The translations under genes and the position numbers were made by a program. The notes under the pieces were generated by a model. That model did no database searches. It had not been told where the DNA came from and was given only the letters and a program-made list of their open reading frames with translations. A stretch of 42,938 nt of DNA from Desulfovirgula sp. (lineage in GTDB: Bacteria > Bacillota > Desulfotomaculia > Desulfotomaculales > Desulfocucumaceae), in NCBI GenBank assembly GCA_020725625.1, contig DYET01000032.1:1-42938 (forward strand), given 5' to 3'. Positions 1 to 42,938 of this stretch are shown here, piece after piece (the stretch's first letter is position 1; each line of letters begins with the position of its first letter).

Positions 1-1908
1 AGTTACCAGGGCTTCCACTTCCTGGTCCGACAGGTATGCCCCCTGGACGCGCAGGGGTTTCGCGGCTCCAACCGGGAAAAAGAGCATGTCCCCCCTGCCC
101 AGCAGCTTCTCGGCCCCTCCCATGTCGAGTATGGTGCGGGAATCCACCAGCGAGGAAACTGCGAAGGAAATGCGGGATGGTATATTGGCCTTAATAAGGC
201 CTGTAATGACGTCCACCGAGGGCCGCTGGGTGGCGATGACCAGGTGTATTCCTGCGGCTCTGGCCATTTGGGCCAGGCGGCAGATGGAATCTTCCACGTC
301 GGCCGGGGCCACCATCATCAGGTCGGCCAGTTCGTCAATGATGATGACGATATAGGGCAGGGGGCTGGACTGGTCTTCGGGCGGGGTCCTACAGTTTTTG
401 TTGTACCTTCCGATATCACGGACCCCGGCCTGCGCGAACAGCTCATAACGCCGCTCCATTTCCTTCACCGCCCAGCGCAGGACTCCGGCCGCCTTTTTGG
501 CGTCGGTCACCACGGGGGAAATTAAATGGGGTATTCCGTTGTACGTGGTCAACTCCACCATCTTGGGATCCACCATCAGGAGCTTTACCTCGTCGGGGGT
601 GGCCTTGAACAGTATGCTGGCGATCAGCGTGTTGATGCAAACGCTTTTGCCCGCCCCGGTGGCCCCGGCCACCAGGAGGTGAGGCATCCTGCCGAGGTCT
701 GCCACCACGGGGGTGCCGGCGATGTCCTTGCCGAGGGCCACGGTAAGCTTCGACTGGGAATTTAGAAACTCCCTGTTTTCAATCAGCTCCCGCAGGGACA
801 CCGTCGAAATTTCCCTGTTCGGCACCTCAATGCCGACCGCCGCTTTTCCCGGGATGGGCGCCTCGATTCGCACTCCGGGGGCGGCCAGGTTGAGGGCTAT
901 GTCGTCCGCCAGGCCCACTATCCGGCTTACCTTGATTCCGGGAGGAGGCTGGATTTCATAGCGGGTAATAGCCGGCCCCACCGATATTCCGGACACCTTT
1001 GACGAAATGCCGAAGCTTTCCAGGGTTGATTCCAGGATCCGGGTCCGGTCGGCGATTTCCCTTTCGGAAACCTCGTTTTTGGTTTTTTCCGGGGCTTTCA
1101 GCAAGTTGACCGGAGGTAGCCGGTAGATGCGGCCGTCCGCCAGGGGCATGGCCGGGATGTCCGGTATTTCCACCTGTCCCCTGGCGGCCCTCCTTTTGTT
1201 TTTTGTCCCGGCTTCCGGTTCAAGTGGTCTTTCTTTGATTATCTCGGCTCCTGCAGCCAGAAGCGGGGGGCCTGCCCCCGGGCCGGGTGAGGGCCTGCCG
1301 GACCGGCCCTCTTCCCGCACCCCGGTATCGACCTCTCCGGTCATAAAGTTCAGAATGCGGGTCCACAACCTGCTGCCGGCCTTTTTTGCCCTCAGGGCCG
1401 CCAGGAGGCCCATCTGGGCCAGTGTATAACCGGTGATCAGGATTAGTGAAACCAGGGTCAGGGCAGCCAGGACGATATAAGTTCCTACGTTTCCGAAACA
1501 GCTAGTGGCGGCGTACACCCCGGCGGCGCCGACAATTCCTCCCCCGCGGCCCCCCAGCCCCCGGCCGAAAAGATCGTCCCGCGGTACATCCATGTGGGCC
1601 AGGGTCAGAAAAACCACGGCCAGGATTAAGAACCCGGCGGCCCTCGGGGTCACCCGGAACCTGCTCTTTTCGGAGATGAGCTTGACTCCCAGCAGGGCAA
1701 GGGCCAGGATTACCAGGTACCTGCTTTCTCCGGCGATTATTTCCATGCCCCTCACCAGCAGGGAGCCCACGGCGCCCAGGGCTTGGGTAAAGAGGCTGGC
1801 CGCTCCCAGGGCGGCCAGGGTAATCATGGTTATCCCGGCCATTTCATATTTGAGATCGTTGTTTATTTTCTTTTGGGTTGGCCTGTCAACCCTGTTTCGC
1901 ACTTTCAT
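1..1908 (-). CDS. ftsK: DNA translocase FtsK/SpoIIIE, 3' end cut by window
   Basis: Membrane-anchored ATPase that pumps DNA through the division or sporulation septum. The minus-strand frame is open from the ATG at 1908 to the window edge (636 codons); the C-terminal end, including any gamma/winged-helix domain, lies outside. The N-terminal ~170 residues hold several hydrophobic membrane segments, followed by a Pro/Gly/Arg-rich linker. The motor domain shows Walker A GATGAGKS near residue 415 and Walker [14 protein letters not shown] near residue 520, then the family motif [13 protein letters not shown]. The start is supported by GGGAGAG five bases upstream. A perfect 12-bp palindrome (ACAATTAATTGT, 2004-2015) lies upstream. 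FtsK and SpoIIIE cannot be separated from this part alone. Identification is very secure. Confidence 0.96.
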
Positions 1909-2147
1909 GGTTCTCTCCCGAATAGGGCTTCGCCTGCCGATTCGGCCGTCGCGGGGGAGGCCGAAGCTGACAGGCGGCGGTTCTCATTCCGACAAAAAAG
2001 TACACAATTAATTGTTTTCCGTCATACTGAGCTTACCATAAAAAGGTTGCAAGGGCAAGCACAGGCGGATTTTCAATAAAGATGAAGGGCCGGGGAAGGG
2101 CCTCCGGTGTTAGCGGCCGGGTAGCGCGTGGTGGGAGCTGGCCGCGT

Positions 2148-2927
2148 TCAGTCCCCGGCCCCCGTCAGGCCTTTCCTCCTTCTGTTAAGATAAAACACGG
2201 TGACACCGCCGAGTATCAGGATAATGCTGACCAGCTGGGCGACCCTGAAGGGGCCCAGCATCAGGCTGTCCGTTCTCATCCCCTCGATGAGGAAGCGGCC
2301 GGCCGAATACAGGATCAGATACAGCAGCGCCACTTCTCCCGGGAGCTTGCGCCTGGGCCAGTAATGGATCAGGAAAAGGAAAACACCGAAGTCCCAGGCA
2401 GACTCGTAGAGAAAGGTGGGGTTGTAGTAGAGGCCGCCGATATTCATCTGTTTTTGAATAAAAGCCGGGAAGAACGAGATGAATTTTTCGGACACCGGGC
2501 CTCCGTGGGCCTCCTGATTGATAAAATTCCCCCACCGGCCCACGGCCTGGCCCAGAATCAGGCTGGGGGCCAGGATGTCGGCGGTGTTTGCTGCCGACAT
2601 CCGGTTCTTTTTGACATACCACAGTCCCGCCAGCGATCCGCCTATAATCCCGCCGTGAATCGCCAGCCCCCCGTGCCAGACGGCCAGGATGTCCAGGAGG
2701 TCGTGCCGGTATTCGGCCCACGTGAAAGCCACGTAGTAAAGCCTGGCCCCGAAAATGGCTGCCGGTATGATCAGCGTGACGATATTTATGATATGGGCCG
2801 GGTCAATGCCTGCCCATGCGGCCCTACGGTAGGCCAGGAACGTTCCGGCGGCAAAGGCAGCCGCCAGAATAATTCCGTACCACCTGACCTCCAGCGGCCC
2901 CAGGGTAAAGGCAACAGGATCAATCAC
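2148..2927 (-). CDS. lgt: Prolipoprotein diacylglyceryl transferase
   Basis: Lgt moves diacylglycerol from phosphatidylglycerol onto the lipobox cysteine of prolipoproteins in the cytoplasmic membrane. The 259-residue protein has the expected length and about seven hydrophobic segments. It contains the signature HGGLAIHGGIIGG near residue 85-97 and GRWGNFINQEAHGG near 130-145, whose Arg, Asn and Glu are known Lgt key residues, and a C-terminal GRFLIEGMRTDS motif. The ATG is preceded by CCGGAGGTGCACCGGTG-type spacing (GGAGGTG); its initiation codon is close to a second GTG, so the exact start may shift by a codon or two. It lies upstream of ftsK on the same strand, separated by about 240 bases, so co-transcription is possible but not evident. 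Confidence 0.96.
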   Translation of the reverse strand: MIDPVAFTLGPLEVRWYGIILAAAFAAGTFLAYRRAAWAGIDPAHIINIVTLIIPAAIFGARLYYVAFTWAEYRHDLLDILAVWHGGLAIHGGIIGGSLAGLWYVKKNRMSAANTADILAPSLILGQAVGRWGNFINQEAHGGPVSEKFISFFPAFIQKQMNIGGLYYNPTFLYESAWDFGVFLFLIHYWPRRKLPGEVALLYLILYSAGRFLIEGMRTDSLMLGPFRVAQLVSIILILGGVTVFYLNRRRKGLTGAGD

Positions 2928-3110
2928 CGGTGCACCTCCGGATATACAACCGTTTTGTCATCACACCCATATAATATCCGGGCGGTTTATGATTTCCGCC
3001 AATTCCGGCTTAAAAAAAATTTAAAAAATATATAGTGACAAAAATGATGTTTTTTTATTTTTGTGATAAAATAGAGATGGACATAGTCTCAGACAATATA
3101 TTTTTACCCG

Positions 3111-3134
3111 TCCCGGAGGCGGGATTTTCTTTTT
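3111..3134 (+). terminator. Intrinsic terminator without an obvious upstream gene
   Basis: TCCCG/CGGGA arms around a GAGG loop followed by TTTTCTTTTT. It reads on the plus strand, where no gene precedes it; a short untranslated transcript starting near a TAAAAT box at 3067-3072 would end here. Confidence 0.45.
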
Positions 3135-3154
3135 CCACAGCTGATTTTACAGCT

Positions 3155-3180
3155 AAAAACCGGGCCGCCGCCCGGTTTTT
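3155..3180 (-). terminator. Terminator of the 80-aa gene
   Basis: Symmetric hairpin with ACCGGG/CCCGGT arms, six-base loop, and A5/T5 flanks, so it can act on both strands. It lies directly downstream of the minus-strand gene that ends at 3191. Confidence 0.75.
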
Positions 3181-3190
3181 GCTGGTGTAA

Positions 3191-3433
3191 TCAGGAAACC
3201 TTCTGAACCATGCTTTCGTGCTTCACTTTCTTGCTGGTTATCTCCTCGGAGTAGTCGGTGGATATAAGGTAAAGGTTGACCCATAGTTCATGCTCGTTCG
3301 GCTTGCCCTCCAGTTCCCTGGAAACCTCCTTGAACTTCTTTTCCACCCTGTCCTTGAATGCCGAAAAATCCATCAGGAGTTCTACTATATCCCGCTGATT
3401 GTAAGACAAACCTTCCTTGATTGCTTTAGCCAT
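3191..3433 (-). CDS. Conserved-looking small protein of unknown function
   Basis: I do not recognise this 80-residue protein. It is strongly charged, with an amphipathic helical stretch (residues about 10-45, rich in Lys/Glu/Asp with regular hydrophobics) and no membrane segment, signal peptide or cysteine. Codon use matches its neighbours. The start ATG has a very good ribosome site (AAGGGGGG, seven bases away) and the gene ends immediately before a strong hairpin terminator, so it looks like a genuine single-gene transcript. Its C-terminus carries a basic KKVKH stretch. No functional hint comes from the neighbours (lgt on one side, a low-complexity protein on the other). Confidence 0.7.
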   Translation of the reverse strand: MAKAIKEGLSYNQRDIVELLMDFSAFKDRVEKKFKEVSRELEGKPNEHELWVNLYLISTDYSEEITSKKVKHESMVQKVS

Positions 3434-3558
3434 ACGTACCCCCCTTAAGTCATTGAGGTTAAAAAGTAAAATCTGGTTTCCAAGCTGCTGAGTATAATTA
3501 TAGTAAAAATGCCAGATAATGTTAAGGGCGAAGAATGTCTAATTTTTTATCATAAAAC

Positions 3559-3594
3559 GGGGCTGTCCCAAAAGCATAGCTTTGGGGCAGCCCC
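3559..3594 (-). terminator. Strong terminator after the low-complexity gene
   Basis: GGGGCTG...CAGCCCC outer arms continue into CCCAAAGC/GCTTTGGG inner pairing, with T-rich sequence on both flanks (TTTATTTTT on the plus side, GTTTTAT on the minus side). It sits directly after the minus-strand gene ending at 3612. Confidence 0.7.
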
Positions 3595-3611
3595 TTTATT
3601 TTTGCTTTTGC

Positions 3612-4451
3612 TTACCTGAATCCGAACTGGTTTGCCTGGTAGGGAGAATAGCCGGCAATTCCGGTGCTTGCCTGCCCCAGATTGGCCTGGGTGAACGAAG
3701 TGCCCAGATTCGCCCCCTGGGTCCCTGCCAGCCCCAGGCCGGCGCTCTGCATCATCGGGCTTGCCATGCCCGGCAGGTTGGCGCTGGTCAGCCCCTGGCC
3801 GACGCCGAAGCCGGTGAGATATTGGGCGGTGCTTGGCTGAACGGCGCCAAACTGGCTCATCATGGGGTTGGCGAAGGCCTGGGCGGAATAGCCGAGCTGG
3901 GTGCCCGTACCGAACTGGTTGGGGATGTAACCCTGGCTGTACGGGTGCAGCTGGGAGGTAAAGGTGCTCAGGTTGATGCTGGGCACCGGGCCGATATTGG
4001 AAAGCTGTCCCTGGGTATAGCCGACCTGGGGAGTGATTCCCTGGCCGAAGGCCCCGTACTGGGCCCCTCCGAATACCCCGGTGCCCGGCTGGGCGAAGTA
4101 GGTGCCGACCCCGGTCTGGGGATAAAATGCACCGGTCTGGCCTACAATCCCCGTGCCGTAGGTTCCGGTAAGGGTTCCGGCACCCTGGAAGGTTCTCTGG
4201 AAGGGCGATACCTGGGTTGCCATCTGTTGGGTGATGTTCGAAATCCTGTTGATTTCCTGGCTAAGCTGGCCGGCAGCCTGCTGGATCCTCCTGATACCCT
4301 GGGATGCCAGCAGTTCCTTTTGGGTCATCTGCTGAAGCTGCAGGGCATTGGCCTGCTCGGACTGCTGAAGCTGGTTGCACACCTGGGCAATGTCGTTGAC
4401 TTCCTGCTGCAGTCTCTGGATTTGTTGCTGAAGCTGAATTACCTGGTCCAT
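3612..4451 (-). CDS. Coiled-coil protein with Gly/Gln/Tyr/Phe-rich low-complexity tail
   Basis: I recognise no family. The 279-residue product has two parts. Residues 1-80 are Gln-rich heptad-like sequence (for example QLQQQIQRLQQEVND) that should form a coiled coil. Residues ~85-279 are low complexity: Gly, Gln, Thr, Ser, Ala, Tyr, Phe and Pro with repeated G-T-G, Q-x-G and Y/F-G spacings, almost no Lys, Glu or Asp, and a single Cys in the whole chain (near residue 25). There is no signal peptide or membrane segment. The composition resembles prion-like or phase-separating domains, or a spore-coat/exosporium-type structural protein; that is inference. ATG at 4451 is preferred over TTG at 4454 because AAGGGGG is eight bases from it. 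A strong terminator follows. Confidence 0.85.
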   Translation of the reverse strand: MDQVIQLQQQIQRLQQEVNDIAQVCNQLQQSEQANALQLQQMTQKELLASQGIRRIQQAAGQLSQEINRISNITQQMATQVSPFQRTFQGAGTLTGTYGTGIVGQTGAFYPQTGVGTYFAQPGTGVFGGAQYGAFGQGITPQVGYTQGQLSNIGPVPSINLSTFTSQLHPYSQGYIPNQFGTGTQLGYSAQAFANPMMSQFGAVQPSTAQYLTGFGVGQGLTSANLPGMASPMMQSAGLGLAGTQGANLGTSFTQANLGQASTGIAGYSPYQANQFGFR

Positions 4452-4553
4452 CAATTTTTCCCCCTTGGAAAATTTTTAAGCCGCGGCTTTCAGAATTTAG
4501 TATTTGCATCACATTAAGGCTTATACTGGTAATTAGAGGTAAAAATCACCATT

Positions 4554-6107
4554 TCAATTCTTTTTTGCGGCTTGCAGGTCTATCAGCCCGAACCCGGACA
4601 GGTGAATGCCTGTAACGGCGGGGCGGTGGGCGATCCTGATCATGCTATGGTTTATGGCCGTCACCGGGACTTCTTCCAGTATTATTTCCTCCGCCTGGCG
4701 GTACAGATAGTCCCTTGACTTGAAGTCGGTAACCCGGCGGGCAGTTTGGAGATACACGTCAAGCCTGCTGTTTTTGTAACCGGAGGCGTTGAGGCCGTGT
4801 TCAACCTGGGATGAAGCCAGAAGGGGATAAATGAAATTATCCGCATCCCCGTTGTCTCCGGTCCACCCGTACAGGAAAAAGTGTCCGGATCTTTCATAGA
4901 TGGCCTCCTTGTGGTCATTCCAGGGCCTCGACCGGACAGTTACCCTTATTCCGGCGGGCTCCAGCTGCCGTTTAATCTCTTCGGCCAGGGCCTTTCCTCC
5001 GGCGGGGCAGTACCTCCTGGCATCTTCGTAGGTTGCCAGTGTAACTTCAAGGCCGGCCGGGTGTCCTTCCCTGTGCAATATCCTGCGCACCTGGTCTGGG
5101 CTGTACCTAGGCAAGCCGGTTTTCTTTTCGGTCATCACCGGGGGAGGGACAAGGCCCGAAGCCGGCACACCCTCGCCTCCCAAGGCGCCGGCCACGATTT
5201 TCTCCCTGTCCAGGGCGCCGGCCACGGCCGCACGCACGAATTTATTGTTGAACGGAGGCTTGTCGGTGTAAAAGCCGAGATAGCTGACGTCCACGCCGGG
5301 GACGGATATTACTTTCATGTTCCGGGCCTGCAGGCTGTCCAGGAGTTCGCGATCCGGTTGAAAAATGATGTCGGCCTTTCCGTCCAGCAAACTTTTAGCC
5401 CGGCGCCGGGAATCGGGCAACGCCTCAAACACAATCCTCCGGATGGAGGCCGGCTGCCCGCGGTAGCGCGGGTTGGCCAGAAGAACTATCCGGCTCCGGG
5501 CCATTTCCTTGAGCAGGTAGGGCCCGGTGCCCGAGGGGTGCCGCCAGAATTGATCCCCGTACCTGCTCAGTGCCCCGGGGCTGACCACGGGGGCCCCGAA
5601 GGGGAGGGCCAGGTTTTTCAAAAAGGGGGCGTAAGGGTATTTCAATGTGAAGGATACGGTGTATTTGCCCTCGCTTTCGATTGAGGAGACCGGGTTGAAA
5701 ACAAGGGCGCAGTATGAAACGCTGTCCTTCAGGACCATGGACCTCGCCATGCTGGACTTCACGGCCTCGGCGTCGCAGGCCGTCCCGTCGCTGAAGTATA
5801 ATCCCGGCTTGAGGTGGAAGGTCCAGCGCCTTCCGTCTTCCGAGACGTTCCAGCTCTCGGCCAGGCAGGGCTCAGGTTCCAATGTATGCGGGTTCAGCCT
5901 GACCAGGCCCTCATAAATCCCGGTCAGGGGAAGCACATTTTCAAAGGACGAGTTTCTGGCCGGGTCCAGGTTGTCCGGCAGGCTGCCCTGAAGGATTACC
6001 AGGTCGTTTTTGCCCGGCGCCCCGCCTTCTCCGAAGACAGCCGCACCGCTTTTGACAACTGCATAAAAGGCAAACAGGGAAAACAAGATGAATAAAAGCT
6101 TGCGCAA
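4554..6107 (-). CDS. ABC transporter solute-binding protein, family 5 (peptide/nickel type)
   Basis: Extracytoplasmic binding protein of the DppA/OppA/NikA class, 517 residues as expected. The mature part begins with the family pattern LPDNLDPARNSS, then GIYEGLVRLNPHTLEPEPCLAESW and WTFHLKPGLYFSDGT (each a known hallmark of SBP_bac_5), and ends with a helical C-terminal lobe. The N-terminus has a hydrophobic segment of about 18 residues after MRKL, but no lipobox cysteine, so it would be a Sec-secreted or membrane-anchored protein rather than a classical lipoprotein. The TTG start follows AGGAGG by seven bases. No permease or ATPase genes are adjacent, so this is an orphan binding protein; substrate (oligopeptide, dipeptide, nickel or other) cannot be set from the sequence. 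Confidence 0.9.
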   Translation of the reverse strand: MRKLLFILFSLFAFYAVVKSGAAVFGEGGAPGKNDLVILQGSLPDNLDPARNSSFENVLPLTGIYEGLVRLNPHTLEPEPCLAESWNVSEDGRRWTFHLKPGLYFSDGTACDAEAVKSSMARSMVLKDSVSYCALVFNPVSSIESEGKYTVSFTLKYPYAPFLKNLALPFGAPVVSPGALSRYGDQFWRHPSGTGPYLLKEMARSRIVLLANPRYRGQPASIRRIVFEALPDSRRRAKSLLDGKADIIFQPDRELLDSLQARNMKVISVPGVDVSYLGFYTDKPPFNNKFVRAAVAGALDREKIVAGALGGEGVPASGLVPPPVMTEKKTGLPRYSPDQVRRILHREGHPAGLEVTLATYEDARRYCPAGGKALAEEIKRQLEPAGIRVTVRSRPWNDHKEAIYERSGHFFLYGWTGDNGDADNFIYPLLASSQVEHGLNASGYKNSRLDVYLQTARRVTDFKSRDYLYRQAEEIILEEVPVTAINHSMIRIAHRPAVTGIHLSGFGLIDLQAAKKN

Positions 6108-6294
6108 TTGCAGACCTCCTTGTTTAGCATAATATTGTTATACAAGTTAAAATATACCATTTCCTTTCCGCGGTGAAAACTAAAGTTAACCGGCAAGAAT
6201 TATTTACAGGTGCAGTTAGCGGGAGTTATTATTGAGTAATAAGTGGAATAAATCCTTTGCGGCTGAATTAAATTGAGGAAAGGAAGTAATCGTT

Positions 6295-7170
6295 TTGAAT
6301 GTCAGGTTTGGGCCGGCCGGAAACCCCGACTCCTTTTACCGGGAGGGGTACAAAACCTCGCTGGACATGCCCCGGTGGCTGCGGGACAGGGGTCTGAACG
6401 CCTACGAGTACCAGTGCAGCCGGGGAGTCAACATCGGGGAGGATACCGCGCGCAGGCTGGGGGAACTGGCGGCCGACAACGGCATTTATTTAAGCATCCA
6501 TGCCCCCTACTATATCAACCTGGCTGCCGCTGAACCGGCAGCGCGCGAGAAAACCAGAAAGTACCTGGTGGACTCGATGCTGGCCGCCCGCTGGATGGGG
6601 GCGGAGGTGGTCGTTTTTCACCCCGGTTCAGCCAAGGAGGACCGCGCCGCCGCCATGAACCGGGCAAAGGATTTGCTTTGGGAATTGATCAGGCAGGCCG
6701 GGGACCAGGGACTGGGGGACATATACCTGGCTCCGGAGACAATGGGCAAAAGGAGCCTGCTGGGGAGCCTGGAAGAGGTTCTGGACCTGTGCAGCCTGGA
6801 TGAAAGAATCATTCCGGCCATCGATTTCGGGCACCTGCATGCGGCAGGGGGCGGCCAGTTTGATTCCAAAGAAGCCTTTGCCGGAGTCCTGGACAGGGTT
6901 GAGGCGGCTTTGGGCGGGGACCGGCCGAAAAGGCTGCATATTCACTTCAGTCCGGTGGAGTTCACCGTCTCCGGGGAGAAGAGGCACCGGACCACCAGGG
7001 ATAAAGGCTACGGCCCGGATTTTTCATGCCTGGCCCCTCTTTTGGCAGAGCGCCGCCTGGAGTTTACCCTGATTTGCGAGTCCGACGGGCTGCAGGCCGA
7101 GGACGCACTTTATTACAGGTCGATTTACGAGAAGGCTGCCGGTCTGGCGAACGAACTTCGGGACCGGTAA
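6295..7170 (+). CDS. Endonuclease IV-like TIM-barrel protein (AP2Ec/xylose isomerase-like)
   Basis: 291-residue TIM barrel related to AP endonuclease IV (Nfo). Metal-ligand-type motifs appear in order: SIHAPYYINLA (~65-75), EVVVFHPGS (~100-108), IYLAPETMG (~145), IPAIDFGHLHA (~177-187), LHIHFSP (~220) and a late CESDG (~265). These correspond to the His/Glu/Asp ligands of the Nfo trinuclear zinc site, although the flanking residues depart from classical Nfo, so it may be a divergent repair nuclease or a sugar-isomerase-like enzyme. The TTG start has AGGAAAGGAAG upstream. It converges with the stress-protein gene across a shared hairpin. Function as DNA repair enzyme is probable but not certain. 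Confidence 0.82.
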   Translation: MNVRFGPAGNPDSFYREGYKTSLDMPRWLRDRGLNAYEYQCSRGVNIGEDTARRLGELAADNGIYLSIHAPYYINLAAAEPAAREKTRKYLVDSMLAARWMGAEVVVFHPGSAKEDRAAAMNRAKDLLWELIRQAGDQGLGDIYLAPETMGKRSLLGSLEEVLDLCSLDERIIPAIDFGHLHAAGGGQFDSKEAFAGVLDRVEAALGGDRPKRLHIHFSPVEFTVSGEKRHRTTRDKGYGPDFSCLAPLLAERRLEFTLICESDGLQAEDALYYRSIYEKAAGLANELRDR

Positions 7171-7171
7171 A

Positions 7172-7203
7172 TTAAGGGGTTGGCCCCTGCGCCAACCCCT
7201 TAA
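7172..7203. terminator. Shared hairpin between convergent genes
   Basis: Perfect 13-bp arms (TTAAGGGGTTGGC / GCCAACCCCTTAA) around a six-base loop, with A5 on the plus side and T5 on the minus side. It lies between the stops of two convergent genes and can end transcripts on either strand, best on the minus strand. Confidence 0.75.
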
Positions 7204-7219
7204 AAATGACCCCCAAAGG

Positions 7220-7708
7220 CTAATGAATTTCCACGTCTTTGCCGCCGTGCCGGCTTAATATCCGTGAAGCCTCCTCGGCCTTGGCATCATCGCAGCGTAC
7301 GGCCACAAGGATGTCTCCCTGCTTTATTCTTTCCTCGAAAAACCGGCCCCTCTCCGCCGGGATGCCGAAGTCTGCCAGGCCGCCGGCAATTCCCCCGGTG
7401 GCTGCCCCGGAAAGGAGCCCGGCAATGGGCCCGGCTGCCACCAGCGGGCCTATGCCCGGAATGGCAAGGGCGCCCGCGCCGGCCGCCAGACCGATAAGTC
7501 CACCTACTGTTCCGCCCGTACCGACTCCGTTCATGACCGGATCTCCGCCGGTAAAGTTGGCATTGTATTTGTTTGCGTCTTCTTTGCCGACCTTTTCATC
7601 CTTGGCCAGCACCGAGATGTCCCGCTCAAACCCCTTTCCCCTGAGGTCGTTGACTGCCCTCTCGGCACTGTCCCGGTTGCCGAAGGTTGCAATTACCGTT
7701 TTGGACAC
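7220..7708 (-). CDS. YflT-type general stress protein with glycine-rich hydrophobic core
   Basis: The protein begins VSKTVIATFGNRDSAERAV, the alpha/beta start typical of heat/general-stress YflT-like domains, and ends with a similar beta-alpha unit (GDILVAVRCDDAKAEEAS...). Between them lies a Gly/Ala-rich hydrophobic stretch (GGTVGGLIGLAAGAGALAIPG and on), like a glycine-zipper membrane segment. Two starts are credible: GTG at 7708, preceded by CCAAAGGGGGAAAAA (nearly the same leader as the low-complexity gene at 4451), and an in-frame ATG at 7744 with its own GGGAGG six bases away, adding 12 residues. I chose 7708 because the domain starts there. Expected role is stress protection; mechanism unknown. 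Confidence 0.82.
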   Translation of the reverse strand: MSKTVIATFGNRDSAERAVNDLRGKGFERDISVLAKDEKVGKEDANKYNANFTGGDPVMNGVGTGGTVGGLIGLAAGAGALAIPGIGPLVAAGPIAGLLSGAATGGIAGGLADFGIPAERGRFFEERIKQGDILVAVRCDDAKAEEASRILSRHGGKDVEIH

Positions 7709-7814
7709 GTTTTTTCCCCCTTTGGAAAATGTGGATGCTTTCATATGTTTCCTCCCGGGGGATAAAACTATTCAATGGCAGGACGGTTTTTAATCCGGGG
7801 GCGGTAAAAAAATG

Positions 7815-7842
7815 TTGTCTTTCCAACAATTCTGTATATAAT
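7815..7842 (+). promoter_or_regulatory. Sigma-A-type promoter of the polyamine operon
   Basis: TTGTCT and TATAAT separated by 16 bases. Transcription would start about 30 bases upstream of the TTG start of the arginine decarboxylase gene. Confidence 0.6.
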
Positions 7843-7878
7843 AATATCTGTATGTTTTTAAGTAACGGAGTGATAAGC

Positions 7879-8337
7879 TTGCTACCCACGCCGAAAAAGT
7901 TTTTTCTGACCGCCGCTTCCGCCGAGGGTGAAACCCCACTGACGGCCTTTGACAATGCGCTGCTGGCCGGGAGGATAGGGAATATCAATATTATCCGGGT
8001 AAGCAGCATCCTGCCGCCTGGGGCGGAACTTTGCGACGACCTGGTCATACCACCGGGGTCCCTTGTTCCCACCGCTTACGGTTTCATCATCAGCGAGGAA
8101 CCCGGGCAGCTTATTGCTGCGGCTGTAGGTGTCGGTTTTTCCGAGGACGCCTTCGGGGTGATCATGGAACACTCCTGTGTGGGAACGAAGGCCGAGGCCC
8201 AAAGCGAAATAGAAAAAATGCTGAGAGAAGCCTTTGCCAGCCGCGGCATGGAGCTCAAAAAAATGAAGATTGCCTCCACGGAGCACAGGGTCATAAAAAT
8301 CGGCTGCGCCCTTGCGGCCGTACCGATGTGGTATTAA
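7879..8337 (+). CDS. pdaD: Pyruvoyl-dependent arginine decarboxylase
   Basis: Converts arginine to agmatine. The 152-residue proenzyme carries the family pattern: LPTPKKFFLTAASAEG at the N-terminus, then NIIRVSSILPPGAE near residues 35-48. Known PvlArgDC proenzymes self-cleave between the two serines of V-S-S, giving a beta chain and an alpha chain with an N-terminal pyruvoyl group. A later ISEEPGQLIAAAVGVG block and EHS (with the catalytic Glu region) are also present. TTG at 7879 is chosen because GGAG lies eight bases upstream and the protein then has the usual family length; longer in-frame extensions would run through the promoter. It heads the pdaD-speE-speB operon. Confidence 0.93.
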   Translation: MLPTPKKFFLTAASAEGETPLTAFDNALLAGRIGNINIIRVSSILPPGAELCDDLVIPPGSLVPTAYGFIISEEPGQLIAAAVGVGFSEDAFGVIMEHSCVGTKAEAQSEIEKMLREAFASRGMELKKMKIASTEHRVIKIGCALAAVPMWY

Positions 8338-8364
8338 AGGCTGACGGCTCCAGCCGTCAGCCTT
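8337..8364 (+). terminator. Perfect 13-bp hairpin after pdaD
   Basis: AAGGCTGACGGCT / AGCCGTCAGCCTT arms with a two-base centre start on the last base of the pdaD stop codon. There is no T-run after it, so it may act as an mRNA stabiliser or partial attenuator rather than a full terminator. Confidence 0.5.
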
Positions 8365-8365
8365 A

Positions 8366-8464
8366 AGAATCCAGAATCCAGAAGTCAGAATCCAGAAGTC
8401 AGAATCCAGAATCCAGAATAAAAAAACACAGAATTCTGGATTCTGAGTTCTAGTTCTGACTCTT
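8366..8464. repeat. Reiterated CAGAATCCAGAAGT repeat with imperfect inverted half
   Basis: The left part (8366-8420) is built of overlapping copies of AGAATCCAGA and AGAAGTCAGA; the right part (8431-8464), after an A-rich loop, is its imperfect reverse complement (GAATTCTGGATTCTGAG...). The transcript could fold into one long, slipped hairpin. It fills the pdaD-speE spacer. Confidence 0.8.
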
Positions 8465-8486
8465 AAGAAATACAGGAGGGCTAAAA

Positions 8487-9314
8487 TTGAACCTTTGGTT
8501 CACCGAATACCAGAATGAAAACCTGATTATCGGCTGCCGTTTATCCAAAACCCTTCATTATGAAAAGACTCCCTTCCAGGAAATCATGGTGGTGGACACC
8601 GTCCAGTTCGGCAGGATGCTCCTGCTGGACGACGTCATTCAAACCACGGTGGCGGACGAGTTCGTGTACCATGAAATGATCACTCACGTGGGGCTCAATA
8701 CCCTGCCCGAACCCCGCCGCGTACTGATCATCGGGGGAGGGGACGGGGGATCGGTCAGGGAGGTTCTCAGGCACAGGTCCGTGGAGAAGGTCACCTTGGT
8801 GGAGATAGACCGCGGGGTCATCGAGGCGGCCAAAAAGTACCTGCCCGAAATCAGCTGCGGCCTGGAGGATCCCCGGGCCGAGATTGTCATCGACGACGGC
8901 ATCAGGCACGTGAAGGAAAACAAAAACACCTACGACATGATTATCGTGGACTCCACGGATCCCGTGGGGCCCGCCGAGGGGCTCTTCGGAGCCGATTTTT
9001 ACCGTGACGTTTACGGCGCCCTGACCGAAAGCGGCCTGTTTGTAGCCCAGAGCGAGTCGCCGTTCTTTAACCGGGACCTGATCAGCAGGATAATTGGCAA
9101 CGTGCGTTCAATATTCCCCGTGGTCAGACTTTTCCTGGCCAATGTTCCCACCTACCCGGGGGGGTTGTGGACCTTCACCATGGGCAGCAAAAAGCACGAT
9201 CCTCTGGAGGTGGACACCGGGAAGATCGCCCCGCTGGGGACAAAATATTACAGTCCCGGCCTTCACAGGGCCTGCTTCGTACTCCCGCCCTTTGTGAAGG
9301 AACTGCTAAAATAG
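8487..9314 (+). CDS. speE: Spermidine synthase (polyamine aminopropyltransferase)
   Basis: Transfers the aminopropyl group from decarboxylated S-adenosylmethionine to putrescine (or, in some thermophiles, to agmatine). The 275-residue protein has the N-terminal beta-domain ([20 protein letters not shown]), the SAM-binding GGGDGG motif near residue 84, an acidic LVEID near 105, the IDDGIRHV and [13 protein letters not shown] substrate-pocket motifs near 135-165, and QSESPF. Length is standard. The TTG start follows AGGAGGG with good spacing. It sits in a co-directional set with pdaD and the agmatinase; no S-adenosylmethionine decarboxylase gene (speD) is in the window, so the aminopropyl donor must come from elsewhere. 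Confidence 0.95.
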
Positions 9315-9337
9315 CTGAAAAAAAGTAAGGACTTAGG

Positions 9338-9426
9338 GTCAGAAGACAGAAGACAGTATACATGAGACAGAAGGCAGGAGGATAAAACATTCTCTATTCT
9401 GTCTCCGCATTTTGTTTTCCTGTTTC
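9338..9426. repeat. Second purine/pyrimidine repeat with inverted arms
   Basis: Reiterated AGAAGACAG-type sequence (9338-9356), an AGACAGAA arm (9365-9372) and its exact complement TTCTGTCT (9397-9404), then a pyrimidine-rich tail. It has the same layout as the repeat before speE but a different unit, and fills the speE-speB spacer. Confidence 0.65.
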
Positions 9427-9448
9427 CGACCGGTTTTTAGGTGGTTGT

Positions 9449-10303
9449 ATGTATACCGAGGTTTTCAGCGGTTTTTTGGGCAGCAGCGCTGACTACTGGG
9501 GAGCTGACACGGTTATCCTCGGCGCTCCCATGGACCAGACGGCCAGCTTCAGGCCCGGCGCCAGGGACGGCCCCAGGCAGATACGCAGCGTCAGCGAGGT
9601 GCTGGAGGAGTATAGCCCCCGCCTGGACAGGGACCTGTCGGACTACAGGTATGCCGACCTGGGCGACGTGACCATGGTTCCCGGCAGGGTCGAAGAGAAC
9701 CTGGAAAGGATTGCCCATTCCGCCCGCACGGTGTTCCGGGACGGCAAGCTTCTGGTTATGCTGGGGGGAGAGCATCTGGTGACACTTCCGGCGGTGCAGT
9801 GCGCTGCCGAGGTGTATCCGGGGCTTTCGGTCGTTCACTTTGACGCCCACGCCGACCTCAGGGAAATGTATCTGGGCATGCGCCTGTCCCACGCCACGGT
9901 AATGAGGCGGGTAGTCGAGATAATAGGGGGAGGCAGCCTCTTTCAATTCGGCATCCGGTCCGGAACCAGGGAGGAATTCGCCTTCGCCAGGTCGTCGGTG
10001 AATTTTCACGGCGGGCTGAAAAGCGGCGACGTGGTTAAAGCGGCGGAAAAATTAAGGGAGAAGCCGGTCTACATAACGCTTGACATCGATGTCCTGGACC
10101 CGTCCTTTGCCCCCGGGACCGGCACGCCGGAACCCGGCGGCTGTACGCCGGACGAGTTGTTTGCGGCGCTGGAGGCCCTGGCGGGGCTCAACGTGGTCGG
10201 GTTTGACCTGGTGGAAGTGTGCCCGGCTTACGACCGGAGCGAACGCACCTCCATTCTGGCTGCAAAGCTGGTCAGGGAGGCCATCCTCCTGTTTGCTCCC
10301 TGA
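9449..10303 (+). CDS. speB: Agmatinase family ureohydrolase
   Basis: Manganese-dependent hydrolase that splits agmatine to putrescine and urea. All ureohydrolase metal motifs are present: GGEH (His109), FDAHAD (Asp132, His134, Asp136) and DIDVLDPSFAPGTGTPEPGG (Asp212, Asp214), plus the C-terminal DLVEVCP Glu. Length 284 residues is typical. The ATG has AGGTGG just upstream. It is the third gene of the operon that makes agmatine, so agmatine or N1-aminopropylagmatine is the likely substrate rather than arginine, guanidinobutyrate or formiminoglutamate. Which of the two cannot be decided from sequence alone. Confidence 0.92.
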   Translation: MYTEVFSGFLGSSADYWGADTVILGAPMDQTASFRPGARDGPRQIRSVSEVLEEYSPRLDRDLSDYRYADLGDVTMVPGRVEENLERIAHSARTVFRDGKLLVMLGGEHLVTLPAVQCAAEVYPGLSVVHFDAHADLREMYLGMRLSHATVMRRVVEIIGGGSLFQFGIRSGTREEFAFARSSVNFHGGLKSGDVVKAAEKLREKPVYITLDIDVLDPSFAPGTGTPEPGGCTPDELFAALEALAGLNVVGFDLVEVCPAYDRSERTSILAAKLVREAILLFAP

Positions 10304-10358
10304 CTTCCCCGCTTTTTCATCCATACCGCCGGCCCGGCCGACGTTCCTTTCCAAGCCG

Positions 10359-10682
10359 TCATTCCTGCGGTCCCCTTGCTTTCAGCCAGGCGGCAATTAC
10401 GCGGTCCGGAAGCTGTTCTTCAGGGCAGTAACTGTCGTCGACCAGCCGCCCCCTCACCACTGTGTGATGCCTGTAGCCGGCATGGTCTTCCGGGCTGACG
10501 CACCCGGTTTCACAGCCGTTAATTATTAGAAGGAAATCTGCCTCCGGCCTTCCGCAGGATTTTTCGGGGTACACCAGCCGGGCGCCCGCCCCGGCCAGCG
10601 CGGCGGCCAGACTTTCCCGGTTTATTCTCGGGTTGCAACCCCCGCAGTATTTTACTGACACCGTGTTATTGCCGGCCCGCAC
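10359..10682 (-). CDS. Small CGGCNP-motif cysteine protein, function unknown
   Basis: 107-residue protein that I cannot assign to a named function. It opens with VKYCGGCNPRINR (Cys13, Cys16), followed by an alanine-rich helix, then KSCGRPEADFLLIINGCETGC (Cys43, Cys57, Cys61) and a late Cys86. The spacing resembles small metal- or cluster-binding proteins with an alpha/beta fold; I recall similar CGGCNPR proteins in anaerobic Firmicutes and Deltaproteobacteria, without a defined role. GTG start at 10682 is supported by GGGGG seven bases upstream. It converges with speB and shows no operon partner; the 10304-10358 spacer holds no clear terminator. Confidence 0.75.
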   Translation of the reverse strand: MRAGNNTVSVKYCGGCNPRINRESLAAALAGAGARLVYPEKSCGRPEADFLLIINGCETGCVSPEDHAGYRHHTVVRGRLVDDSYCPEEQLPDRVIAAWLKARGPQE

Positions 10683-10777
10683 AATTAAACCCCCGTTAAA
10701 AACAGGCTGATTGATGCAGATACAGCCCGGCCCGTCAGCCGGGCGGCCACCTTTTTTCCCCGGCGGAAGAAAATCAA

Positions 10778-10800
10778 ATGCTCCGATATTTCCGGAGCAT
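10778..10800 (-). terminator. Hairpin after the 44-aa membrane peptide gene
   Basis: ATGCTCCG/CGGAGCAT arms with a seven-base loop, followed on the minus strand by TTGATTTTCTT. Confidence 0.5.
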
Positions 10801-10830
10801 CCGCTTCATTTTCATTGGGTCTCCTTTATA

Positions 10831-10965
10831 TCAATGATGCTGGTCACCGGTATGTTCGAACTTGGTGGTGGCCAGAGTCATTTCCCGGGCGGTGCCACTT
10901 ACCAGCATAGCTATTATCGCTCCCGAAAAAGCCACGGCCAGGGCAATTAAAATTTTAGATCCCAT
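10831..10965 (-). CDS. Small single-pass membrane protein (44 aa)
   Basis: MGSKILIALAVAFSGAIIAM opens a hydrophobic helix of about 20 residues followed by a short polar tail ending in His-His. No family is recognised. GAGGAGG lies 13 bases upstream of the ATG, which is long; an ATT codon four bases after it (three codons upstream) is an unlikely alternative. A hairpin terminator follows. The open frame extends upstream to 11124, but that extension overlaps the divergent gene's leader and looks non-coding. It is plausible as a real small membrane peptide, moderate confidence. Confidence 0.5.
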   Translation of the reverse strand: MGSKILIALAVAFSGAIIAMLVSGTAREMTLATTKFEHTGDQHH

Positions 10966-11122
10966 TTTTAGAATGAAACCTCCTCTCCCATTTATCTTTA
11001 ATTTAAAGAATAAACCAAGCAGGTGAAAAAGGCAAGCCTGCCGTGACTTCCTCCGGCTCCCGAAATTTCCGTACAAGGGTGTTTTCATAATAATTTGCGC
11101 TGGATGAAAGCAAAATAACTTC

Positions 11123-11530
11123 ATGGTATACAGGTTCGCAATCTACGGGCTGATCGGATGGGCGCTGGAAATATTGTGGACGGGTCTTGGGTCCGCCTTC
11201 AAGGGGGATGTGCGGCTGTCGGCCAGCACCTACCTCTGGATGTTTCCAATTTACGGCCTGGCCGTTTTCCTGGAGCAGCTGCACGACCGGATCAGGGCCT
11301 GGCCCTGGCCGGCCCGGGGGGTTTTATGGGTCCTGGCAATCTGGACCATCGAGTACGTCACCGGGGGGACGATCAGGCTTTTAACCGGGGCCAGTCCCTG
11401 GAACTATGCCGGGACTACCAGGTGGCAGCTAGACGGCCTCATCCGCCTGGACATGGCCCCCCTCTGGTTTGGAACCGGATTTCTGTTCGAGCGGGTGCAC
11501 GACTTCCTGGTCAGGTTAATGAAGGTTTGA
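11123..11530 (+). CDS. Putative ABC-transporter type IV (PF06541-like) membrane protein
   Basis: 135-residue integral membrane protein with about four hydrophobic segments. The N-terminal YGLIGWALEILWTG, the central IWTIEYVTGG and the WNYAG motif are typical of the family annotated as putative ABC-transporter type IV / CmpB (earlier DUF1113), whose members are not proven transporters. The start ATG at 11123 has no strong Shine-Dalgarno (TAACTTC upstream), so the start is less sure. No ATPase is adjacent; the downstream RND operon has its own promoter. Confidence 0.72.
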   Translation: MVYRFAIYGLIGWALEILWTGLGSAFKGDVRLSASTYLWMFPIYGLAVFLEQLHDRIRAWPWPARGVLWVLAIWTIEYVTGGTIRLLTGASPWNYAGTTRWQLDGLIRLDMAPLWFGTGFLFERVHDFLVRLMKV

Positions 11531-11593
11531 CGCGGCCTGACTGATGCCTGCCGGCCCGGCGGGGTCAATTTCCTCAACGAAAAATTAATATGA

Positions 11594-11610
11594 GTTAACT
11601 AATTATTAAC
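11594..11610. promoter_or_regulatory. Inverted repeat abutting the -35 box of the RND operon
   Basis: GTTAA-N7-TTAAC directly upstream of TTGAAG; possible regulator binding site. Confidence 0.4.
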
Positions 11611-11639
11611 TTGAAGTGCTTTAAATGTAATTGCATAAT
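11611..11639 (+). promoter_or_regulatory. Sigma-A-type promoter of the RND efflux operon
   Basis: TTGAAG and CATAAT with a 17-base spacer; expected start near 11646, about 60 bases before the adaptor gene. Confidence 0.6.
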
Positions 11640-11643
11640 AAAA

Positions 11644-11658
11644 TATCGATATGCGATA
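11644..11658. promoter_or_regulatory. Operator-like inverted repeat at the RND transcription start
   Basis: TATCG-ATATG-CGATA, five-base arms, sits at the predicted +1. Position and symmetry suit a TetR- or MarR-type repressor, but no regulator gene is adjacent. Confidence 0.45.
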
Positions 11659-11707
11659 CATGTGTTAATATTTTGTGGAACGATCGGAAAACAGGGGGAG
11701 AGGTCAG

Positions 11708-12814
11708 TTGATTAAAAAGAAAATATTTTTTTTCACGGCGGGTTTACTGGCGGTTTTTCTGCTGGCCTACACGGCGTGTTCCGCTGGGGCCGGGAAGAAC
11801 GGCGGTAAAAAGGAGCCTCCGGCGCCGAAACCCATACCCGTAAAAACGGCCCTGGCCGTCCAGGGGACCGTTACCCCTTCGCTTATCCTGAGCGGGTCTG
11901 TGGCCGGGGACAAAGAGGTGGTTCTTACCGCCAAAACCCAAGGAGTTGTTACCAGGCTGGGCGCCAGGACCGGCCACCAGATAACCGGAGGGCAGGTGCT
12001 GGCGATGCTGGAGAGCAACAACCAGCAGCTGACGCTGGAGAAGTCCCGGGAACAGGTAGCCGCCGCCGGCCTGACCCTGGAGAAGGCGAAAACCGACTTT
12101 GCCAGGATCAGTGAGCTTTACCGGCAAGGGGCAGCGTCCAAGGCCGACTACGAGAACGCCGAACACATGCTGAAGAGCGCCCAGGCGGCGTACAACGTGG
12201 CCCTATCGGACAGCCAGCTGGCGGGCCAGCAGCTCAGGGACACCACCGTGACGGCTCCTTTTGCCGGCAGTGTGGTGGAATGTTTTGTGGAAGAGGGCGA
12301 AATGGTTTTTCCGGGAACCAAGCTGATGACTGTGGTCAGCGACTCCGGCCTGAAAATTAAAGCCAACATTACCGCGAACCAGTTAAAGCTGGTGTCCGGG
12401 GGCCAGAAGGGAGTATTCACTACCGGTGTTCACCCCGGGAAGGAATTCGCCTGCACTGTAAAGAGCATCAGTACCAAGGCAAACCCCAGCAACCTTACGT
12501 ATGCCGTAGAACTGACCCTTTCCGAAGACGCCGGCAGTACGCTGAAATCGGGCATGTTAGGCCACGTCAAGCTGGAGACCGCAGGCATACCCGGCACCGT
12601 TATTCCCCGTGAGGCCATGCTGACCAGGGACGAGTCCGGGGAGGCCGAGGTTTTCGCGGTCAGGGACGGGAAGGCGTTTAAAAAGAAAATAAAAACCGGC
12701 TTGAGCGACGACAAGAATATCGCCGTACTGGAGGGGCTGGAACCCGGGGATAAAGTGGTAACATTCGGCCAGAGCCTGTTAAAAGAAGGCGCTTCGGTAA
12801 CCGAGGGGGAGTAA
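11708..12814 (+). CDS. RND efflux periplasmic adaptor (membrane fusion protein)
   Basis: HlyD/AcrA-type adaptor, 368 residues. A basic N-terminus (MIKKK) is followed by a hydrophobic helix ending at AYTAC; the cysteine could be lipidated, though Tyr at -3 is a poor lipobox. Then come the lipoyl-like half-motif (VVLTAKTQGVVTRLGARTGH), a coiled-coil hairpin (~100-165), the second lipoyl half (TVTAPFAGSVVECFVEEGE), a beta-barrel and a membrane-proximal domain ending PGDKVVTFG. TTG at 11708 is preferred to GTG at 11675 because GGGGGAGAGG lies just upstream and the signal sequence then starts properly. One base separates its stop from the RND gene, so the two are translationally coupled. Confidence 0.9.
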   Translation: MIKKKIFFFTAGLLAVFLLAYTACSAGAGKNGGKKEPPAPKPIPVKTALAVQGTVTPSLILSGSVAGDKEVVLTAKTQGVVTRLGARTGHQITGGQVLAMLESNNQQLTLEKSREQVAAAGLTLEKAKTDFARISELYRQGAASKADYENAEHMLKSAQAAYNVALSDSQLAGQQLRDTTVTAPFAGSVVECFVEEGEMVFPGTKLMTVVSDSGLKIKANITANQLKLVSGGQKGVFTTGVHPGKEFACTVKSISTKANPSNLTYAVELTLSEDAGSTLKSGMLGHVKLETAGIPGTVIPREAMLTRDESGEAEVFAVRDGKAFKKKIKTGLSDDKNIAVLEGLEPGDKVVTFGQSLLKEGASVTEGE

Positions 12815-12815
12815 A

Positions 12816-15800
12816 ATGAAAATTACAGAATTTTCCCTCAGGCGGCCGTCGTTTATTACTGTAGTTTTTCTTGCCCTGTTGATCCTGGGGATATTCAGCT
12901 ACGGGCGACTGCCCGCGGACCTGCTGCCCAAGATGGGGTTTCCCTTCGTGGCGATACTCGTGCCCTACCCCGGGGCGGGCCCAGAGGACGTGGAACGTAA
13001 AGTAGCCAAACCCTTGGAGGATGCCATGTCCTCGCTAAACAATATAGAATCCGTTTACTCAGGGTCCCAGGAAGGCATGGCCATGCTTTGGATAGAATTT
13101 AAACTGGACGCCGATCCGGACTTGGCGGTTAACGAGGTGCAGAGAAAGTACAACGCCGTTATCAACCAACTGCCCGTAGAGGCCGAACCGGCCACCATCC
13201 TGCAGTGGAACATGAACGACGTACCGATCATGCAGTACTCCATCACCGGCAACCTGCCCCCGGCGGAACTGTTCAACCTGGTTAAAAACGACATCCAGAC
13301 TGAGATCCAGCAGGTGAAGGGAGTCAGCAGGGTTACTCTGCTGGGGGGCAAGGAGAGGGAGATACGCCTGGAGGTACAGCCGGACCTCCTGCAGGCATAT
13401 AAAGTTCCGCTTCTTCAGATGATGGCGGCCGTGCAGGGAGAAAATCAGAACGTTCCTGCCGGCAAAGTGGAAAAAAGCGGCAAGAACTACATAGTCAGGG
13501 TAAAATCCCAGGTATCGAACATAGCTGAGTTGGAAAACATCATTGTGGCCCGCACCGCCTCGGGCCCGGTTTACTTGCGGGACGTGGCCAGGGTAAAGGA
13601 CGCCTTCAAGGACGACACAAGCATTGTCCGCCTCAACGGGGAACCGGGCATCGGGCTGATGGTTTTTAAAAGGACCGACGCCAACACCATTGAGACCAGC
13701 AAAAAGGTCAAGCAGGCAGTCAGCCAGCTGGAAAAAAAATACGGGATCAGTATCTCCCTGGCTTATGACTCGGCGGATTTCATCAAAAGCTCCCTGAGCG
13801 GGGTGCAGGAAGAGCTGCTTTTGGCGGTTCTGATAGTGGCCCTGGTGATCTTTATATTTCTGGGAAGCTGGCAGGGGTCTTCGGTGATATTGCTTTCCAT
13901 ACCCACATCGCTGATAGGCACCCTGGTCTTTATGATGCTTTTCGATATCTCGCTGAATTTGATGAGCCTGATGGGAGCGGCCCTGGTGGTGGGGATAATC
14001 GTGGACGACTCCATCGTGGTGCTGGAGAACATACAGCGCCACATGGAGAAAGGTTTGGACCGGGTGTCGGCGGTCATACAGAGCAGCAGGGAAATAGGCA
14101 TTGCCGTGGTGGGCATTTCCCTGACCCTGGTGGTGGTTTTCCTGCCCATGGCCCTGGTGCCCGGCATCGCCGGCAAGATCTTCCGGGAGTTCGGGCTGGT
14201 GGTGGTGTGCGCCACCTTGCTCTCCCTGGTGGTGGCCGTTACGCTTATACCGCTTTTGGCCTCCAGGTGGGCCGGCCTGGGTGAAAGAGGGGGCCAGCCG
14301 TTTGTTTCCAAGATTCTGGGCAGGTTTGAAAATTTCCTGTCGGGACTGAGCAAGAGCTACGAACGAGTGATAAGCCAGTCGTTAAACCATAAAAAACTGG
14401 TGCTGGCCGTGGCTGTTGGATCCCTGTTGGTTTCCGGGGCGCTTATTCCCCTGCGCGTGGTGGGTACCGAGTTTATGCCCAAGGTAGACCGGGGCGAATT
14501 TATCCTCAAGCTAACCGCCCCGCCGGGGACCAGCCTGACCAAAATGGACTCCCTGGTGAAGGGTGTGGAGGACGAGATCCGTTCCCTGCCGGAGGTCAAG
14601 GACGTATACACGTCCCTGGGCTACACCACCGGAGGGTACGACGCCGCGTCGTCCAGCAACATAGCAGAAATAAAAGTTATCCTGAAAGAAGCGGGGCCGG
14701 AAAAAAGCGGCCTGGTTAAAGAGAAGGTGAAGGCCATGGCCGACCGCAGGGCCGGCATTGAGTCGAGCATAGTGCTGACATCCCTCTTCGGGGGCGCCGA
14801 GGACGCCGACCTGAGGATTGAGGTCAGGGGAAGCAACCTTGAAAGGCTGAAGCAGTCTGCGGAATTGGTCAAGGAGACCGTGTCCTCAATCCAGGGTGTC
14901 AGGGAAGTGCGCACCACTATCGAAAGCGGCCTGCCCGAGTACAACATCAGGGTGGACCGGGACACTGCAGCGGCCCACGGGATTCTTACCGGGGACGTGG
15001 CGAATACCTTAGGCCTGTATGTCACCGGGAAGGTAGTGGGCAAGTTCAGCGACGGGGAAGATCAGTATGACGTACGACTCATTGCCGGCCCCGAATCCCG
15101 CAACGATCCCAATGACATGGCCGACTTGCTGGTGGCCAACCCCACCGGCGAGCTGATCAAGGTGGGGCAGATAGCAAAATTCAGCCAGGGGGAAGCGCTG
15201 AAAAAAATCGAGCGGATCGACCGCCAGCGGATGATTGCCGTCAACGCCAACCTGGAGGGGCGGAGCCTGGGGGACGTGGTCAACGACTTCAAGCAAAAAC
15301 TTAAGGATTTGAATCTGCCCCCGGATGTCAACGTGGTGTTCGAGGGCGGGCAGAAGATGTTCGAGGAGTCGATGAAGGACCTTTCCCTGGCCATGCTGAT
15401 CAGCTTTATATTCGTCTACCTGATCATGGTGGCCATATTCGAGTCTTTCCTGCTGCCCATGACTATCTGGCTGTCGGTGCCCATGGCCATGGTGGGGGCG
15501 CTCTTGGCCCTGGCCCTGACCAGGCAGACTCTGAACATATTTTCCATGGTGGGCATGATCATGCTGATCGGCCTGGTGACCAAAAACGCCATCCTGCTGG
15601 TGGATTTCACCAATACCCTGAGAGGGCGCGGCCTGGGCGTCAGGGAGGCCCTGATCCGGGCCGGGTCGGTCAGGCTGCGCCCGATCCTGATGACCACGGT
15701 TGCCATGATTACCGCCATGCTTCCCCTGGCCATGGGAATCTCCGCCGGTTCGGAAATGAGGCGGGGCATGTCGGCGGCGCTGATCGGCGGCCTGATATCA

Positions 15801-15923
15801 TCCACCATGCTGACCCTGGTGGTGGTGCCGGTGATATACAGCCTGCTGGAGTCCCTCAAGGAGAAAGTATACCGGCGGCGGGCCGCAGGGGCAGCCCCGG
15901 CCGGGGAGACAGGAAGGGTGTAG
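12816..15923 (+). CDS. RND-family efflux transporter (AcrB/SwrC-like)
   Basis: Proton-driven exporter of 1035 residues with the duplicated RND layout: TM1 near residues 10-30, a large pore/docking domain, TM2-6, a second loop domain and TM8-12. Signature stretches are PGAGPEDVERKVAKPLE, the TM4 motif GAALVVGIIVDDSIVVLENI with the paired Asp of the proton relay, and the second-half MVGMIMLIGLVTKNAILLVDF. HAE1-like features suggest hydrophobic/amphiphilic substrates. Partner is the adaptor one base upstream; no TolC-like outer-membrane channel is present, in line with a monoderm host, where SwrC in Bacillus works in a comparable way. The substrate is unknown. Confidence 0.94.
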   Translation: MKITEFSLRRPSFITVVFLALLILGIFSYGRLPADLLPKMGFPFVAILVPYPGAGPEDVERKVAKPLEDAMSSLNNIESVYSGSQEGMAMLWIEFKLDADPDLAVNEVQRKYNAVINQLPVEAEPATILQWNMNDVPIMQYSITGNLPPAELFNLVKNDIQTEIQQVKGVSRVTLLGGKEREIRLEVQPDLLQAYKVPLLQMMAAVQGENQNVPAGKVEKSGKNYIVRVKSQVSNIAELENIIVARTASGPVYLRDVARVKDAFKDDTSIVRLNGEPGIGLMVFKRTDANTIETSKKVKQAVSQLEKKYGISISLAYDSADFIKSSLSGVQEELLLAVLIVALVIFIFLGSWQGSSVILLSIPTSLIGTLVFMMLFDISLNLMSLMGAALVVGIIVDDSIVVLENIQRHMEKGLDRVSAVIQSSREIGIAVVGISLTLVVVFLPMALVPGIAGKIFREFGLVVVCATLLSLVVAVTLIPLLASRWAGLGERGGQPFVSKILGRFENFLSGLSKSYERVISQSLNHKKLVLAVAVGSLLVSGALIPLRVVGTEFMPKVDRGEFILKLTAPPGTSLTKMDSLVKGVEDEIRSLPEVKDVYTSLGYTTGGYDAASSSNIAEIKVILKEAGPEKSGLVKEKVKAMADRRAGIESSIVLTSLFGGAEDADLRIEVRGSNLERLKQSAELVKETVSSIQGVREVRTTIESGLPEYNIRVDRDTAAAHGILTGDVANTLGLYVTGKVVGKFSDGEDQYDVRLIAGPESRNDPNDMADLLVANPTGELIKVGQIAKFSQGEALKKIERIDRQRMIAVNANLEGRSLGDVVNDFKQKLKDLNLPPDVNVVFEGGQKMFEESMKDLSLAMLISFIFVYLIMVAIFESFLLPMTIWLSVPMAMVGALLALALTRQTLNIFSMVGMIMLIGLVTKNAILLVDFTNTLRGRGLGVREALIRAGSVRLRPILMTTVAMITAMLPLAMGISAGSEMRRGMSAALIGGLISSTMLTLVVVPVIYSLLESLKEKVYRRRAAGAAPAGETGRV

Positions 15924-16082
15924 ACCTGCCGGCGGCCGCGGAATTAAAAACGCCTGCGGCTGGCTTCCGGGAGGTGGCCCGGAACGCGGCAGACGCTGTG
16001 CAGGTAGACCCCGGGATTGAAGGATCTACACTGCATTAAACTGCTTGCGGCCTTCAACCTGGGGATAACATGTTGATAAATA

Positions 16083-16111
16083 TTGACATGGGTCTTGAGA
16101 CCCACGAAAAT
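16083..16111 (+). promoter_or_regulatory. Promoter with operator-like repeat filling its spacer
   Basis: Perfect TTGACA, 17-base spacer, GAAAAT. Sixteen of the 17 spacer bases form TGGGTCT-TG-AGACCCA, so a bound protein would cover the region between -35 and -10. Confidence 0.5.
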
Positions 16112-16146
16112 ACGTACGTTTTTTTTAAATAGGCTGTGGATAACTT

Positions 16147-16175
16147 GGCCGCCCCGGCGGCCGTTTTTGCTTTTT
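16147..16175 (+). terminator. Intrinsic terminator upstream of spo0B
   Basis: GGCCGCC/GGCGGCC arms followed by GTTTTTGCTTTTTT. It lies about 45 bases after the predicted start of the 16083 promoter, so it would give a very short RNA or act as an attenuator; it could also end the RND operon. Confidence 0.7.
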
Positions 16176-16375
16176 TCGGGCAAAATGAGTGATTTAAGTT
16201 CAGAAGGTGAAGGTTGAAGGCGGATGTTTTATAACGCCGACGTACTGCTGCGGGCGGCGGCATGCGCCCCGTTTTTCCTGAGACAGGCACTTTTTACTAT
16301 TTCCGGCATAATGCAGGAAAAACCTTTTTCTGGTCGAAATGCTATCATACAACGGCGCTTCAGGAGGCTGCGGGG

Positions 16376-16963
16376 TTGGACGCGAACACCTTTTTGGAGG
16401 TAATGACCGCACTCAGGCACGATTTTTTGAACCACCTGCAGGTTATTTCAGGACTCATTCAACTGGATAAAATGGAACGGGCCAGGGAATACATAATGCA
16501 GGTCAGCTTGGAAATGGAGAGGCTTGGCAAGGTGACCCGACTGATGGTGCCGGAGGTGGCTGCTTTTCTGACGGTGGCCGTATTCTTGGCCGAGAAGCAC
16601 CAGGTGAAGGTAAACTACGAGATAGACACGAACATGGGCAGCTGTGCGGTGCCGGGGAAAATACTGGCCGAAGTGCTGGAGGAGGCGTTCAGCCAGTCGC
16701 TGGAATGCCTGGCCATGGCCGGGGTTTCCAACCGGTACCTGAAGATATCGGCTACTGAATCGGACAAGAATTATTTCCTGAAGATGTCCTTTCCGGACCC
16801 CCTCCGCGGCAGGGCCGAAACCGTCCGGGCCAGTTTAGCCGGAACGGGCCGGAAGATAATTCCTTATGGGGGAAAGGTGGAAATGGACGTATCCGGCGGC
16901 GGGGGAGAAATATTTGTGATGTTCCCGCGCAGGCTGCCTGAACGGGATTGTTTCGGAACATAA
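16376..16963 (+). CDS. spo0B: Sporulation initiation phosphotransferase Spo0B
   Basis: Phosphorelay protein that carries phosphate from Spo0F to Spo0A. The N-terminal helix has LRHDFLNHLQVISGLIQL, matching the Spo0B phospho-histidine region (His15 here), followed by a second helix and a degenerate kinase-like C-terminal domain that lacks ATP-binding N and G boxes. TTG at 16376 is chosen: AGGAGG lies eight bases upstream and the 195-residue product then equals the usual Spo0B size (Bacillus about 192). The open frame continues to 16262, but that extension has no ribosome site. It lies 42 bases before obg, the same gene order as in Bacillus subtilis, which strengthens the assignment. Confidence 0.88.
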   Translation: MDANTFLEVMTALRHDFLNHLQVISGLIQLDKMERAREYIMQVSLEMERLGKVTRLMVPEVAAFLTVAVFLAEKHQVKVNYEIDTNMGSCAVPGKILAEVLEEAFSQSLECLAMAGVSNRYLKISATESDKNYFLKMSFPDPLRGRAETVRASLAGTGRKIIPYGGKVEMDVSGGGGEIFVMFPRRLPERDCFGT

Positions 16964-17005
16964 TATAGAATAGATAAGAACGGAACCGACTGAAAACGGG
17001 GGCTT

Positions 17006-18274
17006 ATGTTTTACGACAAGGCAAAAATTTACGTCAGGGGCGGAGACGGCGGCAACGGCTGCATTGCCTTCCGCCGCGAAAAATACGTTCCCGAGGGGGG
17101 GCCCTGGGGAGGGGACGGCGGCAGGGGCGGGGACGTGATTCTGGTGGCCGACGAGGGCCTGCGCACCCTGGTGGACTTCAGGTACCAGAGGCATTACAAG
17201 GCCCAGCGGGGCCGGCACGGAAAAGGAAAAAACATGCACGGAGGGTCGGGGGAGGACCTGGTCTTGAGGGTGCCCGTGGGGACCGTGGTCAGGGAAGCCG
17301 AAAGCGGCCGGCTGATCGGGGACCTCACCCGCAACGGGCAGAAACTCACCGTTGCCCGGGGCGGACGGGGAGGCAGGGGGAACGCCCGGTTTGCCACCAT
17401 GGCCAACAGGGCTCCAAAAATGGCGGAAAAGGGGGAGCCCGGGGAGGAACTGTGGCTTTCTCTGGAATTGAAACTGCTGGCGGATGTAGGTCTGGTGGGA
17501 CTGCCGAATGCCGGCAAATCTAGCCTGATCGCGAAAATCTCGGCGGCCAGGCCGAAAATCGCCGACTATCCATTCACCACCGTCGTGCCAAATTTGGGCG
17601 TGGTCAGGGTGGATGACGGCACGAGCTTTGTGGTGGCCGACATCCCGGGACTGATTGAGGGCGCCCACGCCGGCGCCGGCTTGGGCCACGAATTCCTGCG
17701 CCACGCGGAAAGAACCCGGATACTGGTTCACCTGGTTGACATGTCGGGGTTCGGGGGACGCGACCCGGTTAAAGATTTTCACACCGTCAACAGGGAACTG
17801 GCCCTTTACAACCCCGCCCTGGCGGAAAAGCAGATGCTGGTGGCGGCAAACAAAATCGACCTGCCCGAATCCCGGAAAAACTTAGTGCCGTTCAGGCACG
17901 AACTGGGGGGAAAATACGAAATTTTTGCCATTTCGGCCCTTACCGGGGAAGGTCTGGACAGGCTGGTAGCCAGGATCGGGCGGCTTCTGGGGACCCTCCC
18001 GGCAAAGGGGCAAGAGGAGGCTTTAACAGTTCCCGCGGCGCTGCACGGCGAGGAGCCCCGCTTTACCGTCGGCAGGGACGGACGCATGTTTGTGGTTAGC
18101 GGCAGGGAAATCGAACGCCACGTGGCCATGACCGACCTGGAAAACGAGGAGGCCGTCAACCGCCTGCAGAGAATAATGCGCCTGATGGGAATTGACCAGG
18201 CCCTTCATGAGGCCGGCGCCAGGAACGGGGACACTGTCAGGATAAAAAATTTTGAATTCGAATACGCGGAATAA
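17006..18274 (+). CDS. obg: GTPase Obg/CgtA
   Basis: Ribosome-associated GTPase for 50S maturation, stress signalling and sporulation entry. Three domains are seen in order: the glycine-rich Obg fold (residues 1-158, with many GGDGG/GGRGG turns), the G domain (G1 GLPNAGKSS 165-173, switch TTVVPNLG, G3 [10 protein letters not shown] 212-221, G4 ANKID near 285) and the OCT domain (about 350-422, [16 protein letters not shown] onward). Length 422 is normal. Start ATG has GGGGG upstream. It is downstream of spo0B in the same orientation and likely co-transcribed; proB has a separate promoter. Confidence 0.97.
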
Positions 18275-18319
18275 TTAAAGTTAATCCCGGATCCTGTTTT
18301 ACGGTTTGTTTTTACGGCA

Positions 18320-18328
18320 TGGTATAAT
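18320..18328 (+). promoter_or_regulatory. Extended -10 promoter of proBA
   Basis: TGGTATAAT fits the extended -10 form TGnTATAAT; there is no good -35. Start would fall about 25 bases before the proB ATG. Confidence 0.55.
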
Positions 18329-18361
18329 AAGTTATCCAAAATTAAGGCGGCATGAGGTGCG

Positions 18362-19486
18362 ATGAAGGACAGAAAAGACTTGACGAAATTCAACAGGCTG
18401 GTGGTCAAGGTGGGCTCAAGCTCCGTTGCCTACAACAACGGCAGGCCCAATCTCTCCAGCCTGGAATCGCTGGTCCGGGAACTTTCCGACCTGCACAACA
18501 GGGGAATGGAGGTCATCCTGGTAACATCCGGGGCCATCGGGATCGGGCTGAACCGCCTTGGGTTTTCAAGGCCCCCGAAAAACATCCCGGAAAAGCAGGC
18601 CGCTGCCGCCGTGGGGCAGGGCCTGCTGATGCACATTTACGAAAAGCTGTTTGCGGAATACGGGGTCACGGTGGCCCAGGTCCTTCTGACCAGGGAGGAT
18701 TTTTCGAACCGGCAAAGGTTCCTGAACGCCCGGAACACCCTGTATACCCTGCTGGGACTGGGAGTAATCCCGATTATAAATGAAAACGATACTGTGGCGG
18801 TGGACGAAATAAGGCTTGGGGACAACGACAACCTGGCCGCGTTGGTCGGGGGGCTGGCGGACGCCGAGGTGCTTGTTCTGCTTTCCGATGTAGACGGGCT
18901 GTATTCCGGGGACCCCCGGTCTGTTGCCGACGCCAGGCTGATCCCTGAGGTATGGGAAATCACCGAGGAAATGGAAAAGTTCGCCGGGGGTGCGGGCAGC
19001 AGCCTCGGCACCGGGGGAATGTCCACCAAGCTGCAGGCGGCCAGGATAGCCATGCACTCCGGCTTTGTAATGGTCCTGGCCAGTGCTTCCGAGAAGGACG
19101 TGGTCCGCAGGATCATGGCCGGTGAAGGGATCGGAACCGTTTTCTGGCCCCAGGGCAAGCTGGAGAACAAAAAGAGGTGGATCGCCTACGGTTCGGCGGT
19201 CCAGGGCAGGATAGTGGTGGACGAGGGCGCAGCCAAAGCCCTCCTGCACAATGGAAAAAGCCTTCTCCCCTCAGGCATCACAGGGGTGGAGGGCGGCTTT
19301 GAAGTGGGAAATACGGTTTCGGTGGTGGACCCCCAGGGAAGGGAAATAGCAAGGGGCATCGTCAATTACGCCGCCCGGGACATTGAAAGAATAAAGGGAA
19401 TTCATTCCCGCGAAATCAAAGAAATACTGGGACACCAGGATTACGACGAGGTCATTCACCGGAACAATCTGGTTTCCAGCCTTTAA
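18362..19486 (+). CDS. proB: Glutamate 5-kinase
   Basis: First step of proline synthesis: ATP-dependent phosphorylation of glutamate. The 374-residue protein begins the amino-acid-kinase domain with RLVVKVGSSSV, has VTSGAIGIGL, the conserved INENDTVAVDEI (substrate Asp/Asn), LGDNDNLAALV and LLSDVDGLY, then GTGGMSTKLQAA, followed by a C-terminal PUA domain (about 280-374). Start ATG is preceded closely by GAGGTG. Only 18 bases separate it from proA, giving the classic proBA operon. Confidence 0.97.
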   Translation: MKDRKDLTKFNRLVVKVGSSSVAYNNGRPNLSSLESLVRELSDLHNRGMEVILVTSGAIGIGLNRLGFSRPPKNIPEKQAAAAVGQGLLMHIYEKLFAEYGVTVAQVLLTREDFSNRQRFLNARNTLYTLLGLGVIPIINENDTVAVDEIRLGDNDNLAALVGGLADAEVLVLLSDVDGLYSGDPRSVADARLIPEVWEITEEMEKFAGGAGSSLGTGGMSTKLQAARIAMHSGFVMVLASASEKDVVRRIMAGEGIGTVFWPQGKLENKKRWIAYGSAVQGRIVVDEGAAKALLHNGKSLLPSGITGVEGGFEVGNTVSVVDPQGREIARGIVNYAARDIERIKGIHSREIKEILGHQDYDEVIHRNNLVSSL

Positions 19487-19504
19487 ATTCGAGGAGGTGG
19501 AAGG

Positions 19505-20758
19505 ATGTTCGAACAGGAAATCAGGCTAAAGGCCCAGAAGGCCGGGCAGGCGGCCAGGGTGCTGGCCGGCCTTTCCGCTGATGAAAAAAACAATGCCCTG
19601 GCCTGCATGGCCGATGCCCTGGCCAAGGAAACCCCGGCCATTCTTGAAGCCAACCGGGAGGACGTCCAGGCCGGACGCGACAAGGGGCTGTCCAGGGCCC
19701 TCATAGACAGGCTGTTGCTGACCCCGGAACGGATACAGGACATGGCTCTGGGCCTCAGGGAGGTGGCCGGTCTCCCGGACCCGGTGGGGGAGGTTGACTC
19801 CATGTGGCTGAGGCCCAACGGCCTTCAGGTCGGCAGGGTGAGGGTGCCTTTGGGGGTGATCGGCATAATTTACGAGGCCAGGCCCAATGTCACCGTGGAC
19901 GCCGCCGGGCTTTGCCTCAAGGCCGGGAACGCAGTCCTCCTGCGCGGCGGGTCCGAGGCCATAAACTCCAACAAGATTATAACGGAGGTCATTGCCGCTG
20001 CTTCGGCCCGGGCGGGGGTTCCTGACGGGGCCATCCAGCTGGTGGAAAGCACCGACCGGGCCGCCGTATACGCCATGCTTAAAATGAACGGGCTTATCGA
20101 CGTGATCATTCCCAGGGGGGGGGCCGGCCTTATCCAGACGGTGGTCCAGAATGCTACGGTGCCTGTAATTGAAACCGGGGTGGGAAACTGCCACGTCTAC
20201 GTCGACGACCGGGCCGACCTCGAAATGGCCGGCGATATCGTGGTGAATGCCAAATGCCAGCGTCCGGGGGTCTGCAATGCCATGGAGACGCTGCTGGTGC
20301 ACAGCGGCGTGGCCGCAGAGTTTTTACCCCGGATACTGGAAAGGCTCAGGGATTTGGGGGTTGAAATCAGGGGGGATGAACGGGTCAGGGCGCTGGTCAA
20401 CTGGGTCAAGGAGGCCGTGGAGGAGGACTGGGCGACCGAATACCTCGACCTGATCCTGGCGGTTAAGGTGGTGGACGGCCTGGAGGAGGCCGTGGATCAC
20501 ATTCACAGGTACGGGACCAAGCATTCGGAGGCGATAATCACCAGGGATTATAACCGGGCCAGGCGTTTCCTGAAGGAGGTGGACGCCGCCGCGGTGTACG
20601 TCAACGCTTCTACCAGGTTTACCGACGGTTACCAGTTCGGCTTTGGCGCCGAGATAGGGATCTCCACCCAGAAACTGCACGCCCGCGGGCCGATGGGGCT
20701 GAAGGAGCTGACCACGTATAAGTACGTGGTTTACGGCAGCGGCCAGGTAAGGTCATAA
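19505..20758 (+). CDS. proA: Glutamate-5-semialdehyde dehydrogenase (gamma-glutamyl phosphate reductase)
   Basis: NADPH-dependent reduction of gamma-glutamyl phosphate, second step of proline synthesis. The 417-residue protein contains the aldehyde-dehydrogenase-like Rossmann part (VPLGVIGIIYEARPNVT, KAGNAVLLRGGSEA), IPRGGAGLIQ, and the catalytic NAKCQRPGVCNAMET segment near residues 250-262, whose first cysteine is the expected nucleophile, then the substrate-facing ASTRFTDGYQFGFGAEIGIST. Ribosome site GAGGAGGTGG is ideal. Follows proB by 18 bases. Confidence 0.97.
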   Translation: MFEQEIRLKAQKAGQAARVLAGLSADEKNNALACMADALAKETPAILEANREDVQAGRDKGLSRALIDRLLLTPERIQDMALGLREVAGLPDPVGEVDSMWLRPNGLQVGRVRVPLGVIGIIYEARPNVTVDAAGLCLKAGNAVLLRGGSEAINSNKIITEVIAAASARAGVPDGAIQLVESTDRAAVYAMLKMNGLIDVIIPRGGAGLIQTVVQNATVPVIETGVGNCHVYVDDRADLEMAGDIVVNAKCQRPGVCNAMETLLVHSGVAAEFLPRILERLRDLGVEIRGDERVRALVNWVKEAVEEDWATEYLDLILAVKVVDGLEEAVDHIHRYGTKHSEAIITRDYNRARRFLKEVDAAAVYVNASTRFTDGYQFGFGAEIGISTQKLHARGPMGLKELTTYKYVVYGSGQVRS

Positions 20759-20822
20759 CTGCAAATAAATACAATACAAGAGACAGGCACGTCCTTGAAT
20801 ATAATATTTACGGGTGCTGTCG

Positions 20823-20954
20823 ATGGATGTCTGCTTCAACTGCGGGTGCAGCCTGGAGGGCGAAATCACGGGGCAGTACGGGGACCTTGAGGGCCGGCTC
20901 TGCATCAGGTGCCTGGTCAGCCTGCTGGGTCTGCCTGCCGGGAAGGACCAATAG
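20823..20954 (+). CDS. 43-aa zinc-ribbon-like peptide
   Basis: MDVCFNCGCSLEG starts a tiny protein with Cys4, Cys7 and Cys9, then CIRC (Cys27, Cys30): two CxxC knuckles spaced as in a small zinc ribbon. No family is recognised. There is a TATAAT at 20800-20805 but no good -35, and the ribosome site (ACGGGTG) is weak. It is squeezed between proA and the convergent histidine kinase gene. The organised cysteines argue for a real gene; otherwise evidence is thin. Confidence 0.5.
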   Translation: MDVCFNCGCSLEGEITGQYGDLEGRLCIRCLVSLLGLPAGKDQ

Positions 20955-20987
20955 AGGGACACGGCGGTATGGCATCTCCGCCCCCGG

Positions 20988-23285
20988 TCAGGCGAGGTTC
21001 TTATCCCCGAAGGTTGCCTCCCCGGGGGCCGGTCCGGAATACTGGCGGGCTCCCGAAACAGGGCCCACCGTTTTGCGGTCCAAAGACCTTTTGCAGGGCA
21101 GCGAGATGGTGAAGGACGTTCCTTTTCCGGTCTTGCTGTCGACGCTTATTCTACCCCCGTGCTTGTTTACTATCTGGTAGCAGATGCTGAGGCCGAGGCC
21201 GGTTCCCTTGTCCTTGGTGGTGAAGAAGGGAGTTCCCGCCATCAGCTTTTCCTCCGGGGTCATACCCTTTCCGTTGTCGGAAATGGTGACGGCCATTTCG
21301 TCCTTTTCGCCGCTCAGGACGGTACGTATGGTCAGGCGCGGCTTTTCCAGCCCGTTCATGGCCTCAACGGAGTTGTTGACCATGTTCAAAATCACCTGCC
21401 TGATCTGGGAATCGTCAACCAATACAGGCTTTTCCTCGGCCGAAAGGTCGATGGTTAAATCAACTCCCTGCCTGAACAGGTGACTTTCAAGCATCAGTTT
21501 TATCGACTGGACCAGCTTGTTTACGGAAATTTCCTTGAAGGCGGGGGGGCGGGGCCTGGCAAAGGACAGGAAGTCGCTGACCACCTTGTTGACTTCGTTG
21601 GCGGTGTTTTCGATCAAGCATGCGTATTTCCTCAGGTTTTCGTCCTTGACCCTGGAGGCGATAATCTGGCTGAACCCCTTGATCGTTGTCAGGGGGTTTT
21701 TAATCTCGTGCACAACCCCGGCCGCCATTTCGCCCAGCAGGGCCAATTTTTCCCGCTGCTGAAGCCTCTCCTGCTCTTTTTTTAAGGCGGTAACGTCGGA
21801 AGCCATCACAATGCCCCCGATGACCTCGCCGTCCAGGTCGGTAATAGGGGTTGAATGGATGACCAGTTCCTTTTTGTTGCCCTTGGCCGTAATCATGGAC
21901 GCCTCGCCGGGGGCCTCCCCGGGCAGGAATTCTGATGAATTTTCACGGTTAATCCCGACCAGGCCGAACAGGTCCTCAAGGCTTTTGCCCAGGACATCCC
22001 CGGATCCCATTTCGAACGTGGACTCAAAGGCCCTGTTGCACATGATTATCCTCTTGCTTTTATCTACCATAATCACAATATTGCTCAAAGAGTTCAGGAT
22101 AGCCCTGGTTTGAAGCTGAAGGCTCTCCAGTTGCTGTTCTTTTTTGGCCTCTGTGAACAGCACCAGGGCTCCGCCGCCTTCCAGCCTCTGGGCGTCGATC
22201 CTTATTTTCAGGGGGCCTCCTTGGCTTTTAATGGTTTTTAATTTATTCTTAATAGAGGTGCTGGCTTTATCCAGCTGCCTGACGATTGAGTTCCCGTTCT
22301 CCCGGCCGCAAAGCTTTGCTGCCAGTTGGTCGGCATGCAGGCCGGTCATTTCTTCTTCTCTCAATCCCGACAGTTCCAGGGCCTTCCGGTTGACAAAGGA
22401 CACCCTTAAATCGGAGTCGTAGGTGATCAGTCCGATGGGCAACCCGTTCAGTATGCCGGCCATGTACCTGCCAACATACTCCAATTTTTCGTGGGGATAG
22501 GTGACTGCGCTTACAAAAATGCCCCTGAACAGGTAATAATAATAGGTTATTTTCAGAATGTGGCCAAGGACCATGTAAAATGACGTTATTGAATCAAAAA
22601 ATATGAAGCAGACCTCGGCCGGTACGGCAATCAGCAGGGCCAGGAAAATGTACCTGTACGTCAGGATGTCCCGGCTGTTTACTTTGTTCTTAAGCTTGTA
22701 GAGGCTGTACAGAAACATCGAGATGATTACGTACTCCATGGCGATCTTGGCCGGCGTGAGGCCCTGTTCGGTCAGGAGCACCGGCATCAGGCCGGGAAAG
22801 TGCAGAACGCTGAGCGAGGAGCCCGCGGCCAGGGCGGTGGAAAAGAGAAGGCCGGTCCATTTGTTGATTCTCGGGCGGAACAGGTTCATGGAGCATATCA
22901 GCAGCACCCCGGCTTCGGTAAACCTGCCCAGCACCCAGAGCCTCGCGGCCAGGTCTAAATAGCCCGGGGGGTAAAATTTCAGGCCCGGAAAGTAGAAGGT
23001 GTGAAATGCGTCAAAAACGGCTACCATCAGGAAGCCGAAACCGATCAGGTGATTGATCGGGGGGTTGCGGTGATAATTGTGCCACACGGTGAGGAAGGAC
23101 GAAAGTGCGATGAAAACGCAACCCAGTTCCAGGGCGGTATGATAAAAACCGGTGTATTCGCTCCACAGGCCGGGGGATGTAATCGCGGCCAGCATAAAAG
23201 CTGCCAGCAGAATGAGCGTCCAGTGCGCGAATATGTTTTTAAGCGGTTTTTCGCTGTTCTGGATGGTTAAGCTGTGAAAAGACAT
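20988..23285 (-). CDS. Membrane sensor histidine kinase (MASE3-PAS-PAS-HisKA-HATPase)
   Basis: 765-residue orphan kinase. The N-terminal ~250 residues have about seven membrane helices with FGFLMVAVFDAFHTFYFPGLKF, the hallmark of MASE3 sensor domains. Two PAS-like domains follow (YVGRYMAGILNGLPIGLITYDSD and TRAILNSLSNIVIMVDKS), then HisKA with HEIKNPLTTIKGFS (phospho-His about 526), and an ATPase domain with N-box NMVNNSVEAM, G1 DNGKGM and G2 GTGLGLSI. It resembles KinA-E-like sporulation kinases that act without a neighbouring regulator. ATG at 23285 is preferred: the longer frame start at 23342 would lie inside the predicted promoter. No response regulator gene is nearby. Confidence 0.93.
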   Translation of the reverse strand: MSFHSLTIQNSEKPLKNIFAHWTLILLAAFMLAAITSPGLWSEYTGFYHTALELGCVFIALSSFLTVWHNYHRNPPINHLIGFGFLMVAVFDAFHTFYFPGLKFYPPGYLDLAARLWVLGRFTEAGVLLICSMNLFRPRINKWTGLLFSTALAAGSSLSVLHFPGLMPVLLTEQGLTPAKIAMEYVIISMFLYSLYKLKNKVNSRDILTYRYIFLALLIAVPAEVCFIFFDSITSFYMVLGHILKITYYYYLFRGIFVSAVTYPHEKLEYVGRYMAGILNGLPIGLITYDSDLRVSFVNRKALELSGLREEEMTGLHADQLAAKLCGRENGNSIVRQLDKASTSIKNKLKTIKSQGGPLKIRIDAQRLEGGGALVLFTEAKKEQQLESLQLQTRAILNSLSNIVIMVDKSKRIIMCNRAFESTFEMGSGDVLGKSLEDLFGLVGINRENSSEFLPGEAPGEASMITAKGNKKELVIHSTPITDLDGEVIGGIVMASDVTALKKEQERLQQREKLALLGEMAAGVVHEIKNPLTTIKGFSQIIASRVKDENLRKYACLIENTANEVNKVVSDFLSFARPRPPAFKEISVNKLVQSIKLMLESHLFRQGVDLTIDLSAEEKPVLVDDSQIRQVILNMVNNSVEAMNGLEKPRLTIRTVLSGEKDEMAVTISDNGKGMTPEEKLMAGTPFFTTKDKGTGLGLSICYQIVNKHGGRISVDSKTGKGTSFTISLPCKRSLDRKTVGPVSGARQYSGPAPGEATFGDKNLA

Positions 23286-23317
23286 GGCGATAACCGTCAC
23301 GGCCCCAAAACTGTTTT

Positions 23318-23357
23318 GACAACCTTGTATATGATACCACATCCCACAAAGGTTGTC
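23318..23357. promoter_or_regulatory. Inverted repeat flanking the kinase promoter
   Basis: GACAACCTT (23318-23326) and AAGGTTGTC (23349-23357), perfect nine-base arms whose centres are 31 bp (about three turns) apart; one arm overlaps the -35 box, the other the start region. Suits a cooperative repressor. Confidence 0.5.
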
Positions 23358-23359
23358 TA
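23331..23359 (-). promoter_or_regulatory. Sigma-A-type promoter of the histidine kinase gene
   Basis: On the minus strand TAGACA, 17 bases, TATCAT; predicted start near 23324 and a leader of about 40 bases. Confidence 0.6.
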
Positions 23360-23475
23360 AAAATATATGTCATAAAATGCGTTATGGGATAAAAAATTCT
23401 ACTATCCAGGGCACTACATAAAAAGAATTGTCAGAGAAGCACTCATTCCGGGCATTAAACGGGAGGTGTCGCCTT

Positions 23476-24465
23476 ATGCCGGATCTGTGGACCCACATCA
23501 TCTGCGGCCGGGAAGTCCTGGGGCTGGTTGAGGAAGGTTTCGCGAAAACGGCCCGGGAGGACAGAAACCTGTATTTCCTCGGCTGCCAAGGGCCTGACCT
23601 GTTTTTTTACCACAACTTCTGGCCCTGGGACGGGGACGGCCGGGTGTTTTCCCTGGCCAACAAGATTCACCACGAGAAATGCGGCCTTTTTTTGAGGGAG
23701 TCGCTTAAATTTGCCAGAATCAATCCGGGCCCCAGGATCGTTGTATATCTGATGGGCTTTATCTGCCACTGGTGCCTGGACCGGATAACCCACCCCTATA
23801 TAAATTACATCTCGGGCATATACCGGGAGGGCATGGACGATACCAGAAAGCTGATCAACAATCACAAGCGGGTGGAAGCCGCCATCGACGTTCTGATGGG
23901 GCAGAGAGTGCTCAATCTCAAGGTTTGGAAGACTCCGGCGCACAAGCAGATAGAAGTGGGGGACAGCCTGCCCGGCGAGGTGGAGGCTTTTTACCGGTAC
24001 ATTCTGCCCCGGATTTATGAAGACAGGTACGAGGAACTGAAGGACGACGATTTTATCAACTGTTCATACCGCCAGATGATCAGCGCCCTCAAGGTGCTTT
24101 ACGACCCGTTGGGGATCAAGAGGTTCCTGGCTGCCGCATACGACTTTTTCAGCAGGGACGTTCTCAACCTGCGGTATTACTTCTACAAGTCCCCGGAAAG
24201 GAGCTGGAGGACGTACCTGAACGAAGAAAAAAGGCCCTGGTGCCATCCGGTGGACGCCGGCGAGGTATACACCGACAGCTTTACGGACCTGTTCGTCCTA
24301 GCGGTTGAGGAGTCAGCGGAGATAATCGGCCTGTCGCTGAAGTTCCTCCGGGGTGAGGCGGGCGAGGCCGAAGTGATGGAAAAATTCGAGGATATCTCGT
24401 ACTCCACCGGGAAGCCGGAATCGGACCGTAGGCCCATGAGATACTTCAAGCCGCTGCTGGAGTGA
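23476..24465 (+). CDS. Zinc-dependent phospholipase C-like protein
   Basis: 329 residues with the zinc-dependent PLC fold pattern: MPDLWTHIICGREVL at the N-terminus, LGCQGPDLFFYHNFWP, KIHHEKCGLF, and GFICHWCLDRITHPYI, supplying the Trp/His/Asp ligands expected for this family. Unlike secreted clostridial alpha-toxin it has no signal peptide or C-terminal lipid-binding domain, so a cytoplasmic or uncharacterised role is more likely; such proteins are common in anaerobic Firmicutes. ATG at 23476 is chosen since GGGAGG precedes it and it starts the conserved motif; the frame opens 16 codons earlier. It is divergent from the kinase gene. Confidence 0.82.
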   Translation: MPDLWTHIICGREVLGLVEEGFAKTAREDRNLYFLGCQGPDLFFYHNFWPWDGDGRVFSLANKIHHEKCGLFLRESLKFARINPGPRIVVYLMGFICHWCLDRITHPYINYISGIYREGMDDTRKLINNHKRVEAAIDVLMGQRVLNLKVWKTPAHKQIEVGDSLPGEVEAFYRYILPRIYEDRYEELKDDDFINCSYRQMISALKVLYDPLGIKRFLAAAYDFFSRDVLNLRYYFYKSPERSWRTYLNEEKRPWCHPVDAGEVYTDSFTDLFVLAVEESAEIIGLSLKFLRGEAGEAEVMEKFEDISYSTGKPESDRRPMRYFKPLLE

Positions 24466-24626
24466 GCAGGGTGCAGGCCTGCGGCCCGGCTGCCCACGTC
24501 CGGCAACTGCCCGCTGTTTACTGTTCCATTTCAAAAATTAAAGGAGGAAAAGGGGGCGGGGGGGAGAATACCAATGTTGTAGGTTTTCGATCAGGCCCGT
24601 ACCTTTGGCGCCCGGCCGTTATTTTT

Positions 24627-24642
24627 TGTCCCGCCCGGGACA
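24627..24642 (+). other. Inverted repeat in the leader of the ABC ATPase gene
   Basis: TGTCCCG-CC-CGGGACA, perfect seven-base arms, nested in CCGGC...GCCGG and followed by TTTTCTT, so it could form a terminator-like attenuator about 40 bases before the gene. Confidence 0.4.
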
Positions 24643-24681
24643 GCCGGTTTTCTTGAGTTCAGTCCGGAGGATTGATTTATT

Positions 24682-25452
24682 ATGGCTGCTTTATTAAAGG
24701 CCGCCAATATCAGCGTGGTCAGACAGAAGAAGGAAATTTTGAGACTGGAGGAAATCAGCCTGCAAAGGGGGGAGATAATTTCGGTGCTGGGGCCCAACGG
24801 CGCCGGAAAGAGCACCCTGCTGCTGGTTCTCGCCCTGTTGGAACCTCCTTCCGCCGGCGAAATCTTCTTTAGGGGCCAAAAGGTAACCGCAAGAAACGCG
24901 CTTTCCTTCAGGCGGCGAATGGCCGTGGTTTTCCAGGAACCCCTTCTTTTGAATACCACGGTTTACAACAACGTGGCCCAGGGTCTGAAGTTCAGGGGTG
25001 TGTCCCGGCAGGAAACAAACCGGAGGGTGGATTACTGGCTTGAAAAAATGGGCATCTTCCACCTGGCCGGACGGACCAACAGGTTTTTGTCGGGCGGCGA
25101 GGCCCAGCGGGTGAATCTGGCCAGGGCCCTGGTGTTGCAGCCGGAGGTGCTTTTTCTGGATGAGCCTTTCAACGCCCTGGATTTTCCAACCAGGCTGGAT
25201 TTAATCAAGGAGATAAGCTGTATAGTCAAGGAATGCGGGATAACCACCTTTTTTGTCACCCACAACTATTCCGAAATCCCCTTTTTTGGCGGTGGCGTCC
25301 TGGCCCTGAACGGGGGCAGGGCAGTCTACCGGGGTTCCGCGGAAAACCTATTCGAAGGCGGCCAGGCGGATTTAATCGGCAGGATATGGGGGAAAAAGCC
25401 GGAAGCTGTGGAAATAAACACTAATTTTAAACAGAAGGGGGTATTATGGTGA
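24682..25452 (+). CDS. ABC transporter ATPase, tungstate/molybdate (TupC-like)
   Basis: 256-residue ATPase: Walker A GPNGAGKST (37-45), Q-loop region AVVFQEPLLL (81-90), signature LSGGEAQRVNLARAL (136-150), Walker B VLFLDEP (156-162) and switch His in VTHNYSE. The FQEPLLLNTTVYNNVAQGLK block and the SGGEAQRV signature are like TupC of tungstate transporters rather than ModC; this assignment is from memory of the family. The partner genes tupA and tupB are missing on both sides. The last seven bases overlap the LUD-domain gene, so the two are translationally coupled. GGAGG lies 11 bases upstream of the ATG. Confidence 0.82.
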   Translation: MAALLKAANISVVRQKKEILRLEEISLQRGEIISVLGPNGAGKSTLLLVLALLEPPSAGEIFFRGQKVTARNALSFRRRMAVVFQEPLLLNTTVYNNVAQGLKFRGVSRQETNRRVDYWLEKMGIFHLAGRTNRFLSGGEAQRVNLARALVLQPEVLFLDEPFNALDFPTRLDLIKEISCIVKECGITTFFVTHNYSEIPFFGGGVLALNGGRAVYRGSAENLFEGGQADLIGRIWGKKPEAVEINTNFKQKGVLW

Positions 25453-26090
25453 CCGATTTGAGGCCATTTTACGAGGAAAGGGCCAAAAGGGTGGTGGCTG
25501 CCCTGAATAAAAACCTTTTTGAGGGCCTTTACGCACCCACCGGGGAACAGGCAGTTGAGGAGATATTGAAGAGAGTGCCTGCAGGGGCCACGGTGGGAGT
25601 GGGAGGTTCTCTTACCTTAAGGCAGATCGGTGCCGTAGAAGCCCTTAAAAGGAAGGGCCACGTGGTGTATGACCACTGGCAGGAAGGCCTTGACCCGGCC
25701 GAGGTGGACAGGGTCCGCCGGAGCCAGTTGACCTCGGATGTTTTTATTTCCGGGTGCAATGCCGTCACCGCCGAGGGGCACCTGGTGAATACCGACGGTT
25801 CGGGAAACAGGGTGGCGGCCATGACCTTCGGTCCCAAAAAAGTAATCGTAGTGGCAGGCGTCAACAAAATCGTCAAGGACCAGGAGGCCGCCCTGGCCAG
25901 GATTAAGAATGAAGCTGCCCCGCTTAATTTTTACCGGCTCAATTTGCCCACTCCGTGCACCAAGATAACCCTCTGCACCGATTGCGCGCCCCCGGCGAGG
26001 TTCTGCCGGGTGACCGCCGTAACCGAGGCCAGGCCCGCCGGCATTCCTGAATTTACGGTGATTATCGTGGGAGAAAGCCTAGGGCTTTAA
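25446..26090 (+). CDS. LUD-domain protein (LutC/YkgG-like)
   Basis: 214 residues with the LUD (DUF162) fold: PAGATVGVGGSLTLRQIGAVEAL (a phosphate-binding-like loop), DVFISGCNAVTAEGHLVNTDGSGNRVAAM and KKVIVVAGVNKIV. The C-terminal part adds four cysteines (CTKITLCTDC...FC), frequent in stand-alone LUD proteins of anaerobes and possibly metal or cluster binding. Family relatives LutC and LutB take part in lactate oxidation, but lutA/lutB are not here, so the function is open. ATG overlaps the ABC gene's end. Confidence 0.88.
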   Translation: MVTDLRPFYEERAKRVVAALNKNLFEGLYAPTGEQAVEEILKRVPAGATVGVGGSLTLRQIGAVEALKRKGHVVYDHWQEGLDPAEVDRVRRSQLTSDVFISGCNAVTAEGHLVNTDGSGNRVAAMTFGPKKVIVVAGVNKIVKDQEAALARIKNEAAPLNFYRLNLPTPCTKITLCTDCAPPARFCRVTAVTEARPAGIPEFTVIIVGESLGL

Positions 26091-26219
26091 CCGACGGCGG
26101 AAGGGTCCGGGGAAGCTGCCCGGATCTGCCGTCTTAAAGTCCCGGGCGACACAGGCCAAGGTGCTTTGGAAGAGTGGTTGCCCATACCGCTAATGGCCAG
26201 CTCCGGCAACTATTTTTAG

Positions 26220-26251
26220 TAGAGGCCTTCTTCGTTAGAAGAAGGCCTCTA
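26220..26251. repeat. Perfect 14-bp inverted repeat
   Basis: TAGAGGCCTTCTTC and its complement around a GTTA loop; no T-run follows on either strand, so it is not a standard terminator. Confidence 0.8.
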
Positions 26252-26571
26252 TGTCATGAGCCCGTGATGACCTGCGCTACAGCCGCTACGCGTACCTGCG
26301 CAGCCCCTAACGACCTTTCGGCCGCTAAGAACCGTTACGACACCCGCAGTGACCTTCGCTTGACTGCCATGGATATCTTGGAAGCCTGCAATGATCTTCC
26401 GACCATTGCAGACCTCTAGGCCGACATCCGTGACAATCTTAGCTCGACCGATAAACATCCCTTACGACCGCATGGCAGTCGTTCCAGACTGCAATACAGC
26501 CTGCCGGAACATTCACCAGTCTTCCCGCCGACTGCTGCCGAGCCTCTTAGACCCGGCAGCAATCTTTGGCC

Positions 26572-26606
26572 GACCGGTACGGAGCCCTTGGGACCCCGTA
26601 CCGGTC
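26572..26606. repeat. Perfect 11-bp hairpin of the array
   Basis: GACCGGTACGG and CCGTACCGGTC flank a 13-base loop; strongest internal stem of the gene-free region. Confidence 0.75.
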
Positions 26607-26894
26607 TGGGCTCGGCCACCACGAACCCGTGCTAATATTATGCTCACTTTCCGCCGCGTTATTTATCTCTGTCGGATTATTTTTTTCAGTGATGTTTGCT
26701 GAGGTAGCAGGTGTTGCCGGAGGGACAGCCCGGCGGCCGGTCGCCCGGATCTGGTTCCGGCCGCAAGCTTCCCGCCGGTAGCCCTGGACTTTGACAATGT
26801 CATAAAGGGGTAGATTTTCTGAGAAAATTTTGCAATAATAAAAAAAATTGATATTGAATATTAGCTGCATTTTTCATCGAAGAAGGTTAATGCC

Positions 26895-28358
26895 ATGCCT
26901 GATAATATCAAAATAGATATTTCCAGGGATAAAATGACGGCCACGATAAAGGTCTTGGGTCCAGATCCGCCTGCCAGGGAGGAAATAATCGAAGCCCTGA
27001 AACAAAAAGGGGTTGTTCACGGTATCCTGGAGAATGTGGTGGATTACTGCTCTACAGTCGTACCGAACGAAGCTACGGTTGTCGCCAGGGGGGATTCTCC
27101 CGTTCCCGGTCGGAACGGATGGGTCGACCTGCTTTGGGAGAAGCAGGAAGATCCCGAAATCAGCCTCGACGAGGCAAAAACCGTAGACTACAGGGAAACC
27201 AGCAAGCTGGTTTCGGTCAACGAAGGAATCCAGCTGGCCCAGAAATACCCCCCGGTTAAGGGTGAACCGGGGAAAGGCGTGACCGGGGAAATAATTTTCC
27301 CCCCCGATCCCAAGGAGGCCAGAATTATGGCCGGCAGGGGTGTAAGGCTTGATTACGGGGAGGACAAGGCCTATTCAACCATCCAGGGCAGGCCGGTGGC
27401 CAAAAAGGCCGGCACCACCGTAATGATTACAGTTGAACCCTCCTATACCGTGGTCGGGGACGTCAACCTGAAAACGGGGAATATACGGTTCAAGGGGGAT
27501 GTCACCGTTACCGGAAACATTACCGAAACCATGACCCTGGAGGCGTCGGGCAACGTCCGGGTCAACGGGATAGTCACCGGTGCCAACGTTTTCTGCGGGG
27601 AGAGCCTGCTGGTGCAAAGAAATGTGATCAGCAGCAATATAACGGCGGGAATGGGGGCTGTGGAATGCGGAAAGATAAAATATCTCATCCAGGACCTGTA
27701 CTCGGAACTGAAAAGCCTAGTTGAATTGATGGATCAAATCAGGGACAAGCTGGCCAACATTGAAAGGCTGTCCTTTGCCCAGTTGGTCAACGGATTGATT
27801 GAGAACCGGTTCAAAAACATCCGCCAGTACGCCAAGCAGCTGCAGAACACTAAGACCTTCAACCTTCCCTTCGAGGTCTCCGACGCCCTGGATTCAATCA
27901 AGATCATTACCGGGATCCAGTTCACGCAGGAGGACTTCAAGGAATTGATGCATAACCTTGGCGAGGCCGTAAGGGTCATGAATTCGCAGGAGTCGGAAAA
28001 AGCCAGGGTTATTGTGAAGGCGGTCCACGGATCCAGCATCAAGTGTTCCGGGGAGGTCGTGGTTACCGGTAAGGGCTGCGTCAACACGACCATCTATGCC
28101 GGAGGAGACGTCAAGATTACCGGTCCGTTCAAGGGTGGAGAAATTTTCAGCGAGGGAAATGTCGAGATTGATGAACTGGGCAGCAACCTGGGAGCTCCGC
28201 CTCTGGTCAGGGTCAAATCCAAGAATTTCGTCAAGGTTAAACGGACCCTGCCCGGGAGTATAATCCAAATCGGATCGAACCGCGTAAACATCACCAGGGA
28301 ATTGACTGCAGCCAGGTTTAAGCTGAGCAATGACGGAGAGACAATAGAAATAATTTAG
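26895..28358 (+). CDS. FapA/DUF342-family protein
   Basis: 487-residue protein of the flagellar assembly protein A (DUF342) family. An N-terminal region (1-100) is followed by KGEPGKGVTGEII, the typical KxG...GxD/V-TG segment, then a right-handed beta-helix-like array of V-x-G-x-V repeats (GDVNLKTGNIRFKGDVTVTGNI, ASGNVRVNGIVTGANV), a coiled-coil insert (about 255-330) and more beta repeats to the end (GGDVKITGPFKGGEIFSEGNVEI). Family members are often near chemotaxis/flagellar genes in clostridia; none are here, so the role is unclear (polymer- or filament-like scaffold is a guess). ATG follows GAAGG. A terminator follows immediately. Confidence 0.9.
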   Translation: MPDNIKIDISRDKMTATIKVLGPDPPAREEIIEALKQKGVVHGILENVVDYCSTVVPNEATVVARGDSPVPGRNGWVDLLWEKQEDPEISLDEAKTVDYRETSKLVSVNEGIQLAQKYPPVKGEPGKGVTGEIIFPPDPKEARIMAGRGVRLDYGEDKAYSTIQGRPVAKKAGTTVMITVEPSYTVVGDVNLKTGNIRFKGDVTVTGNITETMTLEASGNVRVNGIVTGANVFCGESLLVQRNVISSNITAGMGAVECGKIKYLIQDLYSELKSLVELMDQIRDKLANIERLSFAQLVNGLIENRFKNIRQYAKQLQNTKTFNLPFEVSDALDSIKIITGIQFTQEDFKELMHNLGEAVRVMNSQESEKARVIVKAVHGSSIKCSGEVVVTGKGCVNTTIYAGGDVKITGPFKGGEIFSEGNVEIDELGSNLGAPPLVRVKSKNFVKVKRTLPGSIIQIGSNRVNITRELTAARFKLSNDGETIEII

Positions 28359-28365
28359 CGGGTTA

Positions 28366-28392
28366 CCCTCCAGGCAGCGGAGGGATTTTTTT
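28366..28392 (+). terminator. Terminator of the FapA-like gene
   Basis: CCCTCC/GGAGGG arms, seven-base loop, then ATTTTTTT. Confidence 0.85.
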
Positions 28393-28484
28393 GTATGCCG
28401 GAGACAGGGGCCTTGCCCCGGAGAAGGATGTTCCGCCCGCGGTGTAGAAGTTATAATAAATTTCTTGCTGCTTCGGGAGGTTGT

Positions 28485-28901
28485 ATGGAGAGCATTGAGT
28501 CCTTGTTGAAGTCATGGCGGAATATCGCCTACAACCAGTTCCTCGGCTATAAAATTATAAGCTACGGCGAGGGCAGGTGCATCGTCGAGCTGCCCGTCAC
28601 CCCAAATATTATCGGCCCCTATAACGTGGTGCACGCCGGAGTTTACTACACCATGTGCGAGATTGCCACCTTTATCGCCGCGATAACCGCCATCCCCGAA
28701 GATAAGGTGGCAGTTACCGCCGACATTAACATCTCGGTGATGAAATCGGTGTCGGAGGGGAAATTGCTGGTTGAGGCCTGGGTGCTCAAGCTGGGCAAGA
28801 GGACCTGCTTCATGGAGGCCCGGATCACCGATGACAGCGGCCAGCCGGTGGCTGCGGCCAGGGCCAGCAAGATGATCATCTCGAGGCCTCCGCGGTCCTG
28901 A
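28485..28901 (+). CDS. PaaI-type hotdog thioesterase
   Basis: 138-residue single hotdog domain. The pattern GEGRCIVELPVTPNIIGPYNVVHAGVYYTMCEIA matches PaaI/YbgC-like acyl-CoA thioesterases, with the HAG motif (His near residue 48) followed by the long helix and the ISVMKSVSEGKLLVEA strands. The usual Asn/Asp-x-x-G-x-x-HGG of PaaI is modified (PYNVVHAG), so substrate range is uncertain; a short- or aryl-acyl-CoA is likely. ATG at 28485 follows GGGAGG; the longer frame from 28395 would overlap the preceding terminator. Single-gene unit convergent with cinA. Confidence 0.85.
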   Translation: MESIESLLKSWRNIAYNQFLGYKIISYGEGRCIVELPVTPNIIGPYNVVHAGVYYTMCEIATFIAAITAIPEDKVAVTADINISVMKSVSEGKLLVEAWVLKLGKRTCFMEARITDDSGQPVAAARASKMIISRPPRS

Positions 28902-28977
28902 GCTTTCATGGAACCACCGGCCCCCGGCAGAGCGGCGCTGTCATACAGGAAAAAGGCTGGGTTTCCGCCCTGACGGG

Positions 28978-29013
28978 CAGGGTCGGGACAGCTTCACGAC
29001 CCTGTCCGTTTTT
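28978..29013 (+). terminator. Terminator of the thioesterase gene, overlapping the cinA end
   Basis: CAGGGTCG/CGACCCTG arms with an 11-base loop, then TCCGTTTTT. It reaches 20 bases into the 3' end of the convergent gene. Confidence 0.65.
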
Positions 29014-30211
29014 GAAGAGTGTTCCAAATCAGTACCAGGCAGACCTGAACCACCCTCTGCCTGAGTTCGGATCCCTCGCCCCACAGCGTAAGTTCCCTGG
29101 ACAGGATTACATCTCCGATGGAGGTGGCAATGGTTATGCTGCCGCCGCCGGCAGGGTAGATCCCTCCCCCGTTCCCGGTGATGGCAATGCCGATGTCCGA
29201 CCCTGCCAATTCCCGTATCTTTTGGGCCAGGATTTCGGCCGCGTCTTTACCAAAGTCCTGCTCGAACCCGAAAAACTTGCCCATGCGGTGGAGATCGGCC
29301 ACCAGGCCCAGTTTAAAAGACCGTGACCCATTGGGGAAAGAAGTGATCAGGTGCGAAAGGCAGCCGCCGGAACAGGTTTCGGCTGCGGCCAGGGTTAATC
29401 CCCCGGTGGCCAAAATATTGCCCACCACTTCCGGCAGGGTTTCATCGTCCGTCCCGTATATGTACCGGCCGAGAAGTTCCCTTACCCGGCGTTCCACCCC
29501 GCCGATCATGACTTCCGCCCGGTCGGGGCCGGACGCCTTGGCAGTAATGCGCAGGTGCACCTCGGAAAACTTTGCCGTGGGGGCGAGGGTCGGATTTTTG
29601 CTGCGGAGAAGCGTTCCCAGGGTTTCATCCACCTTGCTTTCACCTATGCCGCAGAGTTTCAAAACCCTTGACTTGATTACGGAGACGTCCGGGCCCAGTC
29701 TTCTCCTGAGCAGGGGTACCACCTGGCGGTCCACCATCGTCTTGAATTCGCCGGGGGGACCCGGTAACAGTATGTACAATATGGAACCGTGGTCCAGGGC
29801 CAGCCCGGGAGCGGTTCCCACAGGGTTGTCCAGGACAATCCCTCCCGGGGGGGCGAGGGCCTGCTTGAGGTTGTTCCGGGGCATTTCAATGCCCCTGGAC
29901 CGGAAGAAGCGCTCGGTGATCAGGCGGGCCTCGGGGTTTTCCTCCAGGGGCAGCCCAAGGGCTTCGGCCAGGGCCTCCCTGCTGACGTCGTCCTCGGTGG
30001 GACCCAGGCCGCCCCCGATAATTACCAGGTCGGCCCTGGCCGAAGCCTGAACGATGGCCTCCACGAGCCTTTTTCTGTTATCTCCCACAGTGACTTGAAA
30101 ATAGAGGTCGACTCCAAGGGCGGCCAGAGTCTGCTGCAGGTACTGGGCGTTGGTGTTCAGCGCCTGCCCGAGGATCAGTTCGGTTCCGGTAAATATGATT
30201 TCCGACTTCAA
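28994..30211 (-). CDS. cinA: CinA-family protein (MoCF domain plus PncC-like domain)
   Basis: Two domains: an N-terminal molybdopterin-binding-like (COG1058) domain, EIIFTGTELILGQALNTN, VTVGDNRKR, and GGLGPTEDDVSREALAE, and LPGPPGEFKTMVD, then a C-terminal NMN deamidase-like domain from LTLAAAETCSGGCLSHLITSFPNGS. CinA proteins cleave ADP-ribose and deamidate NMN. In this copy the normally conserved Tyr-Ser-Asn-x-x-Lys block after the Ser-Gly-Gly motif reads LVADLHRMGK and the G-x-A-G-P-x-G loop reads GNGGGIY, so deamidase activity is doubtful. TTG at 30211 is the better start: AAGAGGTG lies six bases ahead, whereas GTG at 30220 overlaps that site. 405 residues. Confidence 0.92.
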   Translation of the reverse strand: MKSEIIFTGTELILGQALNTNAQYLQQTLAALGVDLYFQVTVGDNRKRLVEAIVQASARADLVIIGGGLGPTEDDVSREALAEALGLPLEENPEARLITERFFRSRGIEMPRNNLKQALAPPGGIVLDNPVGTAPGLALDHGSILYILLPGPPGEFKTMVDRQVVPLLRRRLGPDVSVIKSRVLKLCGIGESKVDETLGTLLRSKNPTLAPTAKFSEVHLRITAKASGPDRAEVMIGGVERRVRELLGRYIYGTDDETLPEVVGNILATGGLTLAAAETCSGGCLSHLITSFPNGSRSFKLGLVADLHRMGKFFGFEQDFGKDAAEILAQKIRELAGSDIGIAITGNGGGIYPAGGGSITIATSIGDVILSRELTLWGEGSELRQRVVQVCLVLIWNTLQKRTGS

Positions 30212-30332
30212 TCCCTTCACCTCTTTCGGCTTTTAAGGCTTAACAAGGTTATTATACACCGGCGGCCCGTCTTTGTTCAGGCAGGTATTCGGATCCTTTT
30301 ATAATTTGTCTATGGGGAGGACAAAAATTATC

Positions 30333-30361
30333 TTGTGGTTGGGGTGAACTATATGTATAAT
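30333..30361 (+). promoter_or_regulatory. Sigma-A-type promoter of the carbonic anhydrase gene
   Basis: TTGTGG, 17 bases, perfect TATAAT; start expected near 30368, 50 bases before the ATG. Confidence 0.7.
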
Positions 30362-30368
30362 AGTTCAC
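30344..30368. promoter_or_regulatory. Operator-like inverted repeat over the -10 box
   Basis: GTGAACTA (30344-30351) and TAGTTCAC (30361-30368), perfect eight-base arms nine bases apart, covering the spacer, the -10 box and the start. Typical of repressor sites. Confidence 0.6.
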
Positions 30369-30417
30369 AAATAGACACAAATACATAAGAAATGTAGTGA
30401 CAAGGAGAGAGGCGCTT

Positions 30418-31062
30418 ATGTTTTTGGAGAGTTCGCCTGTAACATCATGGAGCGGGGAAATAAAAAGGCCCCAGGTGCATCCCACCGCCTACATACATCA
30501 CTCTGCGGTGCTGATTGGCGACGTGAGGGTCGGAAAAAACGTGATTATTTGTCCCGGCGCAGTGCTGCGGGCGGATGAAGGGTCGCCCATCATCATAGGT
30601 GAGGAATCGAACATTCAGGACCGGGTAGTCATGCACGGCTTAAAGGGAGGTTCCATCGAGGTGGGCCGGGGATGCAGCATCGCCCATGGTGCGGTGATTC
30701 ACGGCCCCTGCGTCCTGGGCGGGGAAACCTTTGTCGGTTTTAACGCGGTGGTGCACAACGCGCGGCTGGGAAGCGGCTGTTTCGTCTCCCATTGCGCGCT
30801 GGTGATCAATGTCGAACTCGCCGAGTCAACCTTGGTTCCGCCGGGAAGGGTGATCCAGTTCCAGGAGGAGGTTGAGGGGCTGTCGGCCGTCGGCCCCGGG
30901 GAAAAGGAATTCAGCCTCAAGGTTCTCAGTGTCAACGAGGAGCTTCGCCGGGGTTACAAAAATATTCACCACCTGGAAATTCACCAGCACGACCACAGGC
31001 CGAGGATTAAGAGGCCGGGCAGGGGATCAGCCCCCGGGAAGGAAGCCGTAACCCTGGGTTAA
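30418..31062 (+). CDS. Gamma-class carbonic anhydrase (CamH-like)
   Basis: Reversible hydration of CO2. The 214-residue protein is a left-handed beta helix of hexapeptide repeats. Residues matching the archaeal Cam enzyme are all visible: Arg51-Ala-Asp53-Glu54-Gly, Gln68, zinc ligands His73, His90 and His95 (IAHGAVIHGP). The acidic loop that carries the proton-shuttle Glu84 in Cam is absent, as in the CamH subclass. C-terminal helices follow and a basic tail (KRPGRGSAPGK) ends it. ATG at 30418 follows AAGGAGAG; GTG at 30397 overlaps that site. It is a single gene with a promoter under an inverted repeat and a good terminator. Likely supplies CO2/bicarbonate for anaerobic carbon metabolism. 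Confidence 0.9.
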   Translation: MFLESSPVTSWSGEIKRPQVHPTAYIHHSAVLIGDVRVGKNVIICPGAVLRADEGSPIIIGEESNIQDRVVMHGLKGGSIEVGRGCSIAHGAVIHGPCVLGGETFVGFNAVVHNARLGSGCFVSHCALVINVELAESTLVPPGRVIQFQEEVEGLSAVGPGEKEFSLKVLSVNEELRRGYKNIHHLEIHQHDHRPRIKRPGRGSAPGKEAVTLG

Positions 31063-31065
31063 TTT

Positions 31066-31098
31066 AAAAAAAGCCGGAGTTTGACCCTCCGGCTTTTT
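31066..31098. terminator. Bidirectional terminator
   Basis: AGCCGGAG/CTCCGGCT arms, A7 on one side and T5 on the other; serves the carbonic anhydrase gene and the convergent FmdB-like gene. Confidence 0.85.
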
Positions 31099-31351
31099 AG
31101 TTGGGTTCCCGCCCGCAGCAGGAACCCGGGGTGCATTCCTTTTCCCCAGGACTGCTGCCGCAGCAGGGGCCGGCTGAATCGGACCCGGCCGGCCTGCCCA
31201 CCGAACTCGGCAGGAACGGGGCTGAAATGAGTTTCTTCAAATCCTGACCTCCGCAACCCGGACAGCGGACATCCTTCTCCCCCTGGCCTACCAGGACCAG
31301 TGTTTCAAACACCTTTCCGCAACCGGCACACCTGTACTCGAAAATAGGCAA
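31097..31351 (-). CDS. FmdB-type zinc ribbon protein with Cys-rich tail
   Basis: 84 residues. MPIFEYRCAGCGKVFE with Cys8/Cys11 and CPGC (Cys30/Cys33) form the classical FmdB zinc ribbon, a family named for a putative formamidase regulator. After residue 50 a Ser/Gly/Pro-rich tail carries paired cysteines (PCCGSS, ECTPGSCCG), which could bind a second metal. TTG start with GGGAGGTG nine bases upstream. It shares a terminator with the carbonic anhydrase gene and lies downstream of the acyl-CoA synthetase gene on the same strand (90 bases), so read-through is possible. Confidence 0.85.
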   Translation of the reverse strand: MPIFEYRCAGCGKVFETLVLVGQGEKDVRCPGCGGQDLKKLISAPFLPSSVGRPAGSDSAGPCCGSSPGEKECTPGSCCGREPN

Positions 31352-31440
31352 AACCTACACCTCCCTTTAATTTAACAGTGCCCGTTATTTTTTCCCCGTT
31401 CGGGCCGCAAAAACCTTTTCTGGAATGAAACCCGGACCGG

Positions 31441-33594
31441 TTACACGGGTTTTTCCCGCCCCACCACGATAAGTGCATCGGCCGCCTTGACACCGTCCGG
31501 GTAAACCATCAAGGGATTTATGTCCAGTTCCTCGATGCTGTCCCGGTAGTCGGAAACCAGGTTGGAGACCTTCAAAATCACGTCCACGATGGATTCGACG
31601 TCCGCCGGGGGCCTGCCGCGAACGCCCCGCAGCAGGGCGCTGCCCTTTATTTCCTCCACCATGTCACGGGCGTCCCCCGGGCTTACCGGCGCCACCCGGA
31701 ATGATACGTCCTTTAGGACCTCAACAAATATTCCCCCAAGGCCGAACATGATTACCGGGCCGAAAACCGGGTCCCTGGATACTCCGACGATCACCTCCGT
31801 ACCTTCGGGCAGCATTTCCTGGACCAGCACCCCGTTTATACGGGCGTCGGGCTTATAAGCCCTGGCGTTGGCGACGATTTCGCCGAAGGCCGATCGAACC
31901 TCTCCCTCATCCCTTAGATTCAGTTTCAGCGCCCCGGCATCGGTTTTATGGGCGATGTCGGGGGAATCCACCTTCAGCACCACCGGGTAGCCGATTTGTC
32001 CGGCCTTTTCCACCGCTTCATCGGCCGAGGCCGCAAGGGCTTCCCGGGTGACGGGGATGCCGTATTTTTCGAGAACTGTCTTGGATCTGCTCTCGCTTAA
32101 GGTTTCTCCCGGCTGCAGAAGGCCGCTCAGGTCCGGTTTCGGCGATTTTGACGGCCGCACCCGGTACTCGGGACGCTTTCTTTTTTTCAGCGTTTCGCTG
32201 TACTCGGCCAGGATGGAAATGGCCTTAATGGCGATTACGGTGTTTGGGTTGGTGGGTACGCCGGCCTTAAGGATTTCCAGAATCGCGGGGTCCATCCCGG
32301 CTCCGGGAAAGACAAAGGGCGAAAGTAGCACAAATTTGTCGGTGCTTCTGTATATGTCGATGAATTCCTGGATTATGGGGTGGCCGGGTGCCGTGAAGGG
32401 AAGGTTGATGTTGCAGATGACGATGTCCACCTCCGGGTCCTCGCAGACCGCCCTCAGGCTGTCCACCACGATCCCGGGCCTGGTCATGACGGCGGCTGTC
32501 AGGTCAACCGGGTTCCGGGAGGAGGCGAAGAAGGGCAGTACCCTGTCCATCTTCTCCCGGGTTTCCGCCCGCAGGGGAATGACGTTCAGCCCCAGGGATT
32601 CGCAGAGGTCGGCCATGGTCACCCCGGCCCCGCCCGAGGTGGCGATGATGGCGGTATTCTTTCCCCGGGGCATCTTTCCGGTCTGAAAAAGGGGAGTAAA
32701 GGCGATCAGTTCGGTGTAGTCGTCTATCCTGATAATGCCGGTTTGTTTGAAGAAGGCGTCGTAGACCCGGTCTGATCCGGCCAAGGACCCGGTGTGTGAG
32801 GCGGCCGCCCGGCTGCCCGCCACGGTGCGGCCGACCTTCAGGATCAGGACGGGCTTTTCGGCCTCCAGGGCCTCCTCGGCCACCCGGCGCAGTTTGTCGC
32901 CATCCTTGGCGCCTTCCAGGTACCCCCCGATTAGTTTGGTTTTGTCGTCGTACACCATGTATTCAACGAAGTCGGCAAATTCGAGGTCGGCCTCGTTGCC
33001 TACGCTTACAAAATAATTGAACCCTACTCCCCTGTGCAGGGAGGAGGCGTAGATAATTGCGCCGAAGGCCCCGCTCTGGGTGACAAACCCGAGCACCTTT
33101 TCTTCAGCCGTTTCCGGAAGGTCCACAATAAATGCAAAGGAGGCCATGACCCCATTGGTGGTGTTGACCAGCCCCAGGCAGTTGGGCCCCAGGATGCGCA
33201 GGCCCGACTTCCTGGCCAGCTCCGTAATCCGCCTCTGTTCGGCGAGGCCGTCGTCTCCCACCTCGGCGAAGCCGGAACTGAAGATCACCGCCGCCTTGAC
33301 CCCTTTGGCCACGCACTCTTCCAGGGCCTGGTAGACCTTGCCTGCAACCACGCTGACCACAGCCAGGTCGACCTCACCGGGGACGTCCAGAACGGAAGGA
33401 TAGCATTTCAAGCCGTTGATGCTTTCGTGGGAGGGGTTTACAGGATATACTTTACCCCTGTAGCCTTTTGACTGAAGGGCGTTTACCGGCCTGCCCCCGG
33501 GCTTTACATAGTTTTGAGAGGCCCCGATTATGGCGATGGATTTTGGGTTGAAGAACGGTTCCAGATCACTGACTGGATTGTGCGTCCGGCTCAT
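31441..33594 (-). CDS. Acyl-CoA synthetase (ADP-forming), fused alpha-beta
   Basis: Makes ATP (or GTP) from an acyl-CoA, ADP and phosphate, releasing the acid. 717 residues: an N-terminal CoA-binding domain (FFNPKSIAIIGASQN), ligase-CoA domain with FVTQSGAFGAIIYASS and the SHTGSLAGSD motif bearing the expected phosphohistidine, then a hinge and a C-terminal ATP-grasp domain (RSKTVLEKYGIPVTREALAAS... PVVLKVDSPDIAHKTDAGALKL). In syntrophic and fermenting anaerobes it conserves energy at the end of acid-forming pathways. ATG at 33594 is used because the longer frame from 33645 starts at the predicted transcript 5' end; its ribosome site (GAGGTGG) is rather distant. Substrate not predicted (acetate, propionate or aryl acid). 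Confidence 0.93.
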   Translation of the reverse strand: MSRTHNPVSDLEPFFNPKSIAIIGASQNYVKPGGRPVNALQSKGYRGKVYPVNPSHESINGLKCYPSVLDVPGEVDLAVVSVVAGKVYQALEECVAKGVKAAVIFSSGFAEVGDDGLAEQRRITELARKSGLRILGPNCLGLVNTTNGVMASFAFIVDLPETAEEKVLGFVTQSGAFGAIIYASSLHRGVGFNYFVSVGNEADLEFADFVEYMVYDDKTKLIGGYLEGAKDGDKLRRVAEEALEAEKPVLILKVGRTVAGSRAAASHTGSLAGSDRVYDAFFKQTGIIRIDDYTELIAFTPLFQTGKMPRGKNTAIIATSGGAGVTMADLCESLGLNVIPLRAETREKMDRVLPFFASSRNPVDLTAAVMTRPGIVVDSLRAVCEDPEVDIVICNINLPFTAPGHPIIQEFIDIYRSTDKFVLLSPFVFPGAGMDPAILEILKAGVPTNPNTVIAIKAISILAEYSETLKKRKRPEYRVRPSKSPKPDLSGLLQPGETLSESRSKTVLEKYGIPVTREALAASADEAVEKAGQIGYPVVLKVDSPDIAHKTDAGALKLNLRDEGEVRSAFGEIVANARAYKPDARINGVLVQEMLPEGTEVIVGVSRDPVFGPVIMFGLGGIFVEVLKDVSFRVAPVSPGDARDMVEEIKGSALLRGVRGRPPADVESIVDVILKVSNLVSDYRDSIEELDINPLMVYPDGVKAADALIVVGREKPV

Positions 33595-33659
33595 TTTTGA
33601 ATATACCACCTCGTACCGTCGTTTGTTTTTCTGGCAAAAGTTCACCGTTTACCTAAAAT

Positions 33660-33688
33660 AGTATATTCCAGATACAGGTTGCGGTCAA
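33660..33688 (-). promoter_or_regulatory. Sigma-A-type promoter of the acyl-CoA synthetase gene
   Basis: Minus strand TTGACC, 17 bases, TATACT; five of six matches in each box. Confidence 0.7.
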
Positions 33689-33896
33689 ATTTCATTTTTT
33701 CATTTTAGAGAAGGATATTTTATGAAATTTTATGTAAAGTTTTCCCGGCTGAAATATTCTGGTTTAAGTTATTTAACATTTAATAATTTACAGGACCGGC
33801 TAACCCTTGACAGGTTGCCGGCCTGGGTCTCTGGGCGCTGACAGGATGCCTTGTACCTGCCGGATCTTCTACGGGAGGCCATTTTTTTCCTGAACC

Positions 33897-33925
33897 TTGC
33901 CGTAAGAGGCTGTTTTCTGTAAAAT
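33897..33925 (+). promoter_or_regulatory. Promoter of the marR-type gene
   Basis: TTGCCG, 17 bases, TAAAAT. The inverted repeat CTGTT-N13-AACAG (33910-33932) covers the -10 box and could be the protein's own operator. Confidence 0.5.
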
Positions 33926-33980
33926 ATAACAGTAATACACAGGCGGATATTTAACAAGAAAACGAACGGAGTCATGCAAA

Positions 33981-34436
33981 ATGAGAAGGATGAAGACGAT
34001 ATACCAGAAGCTGGAAAGCATATTCCCCAAATATTACCAGTACATCAACAACCCCACCTGTTACGGGCTGACCCCCGCGGAGGTCTACCTCCTGCAGATA
34101 CTGCGCAAGAAGGGGGGATGCTCAGTGACGGCCCTGGCTCCCATGCTCGGGGTGACTCCGGGCACCGTTACCAACCTCACCGACCGGCTCAACAACAAGG
34201 GCTACGTGGTGCGGGAAAGGGGCGAGGAGGACCGCAGGGTGGTCCAGATCATACCCACTGAAGAGGGGCTTAAGCTGGTGGACAAAATCAATGAGGACAG
34301 GATAGCTATGCTGGCGAGGGTGTTCGGAAAGCTGGACGACCGGTCCATCGACGACCTGGTCCGGATGCTTGAGGATATCGACCAGTGTTTTTCCGAATAC
34401 AGGCAGGAAACAAAAACGAAGGCTGACCGGCCGTAA
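33981..34436 (+). CDS. MarR-family transcriptional regulator
   Basis: 151 residues with the winged helix core: LTPAEVYLLQILRKKGGCSVTALAPMLGVTPGTVTNLTDRLNNKGYVVRERGEEDRRVVQIIPTEEG, ending in helices for dimerisation (shown in two halves here: recognition helix TPGTVTNLTDRL, wing EEDRRVVQI). ATG at 33981 follows GGAG by nine bases; ATG at 33990 is an alternative. It may repress its own promoter through the repeat at 33910-33932. No adjacent drug pump, though two MFS exporters lie within 8 kb. Ligand unknown. Confidence 0.9.
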   Translation: MRRMKTIYQKLESIFPKYYQYINNPTCYGLTPAEVYLLQILRKKGGCSVTALAPMLGVTPGTVTNLTDRLNNKGYVVRERGEEDRRVVQIIPTEEGLKLVDKINEDRIAMLARVFGKLDDRSIDDLVRMLEDIDQCFSEYRQETKTKADRP

Positions 34437-34502
34437 GGCCCGGGAACCGGTGAAGCGGCCGGTCCCGGCCGGTCTCCGGCGGGCTTGCGGGAGACGTATA
34501 CT

Positions 34503-35513
34503 CTAAAACAGTGTCCGCAACAGGTGGATGCAGAGATAAACCGCTGCGGCGATGAAAAATGTAATCGGCAGGGTAATCAGCCAGGCAGCTACAATTTTTT
34601 GGGCCGTCCCCCACTTTACCTGGTAGAACCTTTTGGCGGCCCCCACGCCCATGATGGATGAGGAAATGACGTGGGTGGTGCTGACCGGAAGTTTAAGGAT
34701 AGTCGCCGCCAGGATCACCACCGTCGAGGTTAAGTCGGCCGAGAAGCCGTTTGCAGGCTCTATTTTGATAATCCTGGTCCCCACAGTCTTTATGATCCTC
34801 CACCCGCCCACCGATGTTCCCAGGGCCATGGCCACGGCGCAGGACACTTTCACCCAGTAAGGAATATCCAGGCTGTGTTGAAAACCTCCGGCTATAAGGG
34901 CGAAGGTAATTATGCCCATGGATTTCTGGGCGTCGTTGGTGCCGTGGCTGAAGGCCTGCCAGGCGGCCGTGAACACCTGAAGGGTTCGAAAGCGCCTGTT
35001 TATTTTCATGGGGTGGGCCTTGCGAAACAGCAGCTTAATCAGGCTCATGACCGTATAGCCGATGATGAAGGCGATAATTGGCGAAAAGATCAGGGACTGC
35101 AGGATTACCAGGAAGCCGGAGAAGTTTACCGCCTTCAAGCCGGCAGCGGCCACAACCCCCCCGGTCAAAGAACCGATCAGGGCGTGGGATGAGCTGCTGG
35201 GAATGCCGTAATACCAGGTTATGAGGTTCCAGGCGATGGCCGCAATCAATGCAGCCGTGACGATGTACAGGCCGTTGCCCAGGCTGAACGGGTCTGCTAT
35301 TTTGCCCCCGATGGTCTTGGCCACCCCCGTGAAGGTGAGGGCTCCCAGCAGGTTCATTATCGAGGCCAGGGCGATGGCCGTCCTTGGCGTCAGGGCCTTG
35401 GTGGACAGCGAAGTAGCTATTGAATTGGCGGTATCGTGAAAGCCGTTTATAAAATCAAAGGAAAGGGCCAGCACCACCACCAGCGCCGTGAGTGCCAGAG
35501 TCGGATCGTCCAT
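34503..35513 (-). CDS. pit: PiT-family inorganic phosphate transporter
   Basis: Cation-coupled low-affinity phosphate importer, 336 residues and about ten membrane segments. Both copies of the PiT signature are present: SFDFINGFHDTANSIATS near residues 18-35 and QAFSHGTNDAQKSMG near 185-200, along with YGIPSSSSHALIG and LPVSTTHVISSSIMG. AGGAG eight bases before the ATG overlaps the stop region of the DUF47 gene, 11 bases upstream, so the two genes are coupled. The operon carries a Pho-box-like array. Confidence 0.95.
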   Translation of the reverse strand: MDDPTLALTALVVVLALSFDFINGFHDTANSIATSLSTKALTPRTAIALASIMNLLGALTFTGVAKTIGGKIADPFSLGNGLYIVTAALIAAIAWNLITWYYGIPSSSSHALIGSLTGGVVAAAGLKAVNFSGFLVILQSLIFSPIIAFIIGYTVMSLIKLLFRKAHPMKINRRFRTLQVFTAAWQAFSHGTNDAQKSMGIITFALIAGGFQHSLDIPYWVKVSCAVAMALGTSVGGWRIIKTVGTRIIKIEPANGFSADLTSTVVILAATILKLPVSTTHVISSSIMGVGAAKRFYQVKWGTAQKIVAAWLITLPITFFIAAAVYLCIHLLRTLF

Positions 35514-35524
35514 TTTTTAAGCTC

Positions 35525-36166
35525 CTATGAGTTTCTCATGATTATTCCTTCCAGAATGTCAGCCACATCTTCACAGAAATCCGAAAAGGACTCCATCATG
35601 GTGTAAATTTCTTTTTTCTTCATGATTTCGATGGGGTCGGTATAGGTGGTGAACAGCGTCTTCAATCCGTCCCTGAGCAGGTCGTCCGCGGCGTTCTCCA
35701 GGTCGTTGATCCGGTGGGTGTGCTTGGTCATTTCCTTGAGCCTGTTTTGTGTCAGCAGCTCCACCGCCGAGTAAAGCTCCTGCACACAAATCTGGATGTT
35801 CCGGGTAAATAGGCGCATGTAGTCGTCGGACTCCTTGACGCCGTAAAGCACGAGGTGAGAGGCGCAGACCTCCAGGCAGTCCAGGACGTCGTCAAGCTGC
35901 AGGGTAAGCTCCATTATGTCCTCCCTTTCCAGGGGGGTGATAAAGGACTTGTTGAGTTCCAGGATGACTTCGTGGGTATATTGGTCTCCCATCTGCTCCA
36001 CGGTTTTGATTTGAAGGGAGTAGTTTTCGGACTTGGTGGGGTTGTCCAGGTTCTGCATCTGATCTATGAAGGTGTTGGCGGCGAGGACTATGTTCTTGGC
36101 AATAAGCAGGAAGTACTGGTAGAAAATATTTTGTTTCTTTTTGAAAAGATCCTTTAGATTAAACAT
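35525..36166 (-). CDS. DUF47/PhoU-like PiT accessory protein
   Basis: 213 residues, all helical, of the DUF47 family that resembles PhoU and is nearly always paired with PiT transporters. Typical elements are FFKKK-like N-terminus (MFNLKDLFKKKQNIF), the E-x-x-x-D/E-rich helices around ITPLEREDIMELTLQLDDVLDCLE, and NDLENAADDLL near the C-terminus, the metal-binding PhoU-type motifs. Role: regulates phosphate import through the partner transporter, mechanism unproven. AAGGGG eight bases before the ATG. Confidence 0.92.
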   Translation of the reverse strand: MFNLKDLFKKKQNIFYQYFLLIAKNIVLAANTFIDQMQNLDNPTKSENYSLQIKTVEQMGDQYTHEVILELNKSFITPLEREDIMELTLQLDDVLDCLEVCASHLVLYGVKESDDYMRLFTRNIQICVQELYSAVELLTQNRLKEMTKHTHRINDLENAADDLLRDGLKTLFTTYTDPIEIMKKKEIYTMMESFSDFCEDVADILEGIIMRNS

Positions 36167-36341
36167 CTTTGTTTCCCCTTATATATTGTTATCCATTGTT
36201 ATCCTGGCAGCTTTTTACGACCTGCCTTCCCTCTCTGCCGGTACAAAAAGCTTGATAATTCCTGGTGGGGCCTCTTCCTGGGATTTCTCGATTGGGGGCG
36301 GGTTTTTGACAAATGTCTTTATGCTAACTATTCTTGTAGAT

Positions 36342-36392
36342 TGTAAAAATACCTGCTAAAAAAATGTTAAAGAACAGTTAAGGATTTGTTTA
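36342..36392 (-). promoter_or_regulatory. Pho-box-like array of five direct repeats
   Basis: Reading on the minus strand: TAAACA (36387-36392), TTAACT (36376-36381), TTAACA (36365-36370), TTAGCA (36354-36359), TTTACA (36342-36347). Starts are 11, 11, 11 and 12 bases apart, matching the Bacillus PhoP consensus TT(A/T/C)ACA with ~5-bp gaps. The last repeat can double as a -35 (TTTACA) with CATAAA 18 bases on. Confidence 0.65.
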
Positions 36393-36432
36393 GAATTGAC
36401 AGATTTTTATTAAGGGCGTGAAGAGAACGCCG

Positions 36433-36456
36433 TTTGATATATATTTGATATATAAT
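36433..36456 (+). promoter_or_regulatory. Tandem 11-bp repeat carrying the -10 of the fsr-like gene
   Basis: TTTGATATATA is repeated exactly (36433-36443, 36444-36454); TATAAT at 36451-36456 overlaps the second copy. No good -35, so an activator may bind the repeats. Confidence 0.45.
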
Positions 36457-36541
36457 AGATAGGGTGGTTAATTATTGAAGAAAAAAAGCTCTTTAAAGGG
36501 TGGGCGGAAAGCCGCGGCGAATCGAAAGGACTTATCCTGTC

Positions 36542-37750
36542 ATGAATAAAAAAAATCTGATCAAGTTGAGTTTCGGCCATGCCGTCACGGATATCAACCA
36601 GGGGGCGCTGCCCATCATGCTCGCCTATCTGCAGCCGGTGTTTTCACTGACTCAACTGCAGGTCGGGATGGCCATGACGGCCTTCAACCTGACCTCGTCG
36701 GTCATCCAGCCGGCCTTCGGGATTTACAGCGACCGGCACAGGCTGGTCTGGCTGATGCCCGCCGGGTGCCTTCTGGCGGGACTGGGCATGATGCTGACCG
36801 GCTTCAGCCCCAGCTTTCATGTCCTTCTGCTGGCCATACTGGTCAGCGGCATCGGGGTGGCCGCCTTTCATCCCGAGGGTTCCAAGTTTGCCAGGTATTC
36901 CAGCGGCGCCAGAAAAGTCTCCGGCATGGCCATCTTTTCGGTGGGGGGAAACATCGGCGTGGCCCTGGGGCCGGTTTTGGCCACTTTCTTTTGTGGCCTG
37001 GCCCACCTCAAGGGGACGGTGGGGTTCTTACTGGTCAACCTGGCCATGGCTGCGGTTCTGTTGCTGTCAATGCCTGTTTTCAACAGTCTGGCGGAGGCAG
37101 CCGCGCCGAAAAACCCGGGACCGGACGAGCGCCCCGGAGAAAAAGCCTTTTCTATTCCGGGCGAGGTGGCCGTCCCGCTGATTCTGGTTCTCATTATAGT
37201 CACCCTGAGGTCATGGGTGGCGTACGGGATGATGACATTCGTACCCCAGTACTATATCCACCAGCTCAACAGCAGCGGGCTGCAGGTTACCCTGATTAAC
37301 TTTCTGTTCCTGGCGGCCGGTGCAGCCGGCACCCTGGTGGGCGGACCCGCCGCCGACAGGTGGGGCATGAAGGCCGTAATCATGGTCTCCATGGCGGTGC
37401 AGGTTCCACTGCTGTACATGTTCTTATACCTGGACGGAATTTGGACCCTGGTAAGCATCACCCTGGCCGGCCTGGCCCTGGTCTCGACTTTCGCGGTTAC
37501 GCTGGTTTACGGGCAGGAGCTGATGCCCGGCAGGGTGGGCTTGGCCTCGGGCCTGATTATCGGTTTCGGAGTGGGCATGGGGGGAGTAGGGACCCCCCTG
37601 ATCGGGTATGTGGCCGACCTCTGGGGCTTGTTCACTGCCTTGAAAACCCTTCTCATCCTGCCGCTGATTTGTTTAATCCTCGCCGCCTTCCTGCCCCGGG
37701 ACGTTGCCGCCGCCCGGGACAAGGGTTTTAAGGGCGGCGGGCTGACTTGA
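36542..37750 (+). CDS. MFS exporter, fosmidomycin-resistance (Fsr) type
   Basis: 402 residues, about 12 membrane helices. LSFGHAVTDINQGALPIMLAYLQP opens the protein as in Fsr-like exporters, followed by the MFS motif A variant FGIYSDRHRLVWLMPAG, GVAAFHPEGSKFARYSSGARKVSGMAIFSVGGNIGVALGP (the His-Pro-Glu-Gly-Ser block typical of Fsr), and GGPAADRWGMKAV in the second half. Predicted drug or metabolite proton antiporter. ATG at 36542 is chosen since the frame upstream (GTG 36500) has an unconserved extension; the ribosome site (AAAGG) is only fair. The stop overlaps the htpG promoter. Confidence 0.9.
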   Translation: MNKKNLIKLSFGHAVTDINQGALPIMLAYLQPVFSLTQLQVGMAMTAFNLTSSVIQPAFGIYSDRHRLVWLMPAGCLLAGLGMMLTGFSPSFHVLLLAILVSGIGVAAFHPEGSKFARYSSGARKVSGMAIFSVGGNIGVALGPVLATFFCGLAHLKGTVGFLLVNLAMAAVLLLSMPVFNSLAEAAAPKNPGPDERPGEKAFSIPGEVAVPLILVLIIVTLRSWVAYGMMTFVPQYYIHQLNSSGLQVTLINFLFLAAGAAGTLVGGPAADRWGMKAVIMVSMAVQVPLLYMFLYLDGIWTLVSITLAGLALVSTFAVTLVYGQELMPGRVGLASGLIIGFGVGMGGVGTPLIGYVADLWGLFTALKTLLILPLICLILAAFLPRDVAAARDKGFKGGGLT

Positions 37751-37776
37751 CACCTCCGGACGGTCTTTGCTATAGA
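37747..37776 (+). promoter_or_regulatory. Sigma-A-type promoter of htpG
   Basis: TTGACA, 18 bases, TATAGA; the -35 lies within the stop codon of the preceding gene. Near-perfect arms CTCCGGAC (37754-37761) and GTCTGGAG (37783-37790) flank the -10 and may be an operator. No CIRCE element was seen. Confidence 0.6.
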
Positions 37777-37876
37777 TAAATTGTCTGGAGATAGGAGAAA
37801 GAATGTTAAGGTCCTTTTCTTTAGCCGAAACTGTATGCACGGCTGGATGATTTTTTTCAAGGAGGGTTGTATTTTC

Positions 37877-39763
37877 ATGGGTGATACGGCCAACGAAAGA
37901 GAATCGCAGAAAATGGAATTTCAGGCTGAGGTCAAGCAGTTGCTCGACATCGTAATCAACTCCCTGTACACCGAAAGGGACGTTTTCATCCGGGAGCTGA
38001 TTTCGAACGCCTCGGACGCGCTGGAAAAGTTTCGCCTTCTCTCCTTGATGGAAAGCGACTTCCGGGATAAGCACCTGCCGCTGGAAATAAGCATTGAAAC
38101 CAGCGAGAAAGAGAAGACCCTGGTAATCGCCGATACCGGCATCGGCATGACCAGGGAGGAATTAATCGAAAACCTCGGCACCATTGCCCACTCCGGATCG
38201 AGGGAGTTCCTGAAACGCCTGGCCGAGGGGGACCGGGGGGGCGCCCAGCTGATCGGGCAGTTCGGGGTGGGGTTTTACTCGGCCTTCATGGCGGCCTCGT
38301 CCGTACGGGTGCTCACCCTCTCGTACAGGCCGGGTGCTGAAGGCTGGGAATGGACCTCAGACGGGACCGGCAGCTACACCATTTCGCCGGCCCGGGGCCT
38401 AAGCCGCGGGACCAGGATAATCGTTTTCCTGAAGGAGGATGCCGGCGAGTATGCCGACCCCTTGAGGATTAAAAGGATTATCAAGCAGTATTCCAACTTC
38501 GTTCCCTTCGACATCAAGGTAAACGGCGAGAAGGTCAACACCGTCCAGGCCATTTGGACGCGCAGCAAGAACGAAATAAAGGATGAGGAATACAACGAAT
38601 TCTTCAAGTTCCTGACCAATTCCTTCACGGACCCGATGTACCGGCTGCACCTTTCTTCGGATGCGCCGATTCAGCTGAACGCCCTGTTCTTTGTACCCGC
38701 CGAGAACCCGGAGCGGTTCGGGTTCGGCCGCCTTGAGCCGGGGGTGAACCTGTACTCCCGGAAGGTTCTGATCCAGCAGAACGCCAGGGACATCCTGCCG
38801 GAATACCTCCGCTTCGTGAAGGGGGCCGTGGATTCGGAGGACCTGCCCCTGAACATTTCCCGGGAGACCGCCCAGGACAGCCGCCTGATTAAAAAAATCA
38901 GCAGGTTCCTGACCAGGCGCCTAGTCTCCTTTCTTGATGAGGAGGCTTCCAGGGATGTCGAGAGATACCGCCTTTTTTGGGAAAAGTTTTCCATGTTCAT
39001 CAAGGAAGGCTGTGTCAACGACCCCGACAACCGCGACCAGCTGGCCAGGCTCCTGCGCTTCCAGTCCAGCCGGGCCGGGTCCGGGGAGGAGGTTTCCCTG
39101 GCCGAGTACGCCGGACGGATGAAGGAAAACCAAAAGGCGATATATTACCTGAACGGGCCTTCCCGGGAAATCATCGAGTCCGGCCCGTACCTGGAGGCCT
39201 TCCGGGAGAGGGACATCGAGGTCCTTTACCTGCTTGATCCGGTGGACGACTTCGTGATGACGGCCCTGCGGGAGTTCCAGGGCAAAAAACTGGTTTCGGC
39301 CGACCAGGCGGACCTGGACCTGCCGCCTGTGGAAGGTGGAAATAGTGACCGGGGGGACGCCCTCTCCCCGGAGGAAATAGGCTCCTTGGCGGCCTGGATG
39401 AGGGAAGTGCTGGGGGATACGGTGAGCGACGTGAGGGAATCCCGCCGGCTGGTGGACAGTCCGGCCATGGTGGTCAACCCGGACCAGGTCCTCACCACCA
39501 GCATGCAGCGCATCCTGCAGGCCGCCGATAAGGGGTACGGCGGGATTGGGCCCAAGGTGCTGGAGATTAACCCCAGGAGTGGCATCATTATCAAGCTGGC
39601 CAGGCTGCGGAAAGAGGGGGCCGACGGGGAGTTCCTGCGAACCTGCGTCGAGCAGCTTGCCGACAATGCCTTCCTGGCTGCCGGCCTTCCCGGCAACAGG
39701 GGGAATATGATTGACCGGATGTACAGAATTATGGAACGGGCCCTAGAGGCCGGGCCCCGGTGA
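37877..39763 (+). CDS. htpG: Chaperone HtpG (Hsp90)
   Basis: ATP-dependent chaperone, 628 residues, close to the 624 of Escherichia coli. N-terminal GHKL ATPase: EFQAEVKQLLDIVINSLYTE, ISNASDALEKFR, DTGIGM, GTIAHSGSREF and GQFGVGFYSAFM. A middle domain follows (IKRIIKQYSNFVPFDIKV, LNISRETAQDS) and then the C-terminal dimerisation domain. ATG at 37877 is preferred; the GGAGGG ahead is 10-11 bases away and the upstream frame (to 37781) runs into the promoter. Single-gene heat-shock unit with its own terminator. Confidence 0.96.
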   Translation: MGDTANERESQKMEFQAEVKQLLDIVINSLYTERDVFIRELISNASDALEKFRLLSLMESDFRDKHLPLEISIETSEKEKTLVIADTGIGMTREELIENLGTIAHSGSREFLKRLAEGDRGGAQLIGQFGVGFYSAFMAASSVRVLTLSYRPGAEGWEWTSDGTGSYTISPARGLSRGTRIIVFLKEDAGEYADPLRIKRIIKQYSNFVPFDIKVNGEKVNTVQAIWTRSKNEIKDEEYNEFFKFLTNSFTDPMYRLHLSSDAPIQLNALFFVPAENPERFGFGRLEPGVNLYSRKVLIQQNARDILPEYLRFVKGAVDSEDLPLNISRETAQDSRLIKKISRFLTRRLVSFLDEEASRDVERYRLFWEKFSMFIKEGCVNDPDNRDQLARLLRFQSSRAGSGEEVSLAEYAGRMKENQKAIYYLNGPSREIIESGPYLEAFRERDIEVLYLLDPVDDFVMTALREFQGKKLVSADQADLDLPPVEGGNSDRGDALSPEEIGSLAAWMREVLGDTVSDVRESRRLVDSPAMVVNPDQVLTTSMQRILQAADKGYGGIGPKVLEINPRSGIIIKLARLRKEGADGEFLRTCVEQLADNAFLAAGLPGNRGNMIDRMYRIMERALEAGPR

Positions 39764-39851
39764 ACTCCGGTGTTCCGCATTGGACTTGGGGGTTGGCGGA
39801 GCCGGTGCAATACTCGATTACTTTTCCCCGTGGCCCTTTTGGCTTATAAAC

Positions 39852-39876
39852 GGACAGCCGGTGCTGTCCCGTTTTC
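39852..39876. terminator. Terminator of htpG (bidirectional)
   Basis: GGACAGC/GCTGTCC with a CGGT loop followed by CGTTTTCATTT on the plus strand; on the minus strand it comes 20 bases or so after the ferredoxin-domain gene begins to end, overlapping its 3' tail. Confidence 0.7.
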
Positions 39877-40576
39877 ATTTCCCGCTCCCGGCCTCCCTCC
39901 TCCCGGCAGGGCACGCCGCCACGCACAGGCCGCACCTTTTGCCGGCACTGGCGACGAACATGTAATGGGCGCATTTTTCCTTGTTGATTACCCAGCCGGT
40001 CTGCGGCGAATATTTTCCCTCCCATTCCTCGAGGGCTCCGGAGGGGCAGCGGGAAACACACTCCCCGCAGCGGGTGCAGTAGTCGGCGGCCGTGTTGTCC
40101 CCGGGCTTTAACTCCGCGCAGGTGATTACCGACGCCAGCCTGACCCGGGCACCGGCCCGGTCCACCAGGAGGAGGTTGTTGATGCCGAAGCTCCCCAGCC
40201 CGCAGATGACGGCGGAATGCTTGTGAGAAAAATCACCCTTCAGCCTGGAATAATCGCCGATGTCGGCTTCGGGTCCTATGCCCACGCTGATAAAACCCCT
40301 GCTTTCCAGCAGCCGGGCGATCTTGTGGGCCGCCTGGGACAGGATCTGGTTGGCGGCGGCAAACTCGAGCATATACTGGTTTCTGGCGGCCGGGAGGTTG
40401 TCAAGGGCGCCGTTGTTGAGCCGGTAAGCGAAAGTGGCGACACTTTTGGCTTCCGGCAGAATGTCCTGGGGTCGGTGACCCTCCGGCGCGCCCCTGTATG
40501 CCTCGGCCGGCGCCCAACCGATCGCGTGCAGGCCAAGGCTCATGGCCATGTATTTCAGATCGCTGTTGATATCCAT
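39875..40576 (-). CDS. Double [4Fe-4S] protein related to epoxyqueuosine reductase family
   Basis: 233 residues. An N-terminal alpha/beta domain (LKYMAMSLGLHAIGWAPAEAYRG, SVATFAYRLNN) and GLGSFGINNLLLVDRAGARVRLASVITCAEL resemble the QueG/COG1600 type, and the C-terminal half holds two ferredoxin clusters: CTRCGECVSRCPSG near residue 165 and CGLCVAACPAG near 215. It is too short and lacks the B12-reductase length (QueG is about 350-380) so tRNA modification is unlikely; an electron-transfer or iron-sulfur reductase role fits. ATG at 40576 follows GGGAGTGG; the frame starts 11 codons earlier. Confidence 0.85.
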   Translation of the reverse strand: MDINSDLKYMAMSLGLHAIGWAPAEAYRGAPEGHRPQDILPEAKSVATFAYRLNNGALDNLPAARNQYMLEFAAANQILSQAAHKIARLLESRGFISVGIGPEADIGDYSRLKGDFSHKHSAVICGLGSFGINNLLLVDRAGARVRLASVITCAELKPGDNTAADYCTRCGECVSRCPSGALEEWEGKYSPQTGWVINKEKCAHYMFVASAGKRCGLCVAACPAGRREAGSGK

Positions 40577-40668
40577 AAGAACCACTCCCGTCATTTGCTT
40601 GTTAATCAATTATAGCACGGGGCTGCCGGTTAAGGTGCGGCGCCTCGCCGGTTGAAGGAAGATTGTTG

Positions 40669-40697
40669 ATGACATTACAGATTGGTTTTGTTATAAT
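40669..40697 (+). promoter_or_regulatory. Sigma-A-type promoter of the 58-aa membrane peptide gene
   Basis: ATGACA, 17 bases, perfect TATAAT; leader of about 87 bases before the GTG. Confidence 0.65.
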
Positions 40698-40790
40698 TTT
40701 CTCAATAAATACTTTGCCGGTATCGGTCCCGCTTCCTGCAACAACGGGGCGGATGGGCGCATTAACGGGGGACTGGAAGGAGGAATCACA

Positions 40791-40967
40791 GTGTTTGACT
40801 GGTTCAACGAGACCATTTTATGGGCATACAAGGAATCCAGGATTACCTATGCGTTCATCGTGGTTATAGTCATGGCGGGGCTCGGATCCTTCGTCGGGAT
40901 ATGCGCCGACCTGTTCATCAGGGCTTTTGGGCTTAATCTGGATAAGTACACCGACAGCCATATCTGA
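40791..40967 (+). CDS. 58-aa single-pass membrane protein
   Basis: A GTG start follows a perfect AAGGAGGAATCACA ribosome site. The peptide MFDWFNETILWAYKES... has a polar amphipathic start, then one hydrophobic helix (about residues 18-42, TYAFIVVIVMAGLGSF onward, with one Cys) and a polar end. No family is recognised. A good promoter 90 bases upstream and a hairpin after it support a real gene. Positions of Trp/aromatic residues at the helix edge suggest membrane anchoring. Confidence 0.65.
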   Translation: MFDWFNETILWAYKESRITYAFIVVIVMAGLGSFVGICADLFIRAFGLNLDKYTDSHI

Positions 40968-41316
40968 GTTGGAACCGGAAGAGCTTGCGGTAATGACCGG
41001 GCCGCCGGCATGCACGCCGGCGGCCCAGCCTTGTGCGCCCGGCACGGGTGGGTTGACCGGCCGGGTCATAAATCCAGGTTCTGGAGTGCGGCCTTTGTTC
41101 CCTTAAAGTATGTTTTACCCCTCCGAATAATTTGAGGCAGTCCGGAGGAAAATTAGGACTTGCATAGAAATCATAGCTTAACCCCGGTGCCGTGATAATA
41201 GGATTGGAACGGTTATGTCCTACCAGTATTTCGGGCCCAGGCCGCCCCGGGAGGAAGGAGGGCGGGCTGGCCGGAAACCGCCGGGCCGGTACTTCAAGCG
41301 GACAGTGAGGCTGACG
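40968..41316 (+). other. Intergenic region before the DHA2 pump gene
   Basis: Holds an 11-bp perfect hairpin (40999-41026), a weak promoter candidate (TTAAAG, 17 bases, AATAAT, 41103-41131) and an inverted repeat CCTCCG-N17-CGGAGG (41120-41148) overlapping it. No gene seen. Confidence 0.5.
40999..41026 (+). terminator. Strong hairpin after the 58-aa gene
   Basis: GGGCCGCCGGC/GCCGGCGGCCC with six-base loop; no T-run, so terminator activity is uncertain. Confidence 0.45.
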
Positions 41317-42735
41317 ATGAACAAGGACGAATCCCTAAAGAAATACAGCCTGATGGTAGCCATGGCGGCGTCCTTTCTGACTCCCTTCATGGGCAGCGCC
41401 GTGAACCTGGCAATCCCCTCCATGGGAAAGGACTTCAACGCCGGCGCACTGCTCCTGAGCTGGGTGGTTACCTGCTACCTCCTGGCTTCGGCCGCTTTTC
41501 TCGTCCCCTTTGGCCGGCTGGCGGACATTGTAGGAAGAAAAAAGATTTTCCTGCTAGGGGTGCTGACCTTCGCCCTGTCCTCTCTGCTTTGCGGTTTGGC
41601 CTGGTCCATCGAGGCGCTGATTTTGTCCAGGGTCTTCCAGGGAATTGGCAGCGCCATGATTTTCGGAACCGGAATGGCCATCCTGACCTCCGTTTTCCCG
41701 CCCCGGGAGAGGGGCAGGGTGCTGGGACTGAACGTGGCCGTGGTATACGCGGGGCTTTCCCTCGGGCCGGTGTTGGGGGGATGGATGAACCACAACCTGG
41801 GGTGGCGATCCATTTTTTATTTCAGCGTGCTGGTGGGGATTTACATCCTGTTTTTCACTGCCGCCAAATTAAAGGGGGAATGGGCCGGCGCCAGGGGGGA
41901 ACGCTTCGACTTGGCCGGGGCCGTACTTTACTCCGCCGGCCTGGTGGCGTTCATGTACGGGGTCTCCTCAGTCGCCACGTCGGGGTGGGCGAAGTACGTC
42001 ATGCTGTCGGGCCTGGCGGTGCTGATTATTTTTTGCCGTTATGAAGTCAGGGCGGATCAGCCCGTCCTGGAGATGAGGCTGTTCAGCAGAAACGCCACCT
42101 TTGCCTTTTCCAACCTGGCGGCACTGATTAACTACAGCGCCACTTTCGCGGTGGGCTTCATCCTTTCCCTGCACCTCCAGGTGGTGATGGGATACAATTC
42201 CCAGCTGGCGGGTCTGATCTTGCTTTCACAGCCAGTTGTCATGGCTCTGCTTTCACCCTTCGCCGGGAGGCTTTCGGACCGGGTGGAGCCCCGGGTGGTT
42301 TCTTCCTGGGGAATGGCGGTAACCACCCTGGGGCTGTTCATATTCTGCTTTATAAACCAGAAAACGCCCGTTTGGCTGTTGATGTCCAACCTGGCCCTGC
42401 TGGGTACAGGCTTTGCCTTGTTTTCCTCGCCGAACAGCAATGCGGTGATGGGTTCGGTGGAAAAGAGGTTTTACGGTGTGGCCTCGTCGACCCTCGGCAC
42501 CATGAGGCTCACCGGCCAGGCGGTAAGCATGGCCATAGTGACCCTGGTTATGGCCTCTATCGTGGGCAGCGTGGAGTTGAGCCCCGACTATTCCGGACTG
42601 CTGGTGAAAAGCGCAAAGACGTCCTTTTTGGTGTTTACTGCGCTGTGCTTCGCAGGGATATTCGCCTCCCTGGCTAGGGGCAATGTGAGAACCGACGCCG
42701 GGCCCGCCCGGGGCGTTCCGGTGAAAGGCGAATGA
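41317..42735 (+). CDS. MFS multidrug exporter, DHA2 (EmrB/QacA-like, 14 TMS)
   Basis: 472 residues, about 14 membrane helices. Motif A GRLADIVGRKKIF near residue 65-77 follows the first helices; motif C is visible as GLSLGPVLGGWMNHNLGWRSIF (drug:H+ antiporter type); the second half has PFAGRLSDRVEPR. Predicted drug efflux pump. ATG at 41317 (NKDESLKKY...) is preferred: AGTGAGG lies six bases upstream and the extra 34 residues from ATG at 41215 are unlike a normal MFS start. No regulator adjacent. Confidence 0.92.
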   Translation: MNKDESLKKYSLMVAMAASFLTPFMGSAVNLAIPSMGKDFNAGALLLSWVVTCYLLASAAFLVPFGRLADIVGRKKIFLLGVLTFALSSLLCGLAWSIEALILSRVFQGIGSAMIFGTGMAILTSVFPPRERGRVLGLNVAVVYAGLSLGPVLGGWMNHNLGWRSIFYFSVLVGIYILFFTAAKLKGEWAGARGERFDLAGAVLYSAGLVAFMYGVSSVATSGWAKYVMLSGLAVLIIFCRYEVRADQPVLEMRLFSRNATFAFSNLAALINYSATFAVGFILSLHLQVVMGYNSQLAGLILLSQPVVMALLSPFAGRLSDRVEPRVVSSWGMAVTTLGLFIFCFINQKTPVWLLMSNLALLGTGFALFSSPNSNAVMGSVEKRFYGVASSTLGTMRLTGQAVSMAIVTLVMASIVGSVELSPDYSGLLVKSAKTSFLVFTALCFAGIFASLARGNVRTDAGPARGVPVKGE

Positions 42736-42803
42736 ATCTGATGACCGGAGAATTTAAAGAAAAATTGCGGACGAAATTGTATATAATTATATATAATTAA
42801 ATA

Positions 42804-42903
42804 AGGACATTTGTCCTCCCAAAACGAGGTTAGACAACTCCCGAAAGCTCATGTAAGCTAAAAATAGCCGACGGGAGGGGACCTAAGAGAAGGAGGACGA
42901 AAA
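42804..42903 (+). promoter_or_regulatory. Structured leader with mutually exclusive hairpins
   Basis: Elements: AGGAC-ATTT-GTCCT hairpin (42804-42817); GAG(G)TT-AGAC-AACTC hairpin (42826-42840); CTCCCG (42838-42843) pairing CGGGAG (42872-42877) around an AGCT/AGCT inner stem. CTC at 42838-42840 is shared by the last two, and CCTCCC at 42815-42820 could also pair with GGGAGGGG. AAGGAGG at 42890-42896 is the ribosome site. An RNA switch is plausible; I match it to no class I know. Confidence 0.5.
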
Positions 42904-42938
42904 ATGGAAACTGCGGTACAAGAACGAATCCAGTCGAA
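42904..42938 (+). CDS. Start of a gene cut by window end
   Basis: ATG after a perfect AAGGAGG at seven bases opens METAVQERIQS, open to the end of the window. Eleven codons are too few to name the product. It is preceded by a structured leader. Confidence 0.6.
   Translation, partial: METAVQERIQS

Follow-up and report, generated by a model that had tools for sequence, protein, structure and literature searches.

A stretch of 42,938 nt of Desulfovirgula DNA, here called the window, contains between a LUD-domain gene (end 26090) and a FapA gene (start 26895) an interval in which we found no protein gene with support. What does this interval encode? The first-pass annotation had described 0.8 kb without a gene, which is borne out, carrying serial hairpins with perfect arms of up to 14 bp. 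It had offered two readings, a large structured RNA not described before or a decayed gene for a tandem-repeat protein. The hairpins are real: the arms of the perfect inverted repeat 26220-26233/26238-26251 are complementary at 14 of 14 positions, and further inverted-repeat arms lie at 26572-26587/26591-26606, 26381-26396/26401-26416 and 26530-26545/26549-26564. Folding of the minus strand from 26645 to 26215 gave -252.4 kcal/mol compared to -157.4 +/- 5.9 for 100 dinucleotide shuffles (z = -16.1), whereas the plus strand of the window copy reached z = -6.5 only. The parts of the locus are as follows.

25446..26090, plus strand: LUD-domain gene (PF02589, E = 1e-47), convergent with the RNA and outside it
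26895..28358, plus strand: FapA-like gene (PF20250 and PF03961), divergent from the RNA and outside it
26660..26664, minus strand: -35-like element AAATA (family consensus GNATA), 14 nt from the -10-like element, from a two-block matrix
26636..26645, minus strand: -10-like element GAGCATAATA (family consensus GGNNANNMTA), present upstream of near and far copies and ending about 7 nt before P1
about 26629, minus strand: putative transcript start
26629 to 26220, minus strand: whole RNA of about 410 nt, made up of a 374-nt folded core and an intrinsic terminator
26256..26629, minus strand: folded core, 374 nt, from a 44-sequence alignment and consensus structure, with the same helices in a 123-sequence alignment
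26614..26628, minus strand: closing helix P1, 5' strand, 15 bp with 26258-26272
26258..26272, minus strand: closing helix P1, 3' strand, pairing with 26614-26628
26572..26606, minus strand: arm P2, a 15-bp hairpin with an apical GGU/GCU box, both-sided changes in 13 of 15 pairs
26530..26564, minus strand: arm P3, a 15-bp hairpin with an apical GGU/GCU box, both-sided changes in 11 of 15 pairs
26446..26521, minus strand: arm P4, with P4a (26521-26506 with 26461-26446) and outer hairpin P4b (26501-26466)
26358..26443, minus strand: arm P5, with P5a (26443-26423 with 26377-26358) and outer hairpin P5b (26416-26381)
26281..26354, minus strand: arm P6, with P6a (26354-26339 with 26296-26281) and outer hairpin P6b (26334-26301)
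26220..26251, minus strand: intrinsic-terminator-like hairpin of 14 bp at the 3' end of the transcript, replaced by a differently sequenced hairpin at the same place in relatives

The consensus structure was derived by folding an alignment of 44 full copies, and 6371 cells of the same alignment were then counted on the named structure. Over its 145 pairs, 98.2% of cells form standard pairs, compared to 32-42% for slid versions of the structure, a control that is somewhat flattering because the structure came from the same alignment, although this does not explain the excess of double changes. Changes on both sides were found in 103 of the 145 pairs, against 58.8 in shuffles and 29-49 in slid structures, and cells with double changes numbered 745 against 196 in shuffles; none of 500 shuffles reached any of these measures. 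Such pairs are spread over every helix, with 9/15 in P1 (where 99.8% of cells are paired), 13/16 in P4a, 11/15 in P4b, 14/19 in P5a, 11/16 in P5b, 11/15 in P6a and 10/15 in P6b. Adding distant copies from many families, to a total of 123 sequences, recovered P1 and all eight helices of the arms. This was the covariation check that the first-pass annotation had proposed, and with the lack of an Rfam 15 match it supports the undescribed large structured RNA. The interval almost certainly encodes a real structured RNA on the minus strand.

The structure is built from helices of 15-16 bp that are free of insertions and deletions in 42-44 of the 44 copies. P1 closes the fold, P2 and P3 are single 15-bp hairpins, and P4, P5 and P6 each consist of two helices with an internal loop. 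A box of one G-C pair between two G-U pairs (GGU/GCU) occurs in P1, P2, P3, P4b, P5b and P6b and is kept in 38-41 of the 44 copies at each of these six places, with adjacent pairs covarying freely. Between P4a and P4b lies a 4x4 internal loop, GGCA/GUAA, and P6 has GUAA/NGCA; the two arms thus have one loop in common (GUAA opposite NGCA) in opposite orientation. P5b is capped by a GNRA tetraloop in most relatives, mostly GAGA, and P6b by GAAA in 42 of 44 copies. The hairpin loops of P2 and P3 vary, and conservation of unpaired bases is confined to short junctions and the 4x4 internal loops; the linkers ahead of P2, P3, P5 and P6 follow the pattern C-N-A-A or C-A-A-A. R1, a covariance model built on the RNA's 5' half (also used for the class and phylum surveys below), matches the 3' half as well in most copies; 80 loci gave 65 secondary matches, and the arms accordingly resemble repeated or duplicated modules. 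The sole strongly length-variable part of the RNA is an insertion in P5, which measures 6 nt in the window copy (26417-26422), 8 in one other and about 19-54 nt in nearly all copies.

Five of the six stems listed in the first-pass annotation are parts of this structure: 26220 is the terminator, 26386 is P5b, 26475 is P4b, 26533 is P3 and 26572 is P2. The one at 26346 is no local hairpin; it lies within the 5' strand of the longer-range helix P6a. Missing from that list were hairpin P6b, helix P1 and the inner helices of the two-helix arms (P4a, P5a and P6a). The recurring GACCTT boxes read AAGGUC on the RNA strand and correspond to bases of a linker together with the opening bases of the helix that follows, and the suggested period of about 40 nt is only approximate, the real unit being an arm of one or two 15-16-bp helices. 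That annotation also contained neither the minus-strand location of the RNA nor its own terminator and forespore-type promoter.

How widespread is this RNA? A DNA search with the interval returned two more copies in the same genome, one of them truncated where its contig ends, and hit 34 of 60 relatives; RNA copies in the genome of the window lie on three contigs. R1 detected the RNA in 84 of the 113 genomes surveyed within the class; of 398 genomes sampled from the phylum as a whole, 142 carry it. Thirteen genomes of the class belong to both sets, which together contain more than 200 RNA-bearing genomes, mostly of spore formers. Bacilli seem to be part of the phylum sample, since strong EcsB matches occur there. 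An exact pattern scan found carriers including Carboxydocella thermautotrophica, Thermosediminibacter litoriperuensis and Desulfoscipio geothermicus, all three confirmed as Bacillota, as well as Pelotomaculum propionicicum, Sporotomaculum syntrophicum and Desulfotruncus species. Counts of R1 matches exceed gene copies because secondary matches beside a primary one represent the 3' half of the same RNA. In several genomes, near-tandem RNA copies lie 0.5-2.6 kb apart (L130, 1539-1716 and 4143-4320; G072:C8, 40705-41384; G097:C134, 56235-58394).

Nearly every genome with the RNA also carries the sporulation gene spoIIR. In the phylum sample spoIIR is present in 137 of 142 RNA-bearing genomes versus 195 of 256 RNA-less genomes (Fisher p = 2e-8, kinship ignored); counted the other way, the RNA occurs in 137 of 332 spoIIR-bearing and 5 of 66 spoIIR-less genomes. 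The five RNA-bearing genomes without spoIIR are all draft assemblies, one just 61% complete. Within the class, the RNA is found in 81 of 104 genomes with spoIIR versus 3 of 9 without (p = 0.009, kinship ignored), and a sister genome from the window's own family (G004) is without spoIIR, small acid-soluble spore protein (SASP) genes and the RNA alike. Even a more sensitive search did not detect the RNA in six spoIIR-bearing genomes of family f11 (G029, G039, G047, G055, G079 and G081) or in the spore-forming genera g17 and g26 of family f14. As whole spore-forming lineages are without it, the RNA is not required for sporulation as such.

Two boxes upstream of the first helix are kept in nearly all lineages. 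When a two-block motif was fitted to 127 upstream regions, the blocks were GNATA and GGNNANNMTA at a gap of 14-15 nt, and 110 of the regions scored at least 14. The window promoter scores 18.7, compared to a family median of 18.5, and has a weak -35 (AAATA). The end of the -10 mostly lies 7-9 nt before P1, the spacing expected if the transcript starts at P1. Starting the fit from the sigmaA consensus gave a poorer result (13.8 versus 18.1 bits). The motif resembles the forespore sigmaF/sigmaG consensus of B. subtilis. Scanned over genes of known timing, the promoter matrix passes the 95% shuffle level for 70% of SASP, 21% of spoIIR and 5% of rpsB upstream regions. As an independent control we took the hinT-ecsA gap of Bacilli, the site in Bacillus of a proven sigmaF/sigmaG forespore RNA, Bvs196 (PMC9147052); there, 5 of 7 genomes give matrix scores of 17-23. 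Because sigmaF and sigmaG promoters are reported to overlap in C. difficile (PMC7438776), we leave the choice between the two unassigned. After the core, a terminator-like hairpin of varying sequence was called by an automated, strict T-run rule in 54 of 97 copies with a locatable 3' end, and most of the listed misses also have a strong hairpin at that place. From the boxes, their 14-15-nt spacing and their closeness to the start, all of the sigmaF/sigmaG type, we strongly infer expression in the forespore, which we predict from promoter and terminator together and judge to be very likely.

Several observations bear on how the RNA is placed in genomes. The largest neighbour family is common to 11 of 127 copies, the downstream gene is convergent in 86 of 119 and unrelated between lineages, and of 45 relatives no more than 2 keep any given reading frame open over the core. 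With varying neighbours and no frame kept, the RNA is therefore a stand-alone gene, and with no shared neighbour gene it most likely acts in trans. A riboswitch or cis-regulatory leader was rejected, as the RNA has no constant same-strand position upstream of one gene class. A FapA-like gene also lies near the RNA in related genomes. By sequence resemblance, some copies are convergent to a spoIVA-like gene and others lie beside a SpoVT-like gene (L003 1-267; L017; L025), which looks like lineage synteny, yet is suggestive. In the window, the RNA gene is bracketed by nested inverted repeats (26136-26150 with 26778-26792, 87% complementary; 26201-26210 with 26713-26722, 100% complementary), and the 11-mer GCCCGGATCTG is present on either side; these may be chance or insertion relics. 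The right flank does not recur elsewhere in the genome, and RNA copies were not found in IMG/VR (by pattern scan) or in phage or plasmid records.

We compared the RNA with known families. Rfam 15 at gathering thresholds gave no match over the RNA in the window, L002 or L003, and none over it in 18 distant loci, two of which have unrelated riboswitches elsewhere; at E <= 5, all matches in the window were far below gathering scores. Our search covered openly accessible papers other than bioRxiv and supplementary files and found no RNA of this description in these bacteria; it may have been mentioned before under a different name. Three large structured-RNA screens do not mention these genera in their main texts. 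The closest comparison is Bvs196/S357, a 294-nt Bacillus forespore RNA with a fixed hinT-ecsA location (PMC9147052). Like the RNA here, it is a stand-alone RNA of a spore former with a sigmaF/sigmaG promoter, a terminator and a stable structure; its locus differs in having AAATGAGGTGT...AAAG repeats downstream of the promoter and no shared structure in alignment. Membership in this family was rejected on two grounds. R1 with filters off gave at most 16 bits to a 40-nt piece of the homologs, which were taken by position from EcsB-anchored Bacilli loci rather than from the published sequence, and the window copy has LUD and FapA genes on its two sides, with neighbours that differ across lineages. 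In the Bacilli loci themselves (L289-L294, hinT-ecsA gap, strand opposite ecsA), several AAATGAGGTGTYTGTYAAAGAC-like repeats lie downstream of a predicted forespore promoter in what is presumed to be Bvs196/S357, and apart from these repeats little aligns between genera; the presumed RNA may have this repeat as its functional unit.

Another forespore transcript, CsfG, is a small RNA. In Bacillus subtilis it is under sigmaF/sigmaG control and forespore-restricted (PMC9147052), a control that the RNA here would share. Among large RNAs, OLE forms dimers (PMC12286853) and ribonucleoproteins (PMC9723947) and is likewise a large ornate RNA of anaerobic or extremophilic Bacillota; unlike it, OLE is about 600 nt long, and the RNA here has no such Rfam match, at gathering or at E up to 5. 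GOLLD and ROOL form RNA-only nanocages via A-minor contacts and kissing loops (PMC12286853). They are similarly large and multi-helix, whereas they are encoded by phages or prophages and exceed 600 nt, and our RNA was not found in phage collections and is without an Rfam match. The raiA motif RNA, or ModT, is a structured trans-acting Bacillota RNA affecting sporulation (PMC11706538); in contrast to the RNA here, which again lacks an Rfam match, it is abundant in growing cells, at rRNA-like levels. The RNA joins the large ornate RNAs and the forespore RNAs while lying outside every tested family of either.

What might such an RNA do? The decayed tandem-repeat protein gene has next to no chance of being correct: internal repeats are present and R1 matches both halves, and the reading is refuted by a stop-free frame in at most two of the 45 relatives and by compensatory changes in 103 pairs, which preserve base pairs and not codons. 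A mobile or selfish DNA repeat with hairpins would account for up to several copies per genome, the varied neighbours and the nested inverted repeats around the window copy, and we regard it as very improbable given the RNA's own promoter and terminator, low copy number and deep fold conservation, together with its absence from the IMG/VR pattern scan and from phage and plasmid records and the non-recurring right flank. We rate a catalytic RNA as equally improbable; its size, complexity, conserved junctions and tetraloops would fit, against which stand few conserved unpaired bases, no self-cleavage or splicing context and no match to a ribozyme family.

Two regulatory readings deserve more weight. 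The repeated boxes could titrate a forespore RNA-binding protein, making the RNA a protein-sequestering or enzyme-modulating molecule like 6S or CsrB, in keeping with a box repeated six times in equal helices, with the several gene copies that many genomes have and with a developmental promoter. Sponges such as CsrB present single-stranded loop motifs. Here the box sits inside helices and a closed multi-arm fold is conserved to the base pair, and we consider this reading rather unlikely. Somewhat less likely still is a forespore regulator that pairs with mRNAs, the role suggested for Bacillus Bvs196, with which the RNA shares its promoter class and stand-alone transcription and which binds spo0A and sspN-tlp mRNA in vitro (PMC9147052). 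Against it, no single-stranded seed is conserved, P2 and P3 have variable hairpin loops, P5b and P6b end in GNRA tetraloops, and strictly fixed helix length is unneeded for antisense action; with almost all conserved bases paired or in junctions, an antisense regulator is unlikely.

We favor, as the probable explanation overall, a stand-alone minus-strand non-coding RNA of about 410 nt that would be made in the forespore and act in trans as a structural scaffold. Its transcription would begin at P1 from a sigmaF/sigmaG-type promoter and end at its own terminator, so that the RNA would be made in the forespore together with small acid-soluble spore proteins. The closing helix P1 gathers the five arms P2-P6, with conserved linkers and with GNRA loops on P5 and P6. 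Equal docking boxes on the fixed-length arms would be recognized by a repeated protein or by further copies of the RNA. In this way the RNA may give rise to an assembly of the developing spore, made of ribonucleoprotein or of RNA. We suggest a scaffold from the anatomy, since selection keeps helix length, junctions and repeated helical boxes rather than a single-stranded seed, and judge the chances of this mode of action to be about even. A forespore-type promoter joined to a rigid, multi-armed, conserved fold points to what is probably a structural RNA of the spore. More tentatively, it could represent a new class of developmental architectural RNA whose repeated 15-bp modules and six identical G-U docking boxes form a particle of the spore core, alone or with protein, that aids dormancy or resistance.

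Bacteria have few known large structured RNAs, and for most of these no function has been assigned. We found no other whose own promoter links it to the spore in so many families. As timing and compartment can be read from the sequence, the biology of this RNA is directly testable, and the strict lengths of its helices and the recurrence of the wobble boxes recommend it for structure determination. If abundant in spores, the RNA would be an unstudied component of the dormant cell.
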